Below, piece after piece: positions 1 through 64,000 of a DNA stretch of 64,000 nt. Position 1 is the stretch's first letter, and every line of letters starts with the position of its first letter. A program made the position numbers and the translations under genes. The notes below the pieces were generated by a model. The model saw nothing but the letters and a program-made list of their open reading frames with translations, was not told the DNA's origin and made no database searches. Origin of the DNA: Actinomycetota bacterium (GTDB lineage Bacteria > Actinomycetota > Geothermincolia > Geothermincolales > RBG-13-55-18). The stretch spans positions 140,330 through 204,329 of the forward strand of contig JASEFK010000005.1 in assembly GCA_030019255.1 (NCBI GenBank), written 5' to 3'.

Positions 1-190
1 CCCTCCCGGTAAAGGGCGGGCCTGGGAGGAGTTCGGATTGCGAACCCCCTCGGATGTCCCCCCGGACTCCAGCCCGCGCGAGCATTTGGAAGAAACACCC
101 GGGGCTGCATGCGGGAAGAAACCCAAGTCCTGTTCCCCTCCCGGTAAAGGGCGGGCCTGGGAGGAGTTCGGATTGCGAACCCCCTCGGAT
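1..190. repeat. tandem direct repeat, 135-bp offset
   Basis: Bases 1-55 recur without change at 136-190, and the similarity continues more weakly for about 45 bases beyond each copy (both go on with a CCGG...AGCCCGC-type stretch). The first copy is cut by the window edge, so the array may have more units to the left. An open frame runs through the repeat, but its product is low-complexity and repeats the same RTPSD-type words, so I read it as non-coding. From 191 to 319 I see nothing further. Confidence 0.85.
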
Positions 191-319
191 TTACCACCGG
201 GCCCTAGCCCGCACGATGATATGGAAATAAATGGAAGCCAAATTTGCCCTCCTACCCGTCGCGGATTATCGGCATTTAGGCAATCGCCATCTACCGCCCG
301 TGGCAGGTAACGGGCCGGC

Positions 320-2017
320 TCATGAACCTTCCCCCCGCTCCGAGCTTTCCCGTAGCGGAAGCTCCAGGTAGCTGAGGCCGTCCCCGTAGACCACCCGCAG
401 GCCCTTACCCGTCACGGGGAGGACGAAAGTGGGGTTGCTCCCGGACAGGGTGAGCCGGAAGCGGTGGCCGCGGGGCAGGAGGTAGTCGGCGGCCACCAGC
501 TCGATGACCTTCTCCGTCTCCCTTCCCGGTTCCACGTCCTCCAGGGTCAACGTCCCGTAGGTGATGAGGCGGGGCAGCCCTCCGTCCTCCGGGGGGACGT
601 CGTAGAGCAGGGCGTTCACCTGCGCCTTGCGATCCCGGGGCACCAACCGGAGGCGCAGCCTGGGAATCCCCAGGAGCTCGAAGTCCCGCTTGGCCGGCGA
701 GGTGGTGAAGGAGAAGAAGCCGTCACCCGCCTCCCTCCGCGGACCGGGCACGGGCAGGCCCATGGCCTGGGGCCGGATGATGGAGGGACCGGAGTTGGCG
801 GGAGTGAGGAGGCGAGGCCGCAACACGGCCTCCTCTCGCCTGCCCTTGGGCTTGGAGGTCAGCTTGAACTGCCCCTCGTCCCGGCCCAGGTATATGGTGT
901 GGGTGCGAATCCCGCGGGGGGGCCATTCCTCCTCCGCCTCCACCCGCTTCTTCCAGGGACGGTAGAGCCGCACGGGGGGCTCGTCGAGTATGCCGTTCTC
1001 CTCTTCCTTGAGCCAGTAATCGAACCACCGGCGGGTGAGCTCCCAGATCTCCTTCCCCGCCCAGCGGGGACCCACTGCCGAATCCAGACCGTGAATCCCA
1101 TTGGAGATGTAGAGCATCTTGGGGGCCTTGAGCCGGAGGTAGAAATCCATCATCTGATTGGGCTCGAAGAGGTCGTCGTTCCAGGAGCCCACGATGAGCA
1201 TGGGCTTCTCGCACTCCTCGGCAAGGTGCAGGCAGGACCTCCTGCGCATGTTCTCCTCGAATTCCCGGCGGTCCCCACGGCCCAGGAGAAGGGTGGTCGT
1301 CCAGCGGTAAAGGGGGTTCCGGGGATTGAGCCTTGTGGCCCAGGTGGCGGTGAGGACCAGGAAAAATCCCCAGAAGAACTTCACCGAACCCCCGGGGGCG
1401 AGGCTCGCGGACAGGTCCGTCCATCCGGCCATGGGGACCACGGTTCTCACCCGCGGGTCCCGCAGGGCTATGAGGAAGGAATGCCCTCCGCCGTAGGATA
1501 TCCCGGTAACGCCTAGCGCTCCCTCCTTGAGGGGCAAGCCGCTCCTCTCTGTGAGCCAGTTTATGGCGTCCTCCAGATCGTTGAGCTCGTGGTCGGGGTC
1601 CGCGCAATAAACCTCGCCTCCCGACGAGCCCCATCCCCGGCAGTCATAGGCTAGGACCACGTATCCGGAGGAGGCGAAATAGGGCGCGTAGAGGTGGCAC
1701 TGCCAGCGGTTGAGCATCCAGGAATGCACCATGACCAGCGCGGGGAAAGGCCCCTCGCCCCGGGGCACGTAGAGGGCCGCGGAGAGCTTGGTACCGTCCC
1801 TGGCGGTCAACTTGAACTGTTCCACCCGGAATCCCTTGCGTTCCCCTTCCGCCTGGGCCATTCGCTGCATCAGGGCGGGTAGGGCGGGAAGGGAGGCGAT
1901 GATGGAGGCGCGCAGCATCCACCTCACCCTCCCTTTAGCCGCCAGGCTGGATTTTCCGCTATCCCTTTTCCTTTCCTTCTCCCCGCGGTACTTTAACCTC
2001 GACTGTTTCTCGGCCAT
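320..2017 (-). CDS. CocE/NonD (peptidase S15) family alpha/beta hydrolase
   Basis: A 565-residue serine hydrolase of the X-Pro dipeptidyl-peptidase/CocE type. The nucleophile elbow GISYGG places Ser at about residue 174, and an Asp in NDDLFEP and a His in GIHGLDS complete a plausible triad. After the alpha/beta-hydrolase core there is a C-terminal beta-rich region beginning around LYRPWKKR, matching the jelly-roll domain of the family. Residues 35-50 are moderately hydrophobic behind an Arg/Lys-rich N-terminus, so the protein may be membrane-anchored or exported. The ATG is preceded by an AGGGGG stretch about 9 bases away. The substrate cannot be deduced: family members cleave X-Pro peptides, esters or acyl-amino acids. 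It stands alone, divergent from the oxidoreductase gene. Confidence 0.85.
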   Translation of the reverse strand: MAEKQSRLKYRGEKERKRDSGKSSLAAKGRVRWMLRASIIASLPALPALMQRMAQAEGERKGFRVEQFKLTARDGTKLSAALYVPRGEGPFPALVMVHSWMLNRWQCHLYAPYFASSGYVVLAYDCRGWGSSGGEVYCADPDHELNDLEDAINWLTERSGLPLKEGALGVTGISYGGGHSFLIALRDPRVRTVVPMAGWTDLSASLAPGGSVKFFWGFFLVLTATWATRLNPRNPLYRWTTTLLLGRGDRREFEENMRRRSCLHLAEECEKPMLIVGSWNDDLFEPNQMMDFYLRLKAPKMLYISNGIHGLDSAVGPRWAGKEIWELTRRWFDYWLKEEENGILDEPPVRLYRPWKKRVEAEEEWPPRGIRTHTIYLGRDEGQFKLTSKPKGRREEAVLRPRLLTPANSGPSIIRPQAMGLPVPGPRREAGDGFFSFTTSPAKRDFELLGIPRLRLRLVPRDRKAQVNALLYDVPPEDGGLPRLITYGTLTLEDVEPGRETEKVIELVAADYLLPRGHRFRLTLSGSNPTFVLPVTGKGLRVVYGDGLSYLELPLRESSERGEGS

Positions 2018-2482
2018 GAGGAAGACCCCCTATCGTCCGATCAACGCCCGTTTCCCGCAACATGATACCAGATACCCTTACCCGGTTTGCACGGTTCCGG
2101 AAATCCGCGCATTCCTCGCCCCGCACGGCAACCGACCACGGGCGGCTTCAGGGCTTGGCGCCGTTCGGGATCAGCGCGGAAGGCCTCCTTTCGGCCGGCA
2201 TGACGGCGAAGGCACGATGTGAGATGTGGCGCGATTTTTTCTTGTGCCGCAAGCAGGGAAACCGAGATGTGGCCATTTCCCGTGGGGGTTCTCTCGAGCC
2301 TATCTCATCACGTCCGATCCGGGTCGGTTCCACCGGCGGAGGTGCTCCGGTTCAGGCGGCGGTTTTCCGTGGTTCCGCCCGTTTCCGACGGCCCGGGGAA
2401 ATTGGGTGATGTTATGCTTTGAGAAAGAGGGCCTTTCGACGGGCACAGCTAGCGGCCGGCTGCGGAAACGGGAGGACGGGAG
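2018..2482. other. divergent intergenic region
   Basis: This 465-bp region separates two divergent genes. I find no convincing gene; the open frames on both strands give Arg/Pro-rich low-complexity products. It holds the -10 element for the downstream oxidoreductase, and near 2196-2218 a 23-base stretch that resembles bases 24368-24390 (about 18-19 matches), possibly a decayed dispersed repeat. Confidence 0.5.
2410..2418 (+). promoter_or_regulatory. extended -10 promoter element for the AOR gene
   Basis: TGT directly precedes TATGCT, the TGn-extended -10 arrangement found before many genes in this window. Transcription would start near 2425, leaving a leader of about 58 bases with a GGAGG site before the gene. 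No clear -35 is seen. Confidence 0.4.
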
Positions 2483-4255
2483 ATGGACGGATGGATGGGC
2501 CGGATGCTGGAAGTGGACCTGGAAAAGGGTTCCTTCCGGGAGAGGGAGCTGGACCCGGAGCTCCTCACCCGGTGGCTGGGCGGTAGGGGACTGGGGGTGA
2601 AGCTGCTCTACGACCGGGCCCTGGGCGTGGAGCCCCTTCATCCCTCCAACCCGCTGATATTCGCCGTGGGGCCACTCACGGGCACACCGGTGCCTACGGC
2701 AGGGAGGTTCTCCTTGGTTTCCAGGTCGCCCCTCACCGGCACGGTGTTCGACTGCAACTCCGGCGGGCGCTGGGGAGTGGGCTTGAAGAGATGCGGCCTG
2801 GACGTCCTCCTGGTGACGGGCCGGTCCCCGGAGCCGGTGTACCTCGAGGTCAGCGAGGCGGGAGCTCGCCTTCATCCCGCGGACGACCTCTGGGGAAGGA
2901 CGGTTTCCGAGGTCATGACCCGCCTGGGCGCCGCGCACCCGGGGGCCGGGGTGGCGGCCATTGGCCCGGCGGGCGAGAACGGTTGCCTCCTGGCCTCCAT
3001 AATGAACGACGGCTCCCGGGCGCTGGGGCGGGGAGGTCTGGGGGCGGTCATGGGCTCCAAGAATCTCAAGGCCGTGGTGGTCCAGGGCCGGAGCCGGGTG
3101 AGCGTGAGCCGGCCCGGGAAGCTGTCCTTCGTCCTCGGCGAGTCCCGGAGGTGGATCAAGGGAAACCCGGTGACCGCGGTAGGCCTTCCCCGTTTCGGCA
3201 CCGCCGTCCTGGTGAACCTGATGAACGAGCTGGGGGTATTTCCTTCCAATAATTTCCAGCATTCCCGCTTCCCGGGGGCGGAGTCCATCTCCGGGGAGGT
3301 GCTGGAGGAGAGGCACCTGGAGAAAAGGCGGGCCTGCTGGGGATGTCCCATAGGCTGCGGCAGGGTCACCCGAGCGGGGGGCCTAAGGGGCGAGGGGCCG
3401 GAGTACGAAACCCTCTGGTCCCTGGGGGCGCAGTGCGGGGTGGACGACCTGGAGAAGGTGGTGCTGGCCAATTACCTGTGCAACGACCTGGGCCTGGACA
3501 CCATCTCCGCGGGTTCGGTAATCGGGTGCTGCATGGAGCTGTCCGAGAGGGGCCTGGTGGAAGGGGGACCGCGCTTCGGGGACGCGGACGCGGTGCTCGG
3601 GCTGCTCGAGGACATGGCCCTGGGACGGGGCCTGGGACGGGAGCTGGCCCGGGGATCCCGCCGCTTCGCCGAGGCACGGGGAGCGGTTGAATACGCCATG
3701 CAGGTGAAGGGGCTGGAGCTTCCGGCCTACGATCCCCGGGGCCTGCAGGGCCAGGGGCTCTCCTTCGCCACCTCCAACCGGGGAGGATGTCACCTGAGGG
3801 CCTACCTGGTAGGTCCGGAGGTGTTGGGCATACCCAAGATGGTGGACCGGAAATCCACCACGGACAAGCCCGGCCTGACCATTTTCGCCCAGAACCTCAA
3901 CGCGGGCGTGGATTCCCTGGTACTATGCCGTTTCCTTCAGTTCGCCCTGAGCGACGAGTACTTCGCCCGCATGCTCGAGGCGGTGACCGGCATTCCCTAC
4001 AAGGCCATGGACTTGCACCGCATAGGGGAGCGCATATGGAACCTGGAGAGGTTGTACAACCTGCGGTGCGGGATGGACCCGGCGGAGGACACCCTGCCGC
4101 CGCGCCTTCTCCGCGAACCGGTGGCCGAGGGACCGGCGGCCGGGAGGGTGGTGCTCCTCAGGGAGATGCTCCCCCTCTATTACCGCGCCCGCGGCTGGGA
4201 CGAGAGGGGTATCCCTGACCCGCGGAAGCTGGCCGCCCTCGGCCTTCCGGAGTAG
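2483..4255 (+). CDS. aor: tungsten-containing aldehyde:ferredoxin oxidoreductase (AOR family)
   Basis: A 590-residue enzyme oxidising aldehydes to carboxylic acids with ferredoxin as electron acceptor, using a tungsto-bispterin cofactor. The N-terminal AFOR domain (GGRGLGVKLLYD) is followed by the pterin-binding stretch IGPAGENG...GGLGAVMGSKNLKA. The cluster ligands are C285, C288, C292 (CWGCPIGC) and C482 (LVLCRF), the same pattern as C288/C291/C295/C494 of the Pyrococcus furiosus enzyme. Length is normal for the family. The ATG has GGAGG seven bases upstream. It precedes a class II aldolase gene, but that gene has its own -10 element, so co-transcription is uncertain. Substrate class (aliphatic, aromatic, glyceraldehyde-3-phosphate or benzoyl-CoA-like) cannot be decided from this sequence; length and the general pattern fit classical AOR. 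Confidence 0.93.
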   Translation: MDGWMGRMLEVDLEKGSFRERELDPELLTRWLGGRGLGVKLLYDRALGVEPLHPSNPLIFAVGPLTGTPVPTAGRFSLVSRSPLTGTVFDCNSGGRWGVGLKRCGLDVLLVTGRSPEPVYLEVSEAGARLHPADDLWGRTVSEVMTRLGAAHPGAGVAAIGPAGENGCLLASIMNDGSRALGRGGLGAVMGSKNLKAVVVQGRSRVSVSRPGKLSFVLGESRRWIKGNPVTAVGLPRFGTAVLVNLMNELGVFPSNNFQHSRFPGAESISGEVLEERHLEKRRACWGCPIGCGRVTRAGGLRGEGPEYETLWSLGAQCGVDDLEKVVLANYLCNDLGLDTISAGSVIGCCMELSERGLVEGGPRFGDADAVLGLLEDMALGRGLGRELARGSRRFAEARGAVEYAMQVKGLELPAYDPRGLQGQGLSFATSNRGGCHLRAYLVGPEVLGIPKMVDRKSTTDKPGLTIFAQNLNAGVDSLVLCRFLQFALSDEYFARMLEAVTGIPYKAMDLHRIGERIWNLERLYNLRCGMDPAEDTLPPRLLREPVAEGPAAGRVVLLREMLPLYYRARGWDERGIPDPRKLAALGLPE

Positions 4256-4260
4256 CCCGA

Positions 4261-4280
4261 ATGCGGCCCGCATTTTCGCT
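4261..4280 (+). terminator. weak stem-loop after the AOR gene
   Basis: ATGCG and CGCAT pair around a three-base loop, followed by TTTTCG. The stem is short, so termination here would be partial at best. Confidence 0.35.
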
Positions 4281-4297
4281 CTTCCGCTTCCCGCGGA

Positions 4298-4306
4298 TGC
4301 TATTAT
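4298..4306 (+). promoter_or_regulatory. extended -10 element for the class II aldolase gene
   Basis: TGC followed by TATTAT. An in-frame ATG at 4305 falls inside this hexamer, so it cannot be translated from this promoter; the ATG at 4350 with a GAGAGGG site six bases upstream is therefore the likely start. Confidence 0.45.
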
Positions 4307-4349
4307 GAAAAAGCGAGATGGCGTTCCGGTTTGCGTGAGAGGGCTTACC

Positions 4350-4931
4350 ATGCTGGAGCAGTTCAGTTTCTTCGGGCGCGAATTGTTCCTGCAGGGGGTG
4401 AATTCCTCGCACAGCGGGAACATGAGCGTCCGCGTGGGGGACAGGATTTTCATCACCCGGCGCGGTTCCATGCTCTCCCACCTCAGGGAGGGAGACCTGG
4501 TGGAAACCGGTATGCACGACGACGACTGCCACATCACCCTGGCCTCCACGGAGATCAAGATACATAGGGCCATATACCGGGAAACCTCGGCCCTGGCCGT
4601 GGTGCATGCTCACCCTCCCTGCGCCATCGCCCTGTCGCTCCTGGAGGACGAAATACACCCGGTGGACACGGAGGGCATTTATTATTTCAAGGCCGTTCCC
4701 GTGGTGGGAGCGGACCTTACCGTGGGCTCGGACGAGGTAGCCGAGAAGCTCCCTCCCCTGCTCCAGAACTACAAGATCGTCATGGTCAGGGGACACGGCA
4801 GCTTCGCCGTGGGGCAGATGCTGGAAGAAGCGTTCCAGTGGACTTCCAGCCTGGAGGCTTCGTGCCGGGCTCTTCTGTTCTACCGCCTGCTGTCTCCGCA
4901 GGCGAGGCGGGAAGGGGAAAGCCGATGGTGA
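4350..4931 (+). CDS. class II aldolase/adducin-domain protein
   Basis: A 193-residue member of the zinc-dependent class II aldolase family (fuculose-1-phosphate aldolase, ribulose-5-phosphate 4-epimerase and adducin relatives). The two clustered zinc histidines are in HAHPP and the third in GHGSFAVG; SHSGNMSVR corresponds to the phosphate-binding SxGN motif. The fold is complete, though slightly shorter than the usual 210-230 residues. The start at 4350 is chosen because an upstream in-frame ATG overlaps a -10 hexamer. The substrate is unknown; position after an aldehyde oxidoreductase could mean that it produces an aldehyde for that enzyme, but this is only inference. A second, only distantly similar family member lies at 46972-47622. 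Confidence 0.85.
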   Translation: MLEQFSFFGRELFLQGVNSSHSGNMSVRVGDRIFITRRGSMLSHLREGDLVETGMHDDDCHITLASTEIKIHRAIYRETSALAVVHAHPPCAIALSLLEDEIHPVDTEGIYYFKAVPVVGADLTVGSDEVAEKLPPLLQNYKIVMVRGHGSFAVGQMLEEAFQWTSSLEASCRALLFYRLLSPQARREGESRW

Positions 4932-5127
4932 CCGGTACCCGGCTTTCCGCCCTCCGCAACCTCCTGCGTACCAAGGGGGATTCGGCCAGCAATATTAAGA
5001 AACACGCCGCTGCCAGGGCGGCCAGGATGATGGCCGAGACCCCGCGACTTTCCGCCGCGGAGCTCAGGAGTAACCCGAGGACCAGGAGAAACGCCTTTCC
5101 AGAACCCATCCACGCCTTCCTTTCCAT
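4786..5127 (-). CDS. possible small membrane protein, overlapping antisense end
   Basis: A candidate 113-residue protein on the minus strand in the 305-bp gap between the aldolase and WYL genes. After ATG at 5127 (GGAGAGG nine bases upstream) it has two hydrophobic segments (about residues 10-20 and 28-47), then a strongly basic RRRLRR stretch as expected for a cytoplasmic border, then a Pro/Gly-rich tail. The tail overlaps the 3' end of the aldolase gene by 146 bases on the opposite strand, which argues against it or against its full length. A hydrophobic run flanked by a positive-inside cluster is unusual for a chance antisense frame in GC-rich DNA. No family recognised. Confidence 0.3.
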   Translation of the reverse strand: MERKAWMGSGKAFLLVLGLLLSSAAESRGVSAIILAALAAACFLILLAESPLVRRRLRRAESRVPVTIGFPLPASPAETAGGRTEEPGTKPPGWKSTGTLLPASAPRRSCRVP

Positions 5128-5236
5128 GTTCGCCTGCCTCTCCGTCATCGCCTGCCACGAGCCGATGTTAGCACCGGCCGGTGACAGGTCCCTTCCCGGG
5201 CAAGGCGGGGAAAAGCGGGAGGGGGGAAGGTCGGGC

Positions 5237-6256
5237 GTGAGCAAGCTGGAAAGGCTGATGAACCTCATCGCCATGCTCCTCGAAGCCCGCCGCCCCGTCA
5301 CCCTGGAACAGATCCGCAACAGCATACCGGGTTACCAGCAGGAGAGCGCGGCGTCCTTCAAGCGCATGTTCGAGAGGGACAAGAGCGAGCTCCGGGAGAT
5401 GGGCATCCCCATAAGAGTGGAACCGCTGGACGCCTTCGGGGAGGAGACGGGTTACCGCATCCCCAAGGAGGAGTATTACCTGCCCGAGGTGAATTTCACG
5501 CCCGAGGAGAAAGTGGCCCTGCTCCTGGTACACCGTTTCGCCTCCGGCGGGCTGATACCCCTCTCCCGCGAGGCCTCGTCCGCCCTCCTAAAGCTGAGCC
5601 CGGACCTTGGAGGCGCGGGGCCTCTGCGGGAGGCGCGCCCGGCTCCCGTCCGTTTCGACCACCCGGCGGAATCGGTGGAGAAGCTGAGCGCGCTGTGGGA
5701 GGCCTCGGTGAGGAGGAAGACGGTGCGCTTCGCCTACCGCTCCCTGGGCTCCTCGAAGCCCCGGGAGCGGCGCCTGGATCCCTACGGGATGTACTTCGAC
5801 CGCGGGGCCTGGTACGTGGTGGGTTACTGCCACCTGCGGGGCGAGAGGAGGTCCTTCCGCGTTTCGCGGGTGGAGTCCGAGGTGGTGCTGGAACACCCCG
5901 ATCATCCCGGGCCGGATTTCGAGAAACCGCCGGATTTCAAGCTGAGCGATTATTCACGGGTGCTCCCCTGGGAGTTCGAGGAGGGATCGCCGCAGGAGGC
6001 GGAGGTGCGCCTGTCGCCCCGCATCGCCTGGTGGGTGGAGCGCGACCTGGGCGACATCTATCCCTTCCGCTACCTTGAGGACGGCAGCGGGGTCATCAGG
6101 GTCACGGTGCGCAACGAGGATGCCTTCTGCAACTGGGTCCTCTCCTTCGCCGAGGACGCCGAGGTGATCTCACCCCGTAACCTGCGTGAGAGGATACGGA
6201 ACCGGCTGCTGGACATGTTGCGCGGGCTGGAAGGAGGGCAGGATGGCCGGTCCTGA
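5237..6256 (+). CDS. pafB: WYL-domain HTH transcriptional regulator (PafB-like)
   Basis: A 339-residue regulator with an N-terminal winged-helix domain (SKLERLMNLIAMLLE) and a C-terminal WYL domain (YGMYFDRGAWYVVGYC) plus WCX extension. In actinobacteria PafB and PafC form a heterodimer that activates DNA-damage genes independently of RecA/LexA. The frame is open far upstream, but similarity starts at GTG 5237, which has a GGGGGGAAGG stretch a few bases before it. It overlaps the next WYL gene by 14 bases, as usual for the pair. The proteasome accessory genes that flank pafBC in many actinobacteria are absent here. Confidence 0.8.
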   Translation: MSKLERLMNLIAMLLEARRPVTLEQIRNSIPGYQQESAASFKRMFERDKSELREMGIPIRVEPLDAFGEETGYRIPKEEYYLPEVNFTPEEKVALLLVHRFASGGLIPLSREASSALLKLSPDLGGAGPLREARPAPVRFDHPAESVEKLSALWEASVRRKTVRFAYRSLGSSKPRERRLDPYGMYFDRGAWYVVGYCHLRGERRSFRVSRVESEVVLEHPDHPGPDFEKPPDFKLSDYSRVLPWEFEEGSPQEAEVRLSPRIAWWVERDLGDIYPFRYLEDGSGVIRVTVRNEDAFCNWVLSFAEDAEVISPRNLRERIRNRLLDMLRGLEGGQDGRS

Positions 6257-7253
6257 AGCCAGGCTGCGCCGCATGCTGGCCCTCATCCCCTACGTCCTGA
6301 AGCACCAGGGCGCCACCTTCCGGGAGCTCTGCGAGGTCTTCGGGGTGACTCGGGAACAGCTCATAAGGGACCTCGAGCTCATCTTCATGTGCGGGCAGCC
6401 CGACTACACCCCCGCGGACCTCATCGAGGTGAGCATGGACGGGGACCGCGTGTACATCGGCATGGCCGATTACTTCGCCCGTCCGGTGCGCTTCACGCCC
6501 TCGGAGCTGGCCGGGCTTTACCTGGCCTGCAGCGCCCTGGCCAGGCTGGCCGGACCCTCGGCCACCTCGGCCCTGCATTCCGCCATGCGCAGGATACAGC
6601 AGGCCATGGGGATGGAGGGGCTTTCCCCCGAGGATGTGGAGCGGAGCCTTGAGGTGGCATCGCCGGATTCCCGGGAGGAGGTGCTGTCCCAGCTCCTCGA
6701 GGCCTGTGACGAGCGGCGGGTGGTGGAGATGGAATATTATTCCTACGGCAGGGGGGAGCTCACCCGCCGCCAGGTGCACCCCCTGTCCATGGAGTTCGGA
6801 ATGGGGCACTGGTACCTCCACGCCTGGGACGGCATGAGCGGGGAGATGCGCGTCTTCCGGGTGGATCGGATAAAGGACCTCCGGGTAACGGAGGAGAGGT
6901 TTGCTCCTTACCGGGAGACGGAGCTGGACAGAAGGGGTTCTTCCGCCGCCCCGGATTCGGGAGAGATCACCGTGAGGCTGCGCTTTTCACCCGCTCTGGC
7001 TCCCTGGGCCAGGGAACAGGCGCTTTTCAGTGAATTCCAGGAGGACGGGGAGGCCGTGGTGTGCACGCTGAGGACGGGCAGCCTCTCCTGGCTGGAGAGG
7101 GAGCTCCTGCGCTGGGGGACGGAAGTGGAAGTGCTCCATCCGCCGGAACTCCGGGAGGGGCTGCGCCGCCGGGTGGAAAAGATGCTGGCCCTCTACGGCA
7201 GGCACGGCCGTAATAAGGGAAAAGCTGGAAACCGCTCCTCCCGCAAGAGATAA
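6243..7253 (+). CDS. pafC: WYL-domain HTH transcriptional regulator (PafC-like)
   Basis: A 336-residue second WYL regulator, translationally coupled to the preceding one: its AAGGAGG site lies inside the upstream gene's 3' end. The N-terminal helix-turn-helix (FRELCEVFGVTREQLIRDLE) is followed by the WYL region (GHWYLHAWDGMSGEMRVFRVDRI) and a C-terminal domain ending in a basic tail rich in Lys, Arg and Ser. Two different WYL proteins in tandem are the signature of PafBC. WYL domains are thought to bind nucleic acid or nucleotide ligands. Which member is B and which is C is assigned by order only. Confidence 0.8.
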   Translation: MAGPEARLRRMLALIPYVLKHQGATFRELCEVFGVTREQLIRDLELIFMCGQPDYTPADLIEVSMDGDRVYIGMADYFARPVRFTPSELAGLYLACSALARLAGPSATSALHSAMRRIQQAMGMEGLSPEDVERSLEVASPDSREEVLSQLLEACDERRVVEMEYYSYGRGELTRRQVHPLSMEFGMGHWYLHAWDGMSGEMRVFRVDRIKDLRVTEERFAPYRETELDRRGSSAAPDSGEITVRLRFSPALAPWAREQALFSEFQEDGEAVVCTLRTGSLSWLERELLRWGTEVEVLHPPELREGLRRRVEKMLALYGRHGRNKGKAGNRSSRKR

Positions 7254-7278
7254 GCCATCCTCCAGGGGCGGACCTTGC

Positions 7279-7294
7279 TTTCCGCCGGCGGAAA
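7279..7294. terminator. perfect 16-bp palindrome between convergent genes
   Basis: TTTCCGCC is followed immediately by GGCGGAAA in the 51-bp gap between the second WYL gene and the opposing small gene. The A and T flanks would let the hairpin act as a bidirectional terminator, though there is no loop in the tightest pairing. Confidence 0.35.
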
Positions 7295-7304
7295 ACGAGT
7301 GGGT

Positions 7305-7577
7305 TCAGCGGGCGTGGCGGGAGAGATAGGCCTGGCGGAAGCGGTCGAGGCTCATGTTGTCCAGATCGTTCTTGATCTCGTTCAGGCGGCGCCGGGCCCT
7401 GTCCAGCTCCTTGTACCGCTCTCCGTAGACCAGCCTCTGGCGCCGGAAGTCCCAGACCTCGACCAGGAAGCCCTCCCCGAAGGCGGCGTCTATAAAGCCC
7501 TTGCTTATGCGGACCTTAAGGGAGCTATTGGCCGCCTCGCTGCCATTGCCCCTGAACGGCGGTTCGCGCCTGTGCAA
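7305..7577 (-). CDS. hypothetical protein, 90 residues
   Basis: A small basic protein of unknown function. The likely start is TTG at 7577, which has a strong AAGGAAGGTG site just upstream. The middle (KVRISKGFIDAAFGEGFLVE) looks like a compact beta-alpha element and the C-terminal half is a charged helix (YKELDRARRRLNEIKNDL). There is no signal peptide or membrane segment. It converges on the WYL pair and is not in an operon. Codon use and a clear ribosome site make it a probable real gene. Confidence 0.55.
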   Translation of the reverse strand: MHRREPPFRGNGSEAANSSLKVRISKGFIDAAFGEGFLVEVWDFRRQRLVYGERYKELDRARRRLNEIKNDLDNMSLDRFRQAYLSRHAR

Positions 7578-7724
7578 CCTTCACCTTCCTTTCATCTCGA
7601 GTCCCGGAGGTTTCTCGAGACCACAAAGGATATTTTAACACCTGGCGCAAGCCTAAGTGAACAGAGAATCTGAATATGTACGATATCGACCAAAGGCCTG
7701 GAGGCCTTCGCACGGGGATTAGTT

Positions 7725-7730
7725 TATAAT
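7725..7730 (+). promoter_or_regulatory. -10 hexamer for the lipoprotein gene
   Basis: A consensus TATAAT 54 bases before the preferred start codon; no convincing -35 and no TGn extension. Confidence 0.4.
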
Positions 7731-7784
7731 GTTTGGGTCGATATCCCCGTTTTTCAGGATGTGGAGCAGGAGACGGAGAAAGGT

Positions 7785-8618
7785 ATGCGCCGCGACGAAG
7801 CAGGGGTGATGCACGGGCTCGACCGCCGCCGGTATTTTTATCCCCTTGTGCCCATAGCGGCCCTTTGCCTCATGGCCGCCGTCCTCGCCGCGGGATGCGG
7901 GAGAAGGGGCGAGAGCTTAAGCGCCTCCGAATACAAGAAACGCATTTCCGAGATCCACGACGGGGTGGCCTGGGACCTCAGCTACGTCCTCGAATCCCTG
8001 GTCGAGGTTTCCGGTGACGAATATTACCAGCTCCAGGAGGTCGGGGATCTCTTCGAGCGGGCCAAGGAAATATTTTCCGGCGCCTACCGGGCCCTGGATT
8101 CCCTGGATCCCCCGGAGGAAGCCCTCGAGCTCCACCTGGACCTGATGCATTTCTACGCCGACGGGGAGCGGGAGACCAGCACGGTTGTCAATTCCCTGGG
8201 CCTCTTTCAGATCGTGCTTCCCATGCTGGTGGATGTGGATAACCTCGCCCTTCCCTCCCTGCCGGAACAGCCGCAGCCCGAGGAGATAAGGGGGGCGGCC
8301 GAGGAGGACGCCAGGACCATGCACATGTACCTGGGCGAACTGGAGGGCATCACCCCCCCGGAGGAGATGCGCGAATACCTGGACAAGTTACGTGCGTTAT
8401 TCCGCGGGATAAGGGACATGGTTTCCGGGGTGCTGCAGGCCGCCCCCTCCAAGGAGATGGAGTCCCTGGCGGATTTCCGCCAGCGGTTCGCTCCGTTGGC
8501 TGGAGAAGCGGTTGCTTTGCAGGGCACCGTCCAGGCCTACCTGGCGGGAGTGGGAGGGCGGATAGACGGGCTCATCGAACGCGGCGGGGAACTGGCCGCC
8601 CGGATCAAAATTCTGTGA
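7785..8618 (+). CDS. putative lipoprotein, alpha-helical
   Basis: A 277-residue exported protein with an N-terminal basic region, a hydrophobic stretch and a lipobox VLAAGC (Cys at residue 38 counted from ATG 7785), so it should be diacylglycerol-modified and face outward. The mature part is predicted to be almost entirely helical and acidic, with no motif I recognise. Upstream in-frame GTG 7761 is less likely than ATG 7785, which has GGAG six bases before it and lies closer to the signal sequence. The following gene starts 62 bases downstream on the same strand, so the two may be cotranscribed, but no functional link is evident. Confidence 0.75.
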   Translation: MRRDEAGVMHGLDRRRYFYPLVPIAALCLMAAVLAAGCGRRGESLSASEYKKRISEIHDGVAWDLSYVLESLVEVSGDEYYQLQEVGDLFERAKEIFSGAYRALDSLDPPEEALELHLDLMHFYADGERETSTVVNSLGLFQIVLPMLVDVDNLALPSLPEQPQPEEIRGAAEEDARTMHMYLGELEGITPPEEMREYLDKLRALFRGIRDMVSGVLQAAPSKEMESLADFRQRFAPLAGEAVALQGTVQAYLAGVGGRIDGLIERGGELAARIKIL

Positions 8619-8680
8619 GGACGTGGAGAGCAGGGATGCTCGCGGCAGAAAGGAGAGGTAGGAGAGGAGAGGGAGGAGAG

Positions 8681-10147
8681 ATGAAGCCCGGTGATGCAGT
8701 GGAAGTGCTTTTCAACCCCAGGAGCATGGCGGTGGTGGGAGCCTCGAGCAACCCCGCCAAGTGGGGGCATATCATCCCCTCCAACATCCTCCGCGATGCC
8801 TATCGCGGCAAACTCTACCTGGTCAATCCCAGGGGAGGGCAGATCCACGGCCTGCCGGTCCACCGCAGCCTTTCCGAGATAGGCGAACCGGTCGACCTGG
8901 CCATGATCACCATACCGGCGGAGAGCGTGCGTGAAGTACTGGACGACTGCGCCTCGGCGGGGGTAAAGGCGGCCATCGTCATCTCCGGGGGCTTCAGTGA
9001 GTCCTCCCCGGAGGGGAGGCGCATGGAAAGGGAACTGGTAGAGGCGGCGAACTCCCGCGGCATCCGCATCGTGGGCCCCAACACCATGGGCATCTACTCC
9101 GCCCCCTGGAGCCTCACCGCCCTCATGCCCCCGGTGCGTCCGCGCCCGGGCCACATCGCCTTCGCCGCCCAGAGCGGTAACCTGGGCACCCAGATGCTGG
9201 GCTGGGGGTCCTACCGGGGGATCGGATTCTCGCGTTTCGTGTGCGTGGGTAACGAGTGCGACCTGGATTTCGCCGATTATCTGGAATATTTTGCCAAGGA
9301 TGACCTGACCCGCGTCATCCTCCTCTACGTGGAGGGCTTCAAGCGCCCGCGGCGCATACTCGAGCTGGCCCGGGAGATAACCCCCCACAAGCCCATCGTC
9401 ATCTACAAGGCGGGGGGCACGGAGGCGGGCAGGAGGGCGGCGGCCTCCCACAGCGCGGCTATGGCCGGTTCCCGGGAGATCTACGAGGGAATGATAAGGC
9501 AAGCGGGCATGATCCGGGCGGAGACCACGGAGGAGATGCTGGATTTCTCGGACGCCCTGGTGAAGCTGCCCGTCCCCCGGGGAAGACGGCTGGCCATCCT
9601 CTCCTGGGGAGGGGGATGGGGGGTGGTGGAGGCCGATCTCTGCGAGCGCCAGGGACTGCGGGTGGTCCCCCTGCCCCCCGAGGTGAAGGAGGAGCTTTCC
9701 GGCATCCTCCCCTCCTATTGGAGCAAGGGGAACCCGGTGGACCTGGTGGGTATCGTCAACCTGGAGGACCACGCCCGCTGCCTGGAGATCCTGGCCTCCC
9801 ATCCCGCCTTCGACCTCCTCATCTCCCTGGGCACGGTGAACGCCGCCGCCGCCTTCGGGATGGCGGAGAGGCCGGAGGAGGTGCCCCCCGAGGAGAGGGA
9901 GGTGTTCGCCGTCCGGCGCCGGTACGTGCGCGAGGGCAGCAACCGCTTCGCGGAGAAGGTGGTGGAGCTCATGGAACGGCACGGCAAGCCCATCGTCACC
10001 GTGGGCATGCCCCAGAGGGACGCCGAGACGGCGGAGGTGGCCGATCTTCCACGGGACCGCCTGTGCGTCTACACCAACCCGGAGCGCGCCGCCCGGGTGG
10101 CGGCCATGCTGGCGGAGCGGGGCGAGTTCCTGAGGGCCAGGGGATGA
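8681..10147 (+). CDS. acyl-CoA synthetase (NDP-forming), alpha-subunit type
   Basis: A 488-residue protein of the ADP-forming acyl-CoA synthetase superfamily: an N-terminal Rossmann CoA-binding domain (AVVGASSNPAKWG), then two succinyl-CoA-ligase-like flavodoxin domains (IRIVGPNTMGIYS; FAAQSGNLG). The SHSAAMAGS segment corresponds to the catalytic His region that is phosphorylated in this superfamily. In energy metabolism the enzyme turns acyl-CoA, ADP and phosphate into acid, CoA and ATP. The ATP-grasp beta domain is missing from the protein and from the window, so it must be encoded elsewhere or this is a non-catalytic paralogue. ATG 8681 follows GGGAGGAGAG; the open frame extends further upstream without support. 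Confidence 0.85.
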   Translation: MKPGDAVEVLFNPRSMAVVGASSNPAKWGHIIPSNILRDAYRGKLYLVNPRGGQIHGLPVHRSLSEIGEPVDLAMITIPAESVREVLDDCASAGVKAAIVISGGFSESSPEGRRMERELVEAANSRGIRIVGPNTMGIYSAPWSLTALMPPVRPRPGHIAFAAQSGNLGTQMLGWGSYRGIGFSRFVCVGNECDLDFADYLEYFAKDDLTRVILLYVEGFKRPRRILELAREITPHKPIVIYKAGGTEAGRRAAASHSAAMAGSREIYEGMIRQAGMIRAETTEEMLDFSDALVKLPVPRGRRLAILSWGGGWGVVEADLCERQGLRVVPLPPEVKEELSGILPSYWSKGNPVDLVGIVNLEDHARCLEILASHPAFDLLISLGTVNAAAAFGMAERPEEVPPEEREVFAVRRRYVREGSNRFAEKVVELMERHGKPIVTVGMPQRDAETAEVADLPRDRLCVYTNPERAARVAAMLAERGEFLRARG

Positions 10148-10169
10148 AACCGACCTGCCGGGAGCGGGG

Positions 10170-10988
10170 ATGAACATGAGTATCGGGCCGGCGGTGGTCC
10201 TGGGGCTGGCGCAGGGGGTCACCGAGTTCTGGCCCATATCCAGTTCCGCGCACCTCGCCCTCCTCATCCACCTCTTCGGGTGGGGCGAGCCGGACCTCTC
10301 CTTCATGGTGGCCCTGCACCTGGGGACCTGGCTGGCGGTGGTGTGGTATTACCGCCGTCGCCTCGCGTCCATCGCCTCCGCCTGCTGGAGGGAGGCCCGC
10401 GGAAGGGAGCACGGCGGCCAGGAAGCCCGACTGGGCCGGCTTCTCCTGCTGGCCACCCTGCCCGGCCTGGTCCTGGGGGCGGTGTTCGCCGAGTCATCCA
10501 AGATCATGGAGGGTATGCCCCTGCTCATGGCGGTCGCCCTGGCCGTTTTCGGTCTCGTGCTCTGGGGAGCGGACAGGTGGGGAGGGGAGAAGAAGGACTG
10601 GCGGTCCGCGGGATGGAGGGAGTCCCTGGCCGTGGGTGTGGCCCAGGGGCTGGCACTGATGCCCGGGGTATCGCGCTCGGGCATCACTATTTCCACGGCC
10701 CGCGCCGTGGGTATCGACAGGAGGGAGGCGGCGGACTTCGCCTTTCTCCTTTCCATCCCCATCATCGGGGCGGCGGCGGTCTACGAGGGGTTCAAGCTGG
10801 TGAAGGAGGGCATCCCGGCCGGCTCCGTATGGTCCATGGCGGCGGGCTGTGCCGCGGCGGCCGTCTCGGGATATATGGCCATGGGCCTTCTGCTATCGCG
10901 CCTGAAGACCCACACCTTCAAGGCCTACGCCATCTACCGCCTCGCCCTGGCGGCGGTCCTGGTAGTGGCGCTGGTCATCCTCGGGTAG
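10170..10988 (+). CDS. uppP: undecaprenyl-diphosphatase UppP (BacA)
   Basis: A 272-residue polytopic membrane enzyme that dephosphorylates undecaprenyl diphosphate to recycle the cell-wall lipid carrier and can confer bacitracin resistance. Both family motifs are present: QGVTEFWPISSSAH near residues 15-28, with the catalytic acidic position at E19, and PGVSRSGIT in the middle. About eight hydrophobic segments and a length of 272 fit the family. GGGAGCGGGG precedes the ATG. It follows the acyl-CoA synthetase gene by 22 bases and is probably cotranscribed. The synthase for the same lipid, UppS, is at 48627. Confidence 0.93.
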   Translation: MNMSIGPAVVLGLAQGVTEFWPISSSAHLALLIHLFGWGEPDLSFMVALHLGTWLAVVWYYRRRLASIASACWREARGREHGGQEARLGRLLLLATLPGLVLGAVFAESSKIMEGMPLLMAVALAVFGLVLWGADRWGGEKKDWRSAGWRESLAVGVAQGLALMPGVSRSGITISTARAVGIDRREAADFAFLLSIPIIGAAAVYEGFKLVKEGIPAGSVWSMAAGCAAAAVSGYMAMGLLLSRLKTHTFKAYAIYRLALAAVLVVALVILG

Positions 10989-11080
10989 CACTCCGCGGGG
11001 ATAACGCTGATTACCGGTTGCCCTCCGCAGGTGTCCGACGATCGGTGTTTACATGAAGCCCGGGAATGGAGGGGTTCTCC

Positions 11081-11749
11081 TCAGGGGTTGCCTTCCTTCC
11101 CGCTTTCCCTGACCCTTCGCTTCAACCAATCCGCCCAGGCCTGAAGCCCCTCCCCGGTACGGCAACTGACCTCGAATATCTCCATGGCGGGGTTCATGCG
11201 GCGGATGGTCTCCCGGAGCTCCCCGGTGTCGAAGTCGCTCAGTCCCAGGAGGTCTATCTTGTTGACCAGGAGGACGTGGGACTGGCTGAACATGAGCGGA
11301 TACTTGAGGGGCTTGTCGTGCCCCTCGGCCACGGAGAGGATCATCGCCCGCAGCCCCTCCCCCAGGTTGAACTCCGCCGGACACACCAGGTTGCCCACGT
11401 TCTCGATGATCAGAAGGTCCAGGGAAAAGAGGTCCAGGTGGCCGAGGGCTTCCCGTATCATGGCCGCGTCCAGGTGACAGGCCCCCCCGGTGTTGATCTG
11501 GACCACGGGGACGCCGTAGGACTTTATCTTCTCCGCGTCCACGCTGGAGGCTATGTCTCCCTCGATGACCCCGATGCTCAATTCCCCGGAGAGGAGCTCG
11601 AGGGTCCTGGAGACCAGGGAGGTCTTCCCGGCTCCCGGGGAAGCCATGAGGTTCACGGCCAGCACGCCGTGCTCCCGGAAAAGGGCCTCGTTCTCGCGGG
11701 CTATCCTCTCGTTGGCGTCGAAGACGCCCTCAAGGATCTGGATATCCAT
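11081..11749 (-). CDS. hypB: hydrogenase nickel-incorporation GTPase HypB
   Basis: A 222-residue SIMIBI-class GTPase that delivers nickel to [NiFe]-hydrogenase together with HypA. The P-loop SPGAGKTS lies at residues 37-44 and NKID is the guanine-specificity motif. C91-H92 and C123 (CPAEFN) match the metal site in the GTPase domain, equivalent to C166/H167/C198 of the Escherichia coli protein. The N-terminal high-affinity CxxCGC motif and any His-rich stretch are absent, so nickel storage is unlikely. It lies 95 bases behind hypA. No hydrogenase structural gene or other hyp gene is in the window. Confidence 0.93.
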   Translation of the reverse strand: MDIQILEGVFDANERIARENEALFREHGVLAVNLMASPGAGKTSLVSRTLELLSGELSIGVIEGDIASSVDAEKIKSYGVPVVQINTGGACHLDAAMIREALGHLDLFSLDLLIIENVGNLVCPAEFNLGEGLRAMILSVAEGHDKPLKYPLMFSQSHVLLVNKIDLLGLSDFDTGELRETIRRMNPAMEIFEVSCRTGEGLQAWADWLKRRVRESGKEGNP

Positions 11750-11844
11750 TGACCGTCCTTTCCATTTCCCGTTCCTCTGTTGCCGGAAAGCCCAGGTCCT
11801 TTCCGGTCCGTGCGGACTGCGGCCTCATCCACGCTTTCCGGCGC

Positions 11845-12186
11845 CTATTCTATCTCTATGGACTCCACCATGAACTCCCTGCCCGAGATTATATCCGAGG
11901 CCAGCTCACCGCAGCGCGGGCAGGTCAGGTCGTACTCCTGGATGCGGAACTCCTCCCGGCATTTATTGCAGTAGGCCACCACCGGCACCTTGGTGAAGTT
12001 CAACTCCGCTCCCTGGGCGATGGTGTCCCTGGTGACCAGGTCCCAGTAGAAGCTGACGTAATGGTCCACTATGCCCGTCAGTTCCCCCAGCTTGATGTTC
12101 ACCTTGATTACCCGCCGGGCGCCGTTCATCTCCGCGTGGCGGAGAACGATGCCGGCGATGCTCTCCGTGACCCCCAGCTCGTGCAT
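11845..12186 (-). CDS. hypA: hydrogenase maturation nickel metallochaperone HypA
   Basis: A 113-residue metallochaperone with the N-terminal Met-His-Glu nickel site and a structural zinc site formed by C73, C76, C89 and C92 (YCNKC, CPRC). It passes nickel to hydrogenase (or urease) accessory proteins, working with HypB, whose gene follows on the same strand. Length and motif spacing are typical. The 424-bp region in front of it is shared with the divergent CoA-transferase operon. Confidence 0.93.
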   Translation of the reverse strand: MHELGVTESIAGIVLRHAEMNGARRVIKVNIKLGELTGIVDHYVSFYWDLVTRDTIAQGAELNFTKVPVVAYCNKCREEFRIQEYDLTCPRCGELASDIISGREFMVESIEIE

Positions 12187-12610
12187 GAATCCAGCTCCTT
12201 CCCTCCGCCCTTTCGCCGCTGCGCCGCCGGCAGGCCGCGGCCTCCAGGCAACCCATGTCCGGGCGCCTCCGCCCGTGCCCTTTCATGTTACACCTTCGAC
12301 GTGGGCACCATGTTGAGCCCGGTCAGCGGGGAGGAGAGACCGCATTCACTTCCCGCTTCGCCCGCGGGGCCGGGCACCGGCAGGTTAGGGCTTTCGATTG
12401 CGCCCTTACCCTTTTGATGGTAAAAATATTAAGGTTATCGTACGACTACAGAGTCACATTAGGATTCGCAGTCCGGACGAGGAAGCAGATGGAACAGGGT
12501 AAGGAGCAGGCCTGGCGGTTCCGCCCGTTGCGGGAACCGCTGCACCCCCTGGGCTTGGAGACCTCCGATTCCCCCCATCCATCTCTTGGATCAAACCGGG
12601 AGGTACGAGG
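12187..12610. other. divergent control region with inverted repeat
   Basis: Region between hypA and the CoA-transferase operon. There is no convincing gene. An AT-rich patch around 12415-12450 is the best place for a promoter, but no hexamer pair stands out. Bases 12515-12522 (GCGGTTCC) and 12533-12540 (GGAACCGC) form a perfect 8-bp inverted repeat with a 10-base loop, which would be in the leader of the CoA-transferase mRNA and could be an operator or RNA hairpin. Confidence 0.4.
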
Positions 12611-13669
12611 ATGAGCCACGCCAACGACCGACTCTTCGACCACAAGCTGGCCCGGGAATGGAAGCTGAAGAAATCCCGCGCCGAGAAGGACAAGCGCATG
12701 ACCCTCCAGGAGGCCATCGCCACCCTGGTGGAGGACGGCGACTCCATCGTGGAGACCGGCTTCGCCTACGTGCGGGGGCCCATGGCCGCCTATTGGGAGA
12801 TCGGGCGCCAGCGGAAGAAGAACCTGGTGGGCATCTTCACCCCGGGCGGCATGAACACCGCCTGGCACGAGTTCGGCGGCCTGGAGGGGGCCCACGTGGC
12901 CTACGTGGGGGTGGAGATGCGAGGGTTGATATCCCCCTTCCGCCGCGGCGTGGAGGCGGGGACCCTCAAGGTCTACTCCGAGTGGAGCCACGGCGCCCTT
13001 TCCCTGGCCCTGCGCGCCGCCGAGCAGGGGGTCAACTACGTGGCCTGCAAGTCCATGCTGGGCACGGACCTCATGCGCACCAACCCCTACGTGAAGGAGG
13101 CCAGGGACCCCTGGACCGGCGAGCCGGTGTGCCTGGTTCCGGCCATGTACCCCGACGTGGCCATCTTCCACGTCCACCACGCGGATAAGTACGGGAACAG
13201 CCGCATCTGGGGTCCATCGGTCAACGACACGGCCATCGCCATCGCCGCCCGCAAGGTCATCGTGACCTGCGAGCGCATCGTGTCCACCGAGGACATACGT
13301 TCCAATCCTTACCAGGTGATCATCCCCCACTACTGCGTGGACGCCGTGTGCGAGGTTCCCTACGGGGCCTACCCGGGAGACATGCCCGGCATGTACTACT
13401 TCGACCGCCGCCTGCAGGAGCGGGTGGTGCGCGTGGAGTGGAAGACCAGGGAATCCACCAAGGAGTGGTACGAGAAGTACATCCTGGGGACCAAGGACCA
13501 TTACGAGATGATCCAGCTCATCGCCGAGGAGGAGGGCATGAACGTCCTCGAGTACATGAAGCGCCTGGAGCAGCTCTCCTGCGACGCCAGCTACTTCGGC
13601 CTGGGATACTGGGGAGTCGGCGGCGAGAGGGACTGGAGGTACGAGGAAGTGGCCAAGCGGGCCATCTAA
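12611..13669 (+). CDS. CoA-transferase family protein, subunit A (glutaconate CoA-transferase/IpdA-like)
   Basis: A 352-residue large subunit of a class I CoA-transferase-like enzyme of the glutaconate CoA-transferase GctA/IpdA branch. The conserved FTPGGMNT, EWSHGALSLALRA and SVNDTAIAIAARKVIVT regions are present. The partner subunit starts 13 bases after its stop. Class I enzymes swap CoA between acids through a glutamyl-CoA intermediate, whereas the IpdAB subgroup hydrolyses a ring in steroid catabolism; sequence alone cannot decide here, but there are no other steroid-degradation genes in the window and the surrounding genes fit anaerobic acid metabolism. GGGAGGTACGAGG precedes the ATG. 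Confidence 0.8.
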   Translation: MSHANDRLFDHKLAREWKLKKSRAEKDKRMTLQEAIATLVEDGDSIVETGFAYVRGPMAAYWEIGRQRKKNLVGIFTPGGMNTAWHEFGGLEGAHVAYVGVEMRGLISPFRRGVEAGTLKVYSEWSHGALSLALRAAEQGVNYVACKSMLGTDLMRTNPYVKEARDPWTGEPVCLVPAMYPDVAIFHVHHADKYGNSRIWGPSVNDTAIAIAARKVIVTCERIVSTEDIRSNPYQVIIPHYCVDAVCEVPYGAYPGDMPGMYYFDRRLQERVVRVEWKTRESTKEWYEKYILGTKDHYEMIQLIAEEEGMNVLEYMKRLEQLSCDASYFGLGYWGVGGERDWRYEEVAKRAI

Positions 13670-13682
13670 GGAGGGTTGGAAG

Positions 13683-14450
13683 ATGAGCGACATTCAGTAT
13701 ACTCCCAGGGAACTGCTGGCCTGCGTGGCGGCCAGGCTTATCAAAGACGGGGAGAGCGTCTTCGTGGGCACCGGCCTCCCCCTGGTGGGGGCGCTGCTGG
13801 CCAAGAAGATGCACGCCCCCAACATGATGGCCATCTACGAGTGTGGGGCGGTTGACCCCGAGCCCCGGGTGCTCCCCTGGTCGGTGTCCTGCTCCTGGAC
13901 CACCTACAAGGCGCCTATCATCCTCTCCATGTCCTCGGTCTTCGGGCACAGCCGGGCGGGATACGCCGACGTGGGCTTTCTGGGCGGGGCCCAGATCGAC
14001 ATGTACGGGAACATCAACGCCACCTGCATCGGCGACTACTATCATCCCAAGGTGCGTCTCACCGGCTCGGGAGGTGCCAACGACATCGCTTCCCTCTGCG
14101 AGAGGGTCATCTTCATGGGCTTGCACCTCCCGGAACGCCTCCCGGAGAGGGTGGACTACATCACCACGCCGGGCTACCTTGACGGTCCGGGGGCGCGGGA
14201 ACGCGCCGGCCTGGTGGGCGGGGGACCCTGGAGGGTCATCACCCACCTGGGGGTCATGGGCTTCGACGAGGAGACCTGCCGCATGAAGCTCATCTCCTAC
14301 CACCCGGGGGTCACGCCGGAGGTCATCCAGCAGTTCACCGGCTTCGAGCTCATCATCCCCGATGACGTGACCGAGACTCCCAAGCCCACGGAGGAGGAGC
14401 TGCGCATCCTGCGCGAGGAAGTGGATCCCAACCAGCTGTTCTGCTTCTGA
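13683..14450 (+). CDS. CoA-transferase family protein, subunit B (glutaconate CoA-transferase/IpdB-like)
   Basis: A 255-residue small subunit, translated just after subunit A with an AAGGAGG site. GTGLPLVGALLAKK is the N-terminal CoA-transferase glycine motif, and E53 in YECGAVDP stands about where GctB-type subunits carry the catalytic glutamate (E54 in Acidaminococcus). If the alignment holds, this favours a true CoA-transferase over an IpdAB-type hydrolase, which is reported to lack that residue. GSGGANDIAS is the second conserved loop. A strong terminator follows, so the operon consists of these two genes. Confidence 0.8.
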   Translation: MSDIQYTPRELLACVAARLIKDGESVFVGTGLPLVGALLAKKMHAPNMMAIYECGAVDPEPRVLPWSVSCSWTTYKAPIILSMSSVFGHSRAGYADVGFLGGAQIDMYGNINATCIGDYYHPKVRLTGSGGANDIASLCERVIFMGLHLPERLPERVDYITTPGYLDGPGARERAGLVGGGPWRVITHLGVMGFDEETCRMKLISYHPGVTPEVIQQFTGFELIIPDDVTETPKPTEEELRILREEVDPNQLFCF

Positions 14451-14514
14451 TGCGGGAAAGCTTTTCCGGGTGAAGGTTGGTTTCCCCGGAAGGGTACTGG
14501 AATCAAGACCTGCT

Positions 14515-14549
14515 GGCCGGGCGCACAAGGTGTGCCCGGCCTTTTATTT
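14515..14549 (+). terminator. intrinsic terminator after the CoA-transferase operon
   Basis: A 12-bp stem (14515-14526 with 14530-14541, one G-T wobble) around an AAG loop, followed by CTTTTATTT. It lies between convergent genes and its T-tract overlaps the 3' end of the anti-sigma gene. Confidence 0.85.
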
Positions 14550-15839
14550 CCGGTCATGGGACGCTTTCCACAGCACCTGGCCGGTGGCTCGGTCCACGGC
14601 GACCAGGCGGCGCGGGGGAAGGAGGAAGTCGCTGAGGTCCACTCCCCTGGAGGCCAAGGTCGCCCAGTCTCCCTGCAGGAGCAGGAGCAGCTGCTCGTAG
14701 TTCAGTTCCTGCAGGGCGGCCACCGCCTCCGCTGGGTTCCCCTGGGCGGCCATCTCCCTCAGGAAGGCCTGGAATTCCTCCTCGGAAGCGGCCCTGGGCC
14801 GCGCTTCCCCGGCTTCCGCCGACTCCCGGGCCTCCGTTTCCACTCCCCCGGAGACCTCCGCCTCCCGGGCCGCGCCCTCCGTGCCGGGTACCGGAGCCCT
14901 TACTTCCCTGCCCTGGGGGATGAGGTAGGCATACAGCTCCTGGAGAAGTGACTGGCTCAGCTTGAGGCTCTCCTGGCCGCCCCGGGCAGCCAGGTGGAGG
15001 GCGGCGGGGACCTGGGGGTCGGGGAAGAGCAGGTAGTCCTCGGGTCCGCTCAGGGAGAACAGCCAGGCTTCCCTTCCCTGCACCCTGGCCAATTCCGCCC
15101 GGCAGGGAAGGAGCGACCTTCCCACCTCTCCCAGGATGGCGGCGAGGGCTCGCCGGAGCTCTTCGGGATCCAGCCCGGCCTGTTCCGCCTGGCGGGCAAG
15201 GTCGGCGACCAGCTGTTCCTGGAGGCGCGGCAGGTAGGGTGACTGCGTGTCCCCTTGGATGGGATACCAGTAGGCGGAGTAGAAGGCCATGCGCGGCCCG
15301 ATGTCCTCACCGTAGGCCTGGAGCTCCCCAGAGGTATATTCCCGCCCCGACAGGACCAGCGCGGGTCGCACCACCAGGTCCTCCACGCTGCTCGGGTATA
15401 TATCCTGCAGGGACAGGGACGAGGTTTCCATGCCCACTTCGGATACCAGGCCACGCGACGGCTCCCCTCCCCCCGTGGATTCCACCACCGTGGTCGCTGC
15501 TTCCCTCCGGGAGAGGAGAGTCCAGGTAAACGAGGCGCCGATGACCGCCACCAGGCCCGCGGCAACAGCGGCCCAACGCAGAACGGGCCTCGAGGGCCGG
15601 GCGGCGGATGAGGCGGACATCGCCTCCCTCAGGCGGACGTGAAGCCGGATAGTTTCCACCCGGGTAGGCTTCACCTGCGGCATCCGGGAGAGTTCCCGCA
15701 CCACTTCGCCGAGGATGCGGAACCTGCGGGTGCAGGCCGGACATTCTCTCAGGTGGTTCCGCACCCCGGCGGCCGCCTCATCCCCCAATTCCCCTTCCAG
15801 GAGGGGGCTCATCAGTTTCCTGGCCTGCCTGCATCTCAT
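14544..15839 (-). CDS. membrane anti-sigma factor with zinc-binding ZAS domain
   Basis: A 431-residue transmembrane protein. The first 40 residues form a zinc anti-sigma domain with C3, H29, C33 and C36 (HxxxCxxC), which should bind and silence the ECF sigma factor encoded just upstream. A single membrane segment lies at about residues 87-110, followed by an extracytoplasmic sensor domain of some 320 residues with a Glu/Ala-rich linker near residues 315-350. The outer part has no motif I recognise; its size suggests signal sensing or a second function. It starts 117 bases after the sigma gene. The stimulus and releasing protease are unknown. Confidence 0.85.
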   Translation of the reverse strand: MRCRQARKLMSPLLEGELGDEAAAGVRNHLRECPACTRRFRILGEVVRELSRMPQVKPTRVETIRLHVRLREAMSASSAARPSRPVLRWAAVAAGLVAVIGASFTWTLLSRREAATTVVESTGGGEPSRGLVSEVGMETSSLSLQDIYPSSVEDLVVRPALVLSGREYTSGELQAYGEDIGPRMAFYSAYWYPIQGDTQSPYLPRLQEQLVADLARQAEQAGLDPEELRRALAAILGEVGRSLLPCRAELARVQGREAWLFSLSGPEDYLLFPDPQVPAALHLAARGGQESLKLSQSLLQELYAYLIPQGREVRAPVPGTEGAAREAEVSGGVETEARESAEAGEARPRAASEEEFQAFLREMAAQGNPAEAVAALQELNYEQLLLLLQGDWATLASRGVDLSDFLLPPRRLVAVDRATGQVLWKASHDRK

Positions 15840-15956
15840 GTCCCCGAAACCTCTCCTTTCGCCAACTGTTAGATGGCCTCAATTCCGGCCCTGTTCCCGG
15901 CGTTTTCCAATCCCCTCACCCTTTATTCGTCCCTGTACACGGCGTTGGAAAACGGA

Positions 15957-16568
15957 TCAGCGGCTCTGCTCCCAGTAGTCCTCGAGTTCCGCGGCCAGCC
16001 GGTTCCGGGCCCGGTTGAGACGCGATTTGACGGTTCCCAGGTTGATGCCCAGTATCTCGGCCACCTCCTTGTAATCGTACCCACTGATATCGTGCAGGTA
16101 GAGGACCTCGCGGAATTTGAAGGGCAGCCGGGCGATGGCCTCCTGCACCCGCCGCCGTATCTCCTCCCTTTCCATGCTGGACTCCGGTGAGTCCGCACCG
16201 TCGTCGGGGAGGCGCTGCTCCATCTCCGGCATCTCGTCGTCCTGGGAATCCGCCAGGGAGACGTGGCGGCGGCTGCGGCGGGCGTGGTCGTGGCAGGCGT
16301 TCATGGCCACCCGGTAGAGCCAGGTGGAGAACTTTGCCTCCCCTCGGAAGGAGTGCAGCTTGCGAAGAAGGAGGAGGAAGACCTCCTGGCACACGTCGGC
16401 GGCGTCGGCGCGGTTGCCCAGCATGCGGTAGGCGAGGTTCATGACCGTGGACTGGTAGCGGTTGACGAGTTCCTCGAAGGCCGACTGATCGCCGTCCAGG
16501 AAGGAACTGACCAGCTCCTCGTCGGAGCGACGGTCCCGCTGTCCTTCCTCTTCCCCGCGTCCGGTCAT
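15957..16568 (-). CDS. ECF-type RNA polymerase sigma factor
   Basis: A 203-residue sigma-70-family protein of the extracytoplasmic-function group. Region 2 spans about residues 25-100 (FEELVNRYQSTVMNLAYRML; DVCQEVFLLLLRKL; FSTWLYRVAMNACHDHARR) and region 4 about 140-195 (LPFKFREVLYLHDISGYDYK; EILGINLGTVKSRLNRARN), joined by an acidic linker. Immediately downstream is its likely membrane anti-sigma factor, so the pair should respond to an envelope signal. The gene is preceded by an extended -10 element, with no typical ECF (GGAACTT-like) promoter visible, so autoregulation is not evident. Confidence 0.92.
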   Translation of the reverse strand: MTGRGEEEGQRDRRSDEELVSSFLDGDQSAFEELVNRYQSTVMNLAYRMLGNRADAADVCQEVFLLLLRKLHSFRGEAKFSTWLYRVAMNACHDHARRSRRHVSLADSQDDEMPEMEQRLPDDGADSPESSMEREEIRRRVQEAIARLPFKFREVLYLHDISGYDYKEVAEILGINLGTVKSRLNRARNRLAAELEDYWEQSR

Positions 16569-16616
16569 GACGGCGATCCTCTTTTCCGCGCCTTATCCGG
16601 CGCCAAATTCGGTGTA

Positions 16617-16625
16617 ATTTTAGCA
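16617..16625 (-). promoter_or_regulatory. extended -10 element for the sigma-factor gene
   Basis: Read on the minus strand, TGC is followed by TAAAAT, about 48 bases before the start codon. Confidence 0.4.
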
Positions 16626-16647
16626 TAGGGGAGGCGCGGGACCTTCG

Positions 16648-16656
16648 TGTTATAAT
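16648..16656 (+). promoter_or_regulatory. extended -10 element for the ior operon
   Basis: TGT followed by TATAAT. It would start a leader of about 90 bases before the GTG start of iorA. It lies back-to-back with the sigma-factor promoter. Confidence 0.45.
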
Positions 16657-16753
16657 GCCCTACAATCGACGCCAGAAGCGGGAGGGAGAGGGGATGGGAG
16701 GCCCTCTTCCGTGAGATTGGGAACGCGGTGGACGCCGCCTGAAGGAGGTCCTG

Positions 16754-18565
16754 GTGGGGTTCGGGCACAAGAGAGAACTTCTTTCGGGAAACGAGGCCGT
16801 GGCCCGGGGGGCTTACGCCGCCGGGGTCCGCGTGGCCTGCGCCTACCCCGGGACGCCCAGCACGGAGATCCTGGAGGAGTTGTCCCGCTTTCCGGAGGTC
16901 TACTGCGAGTGGTCCCCGAACGAGAAGGTGGCCCTGGAGGTGGGCATCGGCGCCTGCCTGGGCGGCGCGCGCACCCTGGTGGCCATGAAACACGTGGGCC
17001 TCAACGTGGCTGCCGACCCCTGGATGACCCTGCCCTACATCGGGGTCAATGCCGGGCTGGTGCTGGTGGTGGCCGACGACCCGGGAATGCATTCCTCCCA
17101 GAACGAGCAGGACAGCCGCTACTATGCCCGCATGGCGGGGGTCCCGCTCCTCGAGCCCTCGGACAGCATGGAGGCCTACCACATGGTGGGAGCGGCCTTC
17201 GAGCTCTCGGAGCGCCACGACACGCCGGTCCTTTTACGCCTGGAGACCCGCGTCAGCCACTCGCGGACGGTGGTGGAATACGACGGGGAGAGGCTGGAGG
17301 TGGACCTGCCCTACCGAAAGGACGCTGCCAAGAGAGTGATGATACCCGGCCACGCCCGCCTGCGACACCCGGTGCTCCTGCGCCGCCTGGAGGAGCTGGC
17401 GAGGGAAGCGGAAACCTTCCCCTTCAACCGGGTGGAGATGCGGTCCGACCGGGTGGGAATAGTTACCTCGGGCGTGTGCTACCAGTACGTCCGGGAGGCC
17501 TTCCCCGAGGCCTCCGTGCTCAAGCTGGGGTTCGTCTACCCTCTGCCGGAGAGGACGGTGCGCGACTTCGCCTCCCATTTCCGCCGCCTTTACGTGGTAG
17601 AGGAGCTGGAGCCCTTCCTGGAGGACTCCCTCAAGGCCATGGGCCTGGACGTGATGGGCAAGGCCAGGATTCCCCGGGAGGGCGAACTGGATCCTGACCG
17701 GGTGGGGAGAAGCCTGGCCGAGATCATAGAGGTGGACACGGGCCTCAAGGACGGGGGTTGGGACCGCGCGGAGCTGATCTCCGCGCCTCTTCCCTCCGGG
17801 CTTCCCGCGCGACCACCGGTGATGTGCCCCGGTTGCCCTCACCGCGGTCTCTTCTACGTCCTCTCCCGCCTGAAGCTGGTGGTCTCCAGCGACATAGGCT
17901 GTTACACCCTGAGCGTGCTTCCTCCCATCGAGGGCATTGACTGCCAGGTGTGCATGGGCGCCGGGGTGGGCATGGCCCTGGGACTGGAGAAAGCTTTCGC
18001 CGGGAGCCGGGTCAACGCGGATTTACGTGGCAAGGTGGTGGGTGCCCTGGGCGATTCCACCTTCATTCACGGGGGCATCACCGGCCTCATCGACATGGTC
18101 TACAACCGCACCCCGTGCACCATAATCATCCTGGACAACCGGACCACGGCCATGACCGGTTTCCAGGATCACCCAGGCACGGGCAGGACCCTCATGGGGG
18201 AACGGACCCACGCCTTGGACCTGGAGGCCCTCTGCCACGCGGTGGGAGTGGACTCGGTGCGCGTGGTGGACCCCTGGGACCTGGAGGTCACGGAAAAGAC
18301 CCTGCGCGAGGAGGTGGGCTCCGGACGCACCTCGGTGATCATCTCCCGCCGCGCCTGCACCCTAATGGACCGCTCCCCGCACGCCGTTTTCAGGGTGGTG
18401 GACGAGGAATGCACCGGCTGCCGCCGCTGCCTCCGGCTGGGATGCCCGGCCCTGGTAATGCGGGGGGACAAGGCCTGGGTGGAAGAGGGCCTTTGCGCCG
18501 GCTGCTCCATGTGCGCGCAGCTTTGCCGCCCCGGGGCCCTGCGGGAGGTGAAGGGCGGTGACTGA
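16754..18565 (+). CDS. iorA: indolepyruvate:ferredoxin oxidoreductase, alpha subunit
   Basis: A 603-residue TPP-dependent enzyme converting aryl 2-oxo acids (from Trp, Phe, Tyr) and CoA into aryl-acetyl-CoA, CO2 and reduced ferredoxin. It has an N-terminal pyrimidine-binding domain (SGNEAVARGAYAAGVRVACA), a central CPGCPHRG motif and a TPP-binding domain with GDSTFIHGG and NRTTAMTGFQDHP. Two C-terminal [4Fe-4S] clusters follow: C553, C556, C559, C564 (with the x4 spacing before the last Cys) and CAGCSMCAQLC. GTG start with GAAGGAGG five bases upstream. The iorB gene overlaps by 8 bases. Confidence 0.95.
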   Translation: MGFGHKRELLSGNEAVARGAYAAGVRVACAYPGTPSTEILEELSRFPEVYCEWSPNEKVALEVGIGACLGGARTLVAMKHVGLNVAADPWMTLPYIGVNAGLVLVVADDPGMHSSQNEQDSRYYARMAGVPLLEPSDSMEAYHMVGAAFELSERHDTPVLLRLETRVSHSRTVVEYDGERLEVDLPYRKDAAKRVMIPGHARLRHPVLLRRLEELAREAETFPFNRVEMRSDRVGIVTSGVCYQYVREAFPEASVLKLGFVYPLPERTVRDFASHFRRLYVVEELEPFLEDSLKAMGLDVMGKARIPREGELDPDRVGRSLAEIIEVDTGLKDGGWDRAELISAPLPSGLPARPPVMCPGCPHRGLFYVLSRLKLVVSSDIGCYTLSVLPPIEGIDCQVCMGAGVGMALGLEKAFAGSRVNADLRGKVVGALGDSTFIHGGITGLIDMVYNRTPCTIIILDNRTTAMTGFQDHPGTGRTLMGERTHALDLEALCHAVGVDSVRVVDPWDLEVTEKTLREEVGSGRTSVIISRRACTLMDRSPHAVFRVVDEECTGCRRCLRLGCPALVMRGDKAWVEEGLCAGCSMCAQLCRPGALREVKGGD

Positions 18566-19145
18566 CGTGGTACTGGCCGGGGTGGGGGGCCAGGGAAACG
18601 TGCTCTCAGCGCGCATTCTGGCCGAGACGGCCATGCGCGCGGGATACCGGGTGAAGACCTCCGAGGTGCACGGGATGGCCCAGAGGGGCGGAAGCGTCAT
18701 CTGCATGGTGCGCTGGGGGGAAAAGGTATATTCCCCCCTCATCCCCAGGGGCCGGGCGGATTTCCTGCTGGCCTTCGAGCTCCTCGAGGGGCTGCGCTTC
18801 CTCGAGTACCTGCGTCCTGAGGGGACGGCGGTGGTCAACGATTACCGCCTCGACCCCCTTCCCGTGTTGAGGGGAGATGCCACGTATCCCGACGAGGCCC
18901 TGGACCTCATCCGGGAGGCGGCCGGAAAGTGCCTGGTGCTGCGGGCTCGCGACCTGGCCGTGGAGGCGGGAAGCGCCCGGGCGGTGGGCGCGGTGATGCT
19001 GGGGGCGCTCTCCACGTTCCTTGAGTTTCCGGTGCGGGCCTGGGAGCATTCCCTGAGGGAAAGGGTCCCCCCCAAGGCCCTGGAGGTTAACCTGCGGGCT
19101 TTCGACCTGGGAAGGAGGGTGGCCGAGGGAAGGTCCTGGAAATGA
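18558..19145 (+). CDS. iorB: indolepyruvate:ferredoxin oxidoreductase, beta subunit
   Basis: A 195-residue gamma-type subunit of the 2-oxoacid:ferredoxin oxidoreductase family, with the N-terminal GVGGQGNVLSARILAE motif and SEVHGMAQRGGSV. It completes the IorAB heterodimer. Its GTG start lies inside the end of iorA, so translation is coupled. The downstream glucosylglycerate genes continue in the same direction without an evident terminator. Confidence 0.94.
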   Translation: MTDVVLAGVGGQGNVLSARILAETAMRAGYRVKTSEVHGMAQRGGSVICMVRWGEKVYSPLIPRGRADFLLAFELLEGLRFLEYLRPEGTAVVNDYRLDPLPVLRGDATYPDEALDLIREAAGKCLVLRARDLAVEAGSARAVGAVMLGALSTFLEFPVRAWEHSLRERVPPKALEVNLRAFDLGRRVAEGRSWK

Positions 19146-19274
19146 GGTGGCCGGCGGTGGGAGGCGGGCGGGAGTTGGGCAAGGGAAGCCGCAGGAGTAG
19201 GAGGGTCATGATCGAGGATGGCGGCAGGCCCACTCGCCCGGAGGCCTCCCGCGAGGACGGAAGGGAGTAGGGGC

Positions 19275-20258
19275 ATGGGAAGGAGGCTGGAGACCTGCGC
19301 CTGGTCGGAGGGGAACACCTTCCACCACTGCCAGTTCGAGGACCTGGACAGGCTCGTGGAATTCAAGCGCCGGGCGGGGAAGACGGTAAGCGTGTGCCTG
19401 CCCAGCCTGAACGAGGCCTCCACCATCGGGCCCATACTGGAGACCATCGTGGAGGAGCTCATGACCCGCGTCCCGCTGGTGGACCAGCTCTGCGTGGTGG
19501 ACGGAGGAAGCAGGGACGGCACCCCGGAGCTGGCCCGGGAGGCGGGGGCGGAGGTCTATCGGCAGGAAGAGATACTCCCCGGCATGTACGCCCCCCAGGG
19601 GAAGGGAGATGCCCTCTGGAGAAGCCTGTACTGTATGCGGGGGGACATCATCATCTGGATGGACTCCGACATACGCAACTTTCATCCCCGCTTCGTCTAC
19701 GGCATCCTTGGACCCCTGCTGACCAGGCCGGACATACGTTTTGTCAAGGGGTTCTACCAGCGGCCCTTCCGGGCGGAGCACCGGCTGTTGCCCACCGGCG
19801 GAGGGAGGGTGACCGAGCTGGTGGCCCGCCCGCTCCTGAGCCTCTTCTACCCGGAGCTCACCGCCCTTATCCAACCCCTTTCCGGTGAATACGGAGGAGA
19901 CAGGTCCCTCCTGGAGAGCATCCCCTTCTTCTCCGGTTACGGGGTGGAGATAGGCATGCTCATCGACATCTATTCCCGCTACGGCATGGAGGTCATCGGG
20001 CAGGTGGACCTGGAGGAGAGACATCACCGCAACCAGACCCTCCCCGCCCTGGGGAGGATGGCCTTCCAGGTCATGCAGGCGGTTCTGGTGCGCCTCCAGG
20101 AGGAGGGGAGGCTCTCCTTTTCGGAGGGTTTCCGCGCGGAGATCACCCAGGTGGATTACCGGGACGGCGAATACATTCTGGACACCAGGCGGCTGCCGGT
20201 GGAGGAGAGGCCCCCCATCTCCCAGCTCCAGGAATACCGGGCCCTGTTCGGAGGTTGA
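19275..20258 (+). CDS. gpgS: glucosyl-3-phosphoglycerate synthase
   Basis: A 327-residue GT-A glycosyltransferase (family GT81) making glucosyl-3-phosphoglycerate from NDP-glucose and 3-phosphoglycerate. It has the N-terminal VCLPSLNEASTIG substrate loop, VDGGSRDGT, the metal-binding WMDSDIRNFHP (DxD) and the acceptor region GYGVEIGMLIDIYSRYG, all typical of GpgS. ATG 19275 has GGAAGGGAG close upstream; an in-frame ATG 57 bases earlier has no site. The product is the precursor of glucosylglycerate, a compatible solute and the primer of actinobacterial methylglucose lipopolysaccharides. The phosphatase for the next step is directly downstream. Confidence 0.92.
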   Translation: MGRRLETCAWSEGNTFHHCQFEDLDRLVEFKRRAGKTVSVCLPSLNEASTIGPILETIVEELMTRVPLVDQLCVVDGGSRDGTPELAREAGAEVYRQEEILPGMYAPQGKGDALWRSLYCMRGDIIIWMDSDIRNFHPRFVYGILGPLLTRPDIRFVKGFYQRPFRAEHRLLPTGGGRVTELVARPLLSLFYPELTALIQPLSGEYGGDRSLLESIPFFSGYGVEIGMLIDIYSRYGMEVIGQVDLEERHHRNQTLPALGRMAFQVMQAVLVRLQEEGRLSFSEGFRAEITQVDYRDGEYILDTRRLPVEERPPISQLQEYRALFGG

Positions 20259-20264
20259 GGGCAG

Positions 20265-21176
20265 GTGGAGGAAGGCGGAACCCGGGGAGAAGGCTTCCTG
20301 GAGCGCGCCCTCAGGGAGTACGGGCCGGAGGCGCGGTGGCCGGCCATCAAGGAAAAGCTGGGGCGGATACGGGTGGTTTACACCGACCTGGACGGGACCA
20401 TGATGGGGCCGGGAGGGTGTTTCTTCCGAAACCTGGAGGGCGAGTACACCCTGCGGCCGGCGCGGGCCCTTGTGGAGGCCCTGCGCAGGGGAGTGGACGT
20501 GGTCCCGGTTTCCGGGAGAAGCGCCCGCCAGCTGCGGGAGGACGCTCGCCTTCTGGGTCTCCGTAACTATATCGCCGAGCTGGGGGTGGAGCTGGTATAC
20601 GACCTTGGCGAGGAGGTGGTCTTGAATACGGGCGGCCTGGTGGGGAAATGCGGGGACCTCTACCGAGCCATCATGGAGAGCGGGGCCGTGGATTTCCTCC
20701 TCCACGCCCACCCGGGAAGGTTAGAGTTTCACACCCCGTGGTCCAGTTACCGGGACTGCACCCCCATCTTCCGCGGCCTGGTGGACCTGGAGGAGGTAAA
20801 CCGCGTCCTGGAGGAGAGGTATCCGGGGCTGGAACTGGTGGACAACGGGGTCATCCCCAGGGCTTATCCCGGCCTGGAGGTGCCCGAGGTGAGGGCCTAT
20901 CACCTGGTACCCAGGGGCGTGAGTAAGGAGAAGGCGGTGGCCGAGGACATGAGGAGGCGCGGGTTCGAGCGCCGGGAGGCCGTCGCCGTGGGGGACTCCG
21001 AGGCCGACCTTGCCCAGAGTGAGGTGGTGGGGGCCTTTTTCCTGGTCCGCAACGGGCTTCTGGGCAATCCCCACCTCGAATCCCGCATCGCCTCCACCCC
21101 CAACGTGGTGGTCACCGAAGGCTTCCTCAACGAAGGCTGGGCCGAGGCTCTGGAGCTGGCTGTACTGAAAGACTGA
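20265..21176 (+). CDS. gpgP: HAD-superfamily phosphatase, probable glucosyl/mannosyl-3-phosphoglycerate phosphatase
   Basis: A 303-residue HAD phosphatase of the Cof/MpgP type. The four motifs are YTDLDGTMMG (nucleophile and acid Asp), VPVSGRSA, a Lys in VSKEKAVAEDM, and GDSEADLAQ. The start is GTG six bases after the gpgS stop, so the two are tightly coupled. Position behind GpgS makes dephosphorylation of glucosyl-3-phosphoglycerate to glucosylglycerate the likely reaction. Known actinobacterial GpgP enzymes belong to a different (phosphoglycerate-mutase-like) fold, and a HAD enzyme matches the mannosyl-type (MpgP) route instead, so the symbol is given by function rather than descent. Confidence 0.75.
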   Translation: MEEGGTRGEGFLERALREYGPEARWPAIKEKLGRIRVVYTDLDGTMMGPGGCFFRNLEGEYTLRPARALVEALRRGVDVVPVSGRSARQLREDARLLGLRNYIAELGVELVYDLGEEVVLNTGGLVGKCGDLYRAIMESGAVDFLLHAHPGRLEFHTPWSSYRDCTPIFRGLVDLEEVNRVLEERYPGLELVDNGVIPRAYPGLEVPEVRAYHLVPRGVSKEKAVAEDMRRRGFERREAVAVGDSEADLAQSEVVGAFFLVRNGLLGNPHLESRIASTPNVVVTEGFLNEGWAEALELAVLKD

Positions 21177-21262
21177 GCGAGCCTTTCCCGTCGCGCTTGG
21201 AATCATCAACCTTTCCCTCCGCGGACTTGACGGTCGGATGCGGAATTCCCCCCCGTTCAATC

Positions 21263-21485
21263 ACCCGCCGCGGTCCGGGTACGCCGTCGGCACCCGAGGG
21301 GCGAGCCGCTCACCACCGCCAGGCGACCGCTGGCCGACTTACATCTTCCGTTCGGAATCGTCGACTGGACGCGGAGCCCCTCCCCGTTTGACAACCCGCC
21401 GCGGTCCGGACCACCCCCTTGGCTCCGCGGGCCGCACCGCTCACCACCGCCAGGCGACCGCTGGCCGACTTACATCTTCCGTTCG
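21263..21485. repeat. imperfect tandem repeat, 131-bp offset
   Basis: Two copies fill most of the 398-bp gap after the phosphatase gene. A 16-base block (21263-21278 and 21394-21409) and a 49-base block (21306-21354 and 21437-21485) are identical between copies; the DNA between them has diverged. Each copy contains the small hairpin GCCAG-N7-CTGGC. The remainder of the gap to 21574 is AT-rich after 21515 and probably carries the promoter of the next gene. I see no gene here. Confidence 0.8.
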
Positions 21486-21574
21486 AGGAAGTACTTTAGG
21501 AGGAAGGGGGAGGAGACGATAAATTAAAAGATTAATAAGAACTCGAGAAGCCACCTATCCCTCCCCGGGGGGAT

Positions 21575-23812
21575 ATGCGGCTCTGGGCGTGCCTTCCAGT
21601 ATGGGAAGAGGCACGACTGCGAGACGGCCATGGGCGCAAAGGCAGGACATCGAGGAGTGCGGCCTTGGATCTGAAGCGCAAGCTCATCCTCTTTGTAAGG
21701 ATCATCCGCATAACCGTTTACCTGTACATCCTCATCCAGCTGTTCATCACCCACCATTACTTCGAGCAGTCCAGGGTTATCCCCGTGGTGGCCGGCTTGG
21801 GGGTTTTTTACGTTATCATCGACCAGATCGTTTTACGCGTCCCCGAGAAGAGATTCCGCTTGGCCTGCCTAAGCCTCCTGCCCATCGAGATGTTCCTCAT
21901 CTCCCTTCTCCTCTATTACACCCGCTCCGCCCCCGTCGTGGAGTTCGATTTCCTGTACGCCCTGCCGGTGGTGAACATTGCCCTGTGGTTCGGCATCCGG
22001 GAGGGCATTGCCTTCGGTCTCCTGGGCAGCCTGCTCTACGTCCTTACCGCAGGCCTGTCCGGGCGCATATCCGGGGCGGAGTCGGTGGTGATGATCCTCA
22101 GCCGCTGCGGCTTCAATCTCCTTAGCGCCTTTATCACGGGCTACATGTCGGAGTTCGCGGAGAGGGAGAGCCGGGAAAAGGCGCGGAGGATGGTGGAACT
22201 CACCGCCCTTTCCGGCTTCGCCACCCTCTTCGACTCCACGCTGAGCGAGGAGAGGGTTTACGAGAACCTCTGCGAGGCCATCTCGCGGAGCATCAACCCG
22301 GACGTGGTGCTGGTCTTCCGGCTGGATCCGGAGGGGGAGCGGTTGAGCGTGGTGGCCTCGGAGGGGGTGAGCTCCGGCGAGGCGGCCATCGTCCTGCCCC
22401 GGGACTACGGGCTGGTGGGAAAGGTGCTGGAGAACCGGAAGCCCATGATGGTCAGGGACACGGACCTGGAATGGGGTTACCGTCAGTTCCTCGAGACCCA
22501 CCGCATACGCTCCGCTCTCTACACCCCCCTGAAGTGGCGAGAAGAAATATACGGGGTGGTCTTCGCCGGCAACCACCTCAAGGACAGCTTCACCGACAAC
22601 GACCTCAACCTGATGTCCGCCCTATCCGTCCAGGCCGCGGTGGCGGTGCACAACGCCCGGCTCTACGCAGACCTTCAGAACCGCATCGGGGAGCTGCACG
22701 CCATCTTCGAGATCGACAAGGCCATCACCTCGGCCATTGACCTGGAGACCGTCCTGCAGCAGATCGTCCAGATGAGCCTGGTCCTCCTCAACGCCAAGAC
22801 CAGCTCCATCATGCTCCTGGACGAGGAGAGCCAGGAGCTGGTCGTCGCCGCCGCCCACGGGTTATCCGATGAGTACCTGAGCAAGGGCCCCATCAAGGTG
22901 GGGGAGAGCGTGGCCGGAAGGGTCATCCAGGAGGGAAGGCCTATCGCGGTACGAGATATAAGAACCGATTCCCTGCACGCCTATCCGGAACACGCCCGTC
23001 GGGAAGGGCTGTGCTCGCTGCTCTCCGTGCCCTTAAGCCTGAAGGACCGGGTCATAGGGGTGCTCAACCTGTATACCGACGAGCCCCGCAATTTCACCCC
23101 CCACGAGATAAACCTCTTCACCAGCCTGGCCAGCCAGGCGGCCATAGCCATCGAGAACGCCCGTCTCTTCGAGAGCCTGGAAGAGATCTACATCGAGGTG
23201 ATAACCGCCCTGGCCAACGCCATCGACGCCCGGGACGCCTATACCCACGGCCATTCCAACCGGGTCATGGAATACTCGGTGGCCCTGGCGGAGGGGATGG
23301 GGCTCTCGCCGGAGGAGGTGGACGTCATCCGGCACGCCTCCATCCTGCACGACGTGGGCAAGATAGGCATCCGGGAGAAGATCCTGAAAAAACCTGGGCT
23401 CCTCACCGAGGAGGAGAGGAGGGAGATGGAATACCACCCCTTCATCGGCACCCGCATCCTGCAGTCGGTGAAACTGCTCGAGCCGGTGATGCCCCTGGTT
23501 TACCATCATCACGAGCGGTATGACGGAACGGGGTATCCCGACGGGCTGAAGGGCGAGGAGATTCCCCTGGGTTCCCGTATCATAGCCGTGGCCGACGCCT
23601 TCGAGTCCATGACTTCCGACCGCCCCTACCGCAAAGCCCTCCCCTTGGAGGAAGCCCTGGCCGAGCTGAGGCGGGGAGCGGGAAGGCAGTTCGATCCCCG
23701 CGTGGTGGAGGTTTTCCTCAGGCTGGTGGAGGAAGGAAGGATCAGCGTCAGGTGGTCGGACGGCCGGGTGATTTCCCTCAGCGAGCACATGGGCAAGGCG
23801 GGCATGAGCTGA
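21575..23812 (+). CDS. membrane sensor with two GAF domains and HD-GYP cyclic-di-GMP phosphodiesterase
   Basis: A protein of up to 745 residues. Five or so membrane segments lie in residues 35-190, followed by two GAF domains (about 205-365 and 385-545) and an HD-GYP domain with H592-D593 in HDVGKIGI and G653-Y-P655. HD-GYP enzymes hydrolyse cyclic di-GMP, so it should couple a membrane or small-molecule signal to lowering of that messenger. TTG 21665, with GAGGAG seven bases upstream, is a credible alternative start and would remove 30 residues of unlikely composition. A further HD-GYP gene is cut by the right edge of the window. Confidence 0.88.
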   Translation: MRLWACLPVWEEARLRDGHGRKGRTSRSAALDLKRKLILFVRIIRITVYLYILIQLFITHHYFEQSRVIPVVAGLGVFYVIIDQIVLRVPEKRFRLACLSLLPIEMFLISLLLYYTRSAPVVEFDFLYALPVVNIALWFGIREGIAFGLLGSLLYVLTAGLSGRISGAESVVMILSRCGFNLLSAFITGYMSEFAERESREKARRMVELTALSGFATLFDSTLSEERVYENLCEAISRSINPDVVLVFRLDPEGERLSVVASEGVSSGEAAIVLPRDYGLVGKVLENRKPMMVRDTDLEWGYRQFLETHRIRSALYTPLKWREEIYGVVFAGNHLKDSFTDNDLNLMSALSVQAAVAVHNARLYADLQNRIGELHAIFEIDKAITSAIDLETVLQQIVQMSLVLLNAKTSSIMLLDEESQELVVAAAHGLSDEYLSKGPIKVGESVAGRVIQEGRPIAVRDIRTDSLHAYPEHARREGLCSLLSVPLSLKDRVIGVLNLYTDEPRNFTPHEINLFTSLASQAAIAIENARLFESLEEIYIEVITALANAIDARDAYTHGHSNRVMEYSVALAEGMGLSPEEVDVIRHASILHDVGKIGIREKILKKPGLLTEEERREMEYHPFIGTRILQSVKLLEPVMPLVYHHHERYDGTGYPDGLKGEEIPLGSRIIAVADAFESMTSDRPYRKALPLEEALAELRRGAGRQFDPRVVEVFLRLVEEGRISVRWSDGRVISLSEHMGKAGMS

Positions 23813-24474
23813 TCTCCCGCTCCCGCCTTCAGCCTTTCCATGCCCCTGAGTATCCCGCTGACAGAAGCTGGCAGTACGAAGAGGCCTCACTCCCTCTTTC
23901 CAATCTTTTCCATGCCCCAGCGCTCTCGTGGTTGTGCTCCAGGTTTACAGGCGTCACCCCTATAGTGACCCCGGCGGGTCCGCCCGGTGCGGGTCGGCAT
24001 GCGAACGCCCGGCGGCGTGCGAACGCGTGTCCCTTACCGGAGGTGCCTTACCTTTATCTCCTTGTGGATCCATGCATCGTTAACCCCTGACGGCCTCCAG
24101 TCACGGCGCGGCAGGTATCTACCATTTCTTTCCATATCCTGCCGGGCTCTGCATGCTTCCCGCCGTCGCGCGGGGGTGGACGTGGACATCCTCCGCGGGT
24201 GCGGCGGGCGGGGCACGTTACGCGCAGGATGGGGCGAGCCCTTGACGGGAAGGCTCGCCCTGAGGGGACGGGTCAAGATTGGTGCGGCGGGGGCCGACTG
24301 TAGATATACGGGAAAGAGATGCGTTCCCTGTGTTGACCGGTGTGCGTAGCGGAAGGATGTTGTCATCGGGCATGGCGGTGAAAGCTCGAAGGGCCGTACG
24401 TGCAGGCCATGGACCTTTCAATTTGGGAAGCGAGAGGTGTGGTTGGGGGGAAATCGGGTTGGCGGGGGGGAACA
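23813..24474. other. long intergenic region with stem-loop
   Basis: 662 bp without a convincing gene: the open frames on both strands are Arg/Pro-rich and lack ribosome sites. Bases 24232-24240 and 24252-24260 form a perfect 9-bp stem (GGGCGAGCC with GGCTCGCCC) around an 11-base loop, not followed by a T-tract, so not a classical terminator. A 23-base stretch at 24368-24390 resembles bases 2196-2218. Near 23999-24033 a short direct repeat (CATGCGAACGCC, CGTGCGAACGCG) occurs. Confidence 0.4.
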
Positions 24475-26265
<1,791 letters not shown>

Positions 26266-27051
26266 GGGACTCATAAGCCTTCTGCGGTTAAACCCTGATA
26301 TTAATGTAGTCGGGGAGGCCTCGGGAGGAGACGAGGCGGTGGCCAAGGCCCGGAACCTCAAGCCCGACGTGGTCCTCATGGACATCAGCATGCCGGGTAT
26401 GAACGGCATCACCGCCACCCGGCTTATAAAGAAAGACCTTCCGGAGACTAAGGTCATCATGCTCACCATGCTGGACCAGGAGGGGTACGTTTACGAGGCA
26501 GTCAAGGCGGGTGCCACCGGCTACCTCCTCAAGAACACCGGCCTGGAGGAGCTCGTGAAGGCCATCAAGGAGGTGTACAAGGGGGGTGCCACCCTGCACC
26601 CCGAGGCCCAGGCCCAGCTGCTCAAGGAATACGTCTACCTGGCCCAGAGCAACCGGGAGACCTACGGGCTGAGCGACAGGGAACTGGAGATTCTGCAGCT
26701 TCTGGGAGACGGGCTCTCCAACAAGGAGATTGCGGAGAAGCTTTTCATCAGCATCCAGACGGTGAAGACTCACATCACCCACATCTTCGAGAAGCTGGGG
26801 GTTAAGGACAGAACTGAGGCGGTGGCCACCGCCCTCCGCCGCGGCCTCATCTCCTAATAACCGTAGCGCCCGCCGTGAACCCTGACCTCCCCCGGGCAAA
26901 GGAGGCGGGACATTTGTCTGGTATTCTTCAGATACCTCGTCATGCCATCGGCGCATCCACCGCCTCTTCGCTCCAGGGCCATTGGTGATGACCTTGCTTC
27001 ACCCACCTTCATCCCCGCTTGATTCTCGTTGCCCTGCTTCGATAGCCGGCG

Positions 27052-27060
27052 TGGTATGAT
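27052..27060 (+). promoter_or_regulatory. extended -10 element of a leaderless gene
   Basis: TGG followed by TATGAT, ending six bases before the ATG of the small Cys protein. Transcription would start at or next to that ATG, and there is no ribosome-binding site between. Confidence 0.45.
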
Positions 27061-27066
27061 TCTTTT

Positions 27067-27210
27067 ATGAGTATCTGGGATAAGATCAAGCGATGGTTGC
27101 TGGGAAAACGCTTCCTTTGCGACACCTGCGCCTACGATTATCCCACCGCCTGCTCGCGTCCGGAGCGTCCCAATGCCACGTCCTGCCCCGATTACCGGAG
27201 GAGGTTCTAG
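27067..27210 (+). CDS. small four-cysteine protein, 47 residues
   Basis: A 47-residue protein beginning MSIWDKIKRWLLGKRF, an amphipathic basic helix, and then carrying C18-x2-C21-x7-C29-x10-C40 followed by PDYRRRF. The four Cys in CxxC...C...C order suggest a small zinc- or iron-binding knuckle. No family name can be given with confidence. The gene is flanked by non-coding DNA, has a well placed extended -10 and no Shine-Dalgarno site, and the whole sequence has a protein-like composition rather than that of a chance frame. After the stop, CGGCCTC and GAGGCCG (27212-27218, 27234-27240) could form a weak stem-loop. Confidence 0.6.
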   Translation: MSIWDKIKRWLLGKRFLCDTCAYDYPTACSRPERPNATSCPDYRRRF

Positions 27211-27321
27211 GCGGCCTCGGGACCGCGGGATAAGAGGCCGTTGAGGTAGTAGTGTATAGCAGGATGGACCTGTGTCCGGACAGGGACGGAAACCAAATCT
27301 GTCTGAGGGGAGTGACACCAT

Positions 27322-28206
27322 TTATAGGCTGGTGAGGTGGCGGGGGGCCAGGTAGACGTCGGCCTTCTCCAGGGCCATATCCACGGCGGCCAGCATCTTC
27401 TCGCGGTCCTCGGGCAGGTGTCCGTAGATGGGCACGTAGTTGGAGACGTGGTCGGAGAGGAACCAGGCGTCCTCCACCTCCAGGCGGTTTAATAGCACCT
27501 GGAGCTCCCGCATCACCGTCTCCCCGGAGGCCTCCCGGAAGCGCCCCTCCTGGGCCTCCTTATAAAGCGGGGTTCCGGGGAGGAGGTACAGGGTGCGGGG
27601 CCGGATGTACTGGGGCTGCATGGCGTTGAGGACCCGGGCGGTGTTCTCGGCATGCTGCCTCCATCGGTCCTCGCCCCCCAGGCCCAGGAGGATGTACACG
27701 GATAATTCTATCCCCGCTTCCCGGACCCTCCGGGCAGCCTCGATCATCTCCCTCGAGGTCACCCCCTTGTGCACCGCGGCCAGGATTTCGTCATCCCCGC
27801 TCTCCAGGCCGAAGTAGATGATGTCCAGGCCCGCCTCCCTCAGCTTGCGCAGGGCCTGCACGGATTTGCCCTTCAAGAAGCGCCCTCCGCCATAGGAGGA
27901 TATACGCTCCACCTCCGGGAAAAGCCTACGGATATAGCGGATGATGTCCGCCAGCTTATCGGAGTTCATGGCCACCGTGTTGCCGTCGGCTAGGAAGACC
28001 GAGCCCACGTGGCGGTAGAAGAGGCGGGCCCTCCGCAGATCGGCCTTGACCTCCTCGGGGTCGCGCACCCTATATTTCTTCATCTTGTACATCCCGCAGA
28101 AGGTGCAGCGGTTGTGCGGGCAGCCCAGGGTAACCTGCACGATGAGGCTGTTCGCCTCGCAGGGTGGACGGAAGAGAGGTTCCTCGTATCGCATCACTTG
28201 GTGCAT
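27322..28206 (-). CDS. radical SAM protein
   Basis: A 294-residue radical S-adenosylmethionine enzyme. The cluster motif is C29-x4-C34-x2-C37 (GCPHNRCTFCGMYK), one residue wider than the classical spacing, which I associate with this uncharacterised subfamily (also RPPxEAxSLIxQVTxGC before it). FGLESGDDEILAAVHKG and ILLGLGGEDRW are the SAM- and barrel-strand motifs seen in the wider family. No accessory domain (B12, TRAM, SPASM) is visible. The frame is open to 28281, but a -10 hexamer lies inside that extension six bases before ATG 28206, so I choose the latter as a leaderless start. The substrate is unknown. Confidence 0.85.
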   Translation of the reverse strand: MHQVMRYEEPLFRPPCEANSLIVQVTLGCPHNRCTFCGMYKMKKYRVRDPEEVKADLRRARLFYRHVGSVFLADGNTVAMNSDKLADIIRYIRRLFPEVERISSYGGGRFLKGKSVQALRKLREAGLDIIYFGLESGDDEILAAVHKGVTSREMIEAARRVREAGIELSVYILLGLGGEDRWRQHAENTARVLNAMQPQYIRPRTLYLLPGTPLYKEAQEGRFREASGETVMRELQVLLNRLEVEDAWFLSDHVSNYVPIYGHLPEDREKMLAAVDMALEKADVYLAPRHLTSL

Positions 28207-28212
28207 ACATTT

Positions 28213-28218
28213 ATTATA
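28213..28218 (-). promoter_or_regulatory. -10 hexamer of leaderless radical SAM gene
   Basis: On the minus strand TATAAT is followed by six bases and then ATG 28206. No ribosome site intervenes. Confidence 0.45.
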
Positions 28219-28337
28219 GCCGGGGACGTCGGCACTGGATGACGGCTGCTCTTCGAGGCTCCGCAGCAGCCCTTCTTCCATGGCCTGAGGGGTGCGTTTC
28301 CGGCACCGTGGGTCGTTTTCTGCCGGTTAAGCGGTTT

Positions 28338-29408
28338 TCACTCCGCGGTTACCTCCACCCGGAAGGTTCCGTCTTCACCGGCATGCCAGTCCACCCGTGC
28401 TCTGGTACCCCGAAGGCTTTCGAACAGTCCCTGGGCCAGGCCCGCCACCACCAGGGGAAGGCAGGCGTTCTCCATGTCCAGAATCATGCCGTCAGCCCCC
28501 AGCTTCAACTCCTGAAGGCCTCCCAGGCCGCGCAGGGCCAGCATGGTTCTCAATTCCTCTCCGGGGTCCTCTCCCGCAATGGAATACAGCCCCTCCCTGG
28601 TCAGTCTCCTCTGGGCCTCCACCACCGCCTCGGATATGGTCTCCCCCAGCTCGCGTTCCAGCTCCCCAAAGATGGCCTCCAGGACGGAGGGGGCGAAGAA
28701 AACCATCCGGCGCCCCGTCTCACGGTGCAGGATAAGCCCCTCCTCCAGGCGCCATTCGTAATCCTCCAGCAGCGTGGGGGCACCACACTTGGAACAGGCC
28801 TCCAGGTGAATGTTCCCCTCCGGGTAGGCGTACTTTCTCATGGTCAGCCTATCCCTGAGCTCCTCCGGGTGGGGAGAGGGGAAGGCGCGGATCTCGTAGG
28901 TTTCCGGCCCCGTTTCCTCGTAGGAGAGCCCCATTTCCCTGCCCACCAGGGCCTCGAAGGCGGCCACCGGGTCCACGCAGCCCAGGGTGATGGAATAGGG
29001 CCGGTGGACCCGAACAAGCAGGTAATCCTGGTCATCGCCCTTCAGGCGCGAATCGAGGACCTCGAACCTGCCGTAGCCGAGGACATGGCCTATACCCACC
29101 ATCCCCTGCACCACTGGGCCTACGTCCAGCTTCCCGCTCCGGATCTGTTCCTTGAGGGCCTCGGGGATGACGCGGTCCATGTAGGCCTTGGCCGCCCGGC
29201 GTCGGGTGTCCATGACGATGCGCTGGATGGGGAATCCCAGGATCCCCTCCACCTCCCGCAGGAGGAATTCCAGGTTCTCGCTCTCGATGAAGACGAGGAT
29301 GTGCCGGGTGTCCCTGCGTTGCACGATGAAGCCGCTGGGATGCCAGAGATGCTCCGAGGTGATATAGGCGGGCACCCCGCATTGCGGACAGGTTTCCATA
29401 CCGTTCAT
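28338..29408 (-). CDS. internally duplicated zinc-ribbon protein of unknown function
   Basis: A 356-residue cytoplasmic protein made of two related halves. Each begins with a CPxCG/CSKCG knuckle (near residues 7 and 213) followed by an aromatic-rich W...G.I..R.T.R..VFF/VFIE strand pattern, then an acidic helix and LGxPI/LGETI with a basic RR about 10-15 residues on (DTRRRAAK; EAQRRLTR). The second half lacks part of the middle of the first. I do not recognise a named family. ATG 29408 is chosen because the upstream extension is poor in composition; AAGGGGG lies five bases before it. It could be cotranscribed with the radical SAM gene 131 bases downstream, although that gene has its own -10. 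Confidence 0.7.
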   Translation of the reverse strand: MNGMETCPQCGVPAYITSEHLWHPSGFIVQRRDTRHILVFIESENLEFLLREVEGILGFPIQRIVMDTRRRAAKAYMDRVIPEALKEQIRSGKLDVGPVVQGMVGIGHVLGYGRFEVLDSRLKGDDQDYLLVRVHRPYSITLGCVDPVAAFEALVGREMGLSYEETGPETYEIRAFPSPHPEELRDRLTMRKYAYPEGNIHLEACSKCGAPTLLEDYEWRLEEGLILHRETGRRMVFFAPSVLEAIFGELERELGETISEAVVEAQRRLTREGLYSIAGEDPGEELRTMLALRGLGGLQELKLGADGMILDMENACLPLVVAGLAQGLFESLRGTRARVDWHAGEDGTFRVEVTAE

Positions 29409-29686
29409 GGAGGCCCCCTTTGCCGAGAACTCCCGTCCCCACGGGCCCTGCCGGACCGGATTCGTAAATTTTTTCGGAAGAAAACCCCGGGAACTGAAGT
29501 CACCGGTTGATTCATGCAGGAACCCGTCCGGTTCGCGCTTCAGTTGCCGCAAGGTCATAACCCCCGAAAAAGATGCCTTGAAACTGCGCATGGCGGTGTT
29601 TTTTAGGAATTGTCGTTCCGGCCCTCAGCCCCGGCCTGTTCCGCCTCGACCGTACAGGTAAAGGGCGGAGGCAGGGATTCGGCGGA

Positions 29687-30277
29687 TCATCCGCGGGAAG
29701 CACGTAACTTCTCTATCTCCTCCACCGAGGCGTCGTGCAGGGCAACGCGGTAGGCGAAGAGCCCCATGCCCGTCGCCAGGAGCTTCTCGCGGACCGGCCC
29801 CTGCAGCTCCTCCAGGGTCACCCACCTGGTCTCCCTTATCTCGTCCTCGTCCAGCTGGCCCAGCTGCCCACCCTCCCAGAGGGCGGTGAAGACCAGGCTT
29901 CTCCAGTCCTCCACCACGGGCCCGCAGGTGAAACGGGCGTGGATATGGAGGATGAAGCGGTCCAGGCTAATATCCAGTCCGGTCTCCTCGCGCGCTTCCC
30001 GGCGGGCGGCCTCCTCCAGGGGCTCGCCAGGATTTGCCGCTCCGGAGGGTGCCCGGTAGGCGCCCTCGGGGAACATGTGCTTGGCGATGGCCGCAAATTC
30101 CCGATACCCGCGGTCACGGAAGATGAAGAGGGTGAGGTCGTGGTTGCGGTCATGTTTTTTGGAGCCCTGAAGCATGTTCATCTCAGGAGGCCTTATCTCG
30201 AAGGAAAGGTGGAGGTGGCGGGGTTTCCCGTACTTCCTCTCCATCTCCCGGATCATCTCGTGGGTCACGTAAGCCAT
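29687..30277 (-). CDS. Nudix hydrolase
   Basis: A 196-residue protein with an exact Nudix box, GX5EX7REUXEEXGU, ending in REAREETGLD, that binds Mg2+ and hydrolyses a nucleoside diphosphate linked to another moiety. The box lies about mid-protein and is preceded by the usual beta strands (FPEGAYRAPSG). The substrate cannot be read from sequence. The start codon lies six bases after a TAAGAT hexamer without a ribosome site, so it is probably leaderless. It is divergent from the cysteine desulfurase gene, with 133 bases between the two starts. Confidence 0.87.
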   Translation of the reverse strand: MAYVTHEMIREMERKYGKPRHLHLSFEIRPPEMNMLQGSKKHDRNHDLTLFIFRDRGYREFAAIAKHMFPEGAYRAPSGAANPGEPLEEAARREAREETGLDISLDRFILHIHARFTCGPVVEDWRSLVFTALWEGGQLGQLDEDEIRETRWVTLEELQGPVREKLLATGMGLFAYRVALHDASVEEIEKLRASRG

Positions 30278-30283
30278 GGCAAC

Positions 30284-30289
30284 ATCTTA
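30284..30289 (-). promoter_or_regulatory. -10 hexamer of leaderless Nudix gene
   Basis: Minus-strand TAAGAT, six bases before the ATG. A weak match (4 of 6), supported mainly by its spacing, which equals that of other leaderless genes here. Confidence 0.3.
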
Positions 30290-30374
30290 AACCCTGGGAG
30301 AGCGGCAAGAAAGGGAACGGGGCCCTGGGGAAAGGCGGATGGAGGGGGAGGGCGCGGAGGCAAGGGGCGCTCCC

Positions 30375-30403
30375 TTCAAAGGTCCCGCCACCGGTTATAT
30401 AAT
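30375..30403 (+). promoter_or_regulatory. promoter of the cysteine desulfurase gene (leaderless)
   Basis: TTCAAA, 17 bases, TATAAT, then seven bases to ATG 30411. The predicted transcription start coincides with the start codon. Confidence 0.55.
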
Positions 30404-30410
30404 CCATTCC

Positions 30411-31565
30411 ATGAGAAGGATATACATGGATCACGCTGCCACCACGCCGCTCCACCCCGCGGTAACCGAGGCCATGCTGCCCTTCCTTCGGGATCGCTTC
30501 GGCAATCCCTCCAGCGTGTACGCGGAGGGGCGGGAGGCCCGCAAGGCGGTGGAGGAAGCGCGGTCCAAGGTGGCCGGGGCCCTGGGAGCGGACCCCTCGG
30601 AGATCGTCTTCACCAGTGGGGGGACGGAGGCCGACAACCTGGCCATAATCGGGGTGGCGCGCGCCCTGCGGGAGAAGGGAGATCACGTCGTCACCACCAC
30701 GGTGGAGCACCATGCCGTGCTCGAGCCCTGCCATTTCCTGGAAAGGGAGGGCTTCCGGGTCACCTATCTCCCCGTGGACGGGATGGGCCTGGTGGACCCC
30801 GACGAGGTGCGCCGGGCGATCACGCCGGGGACCGTACTGGTCTCGGTGATGCATGCCAACAACGAGGTGGGTACCATCCAGCCCGTGGAGGAGATAGCCG
30901 CCCTTTGCCGGGAGGCCGGCGTGTATTTCCACTGCGACGCCGTGCAGACGGTGGGCGCCCTGGAAGTGAACGTGGACCGACTGGGGGTGGACTTGCTCTC
31001 GGTGTCCGCGCACAAGTTATACGGGCCTAAGGGAGTGGGCTGCCTCTACGTGAGGCAGGGGACGGAGATCGAGAGCCTTCTGCTGGGAGGGGGACAGGAG
31101 AAGAGGATGCGTTCGGGCACGGAGAACGTGGCCGGTATCGTGGGCTTCGGGGTGGCCATGGAGCTGGCAGCCGCGGAGTGGCGCCGGCGCTCCGAGCACG
31201 TAAAGCCCTTGCGCGACCGCCTCATAGAGGGAATCCTGGAGAGCATTCCCCGCGTCCGCCTTAACGGCCACCCGGAGAGGCGCCTCCCCAACAACGCCAA
31301 TTTCATATTCGATTTCATCGAGGGGGAAGCCATCTGCCTGCGGCTGGATTTCCTGGGCATCGCCGCCTCCACGGGTTCCGCTTGCAGCTCGGAGCGGGGG
31401 GAGGCCTCCCACGTCCTGCTGGCCCTGGGGATTCCGCCGGAGCGGGCCCACGGCAGCCTGCGCCTCACCCTGGGAAGGGACAACACGGAGGAGGACGTGG
31501 AGTACCTCCTGGAAAACCTTCCCAAGGTGGTCGAGGACCTGCGGGCCATGTCCCCTCTGGCCTGA
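30411..31565 (+). CDS. iscS: cysteine desulfurase (NifS/IscS family)
   Basis: A 384-residue PLP enzyme that releases sulfur from cysteine as an enzyme persulfide for Fe-S cluster and thiolation pathways. The PLP lysine is K202 in SAHKLYGPKG and the persulfide cysteine is C325 in GSACSS, in the longer mobile loop of group I enzymes. HHAV and DAVQ are the usual PLP-contact motifs. There is no iscU or mnmA next to it; the TtuA-like thiolase at 51014 is a possible client. A frame extension upstream of ATG 30411 is discounted because the promoter lies there. Confidence 0.93.
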   Translation: MRRIYMDHAATTPLHPAVTEAMLPFLRDRFGNPSSVYAEGREARKAVEEARSKVAGALGADPSEIVFTSGGTEADNLAIIGVARALREKGDHVVTTTVEHHAVLEPCHFLEREGFRVTYLPVDGMGLVDPDEVRRAITPGTVLVSVMHANNEVGTIQPVEEIAALCREAGVYFHCDAVQTVGALEVNVDRLGVDLLSVSAHKLYGPKGVGCLYVRQGTEIESLLLGGGQEKRMRSGTENVAGIVGFGVAMELAAAEWRRRSEHVKPLRDRLIEGILESIPRVRLNGHPERRLPNNANFIFDFIEGEAICLRLDFLGIAASTGSACSSERGEASHVLLALGIPPERAHGSLRLTLGRDNTEEDVEYLLENLPKVVEDLRAMSPLA

Positions 31566-31653
31566 GGCGGAAAGTCCCACTGGGCGCCGGCTCCACTCGT
31601 CCAATCGCTTCGGTCTTATCCAAGGCAGGGCCGCGGAGACGTTCCTTCCAACC

Positions 31654-32061
31654 TCAGCGTCGGCCCCTCCTGTCCAGCCGCTTCAGGCGGTAGAGGGCTT
31701 CCCGGCTTTCCGGGTTCAGGGCCAGGGCGCGGCGGTAATCCTCCCGCGCCGAGGCGAAATCCCCCTCGTCGTAATGGAGGTCTCCCCTGAAGATGTAGGT
31801 GACCGCGGAACGCGGCTCCAGGGCTATGGCCCGGTTGAAGTCCTGCCTGGCCTTCTCCCGTTCTCCTTTGCAGTGATAAAGCTTGCCCCGGTTTAAATAG
31901 CAGAGGAAGAGGTTGGGATCGAACTCGAGCACCTTGGTGTATTCTTCGATGGCCGCGTCTATCCTCCCCTCGGCCGCGTGGATGGAGGCCATGCTCAACC
32001 GGGTGATGGCCAGGCCGGCGTTGAAGAGCTCTATGTCGAAGAGGTCGTAGTCCTCGTCCAT
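31654..32061 (-). CDS. tetratricopeptide repeat protein
   Basis: A 135-residue protein with three TPR-like helix pairs: GRIDAAIEEYTKVLEFDP, GEREKARQDFNRAIALEP and GDFASAREDYRRALALNP, each with the small/aromatic pattern of the repeat. Such modules mediate protein-protein contacts. GGGAG lies eight bases before the ATG. It converges with the cysteine desulfurase gene and has no obvious operon partner. Confidence 0.85.
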   Translation of the reverse strand: MDEDYDLFDIELFNAGLAITRLSMASIHAAEGRIDAAIEEYTKVLEFDPNLFLCYLNRGKLYHCKGEREKARQDFNRAIALEPRSAVTYIFRGDLHYDEGDFASAREDYRRALALNPESREALYRLKRLDRRGRR

Positions 32062-32305
32062 CTTGCGTCTCCCGCCTCATTCGTGCTCCGCTGATTCCAG
32101 TATAAATACCCCTCCGGGGCAAGAAAAGCGGCCGCGTGGCATCGTAACGCCGGAGTCCCGGCGAGCCCCGGCGGGAGGACCCCGCGGCAGAAAATGGTAG
32201 AAAAGAAGGCGGCGCGTCCCGTTGTGCCGGGTTACAGCCTCGTTCCATCCACGTTTCCCGGGTTTTGTCTTCCCTCAGGGGGGACTGATGAGCGTAACCA
32301 GGGCA

Positions 32306-32314
32306 TGTTATAAT
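32306..32314 (+). promoter_or_regulatory. extended -10 element for the acyl-CoA ligase gene
   Basis: TGT followed by TATAAT, with a leader of about 140 bases. Confidence 0.45.
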
Positions 32315-32461
32315 TTCCTCGCTTCGGAGGGACAGAGCACGGTGAAAGGCTTGCTCGGGAAAACGGATCGAAGGGGGTGATGTTCCGGAAAGCGTTCATG
32401 GCCCACCGACCTTGCGGCGTCTTACATGCTAGCCCATGGAAGCAGGGAAGGAGGAAAAGGG

Positions 32462-34054
32462 ATGGATGAACGTCAGAGGCTGGAGTACAACCTCATGCGC
32501 CGCATGAACATTGGGGACATCCCCAAGCGCACCGCGGCCCGGTGTCCGGACAGGGTAGCCCTGGTGTACCAGGACCGCAAGATCACCTTCCGGGAGCTCA
32601 ACGAGAACTGCTGCCGTATGGCCCACGTCTTCGAGCAGCTGGGAGCCCGTAAGGGGGACCGCATCACCTTCATGACCCACAACTGCCCGCAGTACATCTA
32701 TTCCTGGCTGGGAGCCTGCAAGCTGGGGTGCATAATCAATCCTCTCAACTTCATGCTCAAGCCCCACGAAATCGAGTACATCGTCAATGACGCCGAGTCC
32801 CGGCTATTCTTCGCGGAGGACATCTTGATGCCCCAGGTCCAGGCGGCGGCGCCAAACCTGAAAACGGTGGAAAAATACGGTGTCATACACATCAATGCTC
32901 CCGACACGGAGATACCCGAGGGCTGGGTAAGCCTGGACCGGCTCTTCGAGGAGATGGAGGACACCTCCGAGCCGCTGGTGGAGACGGACGACGAGGACAT
33001 GTGCTCCCTCATGTACACCAGCGGCACGGAGTCCCTGCCCAAAGGGGTCATGAACACCCACCGGAACTTCTTCCACACCCTCATGAGCGGGCTGATCGAC
33101 CTGAACATCAAGAAGGACGACGTGGCGCTGCTCTCCATCCCCCTCTACCACGTGGCCGGGAAGTACCTGCTCCTCGAGTTCATCAACGTGGGGGCCAAGC
33201 TGGTCCTGGAATATGCGCCCAACCCGGTGGAGATCCTCGAGCTCACCCAGCGGGAGAAGGTCACCTACTGGGTCTATCCCCCCACCCTTTACCAGGTCCT
33301 TCCTTCCATGCCCGATTTCGACAAGTACGACCTCTCCTCGCTCAAGAAGTTCATCTCCTTCGGGGCGGTCATGCCCGTACCCCTGCTGCGGCAGTGGAAG
33401 GAGATGTTCCCCGACTCGGAGTGGAGGAACTACTACGGGCAGACGGAGTCCACTCCCCTGGGTTCCACCCTCCAGCCCGAGGACTTCGAGGCCAAGATCG
33501 ACTCCATCGGCACCCCCCATACGGGAGTGGAGATCAAGATTTTCGATGATAATGACAATGAGGTCCCCGTGGGCGAGGTGGGGGAGATAGTCATGCGCAG
33601 CCCTTCGGTGATGAAGGGGTACTACAAGATGGAGGAGAAGACCGCCGAGACCTTGCGGGGAGGATGGCTGCATACCGGCGACCTGGGCCGCTTCGACGAG
33701 GACGGCTTCCTCTACTTCGTGGACCGCAAGAAGGACATGATCAAGTCCGGTGGGGAGAACGTGTCCTCCAAGGAGGTGGAGGATACCATCATCGCCCATG
33801 AGAAGGTCATGCAGGTGGCGGTCATCGGCCTTCCCGACGAGTATTGGATGGAGGCGGTCACCGCGGTGGTGGTCCCCTATCCCGGGGTGGAGGTCACCGA
33901 GGAGGAGATCATCTCCTACTGCAAGGATAGGCTGGCTGGATACAAGGTCCCCAAGCGGGTCTTCATCATGGCCATGGAGGATCTCCCGGTGCTCCCCAGC
34001 GGCAAGATCCTCAAGCGGGAGCTACGCCGCATGCTCGCGGAGAAGAAGGAATAA
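32462..34054 (+). CDS. AMP-forming acyl-CoA synthetase (fatty-acid CoA ligase-like)
   Basis: A 530-residue adenylate-forming enzyme. The ATP-binding loop is YTSGTESLPKGV, and YYGQTE, GWLHTGDLG and a C-terminal LPSGKILKREL with the catalytic Lys are all present, so the enzyme is complete. It activates a carboxylic acid to an acyl-AMP and transfers it to CoA. Similarity in layout is to medium/long-chain FadD-type ligases; the acid is not predictable. ATG 32462 has AAGGAGG seven bases upstream. It is a single-gene unit with its own promoter and terminator. Confidence 0.9.
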   Translation: MDERQRLEYNLMRRMNIGDIPKRTAARCPDRVALVYQDRKITFRELNENCCRMAHVFEQLGARKGDRITFMTHNCPQYIYSWLGACKLGCIINPLNFMLKPHEIEYIVNDAESRLFFAEDILMPQVQAAAPNLKTVEKYGVIHINAPDTEIPEGWVSLDRLFEEMEDTSEPLVETDDEDMCSLMYTSGTESLPKGVMNTHRNFFHTLMSGLIDLNIKKDDVALLSIPLYHVAGKYLLLEFINVGAKLVLEYAPNPVEILELTQREKVTYWVYPPTLYQVLPSMPDFDKYDLSSLKKFISFGAVMPVPLLRQWKEMFPDSEWRNYYGQTESTPLGSTLQPEDFEAKIDSIGTPHTGVEIKIFDDNDNEVPVGEVGEIVMRSPSVMKGYYKMEEKTAETLRGGWLHTGDLGRFDEDGFLYFVDRKKDMIKSGGENVSSKEVEDTIIAHEKVMQVAVIGLPDEYWMEAVTAVVVPYPGVEVTEEEIISYCKDRLAGYKVPKRVFIMAMEDLPVLPSGKILKRELRRMLAEKKE

Positions 34055-34091
34055 GAGCCTTCCTTTCTCCGGTGTACGTGATGGTGGAAGC

Positions 34092-34117
34092 GGCCGGGAC
34101 CGCGCGTCCCGGCCTTT
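34092..34117 (+). terminator. intrinsic terminator after the acyl-CoA ligase gene
   Basis: GGCCGGGAC and GTCCCGGCC pair over nine bases around a CGCGC loop, followed by TTT. Confidence 0.75.
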
Positions 34118-34212
34118 CAACGTCAATATCGGGGTTTGAAACCCCTCTCGTTCACGCGCCCGCGGTCCTTCACGCGACGCTTCCGGGAGCGGGAACTTGG
34201 CCTTGATGGCTG

Positions 34213-34221
34213 TGCTATAAT
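34213..34221 (+). promoter_or_regulatory. extended -10 element for tRNA-Gly
   Basis: TGC followed by TATAAT, 15 bases before the tRNA 5' end. The -35 is poor, consistent with dependence on the extension. Confidence 0.6.
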
Positions 34222-34236
34222 AATTAAACGGGAAGG

Positions 34237-34312
34237 GCGGGTCTAGCTCAGTTGGCAGAGCGCGAGCTTCCCAAGCTCGAGGCCGCGGGTTCGATCCCCG
34301 TGACCCGCTCCA
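34237..34312 (+). tRNA. tRNA-Gly (anticodon CCC)
   Basis: A full cloverleaf: acceptor GCGGGTC with GACCCGC, D-arm GCTC/GAGC, anticodon stem CGAGC/GCTCG with loop TTCCCAA (anticodon CCC), T-arm GCGGG-TTCGATC-CCCGT. The discriminator is T, as usual for glycine, and the CCA end is encoded (34310-34312). It reads GGG codons, which are common in this GC-rich window. Confidence 0.97.
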
Positions 34313-34320
34313 GGAAGCAA

Positions 34321-34345
34321 GCCGGAGGTGAAAGCCTCCGGCTTT
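34321..34345 (+). terminator. terminator after tRNA-Gly
   Basis: GCCGGAGG and CCTCCGGC pair around TGAAAG, followed by TTT, eight bases after the CCA end. Confidence 0.75.
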
Positions 34346-34565
34346 ACGTACTTCTCCCTTCGGTCGAAAAACTTCCGGTCCTTGGGCGCCTGACGACCAG
34401 TATCCTGTCGGGAGATTCGCGAAGCCGGCGGAGGAAGTGCGACCTTCGTGAAGTCTGTCCTTTAACCTTGGGGAGGGAACGGGTGCCTGACAGGGGCCTG
34501 GGTTCATGTTTTTTCCCGGGAGGGCATGTAAAATCTGGTTGGGCGGATTATCCCGGACGGAGGAT

Positions 34566-35729
34566 ATGGACGGTGCGGGGATGAGGCTGAAGATTCCGGA
34601 GATCTTGAGGACCGATCCGCTGGTAGTGGGTATAGTGGCCACCGATAAAGGGTCGCGGACGCTGGCGGAGGAATTTCTGCCCCATATCCTGACCAGGCTT
34701 AAGGATGATTTCCCCGAGTTTACGTGGAAGCTGGAGCTCGGCTCGAATCTTGCGGTTGCCGGTGAGCTTCTGAGCCCCGTAAAGATATTCGACCTCGCCT
34801 ACCTGGAGATGCTGGAGAGGCGATGGGATTTCTGCGTGGTGGTTACCGGCGGCAGGTTGAACCCCCGGGAGAGCTCGTCGGCTTGGTTGAAGGTCTCCGT
34901 CAACCACTCCTCGGCCGTCATCTCCCTTCACGGACTCCAGCCGTTTTTGGGTGATCGAGAAGCGGCCAAGGTCCTGTTCATCAACCTCTTCCTGGAGGCA
35001 TTGGCCAGGCTGAACGGGGTGCGGAGAGCGGATGTCACGGCCCTGCTGGGCGAGGAAAAGGTGATCGGCTACACTGCGGGGGAAAAGGAGGAGATGTCCA
35101 GGCATCTCAGGGAACTGGCCGGGGCGGTTCCCTGGGAGAAGCTGGGGGAGATATCCAGGCTGGCCTGGTACCTGAGGGTCATGTTCAGGCATCCCGTATG
35201 GGTAGCCCGGGCGGTGATATCCCTTCGTCCATGGGCCATGGTCTACCGTTCCACCCGGCTGCTTTTCGCCTCCCTAGCCGCCACCATCCTTTCCCTGGCC
35301 ACCATGGAGTTCTGGGACCTGGGGGTGGGTCAGAGCATCTGGAGGACGGCCCTGCTGGCCACCGGCTTGATCCTTCTGGCCACCCTTTTCGTGGTTTGGA
35401 AACATCGCCTGCTGGTCCAGGAGGAAGGGGGAAGAGGCAGCGTTCATGCCGCGGTGTTCGACGTTTCCACCATCCTCAGCATCCTCCTGGGCTTCACTCT
35501 CCTTTTCGTCGCCCTGTTCGCGGTGAACGTCTTCCTCTCCATGGCCATCTTCCCACGGCCCCTGGTGAGCAGGTGGTTGGCCCTGGACACGGAAAAGGTG
35601 CCCTTGTCCGTTTATTTCCGGGTGTCCCTCTTCAGCAGCTGCCTGGCGCTGGCCGTGGGCGCCCTGGGTGCCGGCCTGGAGGACAGCGAGTATTTTCGTT
35701 TCATGCTTTACGGCAGCCGGAAAGGTTGA
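34566..35729 (+). CDS. membrane protein of unknown function with soluble N-terminal domain
   Basis: A 387-residue protein. The first 210 residues look like a soluble alpha/beta domain (LVVGIVATDKGSRTLAEEFL; FCVVVTGGRLNP), followed by four membrane segments at about residues 225-250, 260-280, 300-330 and 350-375. I do not recognise a family. The start is uncertain: ATG 34566 is two bases after GGAGG and ATG 34581 follows GCGGGG. It stands between the tRNA and convergent dehydrogenase genes with no operon partner. Confidence 0.65.
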   Translation: MDGAGMRLKIPEILRTDPLVVGIVATDKGSRTLAEEFLPHILTRLKDDFPEFTWKLELGSNLAVAGELLSPVKIFDLAYLEMLERRWDFCVVVTGGRLNPRESSSAWLKVSVNHSSAVISLHGLQPFLGDREAAKVLFINLFLEALARLNGVRRADVTALLGEEKVIGYTAGEKEEMSRHLRELAGAVPWEKLGEISRLAWYLRVMFRHPVWVARAVISLRPWAMVYRSTRLLFASLAATILSLATMEFWDLGVGQSIWRTALLATGLILLATLFVVWKHRLLVQEEGGRGSVHAAVFDVSTILSILLGFTLLFVALFAVNVFLSMAIFPRPLVSRWLALDTEKVPLSVYFRVSLFSSCLALAVGALGAGLEDSEYFRFMLYGSRKG

Positions 35730-35856
35730 CCCTGGGCTTTTTCGCCGGGATCCGGCATTTAAATTCATGACGGGCGAACCGACGCTTTGCCTCCGTTACG
35801 GGACTTCAACGGGACTTCAGGCAAGGGCTCCGCTCTCGTGGGGCAAGTCCCCGCAC

Positions 35857-35961
35857 GCCCACCATGTCCCTTGGCTTTATCGTGGTCCTCAGATCATGGA
35901 GGCCGGGGCGTAGGTGAAGATGAGGCGCATGCCCACTATGCCCCTCAGCTTTACCGTCGTC
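35857..35961. repeat. direct duplication, 74-bp offset
   Basis: Bases 35857-35887 and 35931-35961 match at 25 of 31 positions (GCCCACYATGYCCCT... type). The second copy reaches into the stop codon of the SDR gene. The rest of the gap 35730-35959 shows nothing else. Confidence 0.65.
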
Positions 35962-36811
35962 AGGGACGGGCCCCGAAGACGCGGTGCAGGATACCCTTCC
36001 GCCACAGGAAGCGGAAAAGGGCGTGGTAGAGCTGGGGGGAAATCCTTTTCAGCACGTACTGGGGGCCGGAATGGGACCAGGGGACGAGCATGATGCCGAT
36101 GTCCTTCTCCAGGGCCTTGAGCCCGGCCGCGGCCACCACGGAGGGATCCACGCCCCGGGTAGCGTAGAACTTCTCGATCTCCGGCTTGGAGCTCCTCCCC
36201 TGGGAGTTGTAGAGGTATATCCTCCCGTTGCGGATGATGTTGGTGTTGATGAAGCCGGGGCAGAGGAGGCTAACCTTGATGCCGTGCTCGTAGAGCTCCA
36301 TGCGCAGGGTCTCCCCCAGGCCCACCACCCCGTACTTGCTGGTCTGGTAGGCGGCCATGCCCGGGATGGAGACCAGGCCGGCGTCGCTGGCGGTGATGAG
36401 TATGGAGCCGCTCCGGCGCTCGATCATGTGGGGAACGAAGGCGTGCAGGGTATAGATGCACCCCCACAGGTTGATGCCCAGCACCCATTCCCAGTCCTCG
36501 AGGGAAGTCTCCACGAAGCGTCCTCCCAGGCCCACGCCGGCGTTGCTGCACAGGATGTCCACGTGGCCCCACTCGGAGAGAAAATGGTTGGCAAACTTTT
36601 CCACCTCCTCCCAGCGGGAGTGGTCCACGCGGTAGCCGCGGGCCTGGACACCCTTGGCCTTGAGCTCCTCCACCACCTGCCCGATGCGCTCGGGCACGAT
36701 GTCGGTTATGGTAACCCGGCATCCCGCGTCGGCCAGGGCATGGGCCAGCGCCCTCCCGATTCCCGAGCCCCCTCCCGTGACTATGGCGGTCTTTCCCTCG
36801 AAGAATCCCAT
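35960..36811 (-). CDS. short-chain dehydrogenase/reductase
   Basis: A 283-residue classical SDR. It has the cofactor motif TGGGSGIG (residues 12-19), NAG, and the catalytic Ser142, Tyr155 and Lys159 (YQTSK). It has an acidic residue after the second strand (TDIVPER), favouring NAD(H). The C-terminal 50 residues are more hydrophobic and basic than in minimal SDRs. AGGAGG six bases before ATG 36811 fixes the start; a longer open frame upstream is not supported. The substrate is unknown. The alcohol dehydrogenase gene upstream on the same strand is 274 bases away, so an operon is possible but not evident. Confidence 0.88.
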   Translation of the reverse strand: MGFFEGKTAIVTGGGSGIGRALAHALADAGCRVTITDIVPERIGQVVEELKAKGVQARGYRVDHSRWEEVEKFANHFLSEWGHVDILCSNAGVGLGGRFVETSLEDWEWVLGINLWGCIYTLHAFVPHMIERRSGSILITASDAGLVSIPGMAAYQTSKYGVVGLGETLRMELYEHGIKVSLLCPGFINTNIIRNGRIYLYNSQGRSSKPEIEKFYATRGVDPSVVAAAGLKALEKDIGIMLVPWSHSGPQYVLKRISPQLYHALFRFLWRKGILHRVFGARP

Positions 36812-37085
36812 CTCCAACCTCCTGTAGCGCTTAAGGCCGACCATTTCACCGGCTTTCCTTCACCAGACTCCAGCCGGACGTTCCCCTTGTCCGTACCGCA
36901 ACGTGCAGGGCCGGTGCCTAACCGGCTTCCTCACCTTCTCGCGAGGCGACCTTTCGCTTCACCGCCCTTATTTTACCTTCATGCCCTTCTCCGCCCCATG
37001 CTTCTGCCCCCGCGCCGGGGCTTGGTTGACTTTTCGCGCCGTACCGTGAACCTTCCTGCCTTCCCGGGCCCTGACGCCACGGACT

Positions 37086-38294
37086 TTACAACCTGGCGGC
37101 CAGGACGGCAAACCTCTCCTCCGCTTCCAGCCTGACGGGATTGTCCTTGAGGGAGGCCTCCCCGGCCAGCTCCCGCAGGTCCTCCTCCCCCAGGCCGAAA
37201 GTTCCCAGCCGGGGCAGGCGCATCTCCTCCGTCCATTCCTCGAGTGTCTCCAGGAGGAGACGGCATCCTTCACCCGTATCCTTGGCTCGCTTTCCCGTGA
37301 GCACCCTTCCCGCTTTAGCGTACTTTTCGAGGAAAACCGTTCCCCCGCCGGGATCCCTGGAAAGAGCCTCCAGGTTGGCCCGGGTGACCGCAGCGAGGAG
37401 GGTGCCGCAGATGACGCCGTGGGGGATGGGAAACCTCCCCCCGATGGCGGAAGCGAAGCCGTGTACCAGGCCCACACCGGAGGAGGAGATGGTCATCCCC
37501 GAGACCAGCGCGGCGTAGGACATGTCCGTGCGCGCCTCGAGGTTGGAGCCGTCGTGGTAAGCGGCGAGGAGGCCCTCCCTTACCTTTTCCATGCCGCTGA
37601 GGGCCAGGGCGTCGGTCAGGGGCCCGGAACGGGGGGAGAGGTAGGACTCCAGGAGCTGGGTGAGGGCGTCCATGCCGCAGGCGGCGGTGATCTCTGGGGG
37701 GCAGGTCAGGGTGAGCTCGGGATCCACGACTGCCAGGTCGGGAAAGAAAAAGGGATGGCGGAGGGACCTCTTGAAACCCTCCTTACCCACTCGGCTGATA
37801 ACCGCGTTGTTGGTGGCCTCGCTTCCCGTGCCCGCTGTGGTGGGCACGGCTATGAAGGGCAACCGGATCCCGGGATGCGGTTCCTTTCCCACTCCCTCCA
37901 GGTAGTCCTCCACGGGGGCGCCGAGAGGGAGCATGGCCGCCACCGCCTTTCCGGCGTCCAGAACGCTCCCTCCCCCCACGGCAATCACCAGGTCAATGCC
38001 CAACCCGCGGTGGGAGAGGACCGCCCCGTCCACCAGCTCCGGGGAGGGCTCGCCCCCAACCTCCAGGCGGTGCATCTCGAGGGACCTTCCCCGGAGTTCC
38101 CGGCTCAGCGCCTCCAGGCGGCCGGAACGGAGCAAGGAGGATTTTCCGGTGACCAGGAGTGCGCGCCGGCCCAGGGAGGCCGCCTCCTCTCCCAGCCGAC
38201 TGAAGGCGCCAGGTCCGAATATGATACGGGGCGACCTGCCGAATTCCCACCCAGTTATCAATCCCGCCACCTCCGACGAAGTCCTTTTTGGCAC
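37086..38294 (-). CDS. iron-containing (group III) alcohol dehydrogenase
   Basis: A 402-residue NAD(P)-linked alcohol dehydrogenase-fold enzyme with the nucleotide motif VGGGSVLDAGK and PTTAGTGSE. Expected metal ligands are D209, H278 and H292 (PHG). The fourth position, a His in FucO-type enzymes, is Gln213 here (MDALTQLLESY), a variant I recall from some family members; metal preference is therefore open. It would interconvert an aldehyde or ketone and an alcohol. The start is GTG with GAGG five bases upstream. It is divergent from the chagasin-like lipoprotein gene. Confidence 0.88.
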   Translation of the reverse strand: MPKRTSSEVAGLITGWEFGRSPRIIFGPGAFSRLGEEAASLGRRALLVTGKSSLLRSGRLEALSRELRGRSLEMHRLEVGGEPSPELVDGAVLSHRGLGIDLVIAVGGGSVLDAGKAVAAMLPLGAPVEDYLEGVGKEPHPGIRLPFIAVPTTAGTGSEATNNAVISRVGKEGFKRSLRHPFFFPDLAVVDPELTLTCPPEITAACGMDALTQLLESYLSPRSGPLTDALALSGMEKVREGLLAAYHDGSNLEARTDMSYAALVSGMTISSSGVGLVHGFASAIGGRFPIPHGVICGTLLAAVTRANLEALSRDPGGGTVFLEKYAKAGRVLTGKRAKDTGEGCRLLLETLEEWTEEMRLPRLGTFGLGEEDLRELAGEASLKDNPVRLEAEERFAVLAARL

Positions 38295-38499
38295 CCTTGC
38301 CTCGTCGCGTAAGCGTATCTATTGCGCGCCAGTATCATGGCGGCATGAGTATTATCTCCCTTCGCCTCCTTAGATTCTAATATGCTTCGAGACGGATTAC
38401 CCCGCATGAGCGGGGGCGACTCTCCATCCCTCGCCCGGGAGATATATGTTTTCGAATCGGTCTTCACCCTCCCGCCGTGACCGCATGGGCGGGGCATTA

Positions 38500-38508
38500 T
38501 GCTATAAT
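38500..38508 (+). promoter_or_regulatory. extended -10 element for the chagasin-like lipoprotein gene
   Basis: TGC followed by TATAAT, giving a leader of about 58 bases. Nearby, CCCCGC and GCGGGG (38400-38405, 38410-38415) form a short hairpin of unknown role in the divergent region. Confidence 0.5.
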
Positions 38509-38572
38509 CCCTTCGGAATTCTGAAGGTCGATTATGGCTTCCCGCAGCCGTGAGGGAAGGAGGAACCAGAAG

Positions 38573-39574
38573 ATGAGGCCCAAGGTCGCAGCAGCGCTCT
38601 CAGCCATAACCCTTGCCGCCGTGCTTGTCCTCTCCACGGCGGGATGTTCGGTGGGCGCCAAGACGGTGGAATACCGGGATCCTTCCGTGCCCATCGTGGT
38701 GGAGAAAGGGGAGGAGTTCACCATCGTGCTGGAGTCCAATCCCTCCACCGGTTACGGCTGGAGACTGGGAAGGGAACTGGACGCGAAGATCGTGACCCTG
38801 GAAAAGGTGGAATTCAAGGAGCAGGAGACGGAGCGGCTTGGACAGCCCGGGGAGGAGAAGTGGACCTTTAAGGCCGCCGGACTTGGCCGCACGGAGATCG
38901 TGTTGACCTACGCGCGGCCCTGGGGGGCACCCCCTAAAGTTGAGACCTTGGAGAAAGAGGCTTCCAAGGGGTCTCCGGGCGCCGAGGAGGAAGGTGCGAA
39001 GGAATCGGTGGAAGGCGAAGAAGCCACCGCCCCGGAGTCGAGCGCCCATCCCGGGGAGGAGGAAGAAGTCGAAACGCAGGGCGAAACGGGGGAGGCCACG
39101 GCGCACCAGGAGTTGAGCCTTTCCACGTCCGAGGAGGCGGAAGAGAAGGCTGGTGAGCTCGAGGAGGAGAAGCTGGTCTTCTCGGTCTGGGTTAAGGAGA
39201 AGGGCGCCGGTGACAAGGAACCCAAGAAGTACAAGGAGCCGGCGGAGACCGTGGAGGTCAAGGAGGGCTACCGATTCTCCATCGTCCTGGAATCCGATCC
39301 CACCGCCGGCATGCACTGGGAGCTGGCGGAGCCCCTGGACGAGGAGCTGCTGGCCCTGGTGAGCACCACCTTCGAGGCCAAGGGCGGTGGAGAAAGCGCT
39401 GAGGGTGGGGAGAAAGTCGGCGCTCCAGGTGAGGAGACCTGGACCTTCGAGGCCCTCCGGCCCGGGGAAACGGAGATAGCCTTCGTCTTCCGGGAAGGGG
39501 AGAAGTCCGGAAAATCCATGGTCTTCAAGGTGGAGATAAAGGAGGCCGGGAGTGAGGAATCGTCCGCCCACTGA
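38573..39574 (+). CDS. lipoprotein with two chagasin-like (inhibitor I42) domains
   Basis: A 333-residue surface lipoprotein: signal sequence with lipobox STAGC (Cys about residue 25), a first chagasin-type domain (about 30-130) with the diagnostic NPSTGYGW loop and the GEEKWTFKA and YARPWG elements, an acidic Glu/Ser/Ala linker of some 80 residues, and a second divergent domain (about 225-325) in which the first loop is DPTAGMHW and GEETWTFEA is retained. Chagasins are inhibitors of papain-family cysteine peptidases. ATG 38573 follows AAGGAGG by nine bases; an earlier in-frame ATG is unlikely. A strong terminator ends the unit. Confidence 0.82.
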   Translation: MRPKVAAALSAITLAAVLVLSTAGCSVGAKTVEYRDPSVPIVVEKGEEFTIVLESNPSTGYGWRLGRELDAKIVTLEKVEFKEQETERLGQPGEEKWTFKAAGLGRTEIVLTYARPWGAPPKVETLEKEASKGSPGAEEEGAKESVEGEEATAPESSAHPGEEEEVETQGETGEATAHQELSLSTSEEAEEKAGELEEEKLVFSVWVKEKGAGDKEPKKYKEPAETVEVKEGYRFSIVLESDPTAGMHWELAEPLDEELLALVSTTFEAKGGGESAEGGEKVGAPGEETWTFEALRPGETEIAFVFREGEKSGKSMVFKVEIKEAGSEESSAH

Positions 39575-39610
39575 ACTTCTCCGGTCCTCCGGAACGGTAA
39601 AAGTTGACAG

Positions 39611-39640
39611 AAGGCCCGCGCGTAGCGGGCCTTTTATTAT
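39611..39640 (+). terminator. strong intrinsic terminator
   Basis: AAGGCCCGC and GCGGGCCTT pair around GCGTA and run into TTTTATTATTG, separating the lipoprotein from the nucleotidase gene. Confidence 0.9.
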
Positions 39641-39846
39641 TGTTGAATATCATGGGCGAGGGTCAATCTCTTGGAGGGATGGATAGCATTTCCTGAGGCC
39701 GATGCGTTTAAAGGCGTCCCGGAGGTGGAATAAGATTGATGTGGATTTCTTCGGGATTCCGAACGTCGATGCCTGGAAACACCATACCAGCCGGTATATA
39801 TGGATATAGTCCGGTCTAGGCTTCGCGCGCGGGGGAGGTGAGGTTC

Positions 39847-42800
39847 TTGTCCGAAAGGCTTACCAGAAGACTCTTGGCGGTGACCGCCTGCCTGTTCCTG
39901 GCAATGAGCATGGTGGTGTTGCTGGAACCGGGTGAGAGGTCGCGGGCGGCGAACGGTGTATCTCTGACCTTCACCATCCTGCATACCAACGATGAGCATT
40001 CCGAGCTCATTCCCTATGGTCCGGCGATCGACTACCCGACTCATCCCACCACCGGCGGTTTCGACCGCGTGGCCCACGAGATAGCCCGCATCAAGGGGGA
40101 GAAGGCCGCCGCGGGGGAGCCGGTACTCACCCTGAGCGCGGGCGACTTCTCGCAGGGGACCCTTTTCGCCTGGCTGGAGACGACGGCCGCGGCGGAGCTC
40201 TCCCTCATGCAGATGGTAGGCTACGACGCCGTGGCCCTGGGCAACCACGAGATGGAACTGGGACCGGCTTACCGGGCGGCGGCCCTCAACGCGGCCAAGG
40301 CCAACGGCGTCACCCTTCCCATCCTGTGTGCCAACATCGATTTCGATGAGACAGATCCGGACGATGACGCCCTGGAGGCCCTCTTCTCCGAGACGGACAA
40401 GCAGGGCACCGAGCTGGCCATCCAGCGCTATACCGTAAAAACGCTTCCCAATGGGTTGAAGGTGGGAATCTTCGGCCTCCTGGGGGTGGAGGCAGAGGCG
40501 GTGGCCCCGGCCGCCGCGCCGGTGAAGTTCGGCAACGTGGCGGGAAATCCGGAGGACCCGGTGAGCTTCATCAACCGCGTGCTGGTGGCCCAGGAGATGG
40601 TGAACACCCTACGCGCCCAGGGCTGCCAGGTGGTCATCGCCTTGTCCCATTCCGGAACCCGCGAGGAGACCGAGCTCCCCAAGTGGGTAACCGGCATCGA
40701 CGTCATCGTGGGCGGCCACAGCCACGACCTCAACTACCCGCCCATCACCGTGGGCAACACCATCATCGTTCAAGCGGGGTCTTACACCTCCCACCTGGGG
40801 GTGCTGGAGCTGGAGTATGACGGGAGTAAGGTCTCGGTACGCTCCGCACAGGCTATCGAGATGAACGACGACGTGCCCGTCCACCCCGAGGTGGAGGCGG
40901 CCATTAGCGCCTACAAGGCGGGCCTCAACAGCGCCTTGGGCTTCGACATAATGGCTCCCTACGCGGAGACGGACCGTGACGGCGACGGTGGATTCTACGT
41001 AAACGACGGTCCTCCCTTCGTGGAGACCAACCTGGGAGACCTGATCACCGATTCCTACCTCCGCACGGCCGCCGCATTGAACCCCGCGGAGCCCCCGGTC
41101 ATGGCCTTCGAGGCCAATGGAGTCATCCGGGCCAACATCCCGCCGGGAGGGGAGGGGCGCTTTTCCTTCTACGACCTCTACCGTACCCTGCCCCTGGGGG
41201 GTTCCCCCTACGATCTCACCAAGATGGGCTATCCCCTGGTCAGCTTCTACCTCTACGGCCAGGAGATATGGGGCATCCTCAACTCCACCCTGGACATGGG
41301 GGACAACCAGTTCTTCGTCCAGCTCTCCGGGGGGAGCTACAAGTATAGGCCCGCGGGCCTGGCATTCGACCCGGCGGACCCCGCCAGCGGGAAGGTGGAC
41401 TACCTCCTCGTGGACGGGAATCCTCTCGACCCGGCCGGGCTGTACAAGGTGGCCACCAACTTCTACACCGCCTCCTTCCTGGGCCTTTTCGGGATCAAGC
41501 CCCGCAACAGCTCTGGAGACCCGGTGGATATCGCCGAAACCCGGGTGGATAAGGACCCCGGCACCCCCGGCATCCAGGAGGTAAAGTGCTGGGAGGCCCT
41601 GGCGGGATACGTGGGGGGCATGCCTGACCTGGACGGCGACGGCCTGAGGAACGTGAGTCTCGATTACCGTTACCGGCAGGCGAGGATCACCACGCCCGAC
41701 TGGTACCTGGCCGAAGGAGCCACCGCCGGAGGCATGGAGACCTACGTCCTGGTCCAGAACCCCGGCGACGAGGACGTGCACGTGCGCATCAGGTTCCAGA
41801 CCGACTCGGGCGAGGTGGCCCCCTCCGACCTGCAGGACGTGGTCATTCCCGCGAAGTCCCGGCGCACCTTCCCGGTGAACATGTGGGTGAACGAATACGA
41901 CGTATCCACGGTGGTGGAGCCCGTATCCCCGCGGGGCGCGGAGGTGGTCTGCGAGCGGGCCATGTACGGCGACGGCTGGAGCTGGGCCCACGACTCCATC
42001 GGGGTCACCGGCCCCTTCGAGCCGGCCCCGGAGTGGTACTTCGCCGAGGGTTCCACCGGTGGGGATATGGAGACCTGGCTCCTGGTGCAGAACCCTTACG
42101 GCTCCACCATCCATGTGAACATCACTTTCCAGACCGGATCGGGGGAGGTGGCGCCGGATGACCTAAAGAAAGTTCCCATCCCCGCCCGATCCCGGCGCAC
42201 CTTCTTCGTAAACAGCTGGGTGGACGACTACAACGTGTCCATAAGGGTGGAGGCCCTGGAAGGAAGCGTCATCTGCGAGCGGGCTATGTACGGGGGCGGA
42301 AGGAGCTGGGCCACGGAGTCCAAGGGCACCAGCGTCCTCTCCGACGACTGGTACCTGGCCGAGGGTTGTACCGCCGGGGGGATGGAGACCTACATCCTGG
42401 TCCAGAACCCTGGCGACGCCCCGGTCCACGTGAACATCGCCTTCCAGACCAGCGGGGGCGAAGTGGCTCCCCCCGAGCTGCAGGGCGTGGAGATACCGGC
42501 GCGCACCCGGCGCACCTTCCTCGCCAACCGCTACGTAGAAAGCTACGACGTCTCCACCCTGGTGCATTGTCTCGACGGTGGAGTGGTGGCGGAACGGGCC
42601 ATGTACGGAAACGGGTGGCGGTGGGGTCACGCTTCCATTGGGACGGCTGGACTCTCCAACGACTGGTACCTGGCCGAGGGTTCCACCGCCAGGGGCATGG
42701 AGACCTACATCCTGGTCCAGAACCCCGGCGACGCCCCGGTCCACGTGAACATCGCCTTCCAGACCAGCGGGGGCGAAGTGGCTCCCCCCGAGCTGCAGGG

Positions 42801-42981
42801 CGTGGAGATACCGGCGCGCACCCGGCGCACCTTCCCGGCGAACATGTGGGTCAACAGTTACGACGTTTCCACCCGGGTTCAGTGCCCAGACGGGGCGGTG
42901 GTGGTGGAGCGCTCCATGTACGGCGGCGGCTGGGAATGGGGGCACTGCTCCCTAGGCCATTACACCAGCAGCACCCTTTGA
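39847..42981 (+). CDS. secreted 5'-nucleotidase/metallophosphatase with four C-terminal repeats
   Basis: A 1044-residue exported protein. After a signal peptide (RRLLAVTACLFLAMSMVV) comes a metallophosphoesterase domain (HTNDEHSELIPYG; GNHEMELG; GGHSHDLN) and a 5'-nucleotidase C-terminal domain (ETNLGDLITDSYLR; FEANGVIRANIPPG) that would hydrolyse nucleotides or related phosphate esters outside the cell. From residue 618 on there are four repeats of 105-111 residues beginning WYLAEG/WYFAEG at 618, 729, 834 and 939, each with ETY/ETW, LVQNP and PA(K/R)(S/T)RRTF. No anchor follows. TTG 39847 is eight bases after GGAGG; GTG 39838 overlaps that site. Confidence 0.88.
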   Translation: MSERLTRRLLAVTACLFLAMSMVVLLEPGERSRAANGVSLTFTILHTNDEHSELIPYGPAIDYPTHPTTGGFDRVAHEIARIKGEKAAAGEPVLTLSAGDFSQGTLFAWLETTAAAELSLMQMVGYDAVALGNHEMELGPAYRAAALNAAKANGVTLPILCANIDFDETDPDDDALEALFSETDKQGTELAIQRYTVKTLPNGLKVGIFGLLGVEAEAVAPAAAPVKFGNVAGNPEDPVSFINRVLVAQEMVNTLRAQGCQVVIALSHSGTREETELPKWVTGIDVIVGGHSHDLNYPPITVGNTIIVQAGSYTSHLGVLELEYDGSKVSVRSAQAIEMNDDVPVHPEVEAAISAYKAGLNSALGFDIMAPYAETDRDGDGGFYVNDGPPFVETNLGDLITDSYLRTAAALNPAEPPVMAFEANGVIRANIPPGGEGRFSFYDLYRTLPLGGSPYDLTKMGYPLVSFYLYGQEIWGILNSTLDMGDNQFFVQLSGGSYKYRPAGLAFDPADPASGKVDYLLVDGNPLDPAGLYKVATNFYTASFLGLFGIKPRNSSGDPVDIAETRVDKDPGTPGIQEVKCWEALAGYVGGMPDLDGDGLRNVSLDYRYRQARITTPDWYLAEGATAGGMETYVLVQNPGDEDVHVRIRFQTDSGEVAPSDLQDVVIPAKSRRTFPVNMWVNEYDVSTVVEPVSPRGAEVVCERAMYGDGWSWAHDSIGVTGPFEPAPEWYFAEGSTGGDMETWLLVQNPYGSTIHVNITFQTGSGEVAPDDLKKVPIPARSRRTFFVNSWVDDYNVSIRVEALEGSVICERAMYGGGRSWATESKGTSVLSDDWYLAEGCTAGGMETYILVQNPGDAPVHVNIAFQTSGGEVAPPELQGVEIPARTRRTFLANRYVESYDVSTLVHCLDGGVVAERAMYGNGWRWGHASIGTAGLSNDWYLAEGSTARGMETYILVQNPGDAPVHVNIAFQTSGGEVAPPELQGVEIPARTRRTFPANMWVNSYDVSTRVQCPDGAVVVERSMYGGGWEWGHCSLGHYTSSTL

Positions 42982-43214
42982 TGCGGAAAGCATCGGCCAT
43001 ATAGAACGAATCGAGGGGCGGGCGGATTCCCGGAAGCGCCGGCGGGCGAAAGGGAAGGAAGCCCACCCCTTCACCTTCCCGTGGATACACGTCTTTTACG
43101 GGGAAGGTCGCTCGGAATTAGTGTTCCTGCTGGAGAGTTGGGGCCAGGTACGACAGGGCCTGGCGGAGGGTAATACCGTGGAACGCTCACGGTCTCACCG
43201 GGCCCGGAAAAGGG

Positions 43215-43241
43215 AAAGGGCGCCCGCGGGGGGCGCCCTTT
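43215..43241 (-). terminator. bidirectional terminator between convergent genes
   Basis: AAAGGGCGCCC and GGGCGCCCTTT pair over 11 bases around GCGGG. On the minus strand the stem is followed by TTTCCCTTTTCC, so it mainly serves the repeat-protein operon. Confidence 0.8.
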
Positions 43242-43258
43242 GCGGTCAGCGTTTTCGC

Positions 43259-45949
43259 CTAGGCGGCGGTGCGGCGGGAGAGCATGATCCCGCCGCCCAC
43301 CAGCAGGAGGGCGAAGATTATGGAAAGAACTATGGCCGTCACCCAGCTGGCCTTGGAGCCCGCCTTGTAGTTGTAGGTGGGCTTGGTCTGGTAGATGAAG
43401 CGCACCTGGTTGGTGGCGTCCTCGGCCCTTCCCAGCAGGTGGTCGAACTCCGCGCCCCGCTTGGCGATGGCCTCCAGCTCCGCCTCCGTGGTGTTGAGCA
43501 TGACCAGGTTCTTGTACAGGCCGTCCACCATCTGCTGGGTGCCGCTCCCCACCTGGGTGAGTCCCTCCTTGAGGGCGTTGGTGCCGTAGAGGAGGGTGTC
43601 CGGGGCGTCGGAGCTCCCGATGCCCACGATGGCGTCGGCCAGCCCCGCCGAGAGGAGCTGCAGGCCCTCCAAGAGTCCCGGGTTGTTGGGGTCACCGGTG
43701 GACATACCGGCCTTCAGTTGTTGCAGGCCCATCTGCATGGCGGCCATGGCGTAGAGCAGGGTGTCGTCCACGGCGGCGTCCCCGATGCCCGCCTTCATCT
43801 GGTTGAGGCCGTCCTCCACCGCCTTCACCGCGTAGAGCAGGGTATCCGTGGTGGTGGCGCTGCCGATCCCCTGCAGGATCTGCATCAGGCCGCCCTGCAC
43901 GGCCACCGCGGCGTAGAGGAGGGTATCAGTGGTGGTCGTGGTCCCGATCCCGGCCAGGATCCCCTCCAACCCCGCCTGCATGGCGGCCATGGCGTAGAGC
44001 AGGGTGTCCGGTGTGGTGTCGCTGCCGATGCCCGCCTGGACCTGCTGCAGCCCCTGCTTGATGCCCGGGTTGAGGGGATCCGCGTTGTCCAGCCCCAGCA
44101 TTATCTGCTGGATGCCCGGGATGAGCTGGGTGTCCATCATGGTCTTGGAGTACTGCAGGGCGGCGATGACCCCGTCGGGATATGGGTCCGCCAGGCCTTT
44201 GTAGATGGCCTGCAGCCCGGTGGCTATATCATTAAGGCCGGAAGCGTAGCCGTTCATCATGGCCTGTTGTGTTAACCAGATGTTCGGATCGACACCGTCG
44301 GTTATGGGCTTGGCGACATTGAGGGTGTAGTCGTAAAGGGTGGTTAGCCCTCCCCCGGGGCTGAGGGCGTCCCGAACCCCCTGCACTCCTGGAATCAGTT
44401 GATCGTTCAGGTTGGTGGCCATGGTGTTCAGTCCCTCGATGATGGTCCCGGATTGACCCACCCCGCCCAGGCCGGCGCTCATGAGCTGCACCCCGACGAG
44501 GACCTGATTGAGGCCGTCGAGAAGGGTATTGGGGATGCCCACGTCCCCGATGCCCGCCAGCATGTCCAGGACCCCGCCCAGGATGCCGTTCAACCCCGCC
44601 TCCACCTGGATTGCCGCGTAAAGCAGGGTGTCCGGGGTGGTCGCGGAGCCGATGCCCGCCTTGATCTGCTCCAGCCCGGCCTGCATCTCGGCCATGGCGT
44701 AGCGCAGGGTATCTGGGACGGTGGGGTCACCGATTCCCGCGGCCATGTCGCTCAACCCCGCGTTCATTTGGGCCATGGCGTAAAGCAGGGTGTCGGCCAC
44801 GTCGGGCGCGCCGATGCCCTGGGCCATCTGCTGCAGCCCCGCGGTCACCTGGGCGTCGGCGTAGAGCAGGGTATCGGGAGTGGTCTTGGAGCCGATGCCC
44901 GCCGCCGCCTCCTTCACCCCGGGTATCATCTGGGTATCGATGTTGGCCTTGGCGTAGGGCAGTCCCTCCTGGGCGTCGACCATCTTCTTCAGTCCCTCGT
45001 CGATGGCCGTGATACCGAAGAGCAGGGTGTCCTCCTTGGTCGGGTCCCCGACGCCCTCGTTGACCTGCTTGACCCCCTCGTAGAGCTGCTCCAGGCCGGC
45101 CTTGAAGAGGGCCGTGGGGTCCGCCTGGTTGGTCTCCGGGAAGACGAAGGCCACCGCCAGGGTGAGGGGCGGCATCTGGAAGTTCTTCACGTCGGCCTTG
45201 ACCCAGATAGTATGGCTCTCCTCCGTGGCTGGCGGGAAGAGGGGGATGCTCCACCCCACGTTGTAGAAATCGGGCATGGGCACCACCAGTCCCGTGGGAT
45301 CGGCCTCCAGGTTGTAGAAGATGCGGTTGTCGAAGTACCAGTCGTAGGGCTGGATGACCAGGGGGAGGTAGGTCTCCACCTCGGTCTCCTTGAGCTCCCC
45401 GGTATCCGGGTCCTTGTACTCCACGCGGGTTCTCTCCTTGCTGGTATTCTTGAAGGTAACCTCCATCTCGAAGCGCCCGCTCTTACCGGTTATCTCGTCC
45501 AGGTTGGTCACCGGCACCCCGTCGAACCGGTACTTGAAGCGCACCTCCAGGGGGATGCGGGCCCTGGCCTCCTCGACCATGGCCTCGGAGAACTTGGTGG
45601 CGGCGATGTAACTGGCGTTGTCCTCGGACTTCAGGCCCTCCCAGACCAGGTAGTCGCCCTCCACCTTGGGCTTGGTGAATCCCTTCACCCCCTGCCAACC
45701 GGTGTCCTCGTCGAAGGCCTTCTTCTCCCGCACGTCGAAGGTGCCGTCACCGTTCAAGGACAGGATCTTGAAGACCTGTACCTCCTCGATCTCCCCGGAC
45801 CAGTCCAGGGTACAGAAAACGAATTCCGAGTCCACCACGTCCTTTTTCTCCGTGGTCTCGGTGGTGGCCCCGGCGGGTATGGCCGTGGTCAGGGCGACCA
45901 CCATGCCCAGTGAAAGCAGGAGCACCAGGATTTTCTTCACACGCCTCAT
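43259..45949 (-). CDS. large repeat-rich single-pass surface protein
   Basis: An 896-residue protein with a signal peptide (residues 1-28), a non-repetitive domain of about 260 residues rich in beta strands, then some 560 residues of helical repeats with about 11 copies of a DTLLYA-type motif, commonly spaced 30-32 residues (AGIG..TTPDTLLYAM..MQAGL). A Tyr/Lys segment and one membrane helix (WVTAIVLSIIFALLLVGGGI) end in a short RRTAA tail. It should be a cell-surface fibre anchored by its C-terminus. Repeats of this style resemble the helical stalk of YhgE/Pip-type proteins, but the multi-span part of those is missing. It lies 12 bases behind a membrane-protein gene. Confidence 0.7.
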   Translation of the reverse strand: MRRVKKILVLLLSLGMVVALTTAIPAGATTETTEKKDVVDSEFVFCTLDWSGEIEEVQVFKILSLNGDGTFDVREKKAFDEDTGWQGVKGFTKPKVEGDYLVWEGLKSEDNASYIAATKFSEAMVEEARARIPLEVRFKYRFDGVPVTNLDEITGKSGRFEMEVTFKNTSKERTRVEYKDPDTGELKETEVETYLPLVIQPYDWYFDNRIFYNLEADPTGLVVPMPDFYNVGWSIPLFPPATEESHTIWVKADVKNFQMPPLTLAVAFVFPETNQADPTALFKAGLEQLYEGVKQVNEGVGDPTKEDTLLFGITAIDEGLKKMVDAQEGLPYAKANIDTQMIPGVKEAAAGIGSKTTPDTLLYADAQVTAGLQQMAQGIGAPDVADTLLYAMAQMNAGLSDMAAGIGDPTVPDTLRYAMAEMQAGLEQIKAGIGSATTPDTLLYAAIQVEAGLNGILGGVLDMLAGIGDVGIPNTLLDGLNQVLVGVQLMSAGLGGVGQSGTIIEGLNTMATNLNDQLIPGVQGVRDALSPGGGLTTLYDYTLNVAKPITDGVDPNIWLTQQAMMNGYASGLNDIATGLQAIYKGLADPYPDGVIAALQYSKTMMDTQLIPGIQQIMLGLDNADPLNPGIKQGLQQVQAGIGSDTTPDTLLYAMAAMQAGLEGILAGIGTTTTTDTLLYAAVAVQGGLMQILQGIGSATTTDTLLYAVKAVEDGLNQMKAGIGDAAVDDTLLYAMAAMQMGLQQLKAGMSTGDPNNPGLLEGLQLLSAGLADAIVGIGSSDAPDTLLYGTNALKEGLTQVGSGTQQMVDGLYKNLVMLNTTEAELEAIAKRGAEFDHLLGRAEDATNQVRFIYQTKPTYNYKAGSKASWVTAIVLSIIFALLLVGGGIMLSRRTAA

Positions 45950-45961
45950 TCCCGCTACCTC

Positions 45962-46516
45962 CTACTCGCCCACGGACCCGGACGTCTCCACCGCCTCCTT
46001 GCGGCGCGGCGAGAGGAGCACGGCGTCCAGCACCGCGGCCAGGAGCATCCCGAAGAGGATGGAGAGGATGGTCCCGAAGAGGGTGGTCAAGGCCCTGGGT
46101 ATGGCCTCCACGGGTTTTTCCATCAACAGGTAGTCGAACCTGGAAACCGCTCCCAGGAACACTCCCCAGCCCACCAGGTACATGGGGAGCATCTCCCGCA
46201 TCTTGGGGATGGACAACAGGCCGGCGATGAGGATGAAAATGGCCCCGGCGATGGCCACCGAGAGCCCGTAATATAGCGGGAAGACCAGCATGTAGAGGAC
46301 GAAGCTCAGAAGCCCCGCCAGTACTCCCAGAACGGACCCCAGGGTCATCCAGGGTAAGGAGCTCATGAGGGCTGGCCCGTAGGCCATGCACACCCCGAAG
46401 GAAATTAAGGCCGCCCAGTAGGCCTTGGCTCCCAGCCAGTCGAAGAGCCAGATCCAGAAGAAGGCCACCACGGCCAGGACCACGGCCAGAATGGCGTTGC
46501 GCCTGATGTTTTCCAT
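45962..46516 (-). CDS. multispanning membrane protein (DUF1097-like)
   Basis: A 184-residue integral membrane protein with five or six hydrophobic segments and a polar C-terminus (SPRRKEAVETSGSVGE). The N-terminal half resembles DUF1097-type inner-membrane proteins (LFDWLGAKAYWAALISFGVC), but I am not certain of this. It is the first gene of a two-gene operon and the repeat-rich surface protein follows after 12 bases with an AGGAGG site. The tight linkage suggests that it helps export, anchor or partner that protein. Confidence 0.7.
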   Translation of the reverse strand: MENIRRNAILAVVLAVVAFFWIWLFDWLGAKAYWAALISFGVCMAYGPALMSSLPWMTLGSVLGVLAGLLSFVLYMLVFPLYYGLSVAIAGAIFILIAGLLSIPKMREMLPMYLVGWGVFLGAVSRFDYLLMEKPVEAIPRALTTLFGTILSILFGMLLAAVLDAVLLSPRRKEAVETSGSVGE

Positions 46517-46971
46517 ACCTACCCCCCCTCAGATACGCGCCAAACCGCCGACTTACCCTTAAAAAGGATTCCAGAAAGAATATGGTTACCAGCTGCGGTG
46601 GGAAGGAAGATCCTTGGGCCGCAGGTGGGGCATCACCTCCTTCATCCGAACCGCTCCCCGCTTTACACCATTATTAATCGAACTTTACATGTTAAGCAAC
46701 ACAAAAGGGCCGGAAATGTATCCTTTCCGTTACTTTGCCGGCTCTTCAAACAAAATTTTCCACCCCAGGGCCTCGTTCACCTTCATTCGGTTCGTCCTGG
46801 CTATCGTTCAACACGACTTTAATCGTCATCTTGCTGGGTTGCCTTGATATACGCTCCGTTCCCTTCGCGTGACTGCATTTCCCCCGACCCTGAGCCTTAC
46901 CAGGTCTTGACAGCCCGGTTTCCCATGTGACCCTGGTCCCGAAACTCCGATCTCCTTGAAGGCCCCCCGGT
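46517..46971. other. intergenic region, partly AT-rich
   Basis: 455 bp without a credible gene. Bases 46660-46770 are distinctly AT-richer than the surroundings, with no recognised promoter pair, and the region should contain the start signals of the minus-strand repeat-protein operon and the 3' end of the aldolase transcript. Confidence 0.4.
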
Positions 46972-47622
46972 TCAGGGATTCTTCCCCTTCATCATCCGCC
47001 GCAGGGCCAGGAGGTTGGCCAGAGGCTCGGCGGGGAGCTCCCTGGCCCCGCCCAGGAGCTGCGAGTGGAGGGTCACGGCGGCGCAGAACTCGAGGGTCTC
47101 CAGGCGGTGGTAGGCCTGTTCCACGTCGCTTCCCCAGCACAGCGCCCCGTGGTTCTCGAGCAGCACGGCGTCGTAGTCCTCCAGGTAGGGGACCACCGCC
47201 TCGGCCAGCTCCGGGCTTCCCGGGGGACGGAAGGGCACCAAGGGAACCTCGCCCAGGAAGATCACCGCCTCCGGGATGAGATGGAGATCCAGGGGCTTGC
47301 CGGCCACCGCGAAGGCCGTGGCCAAGGGAGGATGGGCGTGCACCACCCCCCCAATCTCCTCTCTTTCCCGGTACAGGCGGAGGTGCATGGGGGTCTCGGT
47401 GGTGGGATGCCCTTCGCCGCGGAGGACCTTCCCCTCCAGGTCCACGGCCAGGATCTGCTCCGGCCGCATGAAGCCCTTGCTCACCAGGGTGGGGGTGATG
47501 AGGACCGTCTCTCCGTCCAGGCGGGCGGATATATTCCCGGAATTGGCGGAGGCCATCCCCCTTTGCCAGACCCTGCGCCCTATCTCGCATATGAGCTCCC
47601 GCAGGTATGTTTCATCTCCCAT
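46972..47622 (-). CDS. class II aldolase/adducin-domain protein
   Basis: A 216-residue class II aldolase of the fuculose-1-phosphate aldolase type. SANSGNISAR is the phosphate-binding loop, E78 in TTETPMHLR the expected catalytic acid, HAHPP the zinc pair and ENHGALCWG the third zinc His. It cleaves a sugar phosphate to dihydroxyacetone phosphate (or acts on a related substrate); lactaldehyde and glycolaldehyde are possible products. ATG 47622 has GGAGG eight bases upstream, better than TTG 47628. It is single and not similar enough to the gene at 4350 to be a recent duplicate. Confidence 0.88.
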   Translation of the reverse strand: MGDETYLRELICEIGRRVWQRGMASANSGNISARLDGETVLITPTLVSKGFMRPEQILAVDLEGKVLRGEGHPTTETPMHLRLYREREEIGGVVHAHPPLATAFAVAGKPLDLHLIPEAVIFLGEVPLVPFRPPGSPELAEAVVPYLEDYDAVLLENHGALCWGSDVEQAYHRLETLEFCAAVTLHSQLLGGARELPAEPLANLLALRRMMKGKNP

Positions 47623-47639
47623 ATTCAATTCCTCCCTAT

Positions 47640-47729
47640 CCGTTTACCCCTCGCGTGCTGGGTTCATCGGGGAGCCTAGTCTCCGCGCTCGCCTCCACTG
47701 CCGTTTACCCTCGCGTGCCGGATTCATCG
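47640..47729. repeat. direct duplication, 60-bp offset
   Basis: Bases 47640-47669 recur at 47701-47729 with two mismatches and one missing base (CCGTTTACCC...TTCATCG). They lie just before the aldolase gene. Confidence 0.7.
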
Positions 47730-47906
47730 TCTCCCCGGGTGTGCGCCCGGCCTGACTTGTTCCTTTCCCCGGATCGGAGGTGACGGTTTCCCCCTTTCGG
47801 GCACTCTGAAGGTCTCCCTCGACCACCGGCATTCCCGGCTACGCTCTCGAGGAACCTTTTTATCCCTCCATACTTTTAGGCATAATTTCGCGAAAAGCTC
47901 TATCCC

Positions 47907-48050
47907 CAGGGTCTCGGAAGATCTTCTTCCCAGGCGTTGCCGCCTACGTTCCCGATGGGAAGCTCTTTCCTCCCTCCGTCTCCTTCAGCGTACTTCCGCG
48001 ACCAGGGCCGTACCAGGGCTTCAGAATATCTTCTTCTCCCACCAGCGTTC
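47907..48050. repeat. duplicated 3' end of the 161-residue gene, 107-bp offset
   Basis: A stretch of about 36 bases beginning CAGGG and containing ATCTTCTTC occurs at 47907-47942 and, spanning the stop codon of the minus-strand gene, at 48014-48051. The match is imperfect with a 2-base gap. The other DNA between 47730 and 48020 shows nothing I can name. Confidence 0.55.
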
Positions 48051-48506
48051 CCTCCCCCCATCCCGGTTCCGATAGGTGCGCACGTTTATCTTCTGCCTGG
48101 GGGCGGGAGTGGCGGGGGGTTCTTCCTCCAGTGGAGGGTCCTCCATTTCCCTGACCCTTTCCTCGTGGTGCAGGACCAGCGCGGCCACCACCTTGATGGG
48201 GGAGTCCTTCAGGCGCTCCAGCATCTCCTCCCATCCCTGCCGGGGGTTGCCCATGGCCTGGTAGACTTCCAGGAGGTGGTCGGCGAAGACGAAGGCCAGG
48301 GGCTTCAATTCCGTCTCGTAGAGCTCCCGGTCCTCTGGAGTGAACTCCTCGAAGGGCACGTCCATGAGGTTCAGGAGGTGCTGGGGAGCTTCCAGTCCCT
48401 TCTCCTCGAACTTGCGCTCCAGCTTTCTGGTGAAAAAGCTTCGAATGATTTTTCGCGGGGTTGCGGTCCTGGGGGAATGTTCCGAGACTCCTTCCACCTC
48501 TCTCAC
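48021..48506 (-). CDS. hypothetical protein, 161 residues
   Basis: A soluble, highly charged protein without motif I recognise. The central region (PQHLLNLMDVPFEEFTPEDR; LAFVFADHLLEVYQAMGNPR; EEMLERLKDSPIKVVAALVL) is helical and could form a small helical bundle; the C-terminus is Pro/Arg/Trp-rich. The start is uncertain: GTG 48506 or GTG 48497, with no good site before either. It is divergent from uppS. Composition and codon use look like a real gene. Confidence 0.65.
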   Translation of the reverse strand: MREVEGVSEHSPRTATPRKIIRSFFTRKLERKFEEKGLEAPQHLLNLMDVPFEEFTPEDRELYETELKPLAFVFADHLLEVYQAMGNPRQGWEEMLERLKDSPIKVVAALVLHHEERVREMEDPPLEEEPPATPAPRQKINVRTYRNRDGGRERWWEKKIF

Positions 48507-48585
48507 CTCGGTGCCTGTTCTTGCCTCCTACAGCGAAGCTCGCTCTTAATTATATCGGAAGGATGCACGTCACCTTGAACTAATC

Positions 48586-48591
48586 TATAAT
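48586..48591 (+). promoter_or_regulatory. -10 hexamer for uppS
   Basis: TATAAT 35 bases before the TTG start; no clear -35 at the right distance. Confidence 0.4.
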
Positions 48592-48626
48592 ACGCTTGCA
48601 CTGGGCTCGATCATGGGAGGGGCGGT

Positions 48627-49358
48627 TTGAAGGACATCCTGCCGGATCACATCGGCATCATCATGGACGGCAACGGGCGCTGGGCCAAGATGCGGGGCCT
48701 TCCCCGCATTGAGGGGCATCGGCAGGGCGAGGAATCCATTATGGAAGCGGTGAGGTTCTGCGCCGCTCGGGGCATAAAGGCACTTTCCCTGTTTGCCTTC
48801 TCCACCGAGAACTGGGAGCGCCCCCCGGAGGAGGTGCACTTCCTGGTGAACATGAGCCGGGAGGTCCTGCGCAAGAGGCTGGAGGAGTTCATGGAGCTGG
48901 GGGTGCGCCTGAGGCACCTGGGAAGGAGGGATCGCATACCGGATAAGATACTGGCCTGGTTCGACCTGGCGGCGGCGGCGACCGCCGAAAACCGTGGCTT
49001 GAACCTGAACATCAACTTCAATTACGGAGGCAGGAGGGAGATCCTGGACGCTTCCCTGCGGGCCGCGGAGGCGGTAAAGAGGGGGGATCTAGCTGCTGAG
49101 GGAATTGACGAGGAGGCCCTGAGGGAGTTCTTCTACGCCCCCGACCTTCCGGACATGGACCTGCTCATACGCACGGCGGGAGAGATGCGGATAAGCAACT
49201 TCATGCTCTGGCACCTGTCCAAGGCCGAGATAGTTGTGACTCCGGTACTGTGGCCGGACTTCGGAAGGAAGGACTTGGAAAACGCCCTGGAGGAATACCG
49301 GCGCCGGAAACTTACGGAAGAAGGCGACTTCGATTCCTCGGCCCGGGCTGGGCACTGA
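48627..49358 (+). CDS. uppS: isoprenyl transferase (undecaprenyl diphosphate synthase family)
   Basis: A 243-residue cis-prenyltransferase that extends farnesyl diphosphate with isopentenyl diphosphate to the C50-C55 carrier lipid for cell-wall synthesis. It shows all family motifs: IMDGNGRWA near residue 12, FAFSTENWERP, NFNYGGRREI and LIRTAGEMRISNFMLW. It should dimerise and act at the membrane. The start is TTG with a GGAGG site. The chain length made (short as in actinobacterial C50 enzymes, or C55) cannot be read here. Confidence 0.93.
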   Translation: MKDILPDHIGIIMDGNGRWAKMRGLPRIEGHRQGEESIMEAVRFCAARGIKALSLFAFSTENWERPPEEVHFLVNMSREVLRKRLEEFMELGVRLRHLGRRDRIPDKILAWFDLAAAATAENRGLNLNINFNYGGRREILDASLRAAEAVKRGDLAAEGIDEEALREFFYAPDLPDMDLLIRTAGEMRISNFMLWHLSKAEIVVTPVLWPDFGRKDLENALEEYRRRKLTEEGDFDSSARAGH

Positions 49359-49667
49359 ACCGTTGAACGCCTGGTCGGAAAAGTTTTCCCTTCGCGAGGA
49401 AATTTTCAATTCCTTGGGCCAAGTACCCCGAAATGCGGGTCTGTACGGATATTGCCAATATATTCCATACAATTTCCATGATGCGAATTTCGTTGAATAG
49501 TGGTACTTTTCGAGCATGCACCGCAGCGGTCCCACGGTTGATCCATGGTTTCACAGGGTTCAAGAAACCACCGGCAGCTGGCGAGAAATAGGTTTATCGA
49601 AGGGAAGGAAAATCCATCCCGGAGAAGAAAATTGGGAAGAGATTAATTCGTGGAAAGGAGTGAGGAG
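49359..49667. other. AT-rich leader region before the Lys/Ala microprotein
   Basis: 309 bp, clearly AT-richer than the neighbouring DNA, with no credible gene. TGGTTTC and GAAACCA (49546-49552, 49564-49570) form a 7-bp stem around an 11-base loop. The region probably carries the promoter and a long 5' leader for the microprotein gene; I cannot assign a hexamer pair. Confidence 0.4.
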
Positions 49668-49799
49668 ATGGCTACCAAACCAGCAAAGAAAGCCGCGGCC
49701 AAGAAGACGGCGGCCAAGAAGACCGCGGCCAAGAAGACCGCGGCCAAGAAGACCGCGGCCAAGAAGACCGCGGCCAAGAAGACCGCGGCGAAGAAGTAG
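49668..49799 (+). CDS. Lys/Ala-rich histone H1-like microprotein, 43 residues
   Basis: A 43-residue protein composed after MATKPAKKA of a repeated pentapeptide AAKKT, seven tandem AAKK units ending in KK, with no other domain. Such tails occur as the C-terminal part of HU/HupB in actinobacteria, in histone-H1-like Hc1/Hc2 proteins and in AlgP, where they coat DNA. Here the tail stands alone. The gene has a strong AAAGGAG site close before the ATG. The DNA is a 15-base tandem repeat that varies little, so copy number may change by slippage. A role in nucleoid compaction is inferred from composition only. Confidence 0.75.
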
Positions 49800-49817
49800 C
49801 CGCAATCTTTTTTCTCG

Positions 49818-49843
49818 CGGGGCAGCTCCCCGGCCTGTCTTTT
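49818..49843 (+). terminator. possible terminator after the microprotein gene
   Basis: CGGGG and CCCCG pair around CAGCT, with TCTTTT a few bases later. A short stem, so only tentative. Confidence 0.4.
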
Positions 49844-49891
49844 ACCGGCAATCGCTGAGGGGACCGGGAAGGTAGCGGGGAGCTCGTCTTT

Positions 49892-49921
49892 TTGACCGCT
49901 TTAGCCCACAGTGTCTATACT
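49892..49921 (+). promoter_or_regulatory. promoter of the single-domain response regulator (leaderless)
   Basis: TTGACC, 18 bases, TATACT, then seven bases to ATG 49929. This is the best -35/-10 pair in the window and places the transcription start at the start codon. Confidence 0.6.
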
Positions 49922-49928
49922 CATAGAC

Positions 49929-50297
49929 ATGGGGAGCAAGACGGTTCTGGTGATCGAGGACGACCGCTCCATCGCCAGGCTTATCGAGATAGTGCTCAGC
50001 GGCAAAGGCTTCAACACCCACGTCTGTCTCGATGCCTCCAGCGCGCTGGAGATCTCCACCCGCGTCCGTCCCGACCTGGTAATCCTTGACATCCACATGC
50101 CGCGGCGGAGCGGCTTCAACGTCTTGAAACGCCTGCGGCAGGAGGATGCAACCCACGACACGCCGATAGTGGTCTTCTCCGTTCTCACTCGCAGGAAGAG
50201 CATCGAACAGTTGGCCAGGATGGGGGCCAGCGACTTCGTCTGCAAGAGCGAAGGCGTGGACGCCCTGGTGGACAAGGTCATGGCCATCCTGTCCTGA
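49929..50297 (+). CDS. single-domain response regulator (CheY-like)
   Basis: A 122-residue stand-alone receiver domain: IEDDRS acidic pocket, phospho-acceptor D54 in VILDIHMP, Ser/Thr switch at VFSVL and Lys in FVCKSEG. With no output domain it should act through protein-protein contacts or as a phosphate shuttle. No kinase is adjacent; the histidine kinases at 52.3-54.9 kb also lack a regulator next to them, so a partnership is possible but untested. An upstream in-frame GTG lies inside the promoter. Confidence 0.9.
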   Translation: MGSKTVLVIEDDRSIARLIEIVLSGKGFNTHVCLDASSALEISTRVRPDLVILDIHMPRRSGFNVLKRLRQEDATHDTPIVVFSVLTRRKSIEQLARMGASDFVCKSEGVDALVDKVMAILS

Positions 50298-50322
50298 AGA
50301 TGGTCGGAAGAAGGTGAGGGAA

Positions 50323-50922
50323 ATGGAGGTTCTCGAGGCCATAAGAAAGAGAAGAAGTATACGCAGGTTCGAGGACCGGCCGGTACCCGAGGAGCACGTC
50401 AGGGAGATACTGGAAGCGGCCAGGTTGGCCCCCTCGGCGAGTAACCTCCAGACCTGGAAGTTCAAGGTGGTTACCGATCCCGGGGTCCGCAAGTTACTGC
50501 GCGAGGCGGCCTTCGATCAGAAGTTCGTGGAGCGGGCCCCGGTGGTCATCGTAGCCTGCGCCGATCTCTCCGCTTTCGGCGAACGTTCCAAGAGGACGCT
50601 GGAGCTTCTGCGTTCGGGAGCGGTGAGGCCGAGCCTGGAGATGCTTCTGCGCTTCCTGCGCCGGGACAAGGATGCGGATGTGGAGGAGAGGAACCTCATC
50701 AGCGCCTGCATCAACGTGAGCATTGCCGTCCAGAACATGGTGCTGGCGGCGACCTCCCTCGGGCTGGGCACGTGCTGGGTGCGGGCCTTCGTTCCCGAGA
50801 GGGTGGCGGAGATACTTTCCCTTCCCCCCGAATGCCCGCCCCTCATCCTCCTGCCCCTGGGCTACCCGCGCGAGGACCCCGAGCCGCGCAGCCGCAAGTC
50901 CCTGGAGGAAATTCTCCTCTGA
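50323..50922 (+). CDS. nitroreductase family FMN oxidoreductase
   Basis: A 199-residue flavoprotein with the FMN phosphate motif RKRRSIRRFEDRPV, APSASNLQTWKF and AVQNMVLAATSLGLGTCWV. Family members reduce nitro groups, quinones, flavins or dehalogenate; the physiological substrate here is unknown. ATG 50323 is chosen over GTG 50314, since GGTGAGGG then serves as ribosome site. It follows the response regulator by 25 bases and is probably cotranscribed. Confidence 0.9.
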   Translation: MEVLEAIRKRRSIRRFEDRPVPEEHVREILEAARLAPSASNLQTWKFKVVTDPGVRKLLREAAFDQKFVERAPVVIVACADLSAFGERSKRTLELLRSGAVRPSLEMLLRFLRRDKDADVEERNLISACINVSIAVQNMVLAATSLGLGTCWVRAFVPERVAEILSLPPECPPLILLPLGYPREDPEPRSRKSLEEILL

Positions 50923-51001
50923 GCCGTGGGACGGAGGGGTTGTATCCCACACGTGTATGGCGCTGAGTTCCCTTGCGGAGGTTCTCCCCTGAGCTTTGGG
51001 T
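50899..51001. repeat. duplicated 3' end of the nitroreductase gene, 70-bp offset
   Basis: The last 20 coding bases plus stop and 10 following bases (50899-50931) are matched at 25 of 33 positions by 50969-51001 in the intergenic DNA, including a TGAGC-like stop context. Confidence 0.6.
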
Positions 51002-51013
51002 AGAGCGGGCGCC

Positions 51014-51970
51014 TTAATCCTCTGGCGTTGGGATGCCGACGTTTCCTTCCCGGCTGGCGAACCAGTCGGCCAGGCGGCAAAGGGTGCAAGGATCCTGGGT
51101 GGCGGGCTCGCCGCAGCGGGAACAGGGACCTGTGGGGGTGATGGAATCCGGATCCCGCGCGGGGAGGATCTCCCCAAGGGAAAGGGCGAGCTGCAGCTTG
51201 CTGGAAGGAATTACCTTCTCCATGTGCTCGAAGACCCCCTTGAGGGCATGGCCGTGGGGGCTCCAGGTGGGGCATTTCTCCTCGAAGACTGGAAGCCCGC
51301 GCAGCCGGCAGTAGACCAGGTTCAGCCTTTCCGGCATGTAGTACAGGGGCTTTATCTTGCGCATCAGCCCATTCTCCGGCGGGAGCACCGGCGGGGGAAG
51401 CAGGTATTTACGGGACAGGAGGTTCTTGAAGGCGAAGAGGAGGATATCCTCCAGGGTATGGGCGGTGGCCACCGCGTGTGCCCCCAGCCTGGCCGCCTCG
51501 CGGTTGAAGAGGGCTCGCTTGATGGCCCCGCACACGGCACAGGGATGCCATCCCTTGACGCGCTGCACCCGCAGCCCCATGTCCCCGATGCGGACCACCC
51601 GGAGTTCTACCTGCGCCAGGGCGCACTGCTCCTCCACCACTTTCAGGTTCCGCTCAGAAAAGTCTCCCATGTTGAGGTGGAAGTGGAGCGCCGCCAGGTC
51701 GAACCCCATGACCACCCCCAGGCGCTTGAGGGCGTAGAGCATGGCCACCGAGTCCTTCCCGCCCGAGAGGGCTACCGCCACTTTCTCTCCTTCCCGCACC
51801 ATGTCGTGCTTCTCCAGGGCACGCCTGATACGCCTCTCGAAGAAGCGCAGGTAGCACGGCGAACAGAGCTTGAGGTTGAACTCGGTGAGGCGCAACACGC
51901 GGGTCCGCGCACCGCATATGCGGCAGCGTCCCTCAACCTCCGGTACGGGAAGCTTTTCCCTGTACTCCAT
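51014..51970 (-). CDS. ttuA: TtuA/TtcA-type tRNA thiolation enzyme
   Basis: A 318-residue ATP-pyrophosphatase of the TtuA/Ncs6 group, which thiolates tRNA (U54 in TtuA). It has an N-terminal zinc ribbon C16, C19, C36, C39; the PP-loop SGGKDS at 69-74; C144, C147 (CAVCG) and C233, matching the three ligands of the [4Fe-4S] cluster in TtuA (C130, C133, C222); and a C-terminal zinc ribbon C283, C286, C295, C298. 2-Thioribothymidine at position 54 stabilises tRNA in thermophiles. It appears leaderless: TGT then TAAATT ends six bases before ATG. Confidence 0.82.
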   Translation of the reverse strand: MEYREKLPVPEVEGRCRICGARTRVLRLTEFNLKLCSPCYLRFFERRIRRALEKHDMVREGEKVAVALSGGKDSVAMLYALKRLGVVMGFDLAALHFHLNMGDFSERNLKVVEEQCALAQVELRVVRIGDMGLRVQRVKGWHPCAVCGAIKRALFNREAARLGAHAVATAHTLEDILLFAFKNLLSRKYLLPPPVLPPENGLMRKIKPLYYMPERLNLVYCRLRGLPVFEEKCPTWSPHGHALKGVFEHMEKVIPSSKLQLALSLGEILPARDPDSITPTGPCSRCGEPATQDPCTLCRLADWFASREGNVGIPTPED

Positions 51971-51976
51971 GGGAAC

Positions 51977-51985
51977 AATTTAACA
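51977..51985 (-). promoter_or_regulatory. extended -10 element of leaderless ttuA-like gene
   Basis: On the minus strand TGT is followed by TAAATT, then six bases and the ATG. Confidence 0.35.
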
Positions 51986-52128
51986 GAAGCGGGACGGTTG
52001 TTGAACTACGGGTAGAACAGCTCAGCGGCGACCGTCTTTCTCGTTACCTCCGCTTGAGCATGGACGGAACCGGGCGCTTTCCTTGACTCGTAGCGGTTGC
52101 GATCCGCCCCGCCCCGAGTTTCTTCGGA

Positions 52129-52221
52129 AGCGTTCGGCAGGAATAAGCGCGAGCGGTGAAACCCCATTCCCGCCCACGCGCTGGAGCGGGCGTGCAGGTA
52201 AGCGTCCGGCAGGAATAAGCG
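52129..52221. repeat. direct duplication, 72-bp offset
   Basis: Bases 52129-52149 recur at 52201-52221 with one mismatch (AGCGTYCGGCAGGAATAAGCG), in the 301-bp gap between the thiolase and kinase genes. The gap shows nothing else I can name. Confidence 0.75.
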
Positions 52222-52271
52222 ATGGGTGGTAAAAGGGAAAAGATCGAGCTACGCTTCCTTCGTGTATCGTT

Positions 52272-53546
52272 TCAAGTCCTTCCGCTTGCGGTTGGTTCGG
52301 AGACGGGGTTGGCGTCCCGTCCCCCCGCCCCGGGGACCAGGGGAAGGCGGGTGACCAGGGTCAGCCACCCACCCGAGGCCCTTATCACGCTGAAGACTCC
52401 TCCGTGGGCGGCGATAATGCGGCGGGCAATGGCCAAGTCCAGGTCGTCCTCGCTGGCATCCCACTGGGCCATGGGATGGAGCCCGGAGTCCTCTCCCAGA
52501 AAGGTTGCCTGCCGGTTCCGGACGTTGACCGTGTACACCAGCTCCTCCCCCTCTGCCTTCAGGGAAACGCGCACCTCCGAGCCGCTCCCGAAGCGGCGGG
52601 AGATGAAGTCGAACATGCCGTTTATCACCCGGCCCATCCTCTTCACGTCCACCATCGCCGCGGGAAGGTCGGGCGGAAAGCCGCGCATGACCTCCCGCGG
52701 GTCGCACACCGGCTCCAGGATGGGCAACCCGGCCTCGACCAGCTTTTCCAGGGGGTAGGGCTCGCGCTGCAGGACCGCCTTCCCCGATTCCAGGCGCGAA
52801 ACGTCCAGGAGGTCCTCCACCAGCCGGCCGAGATTCTCCGCCTCCCGGCGGATTATGGACACGTATTCCCTTTCCGTCTCCCTATCCAGCGGCTTGGAGA
52901 CCAGCATCTCGCTGAAGCCCTGCAAGGAGGTGAGGGGGGTGCGCATCTCGAAGCTCACCGCGGAGACGAAGCCCGAGGCCGCCCGGTTCATTTCCGCGAG
53001 CTTGCGCAGTTCCTCCATGGAACGGTACCTCTCCCGGTACTGCCGCCGGGCCTCCGCGCTCAGGCGGTCGAAGAGGAAGGAGACGAAGAACAGGAAGAAG
53101 ACCTGGGAGCAGATGAGCTGGGTCTCCCCGGTCGACGGGCGGTTGAAAGCCATAGTGGCTGCCAGGTGGGCGACCGCGGAGAAAGTCATCAGGGCGGCGG
53201 ACAGGCCCGGCGTGGAGAGCAACCCGCACCCGAAGGCGGTTATCAGGAGAAGGAGGGGAAAGAGGGGGCTTCGCGCTCCCCCGCTAAGGGAGATGGACCC
53301 CGCCACCAGGGCCAGGTCCACCACCAGGAGGAGGAAGATCAGGGGCACCAGGAAGCGGGAGAGGGCGCTTTCCCGGTAGGGCAGGATGAGGGTAACCGTG
53401 TTGACCAGCAGCACTCCCAGCAGGGGGAGAAGCGCCGAGAAGGGATTCATCTCCACCCCGTGGGGCAGGAAGAGAAGCGCGGCGACCACCGGGACGGTCA
53501 CCCAGATGAAGTTGCCCAGGGTCCGGGAAATGTTACCCCTGAACAT
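52272..53546 (-). CDS. degenerate membrane histidine kinase (pseudokinase)
   Basis: A 424-residue protein with a sensor of about six membrane segments (residues 10-160), a coiled linker, and a domain aligning with HisKA/HATPase_c but without catalytic residues. The phospho-acceptor His is Phe199 (VSFEMRTPLTSLQGF). The second N-box Asn is Asp313, the G1-box DxGxG is NRQAT (344-348), and each Gly of the G2 GxGLGL is acidic (EDDLDL, 366-371). The flanking RTPLTSLQGF and LAIARRIIAAHGG are well kept, so it is not simply decaying. It should be unable to bind ATP or accept phosphate and probably acts as a dimer partner of the intact kinase encoded 124 bases upstream on the same strand. Confidence 0.85.
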   Translation of the reverse strand: MFRGNISRTLGNFIWVTVPVVAALLFLPHGVEMNPFSALLPLLGVLLVNTVTLILPYRESALSRFLVPLIFLLLVVDLALVAGSISLSGGARSPLFPLLLLITAFGCGLLSTPGLSAALMTFSAVAHLAATMAFNRPSTGETQLICSQVFFLFFVSFLFDRLSAEARRQYRERYRSMEELRKLAEMNRAASGFVSAVSFEMRTPLTSLQGFSEMLVSKPLDRETEREYVSIIRREAENLGRLVEDLLDVSRLESGKAVLQREPYPLEKLVEAGLPILEPVCDPREVMRGFPPDLPAAMVDVKRMGRVINGMFDFISRRFGSGSEVRVSLKAEGEELVYTVNVRNRQATFLGEDSGLHPMAQWDASEDDLDLAIARRIIAAHGGVFSVIRASGGWLTLVTRLPLVPGAGGRDANPVSEPTASGRT

Positions 53547-53669
53547 CCAACCTCACTCCCCGGTTTCCGTGATCCTCCACGCCGGGGAAGCGATACCGCG
53601 TTCCCGCTCTCGCCACCATACCCTCGAGGTGGAGGAGGTTGCACTTCCGGAGATACGAAACCTCCCGCC

Positions 53670-54926
<1,257 letters not shown>

Positions 54927-55040
54927 GGCTCGCCCCGAAGGTCCATGCCGGGAGGACCCTTCCCAGCCATCCCTGTCAGATAAGCAATTCCCCGCCGGGA
55001 GCCGGCACATGGATACGGTTTCCCGGGAGAGATTTATCAC

Positions 55041-55464
55041 GCTTCCATCTCATTCTATCCCCCGTCCACCGTTTCCTGTCCCCGGCCGCCTTTTTCTGTC
55101 CGGGAGATCGCGGAAACACCATCTTTCGCGTGCGCTGCGTCCATCCGCCGGCCGATTCCCTCTCCATCCGGGACGCCACGTCCAGGCGAAGATCTTTCAG
55201 GTCCGTCATCATTAATGTCAACAAACATCATCACCATGATTCGACTCACGGGTCCACGGGGTTGACAGCTCCAACAATCCTGTTGCTGTGGATGGCACCA
55301 AACATCATCACGATGATTCGACTCCCCGTCCCGGCCGGTTGAGCTTCCTGGACCACGGAGGAGGAAGGGCCGTGTCCCGCTCGGGAAGGCGGGGAGGGCG
55401 GGAAGGCCACCCACGGAAAGAAGGGCGGGATCTCCCGCCCCCGGCTGCGGCGTGGTACCGAGGG
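55041..55464. repeat. intergenic region with near-identical direct repeat, 77-bp offset
   Basis: Bases 55222-55247 and 55299-55324 agree at 25 of 26 positions (CAAACATCATCA...GATTCGACTC). No gene is evident in this region. Confidence 0.7.
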
Positions 55465-56184
55465 TCAGTATTCCATGATCTGGGAAAGGGGTATGTCCGC
55501 CAGGTGGGTGGTGGTGAAGTAGGTGCTGCCGTCCCTGGTCCACCCCGGGTCCTGCGCGTAGCCGAAGGGGTTCACGTGGTAGGTGTAGGTTTTGCTGGGA
55601 AGGCTGTTGTCCCACGTCTCCAGCAGCCCGTTGACCTCGATGTAGGCGGTGTTGGGATCGATGGCCGCGCCGTTGGTGTCGAAGGTGAAAAACAGGCGCA
55701 CACTTCCACCCAGATGGTCGGGGTAGCGGGCCCCGAGGTCGTTATACGTGTGGTTTCCCCTCCTCCAGAGGTAGGAGCTGGAGCTGGATCCCTTCCCGTA
55801 GAGGATGTAGGAGCGGCCCCCGCCGTGCAAGATGAGCTGCAGGGGCATGTAATCCAGGGAGCGGTCGTTGGTCAGCCACTCCACGGTCATATACAGATGC
55901 ACGTAATTGGCGCCGCTCCAGGCGGAGTTGTATGCACCCGGCGAATGGACGTCGATGATGGCGCTCTGTGGGTCGACGTCCGCGGAGGGGACAACGTCGC
56001 GGAATATGTAACGGTAATCCCCCCAGGTGACGTGGGGCTTTTCGGGTTCCTGGACCGCCTGTTCCTCTTCCGCCGTACCGGCCTGGGCCTCCTCTCCCCC
56101 CTTCTCCCCCTGCGCCCAGGACCAGCCCATGAGCATGGATAGGAGGAAGAAGCAGAGCAAGACAATGAGTATCTTCCTCTTCAT
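55465..56184 (-). CDS. exported protein of unknown function
   Basis: A 239-residue secreted protein: signal peptide ([20 protein letters not shown], cleavage near SWAQG), an acidic Glu/Ala linker (about 25-50), and a beta-rich domain full of aromatic and Gly/Ser/Asn residues ([40 protein letters not shown]) such as seen in extracellular binding modules. I do not recognise a family. No cysteine remains after the signal peptide, and there is no anchor. GGGG lies before the ATG. It lies alone between the kinase pair and the helicase. Confidence 0.75.
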
Positions 56185-56529
56185 TCCCGGACCCCTTTCA
56201 CGTCCTTCTCCTTTCCGAAAAAAGGAAATAACATTCCAATCTTTCCAATTTTATCATATCGGCATGCGCCCCCGCCGCCTTGACCCGTCGGGTAATGCGA
56301 TAGGAATCGCGTTCTCAACCTCGAATCCCGCCGAGCTTTTTCTATTTTATACCAGCAGCGCAGCACTTAAACACCATGCCTTGTTTCCGCGTGCTTCTCG
56401 CAACTTCGCCCGGCGTCGCCGCCCGGACCCGCCACTTCCGAGCACCGTGCGGTGGTCGCAAGGGATTTAATGTCCCGACATATCCGTGGTCTTGACCGAG
56501 TTTGCGGTCGGGCTCGAGGGTGACGCGGT
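56185..56529. other. intergenic region without recognised elements
   Basis: 345 bp between the exported-protein and helicase genes. A short stem (GACCG/CGGTC, 56494-56498 and 56505-56509) may help end the helicase transcript. I see no gene. Confidence 0.4.
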
Positions 56530-59244
56530 TCAGCGACCGGGGATGCCGCTCTCCAGCTCTTCCTCCATGGCGTCCACCACGCTGGTGTAGGCCACGATGC
56601 TGCGGTGGACGCGGTCCATGGCCCCGGAGAACTTCTCCGCCAGGAGAGGGTCCTCGGTGATCTCTTTCATCTGGCGCAGGACGTCCAGGACCTGCTTCAT
56701 GGAGCGCACGAAATCCCCCGCCGAGTACTGGGGATAGGCGGAGGAGATGTAGGAGAGGTCCTCCCCCGCGGCCCAGTCGTAGACCACGGGGATGAAGCCG
56801 GGGTCCAGGAGCCGCAGGAGGTCCAGGCCCTCTCGCCTCTCCAGGGCCTTTATCCGTCCCTCCAGGCTGCGGGCCGCGGCCACCGCTTCCTCCAGGGCGG
56901 GGGTGGGAATGGAGGGGGCCTGGGCCGGTTCCCGGTAAGGTCTCCCTCCCCTGCGGCGGGGCGTGGGGCCCTCCCGGGTCTCGAAGACGAAGACGGAGGC
57001 CAGGGCCGCGGTCTCCGCCTCGTCCAGGGGGTAAAACAGGCCTTCCTCCAGGCACTCCACCAGGGTGAGGTCGCACTCGTTGTAGATGCGGGAGAGGACG
57101 ATGCCCTTAGGGGTGGGCTTCTCCCCCTCCAGGTAGCCGAGGCGCTCCAGCACCCGCATGACGTTGGCCAGCCGTCGGGAGGACACGTCGCTGCGCGCCT
57201 CCATCTGCCTCTGCACGCGGTCCATCTCCGCCTGCAGGTTGCGGATGTTCCGGCAGGTCTCCAGGCAGGCCTCGCGCCTCTCGCAGGCATGGCAGGGATT
57301 CACCTCCAGCTCCTCCCGCAGCGAGGCCAACTCCTCGCGGTGGGGGAGGTGGAATTCCTCCTCCCACTCCTGGGGCGGCGGGACCCGGAAGCCGGCCAGG
57401 GCCTGCCGCAGCCTTTTCTCCTCTGCCTTGCTTCGGGCGGGGAGGAAGGGCTTGCCCAGGTGGCCGATGACCTGGGGTGGATATGGAAAATGCTGGTAGG
57501 ATACCTTGAGGACCCGGCCCCGGTCGTCCAGGGTCGTCAGGCGCGGGTCGCCGTGCTTGTCCTCGGAGATGGAGAGCACCACCGCCGCCCGCCGGGAACC
57601 CCTGCGGTGGAGCACCAGCACGTCCCCGGGGACCAGCTCCTCCAGCTCCCGGTTGACGAGTTCCCGCCTCCGCCTCCGGCGCTCGGTGGCCATCTCCTTC
57701 TCCAGGCGGGATATCTCCCCGCGGGTCAACAGGTAGGCCATGGGATCCCCGCGCCGGCAGTCTATCTTCTTCCAGTGGGCCTGCATACGCCTGGCCAGGC
57801 GGGATCGGGAGCGTTCCAGGCGCACCACCTCTCGGTCGGCGTGGAACTGGGCGAAGCTGGAGTTGAGCATGTGCACGGTGGTCTCCACGTCGTAGTAGTG
57901 CAGCAGGTTGACCACCATGTTGTAGGAAAGGGAGAAGCTGGAAATTATGGGAAGACTTTCCATCTCTGCCAGCCTGCGCACCTGGGAGAAGGGGACCATG
58001 GGGTTGTACAGGGTGATCGCGTTGCCCACCTTGTCGATGCCCCGGCGGCCAGCCCGGCCGGTGAACTGGGTATACTCGGTGGGGGTGAGGAACTCGTGGG
58101 ATTCCCCGGTGAACTTGAACAGGGACTCGATGACCACCGTCTTGGCGGGCATATTTATCCCCAGGGAAAGGGTCTCCGTGGCGAAGACCACCTTGACCAG
58201 GCCCTGGGCGAAGAGGTCCTCCACTATCTCCTTGAAGATGGGGAGGTGCCCGGCGTGGTGGGAGGCCAGCCCCCGCTTGAGGGCCTCCAGCCAGTGGTCG
58301 AAACCGAACACCTTCAGGTCCTCCTCGGGAAGCCAGGCCACCCGGGCCAGGGCCTGCTCCTCGATGGCCCTCTTCTCCTCCGGGGTGGTCAGGTCCGCCC
58401 CCTCTTCCAGGCAGTGGGCCACCCCGGCGTCGCACCCGGCCCGGCTGAAGATGAAGTAGATAGCCGGGAGCATCCCCGACTTACGGAGACGTTCCACCAC
58501 GTCCGCCCGCCGGGGTATGAGGTGACGGGTACGCGGCCTCTTCCCCCCGCGCCCCTTCTGCTTCATGGAACGCTCGTATTCCTCCACCACCCCCGGGGCG
58601 CGGTCGGAGAGCAGGTTGACCATGATGCCGCCGATGAGGTAGTAATGCCGCAGGGGAACGGGGCGGCGGTCGTGGTAGACCACGTCCACGTCCCCTCGCA
58701 GGTCGTTCAGCCACTCCCCGAACTCCCGGTAGTTGGAGACGGTGGCCGAGAGGGCCACGATCTTGATGTCCGTGGGGAGGTGGATGATGATCTCCTCCCA
58801 CACCGGTCCCCGGAAGGGGTCCATGAGGTAATGGCACTCGTCCAGGACCACGTAGCGGAGGTCAATGAGGTCCGGGGAGCGCTCGTAGATCATGTTGCGC
58901 AGCACCTCGGTGGTCATGATCACCACCGGCGCTTGGGAATTGATGCTGTTGTCCCCCGTAAGGAGGCCTACCTTTTCCGGGCCGTAGGCGGCTCCGAAGT
59001 CGCGGAACTTCTGGTTGCTGAGCGCCTTGAGGGGAGTAGTGTAGAAAGTCCTTCCCCCCATCCTCTCCGCCAGCCACACCGCGAACTCCGCCACCACCGT
59101 CTTCCCCGACCCGGTGGGGGCCACCACCAGGACGGAGCGGTCACGGGCCAGGCTCTCTATGGCTTGGAGCTGGAAGTCATCCAGGGGGAAGGAATAGCGC
59201 GCGGTGAACTCCGCGATCAGGTCCGTTTCCCGTTCTCTCTCCAC
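56530..59244 (-). CDS. helY: Ski2-like DEAD/DEAH-box RNA helicase (HelY type)
   Basis: A 904-residue superfamily 2 helicase. Its boxes are APTGSGKT (Walker A), LDECHY (DECH box), SATVSN, ATETLSLGINMPA and QFTGRAGRRG, all in the first 420 residues; a beta-barrel and a C-terminal DSHCT-like helical domain follow. Between them is C651-x2-C654-x5-C660-x3-C664, a possible zinc or iron-sulfur site; actinobacterial HelY proteins have a CHxC-like start to this region. It should act in RNA processing. GTG 59244 lies six bases after an extended -10, so the mRNA is probably leaderless. Confidence 0.9.
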   Translation of the reverse strand: MERERETDLIAEFTARYSFPLDDFQLQAIESLARDRSVLVVAPTGSGKTVVAEFAVWLAERMGGRTFYTTPLKALSNQKFRDFGAAYGPEKVGLLTGDNSINSQAPVVIMTTEVLRNMIYERSPDLIDLRYVVLDECHYLMDPFRGPVWEEIIIHLPTDIKIVALSATVSNYREFGEWLNDLRGDVDVVYHDRRPVPLRHYYLIGGIMVNLLSDRAPGVVEEYERSMKQKGRGGKRPRTRHLIPRRADVVERLRKSGMLPAIYFIFSRAGCDAGVAHCLEEGADLTTPEEKRAIEEQALARVAWLPEEDLKVFGFDHWLEALKRGLASHHAGHLPIFKEIVEDLFAQGLVKVVFATETLSLGINMPAKTVVIESLFKFTGESHEFLTPTEYTQFTGRAGRRGIDKVGNAITLYNPMVPFSQVRRLAEMESLPIISSFSLSYNMVVNLLHYYDVETTVHMLNSSFAQFHADREVVRLERSRSRLARRMQAHWKKIDCRRGDPMAYLLTRGEISRLEKEMATERRRRRRELVNRELEELVPGDVLVLHRRGSRRAAVVLSISEDKHGDPRLTTLDDRGRVLKVSYQHFPYPPQVIGHLGKPFLPARSKAEEKRLRQALAGFRVPPPQEWEEEFHLPHREELASLREELEVNPCHACERREACLETCRNIRNLQAEMDRVQRQMEARSDVSSRRLANVMRVLERLGYLEGEKPTPKGIVLSRIYNECDLTLVECLEEGLFYPLDEAETAALASVFVFETREGPTPRRRGGRPYREPAQAPSIPTPALEEAVAAARSLEGRIKALERREGLDLLRLLDPGFIPVVYDWAAGEDLSYISSAYPQYSAGDFVRSMKQVLDVLRQMKEITEDPLLAEKFSGAMDRVHRSIVAYTSVVDAMEEELESGIPGR

Positions 59245-59250
59245 GCCTTA

Positions 59251-59259
59251 ATTGTAACA
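59251..59259 (-). promoter_or_regulatory. extended -10 element of leaderless helicase gene
   Basis: On the minus strand TGT is followed by TACAAT, six bases and then GTG. Confidence 0.5.
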
Positions 59260-59360
59260 GAAGGCGGAAACGGGGAACGGTAATCCCTCAGGCGGGCCCC
59301 GGAAACTCCATCCTGACCCCTGGCGTCATCCAGGGGTGAGACATTTTAAGAGGAGGCGTT

Positions 59361-60248
59361 TTGCTCGTGATGACTCGCTCCGGTAACCTGGGGCGTGAGG
59401 CGGAAATGCGAGACAGATTATCGTGCGAGCTCGTGGAGCCGGGAGAAGAGAGGGAGCTCCTCTCCTTCCTGGAGCGAGATCCGGTGGCCAATCTCCGCCT
59501 GGTGTGGACCGTGAGGCGCTGGGGCCTCCTCAACCTGGGCCTGGCGGAGCAGGGCGCTTTCCTCGCCGTGCGCTCTGGGGGGCGGATAAGGGGGGTACTC
59601 TTCCGCGACAACCTGGGCCTGTGGAGGACGGCCGCCGGGGCGGATGAGGCCCGGTTCCTGGTCCGGTCGGCCATGGACCTTTGGGGACCGCCGGTGGCCA
59701 TGACCGGGCGCCGCGAGGAGGTGGAGGGCATACTGGCCGACTTTCCGGAGCTCTCCGGGGCAGTCGTACGCCGGGAGGAGGAGGTGTCCCTGGTCCTGGA
59801 GCCGGGGGATTTCGTTCCACGCAAGCCGGAGCTGGCCGAGGAGGCCGAAGAGGAGGACCTGGAATCACTGGCGGGCCTGGAAAGATCCTTCCAGTTGGAG
59901 TACATGGGAAGCGTTTCCAGGGACTGGGAGATAAGGCTGCGCATGCTGCGCCTGGTGGAAGCGGGCGCGGCGGCTCTGGCCCGCTGGGAAGGAAAACCGG
60001 CCGCCAAGGCGGAGATGGAGGCAGTCACTCCCCGGGCGGACGAGCTCGGGGGGGTTTACACTCTGCCGCGGTTCCGTCGCCGGGGGCTGGCGGCGGCGGT
60101 CTGCAGTCTACTCTGCAGCCGCTCCCTTTCCCGGGGGAAAGTTGTGCGCCTGGAGGCGCGCGAGGATAACCACGCCGCCATTTCCCTGTATCGTAGCCTC
60201 GGCTTTCGCGAGCTCTGGCCCCACCTGGTGGTGGTCTTCCGCCGCTGA
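59361..60248 (+). CDS. GNAT-family N-acetyltransferase
   Basis: A 295-residue acetyltransferase-fold protein. The acetyl-CoA motif A is seen near the C-terminus (GGVYTLPRFRRRGLAAAVCS) followed by VRLEAREDNHAAISLYRSLG, typical of GNAT. The N-terminal 150 residues form a second, degenerate half with similar layout, as in the two-domain FR47-like GNATs. The substrate is unknown. The start is ambiguous: TTG 59361, GTG 59367 or ATG 59370 all follow AGGAGG. It is divergent from the helicase gene. Confidence 0.82.
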   Translation: MLVMTRSGNLGREAEMRDRLSCELVEPGEERELLSFLERDPVANLRLVWTVRRWGLLNLGLAEQGAFLAVRSGGRIRGVLFRDNLGLWRTAAGADEARFLVRSAMDLWGPPVAMTGRREEVEGILADFPELSGAVVRREEEVSLVLEPGDFVPRKPELAEEAEEEDLESLAGLERSFQLEYMGSVSRDWEIRLRMLRLVEAGAAALARWEGKPAAKAEMEAVTPRADELGGVYTLPRFRRRGLAAAVCSLLCSRSLSRGKVVRLEAREDNHAAISLYRSLGFRELWPHLVVVFRR

Positions 60249-60322
60249 TCGAGGATATTTCACCAGCTTGAGATTTTTCTCCACAGGCTGGCCTCAACAA
60301 GTGGTCTTCCGCCGATGATCGG
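60231..60322. repeat. duplicated 3' end of the GNAT gene, 70-bp offset
   Basis: The last 15 coding bases, the stop and the following bases (60231-60252) recur at 60301-60322 with two mismatches. A second in-frame stop context is copied along with them. An AT-rich patch at 60430-60475 lies further right in the 284-bp gap. Confidence 0.75.
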
Positions 60323-60532
60323 GAGGCGGGAAAAAGCCGATGGCATCCCTTCCGTCCTTCATTTTCCCCGGCGCCGGTGAATGCCTGCGTCGACGGGGCC
60401 CAGCCTGGACCGGGTGCCGGGTCTCATGGTAAACACTATGTTGGTAATATATACCAAATTAATTTCGATTGGACATCTTCGGGCTGCCTCCGGCCACCGC
60501 GACGGGCCGGAGAAGTGATCATGACCGTGCCC

Positions 60533-61462
60533 TCAAGCCGTGGCGCCGCTTTCCGCCTCCGCGACCAGAGACTTGATATCCATGGGGGCGGGCTTTTCTG
60601 GGTCCAGCTCCAGGGCGATCGCTTCCAGCTCGCAGCGGGAGACGCACACCCCGCACCCGAAGCAACGCCCAACGTCAACCTCCGCCACCAGGTCGTCCTC
60701 CAAGTTCAGTGCCTTGAAGGGGCAGGCCTCCACGCAGTTGCCACAGCCGCTGCATTCCTCCGGGTTCACCCGGGCCACGTAGCCGGAGGAGCATATGTTG
60801 GGTGAGCCGAAGGCCAGGTAGGACTTCATGCCTATGCAGCAGCAAGAGCAACAGTTGCAGATGGCGAAGAAACGGCCCCCGGCGGCGTCCTTGAAGTAGG
60901 CGCAGTGCACGTGCCCTCTCTCGTGCTCTTCCTTGAGGATGCGCGCCGCTTCCTCCGGAAGGAGGCGGCGGAAGTTATTGGGCTTATGCTCCTCCAGGAA
61001 GCCCAGGAAGGGTTCCCCCACTATTAGGCAGACGTCCAGGGGGAGGCAGGGATTGTTCTGCGTGTGCCGGCATGGGCATTCGATGACCCCGATGTGATCG
61101 GGGTCCTCGAGGATGATGTCGTTAGCGATGGGGTAGGGGACCACCTTCTCCTGACGGGGAAGGTAGACGTTCTCCTTCACGTTCACCAGGTCCACGGCGT
61201 GTTCCGTGCGCACCACCTTGGCGTGATAAGTGCTGGTGGCAGGGTCGAGGGTCTCCCGCGCCACTTTCCCTACCACCACGTCCAGGATGTCCTCCAGCTC
61301 AGGGGGAAGGTCGTGGGGAGGCTCCTTCTCCGCCATGTTGATGAGTTTTCCCAGGCGGTAGACGTAGGCGTTGGGGAACCGTCCGTAGAGGTAGCCGTGG
61401 ATGAACCCCTCCAGGTTACGGTTGCCGAACATCTTGAAGAAGCGTTTGACGGGGTCGCGCAT
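60533..61462 (-). CDS. Cys-rich 4Fe-4S ferredoxin-domain protein
   Basis: A 309-residue soluble iron-sulfur protein. The C-terminus holds two ferredoxin-type clusters (C237, C240, C243, C247; C267, C270, C273, C277). Before them is a Cys-rich core with CPCRH (C129, C131), C139, C145 and an exceptional CNCCSCCC cluster (C202-C209) plus C224, enough for one or two more metal centres. No flavin or nucleotide motif is visible. The N-terminal 110 residues are helical. A role in electron transfer or as an oxidoreductase subunit is likely; its partner is unknown. GGGAGGGAGG precedes the ATG. Confidence 0.8.
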   Translation of the reverse strand: MRDPVKRFFKMFGNRNLEGFIHGYLYGRFPNAYVYRLGKLINMAEKEPPHDLPPELEDILDVVVGKVARETLDPATSTYHAKVVRTEHAVDLVNVKENVYLPRQEKVVPYPIANDIILEDPDHIGVIECPCRHTQNNPCLPLDVCLIVGEPFLGFLEEHKPNNFRRLLPEEAARILKEEHERGHVHCAYFKDAAGGRFFAICNCCSCCCIGMKSYLAFGSPNICSSGYVARVNPEECSGCGNCVEACPFKALNLEDDLVAEVDVGRCFGCGVCVSRCELEAIALELDPEKPAPMDIKSLVAEAESGATA

Positions 61463-61511
61463 GCGCCTCCCTCCCTTTCAAGACGTACCCTCCCGGACGC
61501 CCATGCCCATT

Positions 61512-61517
61512 ATTATA
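61512..61517 (-). promoter_or_regulatory. -10 hexamer for the ferredoxin-domain gene
   Basis: Minus-strand TATAAT about 50 bases before the start codon. Confidence 0.4.
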
Positions 61518-61804
61518 TAGGAGAAGAGCCGATAACGGCCCGTCTCAACGCGCCCGCCGTTTTCACTGCCTCCTCTCGGCCGGCCGTGGCCGGGCGGGGA
61601 GATGGCCAATTCAGCTTGCGCTGTTTCACCGTAATGGGTGTGGACGGTGAACCTCTCTTGAAGGCGGGGAAGGCGGGCTGATGGTGCAGGCGTGCACTAT
61701 TCCTCCGGAGTGGGATTAAATATTGGTGGCCGCCGCGGAGCCGGGGCAGGATGGCGGGGAAGGGCCCGCCCGGACACGTAAGGAAATGGGTCAGGGAGGA
61801 AGGG

Positions 61805-63127
61805 ATGGCCGAGGGAGGGTTCTGGAAACCGGAGATGGAGCTCCTATCCGAGGAGGAGATACGGAACCTGCAGCTGCGTCGGCTGCGGGAAGTGCTGGAG
61901 CGCTGTGGCAGGAGTCCCTTCTACAGGGAATGGTTCCGGGAGGCGGGATTCGATCCCGGCAAGGTGAGCTCCCTCGCCGACCTGCGGGCCCTGCCCTTTA
62001 TGGACAAGGAGACCCTGCGCGGGGATGACCCGCGGCGCTTCCTCACCGTCCCCCTGGAGGACGTGGTGCGCCTTCATTCCTCCTCGGGCACCACCGGGCA
62101 GGCCACGGTCATCTTCCATACCGCCCGGGACATCGAGGCCTGGACGGAGCTGGTGGCCCGGTGCATGTATATGACCGGGGTACGCCGCTCGGATGTCTTC
62201 CAGAACATGATGGGGTACGGGCTCTTCACTGGGGGCCTCGGCTTTCACTACGCCGCGGAGAGGATCGGCGCTCTGGTCATCCCGGCGGGCTCGGGAAACA
62301 GCAAGCGCCAGATACAGCTGATGCGGGACTTCGGGACCACGGTCATCCACGTCATCCCCAGCTACGCCCTCTACCTCCTGGATGTCTTCCGCGAGCTCGG
62401 CCTGGATCCGCATCGGGACACCAGCTTGCGCATCGCCTTCATCGGCGCCGAACCCCACACGGAGAGCCTGCGCCGCCGACTGGAGGAATCCTATGGAATC
62501 AAGGCCTATAACTCCTACGGGCTCTCGGAGATGAGCGGACCCGGGGTGGCCTTCGAGTGCCCCTTCCAGGAGGGGATGCACGTCTGGGAGGACAGCTTCC
62601 TCCTGGAGGTCATCGACCCTGAGACCCTGGAGCCCGTGCCCGAGGGCGAGGAGGGCGAGCTGGTCTTCACCACCCTGCACCGGGAGGGCATGCCCCTCCT
62701 GCGCTACCGTACCCACGACCTGGCCCGCGTCTTCCCTGGGCCCTGCCGCTGCGGGCGGGCACACCGCCGCATCTCCCGAATCAAGGGGCGCACGGACGAC
62801 ATGTTCATCGTCAAGGGGGTCAACGTCTTCCCCATGCAGGTAGAGAGGGTGCTCCTGGGGGTCCTGGGAGTGGGTTCCAATTACCGCATCGTGCTGGAGA
62901 CGGTGGAGAACCGGGACGAGATGCGCGTCCAGGTGGAGGTCTCCGGCGATCTCTGGCATGGCGAGGTGAGGGAATTGAACCAGCTGCGCCGCCGCATCGT
63001 GCAGGAGCTGCGCCAGGAGATACTGGTGACCCCGCAGGTGGAGCTCATGGAGCCGGGTTCCCTACCCGCCGGGGAGGGGAAGGCGGTACGGGTGGTGGAC
63101 ATGCGGGACCACGCGAGGGGGGATTGA
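61805..63127 (+). CDS. paaK: phenylacetate-CoA ligase (PaaK family)
   Basis: A 440-residue adenylate-forming ligase of the PaaK type: SSSGTTGQATVIF is the ATP loop, YNSYGLSEMSGPG and YRTHDLARVFPGPC the A8-region motifs and KGRTDDMFIVKGVNVFP the hinge. It converts phenylacetate or a related aryl acid, ATP and CoA to the aryl-acetyl-CoA. ATG 61805 is five bases after GGGAGG; an upstream in-frame ATG lacks a site. The following ACT-domain gene begins just after its stop, an arrangement common in anaerobes that also have IorAB. Confidence 0.9.
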   Translation: MAEGGFWKPEMELLSEEEIRNLQLRRLREVLERCGRSPFYREWFREAGFDPGKVSSLADLRALPFMDKETLRGDDPRRFLTVPLEDVVRLHSSSGTTGQATVIFHTARDIEAWTELVARCMYMTGVRRSDVFQNMMGYGLFTGGLGFHYAAERIGALVIPAGSGNSKRQIQLMRDFGTTVIHVIPSYALYLLDVFRELGLDPHRDTSLRIAFIGAEPHTESLRRRLEESYGIKAYNSYGLSEMSGPGVAFECPFQEGMHVWEDSFLLEVIDPETLEPVPEGEEGELVFTTLHREGMPLLRYRTHDLARVFPGPCRCGRAHRRISRIKGRTDDMFIVKGVNVFPMQVERVLLGVLGVGSNYRIVLETVENRDEMRVQVEVSGDLWHGEVRELNQLRRRIVQELRQEILVTPQVELMEPGSLPAGEGKAVRVVDMRDHARGD

Positions 63128-63129
63128 TC

Positions 63130-63558
63130 ATGGCGCACCAGGTCAACGTCTTCGCCCGGAACCAGCCCGGACGGCTGGAGAAGCTCACCCAGGTTCTCAT
63201 GGAGGAAAACGTGAACATCCGGGCTATCACCATCGCCGGCGCCGACGATTACGGGGTGGTGAAGCTCCTGGTGGACGACCCGCGCCGGGCCCACGAGGCC
63301 CTGCGGAAGGAGGGCTTTTCCGCCTACCTCAAGGAGGTCATCGCAGTGCTCATGGACGACCGCCCCGGCGGCCTGCACCGCGTCTGCCGCGCCCTGGGCG
63401 AGAGGGGGGTAAACATAGAGGACGCCTACGGTTTCGTGGTCCAGGACCGCCGCACCGCCGTGCTGGTGGTGGAGGTGGAGAAGATCCCCGAGGCCGAGGA
63501 GGTCCTCCGGGCGGGTGGCTTCGAGCTGATGAGCGACGAGGAGCTCTATTCCATTTAG
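63130..63558 (+). CDS. tandem ACT-domain protein
   Basis: A 142-residue protein consisting of two ACT domains (HQVNVFARNQPGRLEKLTQV; VIAVLMDDRPGGLHRVCRAL), ligand-binding modules that usually sense amino acids. Such proteins follow PaaK genes in many anaerobes and may control the ligase or its pathway. ATG 63130 has GAGGGGG eight bases upstream. The start codon lies two bases after the paaK stop. Confidence 0.88.
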   Translation: MAHQVNVFARNQPGRLEKLTQVLMEENVNIRAITIAGADDYGVVKLLVDDPRRAHEALRKEGFSAYLKEVIAVLMDDRPGGLHRVCRALGERGVNIEDAYGFVVQDRRTAVLVVEVEKIPEAEEVLRAGGFELMSDEELYSI

Positions 63559-63734
63559 CTACCCCTTCGGTCCTGCGGCAGAGGGGCGGACGGTTCGCAA
63601 AGGGCTTTTCGGGAGGCCTGAGGTCATGCGGGATGCAAACCCGATACGTGGGTACCGCCCATCGAACCACCCGGCAATCTTCGGGTAATTGTTCTACTGG
63701 CACCAAGGAAGGCGGCCGATTCCCGCCGCCGGCT

Positions 63735-64000
63735 TCACAGGGGATGCGGGGCCTTCCGCGGAGGCGAAGGCTCGACGTTTATCTCCCGCAGGAGCCTTAG
63801 CTCCTCCACCGCTTCCCCCTCGCCCTCCATGCCGTAGATGCGGGGAGTCATCACCGCCAGGAAGGCGTTCACCACCCGGGGGTCGAACTGCACCCCGCTG
63901 TAGGTGGTTATTTCCTTCACCGCCTCCTTCACCTCCTTGATGTCACGGTAGCCCCTCCAGGAGGTCATGGCCACGAAGGCGTCGGCCACGCTCAGGATGC
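63735..64000 (-). CDS. HD-GYP domain protein, 3' part only (cut by window edge)
   Basis: The frame continues beyond base 64000, so only the last 88 residues are seen. ILSVADAFVAMTSWRGY and SGVQFDPRVVNAFL match the end of HD-GYP phosphodiesterase domains (compare VADAFESMTSDRPYR in the protein at 21575). The Ser/Trp/Gly in place of the usual SDRPY is atypical. A C-terminal tail of about 30 residues rich in Glu and Pro follows. Confidence 0.8.
   Translation of the reverse strand, partial: ILSVADAFVAMTSWRGYRDIKEVKEAVKEITTYSGVQFDPRVVNAFLAVMTPRIYGMEGEGEAVEELRLLREINVEPSPPRKAPHPL

Follow-up and report, generated by a model that had tools for sequence, protein, structure and literature searches.

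A stand-alone lysine/alanine/threonine repeat gene in Geothermincolales, candidate for an H1-like peptide sharing a putative 5' element with tail-less HU

The DNA analysed here (64,000 nucleotides, called the window) belongs to a draft assembly of 2.93 Mb in 43 contigs, which is 98.8% complete. It carries, immediately downstream of a uppS paralogue, a very small gene referred to below as KAT. The locus is organized as follows, all features being on the plus strand.

48627-49358, plus strand: uppS paralogue (cis-prenyltransferase), conserved 5' neighbour of KAT.
49359-49600, plus strand: upstream part of the KAT leader, AT-richer than the genome, unconserved in sequence and length.
49605-49629, plus strand: putative two-block 5' element AAGGAAAA-N14-GAA, in common with the HU leader (the profile matches 49601-49638, from 67 nt before the ATG).
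49654-49660, plus strand: ribosome site AAAGGAG, 7 nt before the ATG, inside GAAAGGAGTGARRAG-ATG, near-invariant in the family.
49668-49799, plus strand: KAT gene, encoding a 43-aa stand-alone Lys/Ala/Thr repeat protein (13 residues followed by (TAAKK)6), recognized from the ORF and from orthologues that occupy this locus in the family and order.
49693-49796, plus strand: 15-bp tandem array CCGCGGCCAAGAAGA, 6.9 copies, 96% match (Tandem Repeats Finder).
49820-49895, plus strand: possible intrinsic terminator 3' of KAT, a GC-rich stem and T run whose fold is no better than those of shuffles.
49911-50297, plus strand: single-domain response regulator, the conserved 3' neighbour of KAT in the family.
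50314-50922, plus strand: nitroreductase-family protein, conserved as the next gene in most of the family.

The original prediction, a 43-residue Lys/Ala-repeat gene with a strong ribosome site, is borne out to the nucleotide. The ORF consists of 43 codons starting with ATG and closed by TAG, and it is a real stand-alone gene, not a chance ORF; it is probably strongly translated. The product begins with MATKPAKK, is made of repeat throughout without any other domain, and contains 17 K, 17 A, 7 T, 1 P and 1 M. Common gene callers accept ORFs from about 90 nt. The claim that such a gene lies below the usual gene-calling limits needs correction, as 43 codons are not under the limit of every gene finder and most orthologues reach 58-107 aa. 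The array is single in the assembly: a pattern search gave six matches, all at the KAT locus, and the reversed control pattern gave none in the same assembly. Such arrays break assemblies, a contig ending inside the repeat in both G014 and G016. Elsewhere in the window, degenerate 81-bp repeats are found at 43782-44879 within a large membrane-anchored protein (ORF 43259-45949, minus strand).

From the uppS stop codon to the ATG, the KAT leader measures 309 bp, with 47% GC vs. 64% for the window. Its description as an unusual 309-bp AT-rich leader is thus right as to length and AT-richness, but the length is not conserved (131-600 bp across the family) and most of the sequence is not conserved either, save the last ~67 nt. 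A motif in the upstream part of the leader was set aside, being weak (14.3 bits vs. a shuffle maximum of 12.4) and not constant in position. In a consensus scan, no sigma-70-type promoter was found in the KAT leader, the only match lying at 49892-49921, before the response regulator. An Rfam scan of the locus gave no credible RNA, and folds of the leader and of the downstream region were no better than those of shuffles.

For the survey of orthologues, 15 genomes of the order were used, namely those with this uppS paralogue assembled. A K/A/T/P-only ORF of 43-107 aa lies directly 3' of uppS, on the same strand, in 13 of the 15, and synteny with uppS is conserved. The ORF is located 3.6 kb downstream of uppS in G017. 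In G005 (genus g3), the slot between uppS and the response regulator is occupied by a 105-aa K/A-rich helix-turn-helix protein (L177:8856-9170). Within the family, the order uppS - KAT - response regulator (- nitroreductase) is kept. In the genus, the products of complete KAT ORFs measure 43 (window), 43, 73 and 98 aa, and those of the remaining genera of the family 58-107 aa. Species differ in array length, as had been anticipated; these lengths are drawn from one genome per species and from draft assemblies in which repeat length may be mis-assembled.

Conservation extends to the start region, since GAAAGGAGTGARRAG-ATG-GCT-ACC-AAA-CC is almost invariant in the family. Lack of conservation of the ORF or its ribosome site in relatives had been named as the result that would speak against the gene; both turned out to be conserved. 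A comparison of codons 1-8 in 11 orthologues showed almost only synonymous changes at the third position, besides a single change at a second position. Among about 990 codons from 14 orthologues, nearly all encode K, A, T or P irrespective of which synonymous codon is used; R appears a few times, V twice and an acidic residue once, and there are neither stops nor frameshifts. As judged from these codons, the variation shows that the K/A/T/P-only repeat is under protein-level selection. A spurious or non-functional ORF, born from slippage in GC-rich DNA, might be suspected from the low complexity of the protein and from the near identity of the units of the window copy at the DNA level. It is contradicted by the family-wide position and start site, by the synonymous-only variation in intact frames and by the conserved 5' element. 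Because of the synonymous-only variation and the conserved start region, in particular, a spurious or non-coding repeat is extremely improbable.

The conserved synteny is also in keeping with another explanation, namely that KAT serves its neighbours, either by binding acidic undecaprenyl phosphates at the membrane or as a leader peptide controlling the response regulator. Also in favour of this explanation are a possible hairpin and a T run in the interval from KAT to the response regulator. However, KAT is far from uppS in G017, and no response-regulator homologue was found in the locus stretches examined from G016 and G017. Moreover, an array whose length varies more than twofold would be odd for a leader peptide, and both a start region and a 5' element are conserved for KAT itself. 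That KAT serves its neighbours is judged very unlikely.

The genome contains a single HU gene (G000:C15:38482-38748; L144), located on another contig than KAT (C15 vs. C5). Its product of about 93 aa ends with ...ALKKAVSGKK, without any lysine-rich extension; a tail-less HU had been predicted, and the only HU of the genome is indeed of this kind. In the family and in the class, there is likewise one HU gene per genome, and it is tail-less. A general rule according to which a stand-alone KAT accompanies a tail-less HU was rejected, as it fails phylum-wide: many HU genes there lack a long KAT tail.

A motif search showed that RGAAGGAAAA or a near variant ends 52-59 nt before the ATG in 13 of 13 KAT leaders (16.7 bits vs. 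at most 11.4 in shuffles). By inspection, AAAGGGAAAA and GAAT were recognized in the HU leaders, as far from the start codon as in KAT leaders. HU and KAT leaders can be aligned without gaps on AAGGRAAA-N14-GAA at about -65, one HU sequence having an insertion just after. Because a pattern built from both groups will find both, one-sided tests were made. A 38-nt profile derived from HU leaders only was run on both strands of the window (127,926 positions). The KAT element at 49601 ranked first with a score of 12.3, followed by a match of 12.0 at 56218 with no gene start at a matching distance; some individual leaders are equalled by many of their shuffles (84 of 300 for G008). When the profile was applied to family loci (798 start sites preceded by a ribosome site), HU genes took the top ranks and KAT genes nearly all of the next ones, with the match at -64 to -67 in every KAT gene. 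In the own-genome test, the profile contained only HU sites of other genera and was applied to 1,376 start sites from 364 kb: KAT came third, behind HU and clpB; under an AT-rich background it was fourth, with a modest positive score of 1.7 bits. clpB was considered as a third gene with the element and rejected; its match is probably due to chance, since relatives have none.

In whole genomes, the composite pattern gave three sites in G000 (HU, KAT and an unrelated one), and in G006 and G010 it matched HU and KAT and nothing else. Matches in G000:C8 and G004:C2 were discarded, having no plausible start at the right distance. The element is thus nearly unique in the genome to these two genes. 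The case for a promoter or leader element shared by HU and KAT is good, though not conclusive, and the similarity of the short purine-rich leaders, on which co-regulation rests, suggests that the two genes respond together. The element may correspond to an alternative sigma-factor promoter or act at the RNA level; it may also belong to the promoters or leaders of highly expressed genes in general instead of being dedicated to the nucleoid. Genes with a cold-shock domain (PF00313), sought as leader controls, were not found in any of 15 genomes of family f1, the same search being positive in 9 of 14 control genomes. As far as can be told from these leaders, the element in common with HU would be the strongest link of KAT to the nucleoid.

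Free lysine-repeat nucleoid proteins are already known, in Chlamydia and Burkholderiales. By composition, KAT is H1-like, as it is a K/A/P/T-rich repeat polycation without folded domain, and its orthologues are alike. Chlamydia Hc2 (hctB) and Bordetella BpH1 resemble it in being stand-alone, with lysine-rich pentameric repeats, evenly spaced charges and a size variation driven by the repeats (PMC2848022). However, they are larger (165-237 aa for Hc2 and 182-206 aa for BpH1 vs. 43-107 aa for KAT), whereas KAT is all repeat, occurs in Actinomycetota next to uppS and appears to have its leader in common with a tail-less HU. The window protein scores 27 bits (E 5.6e-6) with Pfam PF07382 (HC2), under the gathering cut-off of 40 bits, and among the orthologues G003 reaches 56.3 bits, above this cut-off, and G008 19.7 bits, all these matches being driven by composition. 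With the NCBIfam models NF038052 (Hc2) and NF038053 (Burkholderiales H1-like), the window protein obtains 20.9 and 19.3 bits vs. cut-offs of 135 and 80, and the scanned orthologues at most 44.9 bits. KAT is not filed under these families because the window protein stays below the curated models.

Within Actinomycetota, HupB of mycobacteria and HupS of Streptomyces have PAKK/KAAK-type repeats, but these form a tail fused to an HU domain, whereas KAT and HU are two genes on different contigs; with no HU domain and tail in one polypeptide, KAT is not a tailed HU of the HupB/HupS type. AlgP of Pseudomonas is a disordered H1-like protein with KPAA repeats in variable number (PMC9239181). It has, however, a 124-aa predicted helical N-terminal domain, and KAT, in which no such domain precedes the repeats, is not of the AlgP type. 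HbhA of M. tuberculosis has AKKA repeats (PMC10665949) but is larger than KAT, with further domains. What differs in the present case is the small size, the lack of any other domain, an actinobacterial HU whose tail would be on a separate gene, and the leader that the two seem to have in common.

The reading that we favour, with moderate confidence, is that KAT encodes a free H1-like DNA-condensing peptide, co-expressed with HU and acting with it on the nucleoid. It is preferred because of the anatomy of the gene, that is, its conservation, the tail-less HU and the common 5' element; expression and DNA binding are what we infer from it. The product would be a free, intrinsically disordered polycation resembling the C-terminal tail of histone H1 or HupB and would be made together with HU. 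Its KK pairs, which are evenly spaced, would mediate sequence-independent DNA binding, and the peptide would neutralise phosphate charge and bridge or condense DNA around HU. Thereby it would provide in trans the function of the tail that is fused to HU in HupB of mycobacteria and HupS of Streptomyces. The charge and reach of the peptide would be set by how many 15-bp units the gene contains, and this number would change by repeat gain and loss. In other systems, mycobacterial HupB requires its tail to associate stably with the nucleoid (PMC5676037), peptides of KPAA repeats have been shown to bind DNA in vitro (PMC9239181), and in HbhA the AKKA-type C-terminus is both required for DNA binding and enough by itself (PMC10665949). 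The K/A-rich helix-turn-helix protein in the KAT slot of genus g3 is counted in favour of a nucleoid role; the shortness of a product of 43 residues with 17 lysines is counted against condensation.

Besides DNA, polycations have affinity for RNA, polyphosphate and acidic lipids. The main partner of KAT might be RNA, ribosomes or polyphosphate instead of DNA, with the peptide serving, for instance, to repress translation or to organise granules. The composition of KAT does not discriminate, Hc2 prefers RNA, which it binds with higher affinity, and represses translation (PMC2848022), and AlgP organises polyphosphate granules (PMC9239181). Against this, no granule or ribosome gene adjoins KAT, and the 5' element in common with HU ties it to a nucleoid gene. 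Such a partner is considered unlikely. Following the preferred reading of an H1-like peptide alongside HU, Geothermincolales may possess a two-piece bacterial linker histone, in which the HU core and the H1-like tail are separate, co-regulated genes whose products act in trans, with a tail length free to evolve by repeat gain and loss. This wider proposal is tentative, and we give it slightly less than an even chance.

Other Actinomycetota have stand-alone K/A/T/P(R)-only ORFs with ribosome sites (G020 L235, G027 L120, G147 L253, G285 L256 and G251 L251), which lie in different neighbourhoods and, in those inspected by eye, showed no HU-like 5' element. Two of them, L235:1123-1365 (80 aa) and L120:1414-1581 (55 aa), come from other loci in family f4 of the same class. 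In family f14 (L253, L255, L256, L260), KAT microproteins are apparently encoded directly 3' of a whiB-like gene, the upstream frame ending with YGVWGGMSERERRRLKRMAS or similar. A KAT tail is also carried by a DUF35/OB-fold-like (Zn-ribbon) protein in several genomes of the class (L189, L232, L234, L245), and KAT stretches occur in phasin-like, IF2-like and L22-like ORFs of relatives.

Lysine-rich tails are thought to govern the hold of actinobacterial HU on the chromosome, and they are normally fused to HU, so that it takes engineering to separate tail from core. Here, the tail and the HU core appear to be naturally separated, with a common 5' control element kept. KAT-type microproteins are, besides, conserved genes that repeat-broken assemblies can hide. 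If the proposed function is true, these organisms would offer a natural system for the role of a free H1-like tail, for the tuning of tail length by repeat number and for the behaviour of a tail-less HU core.
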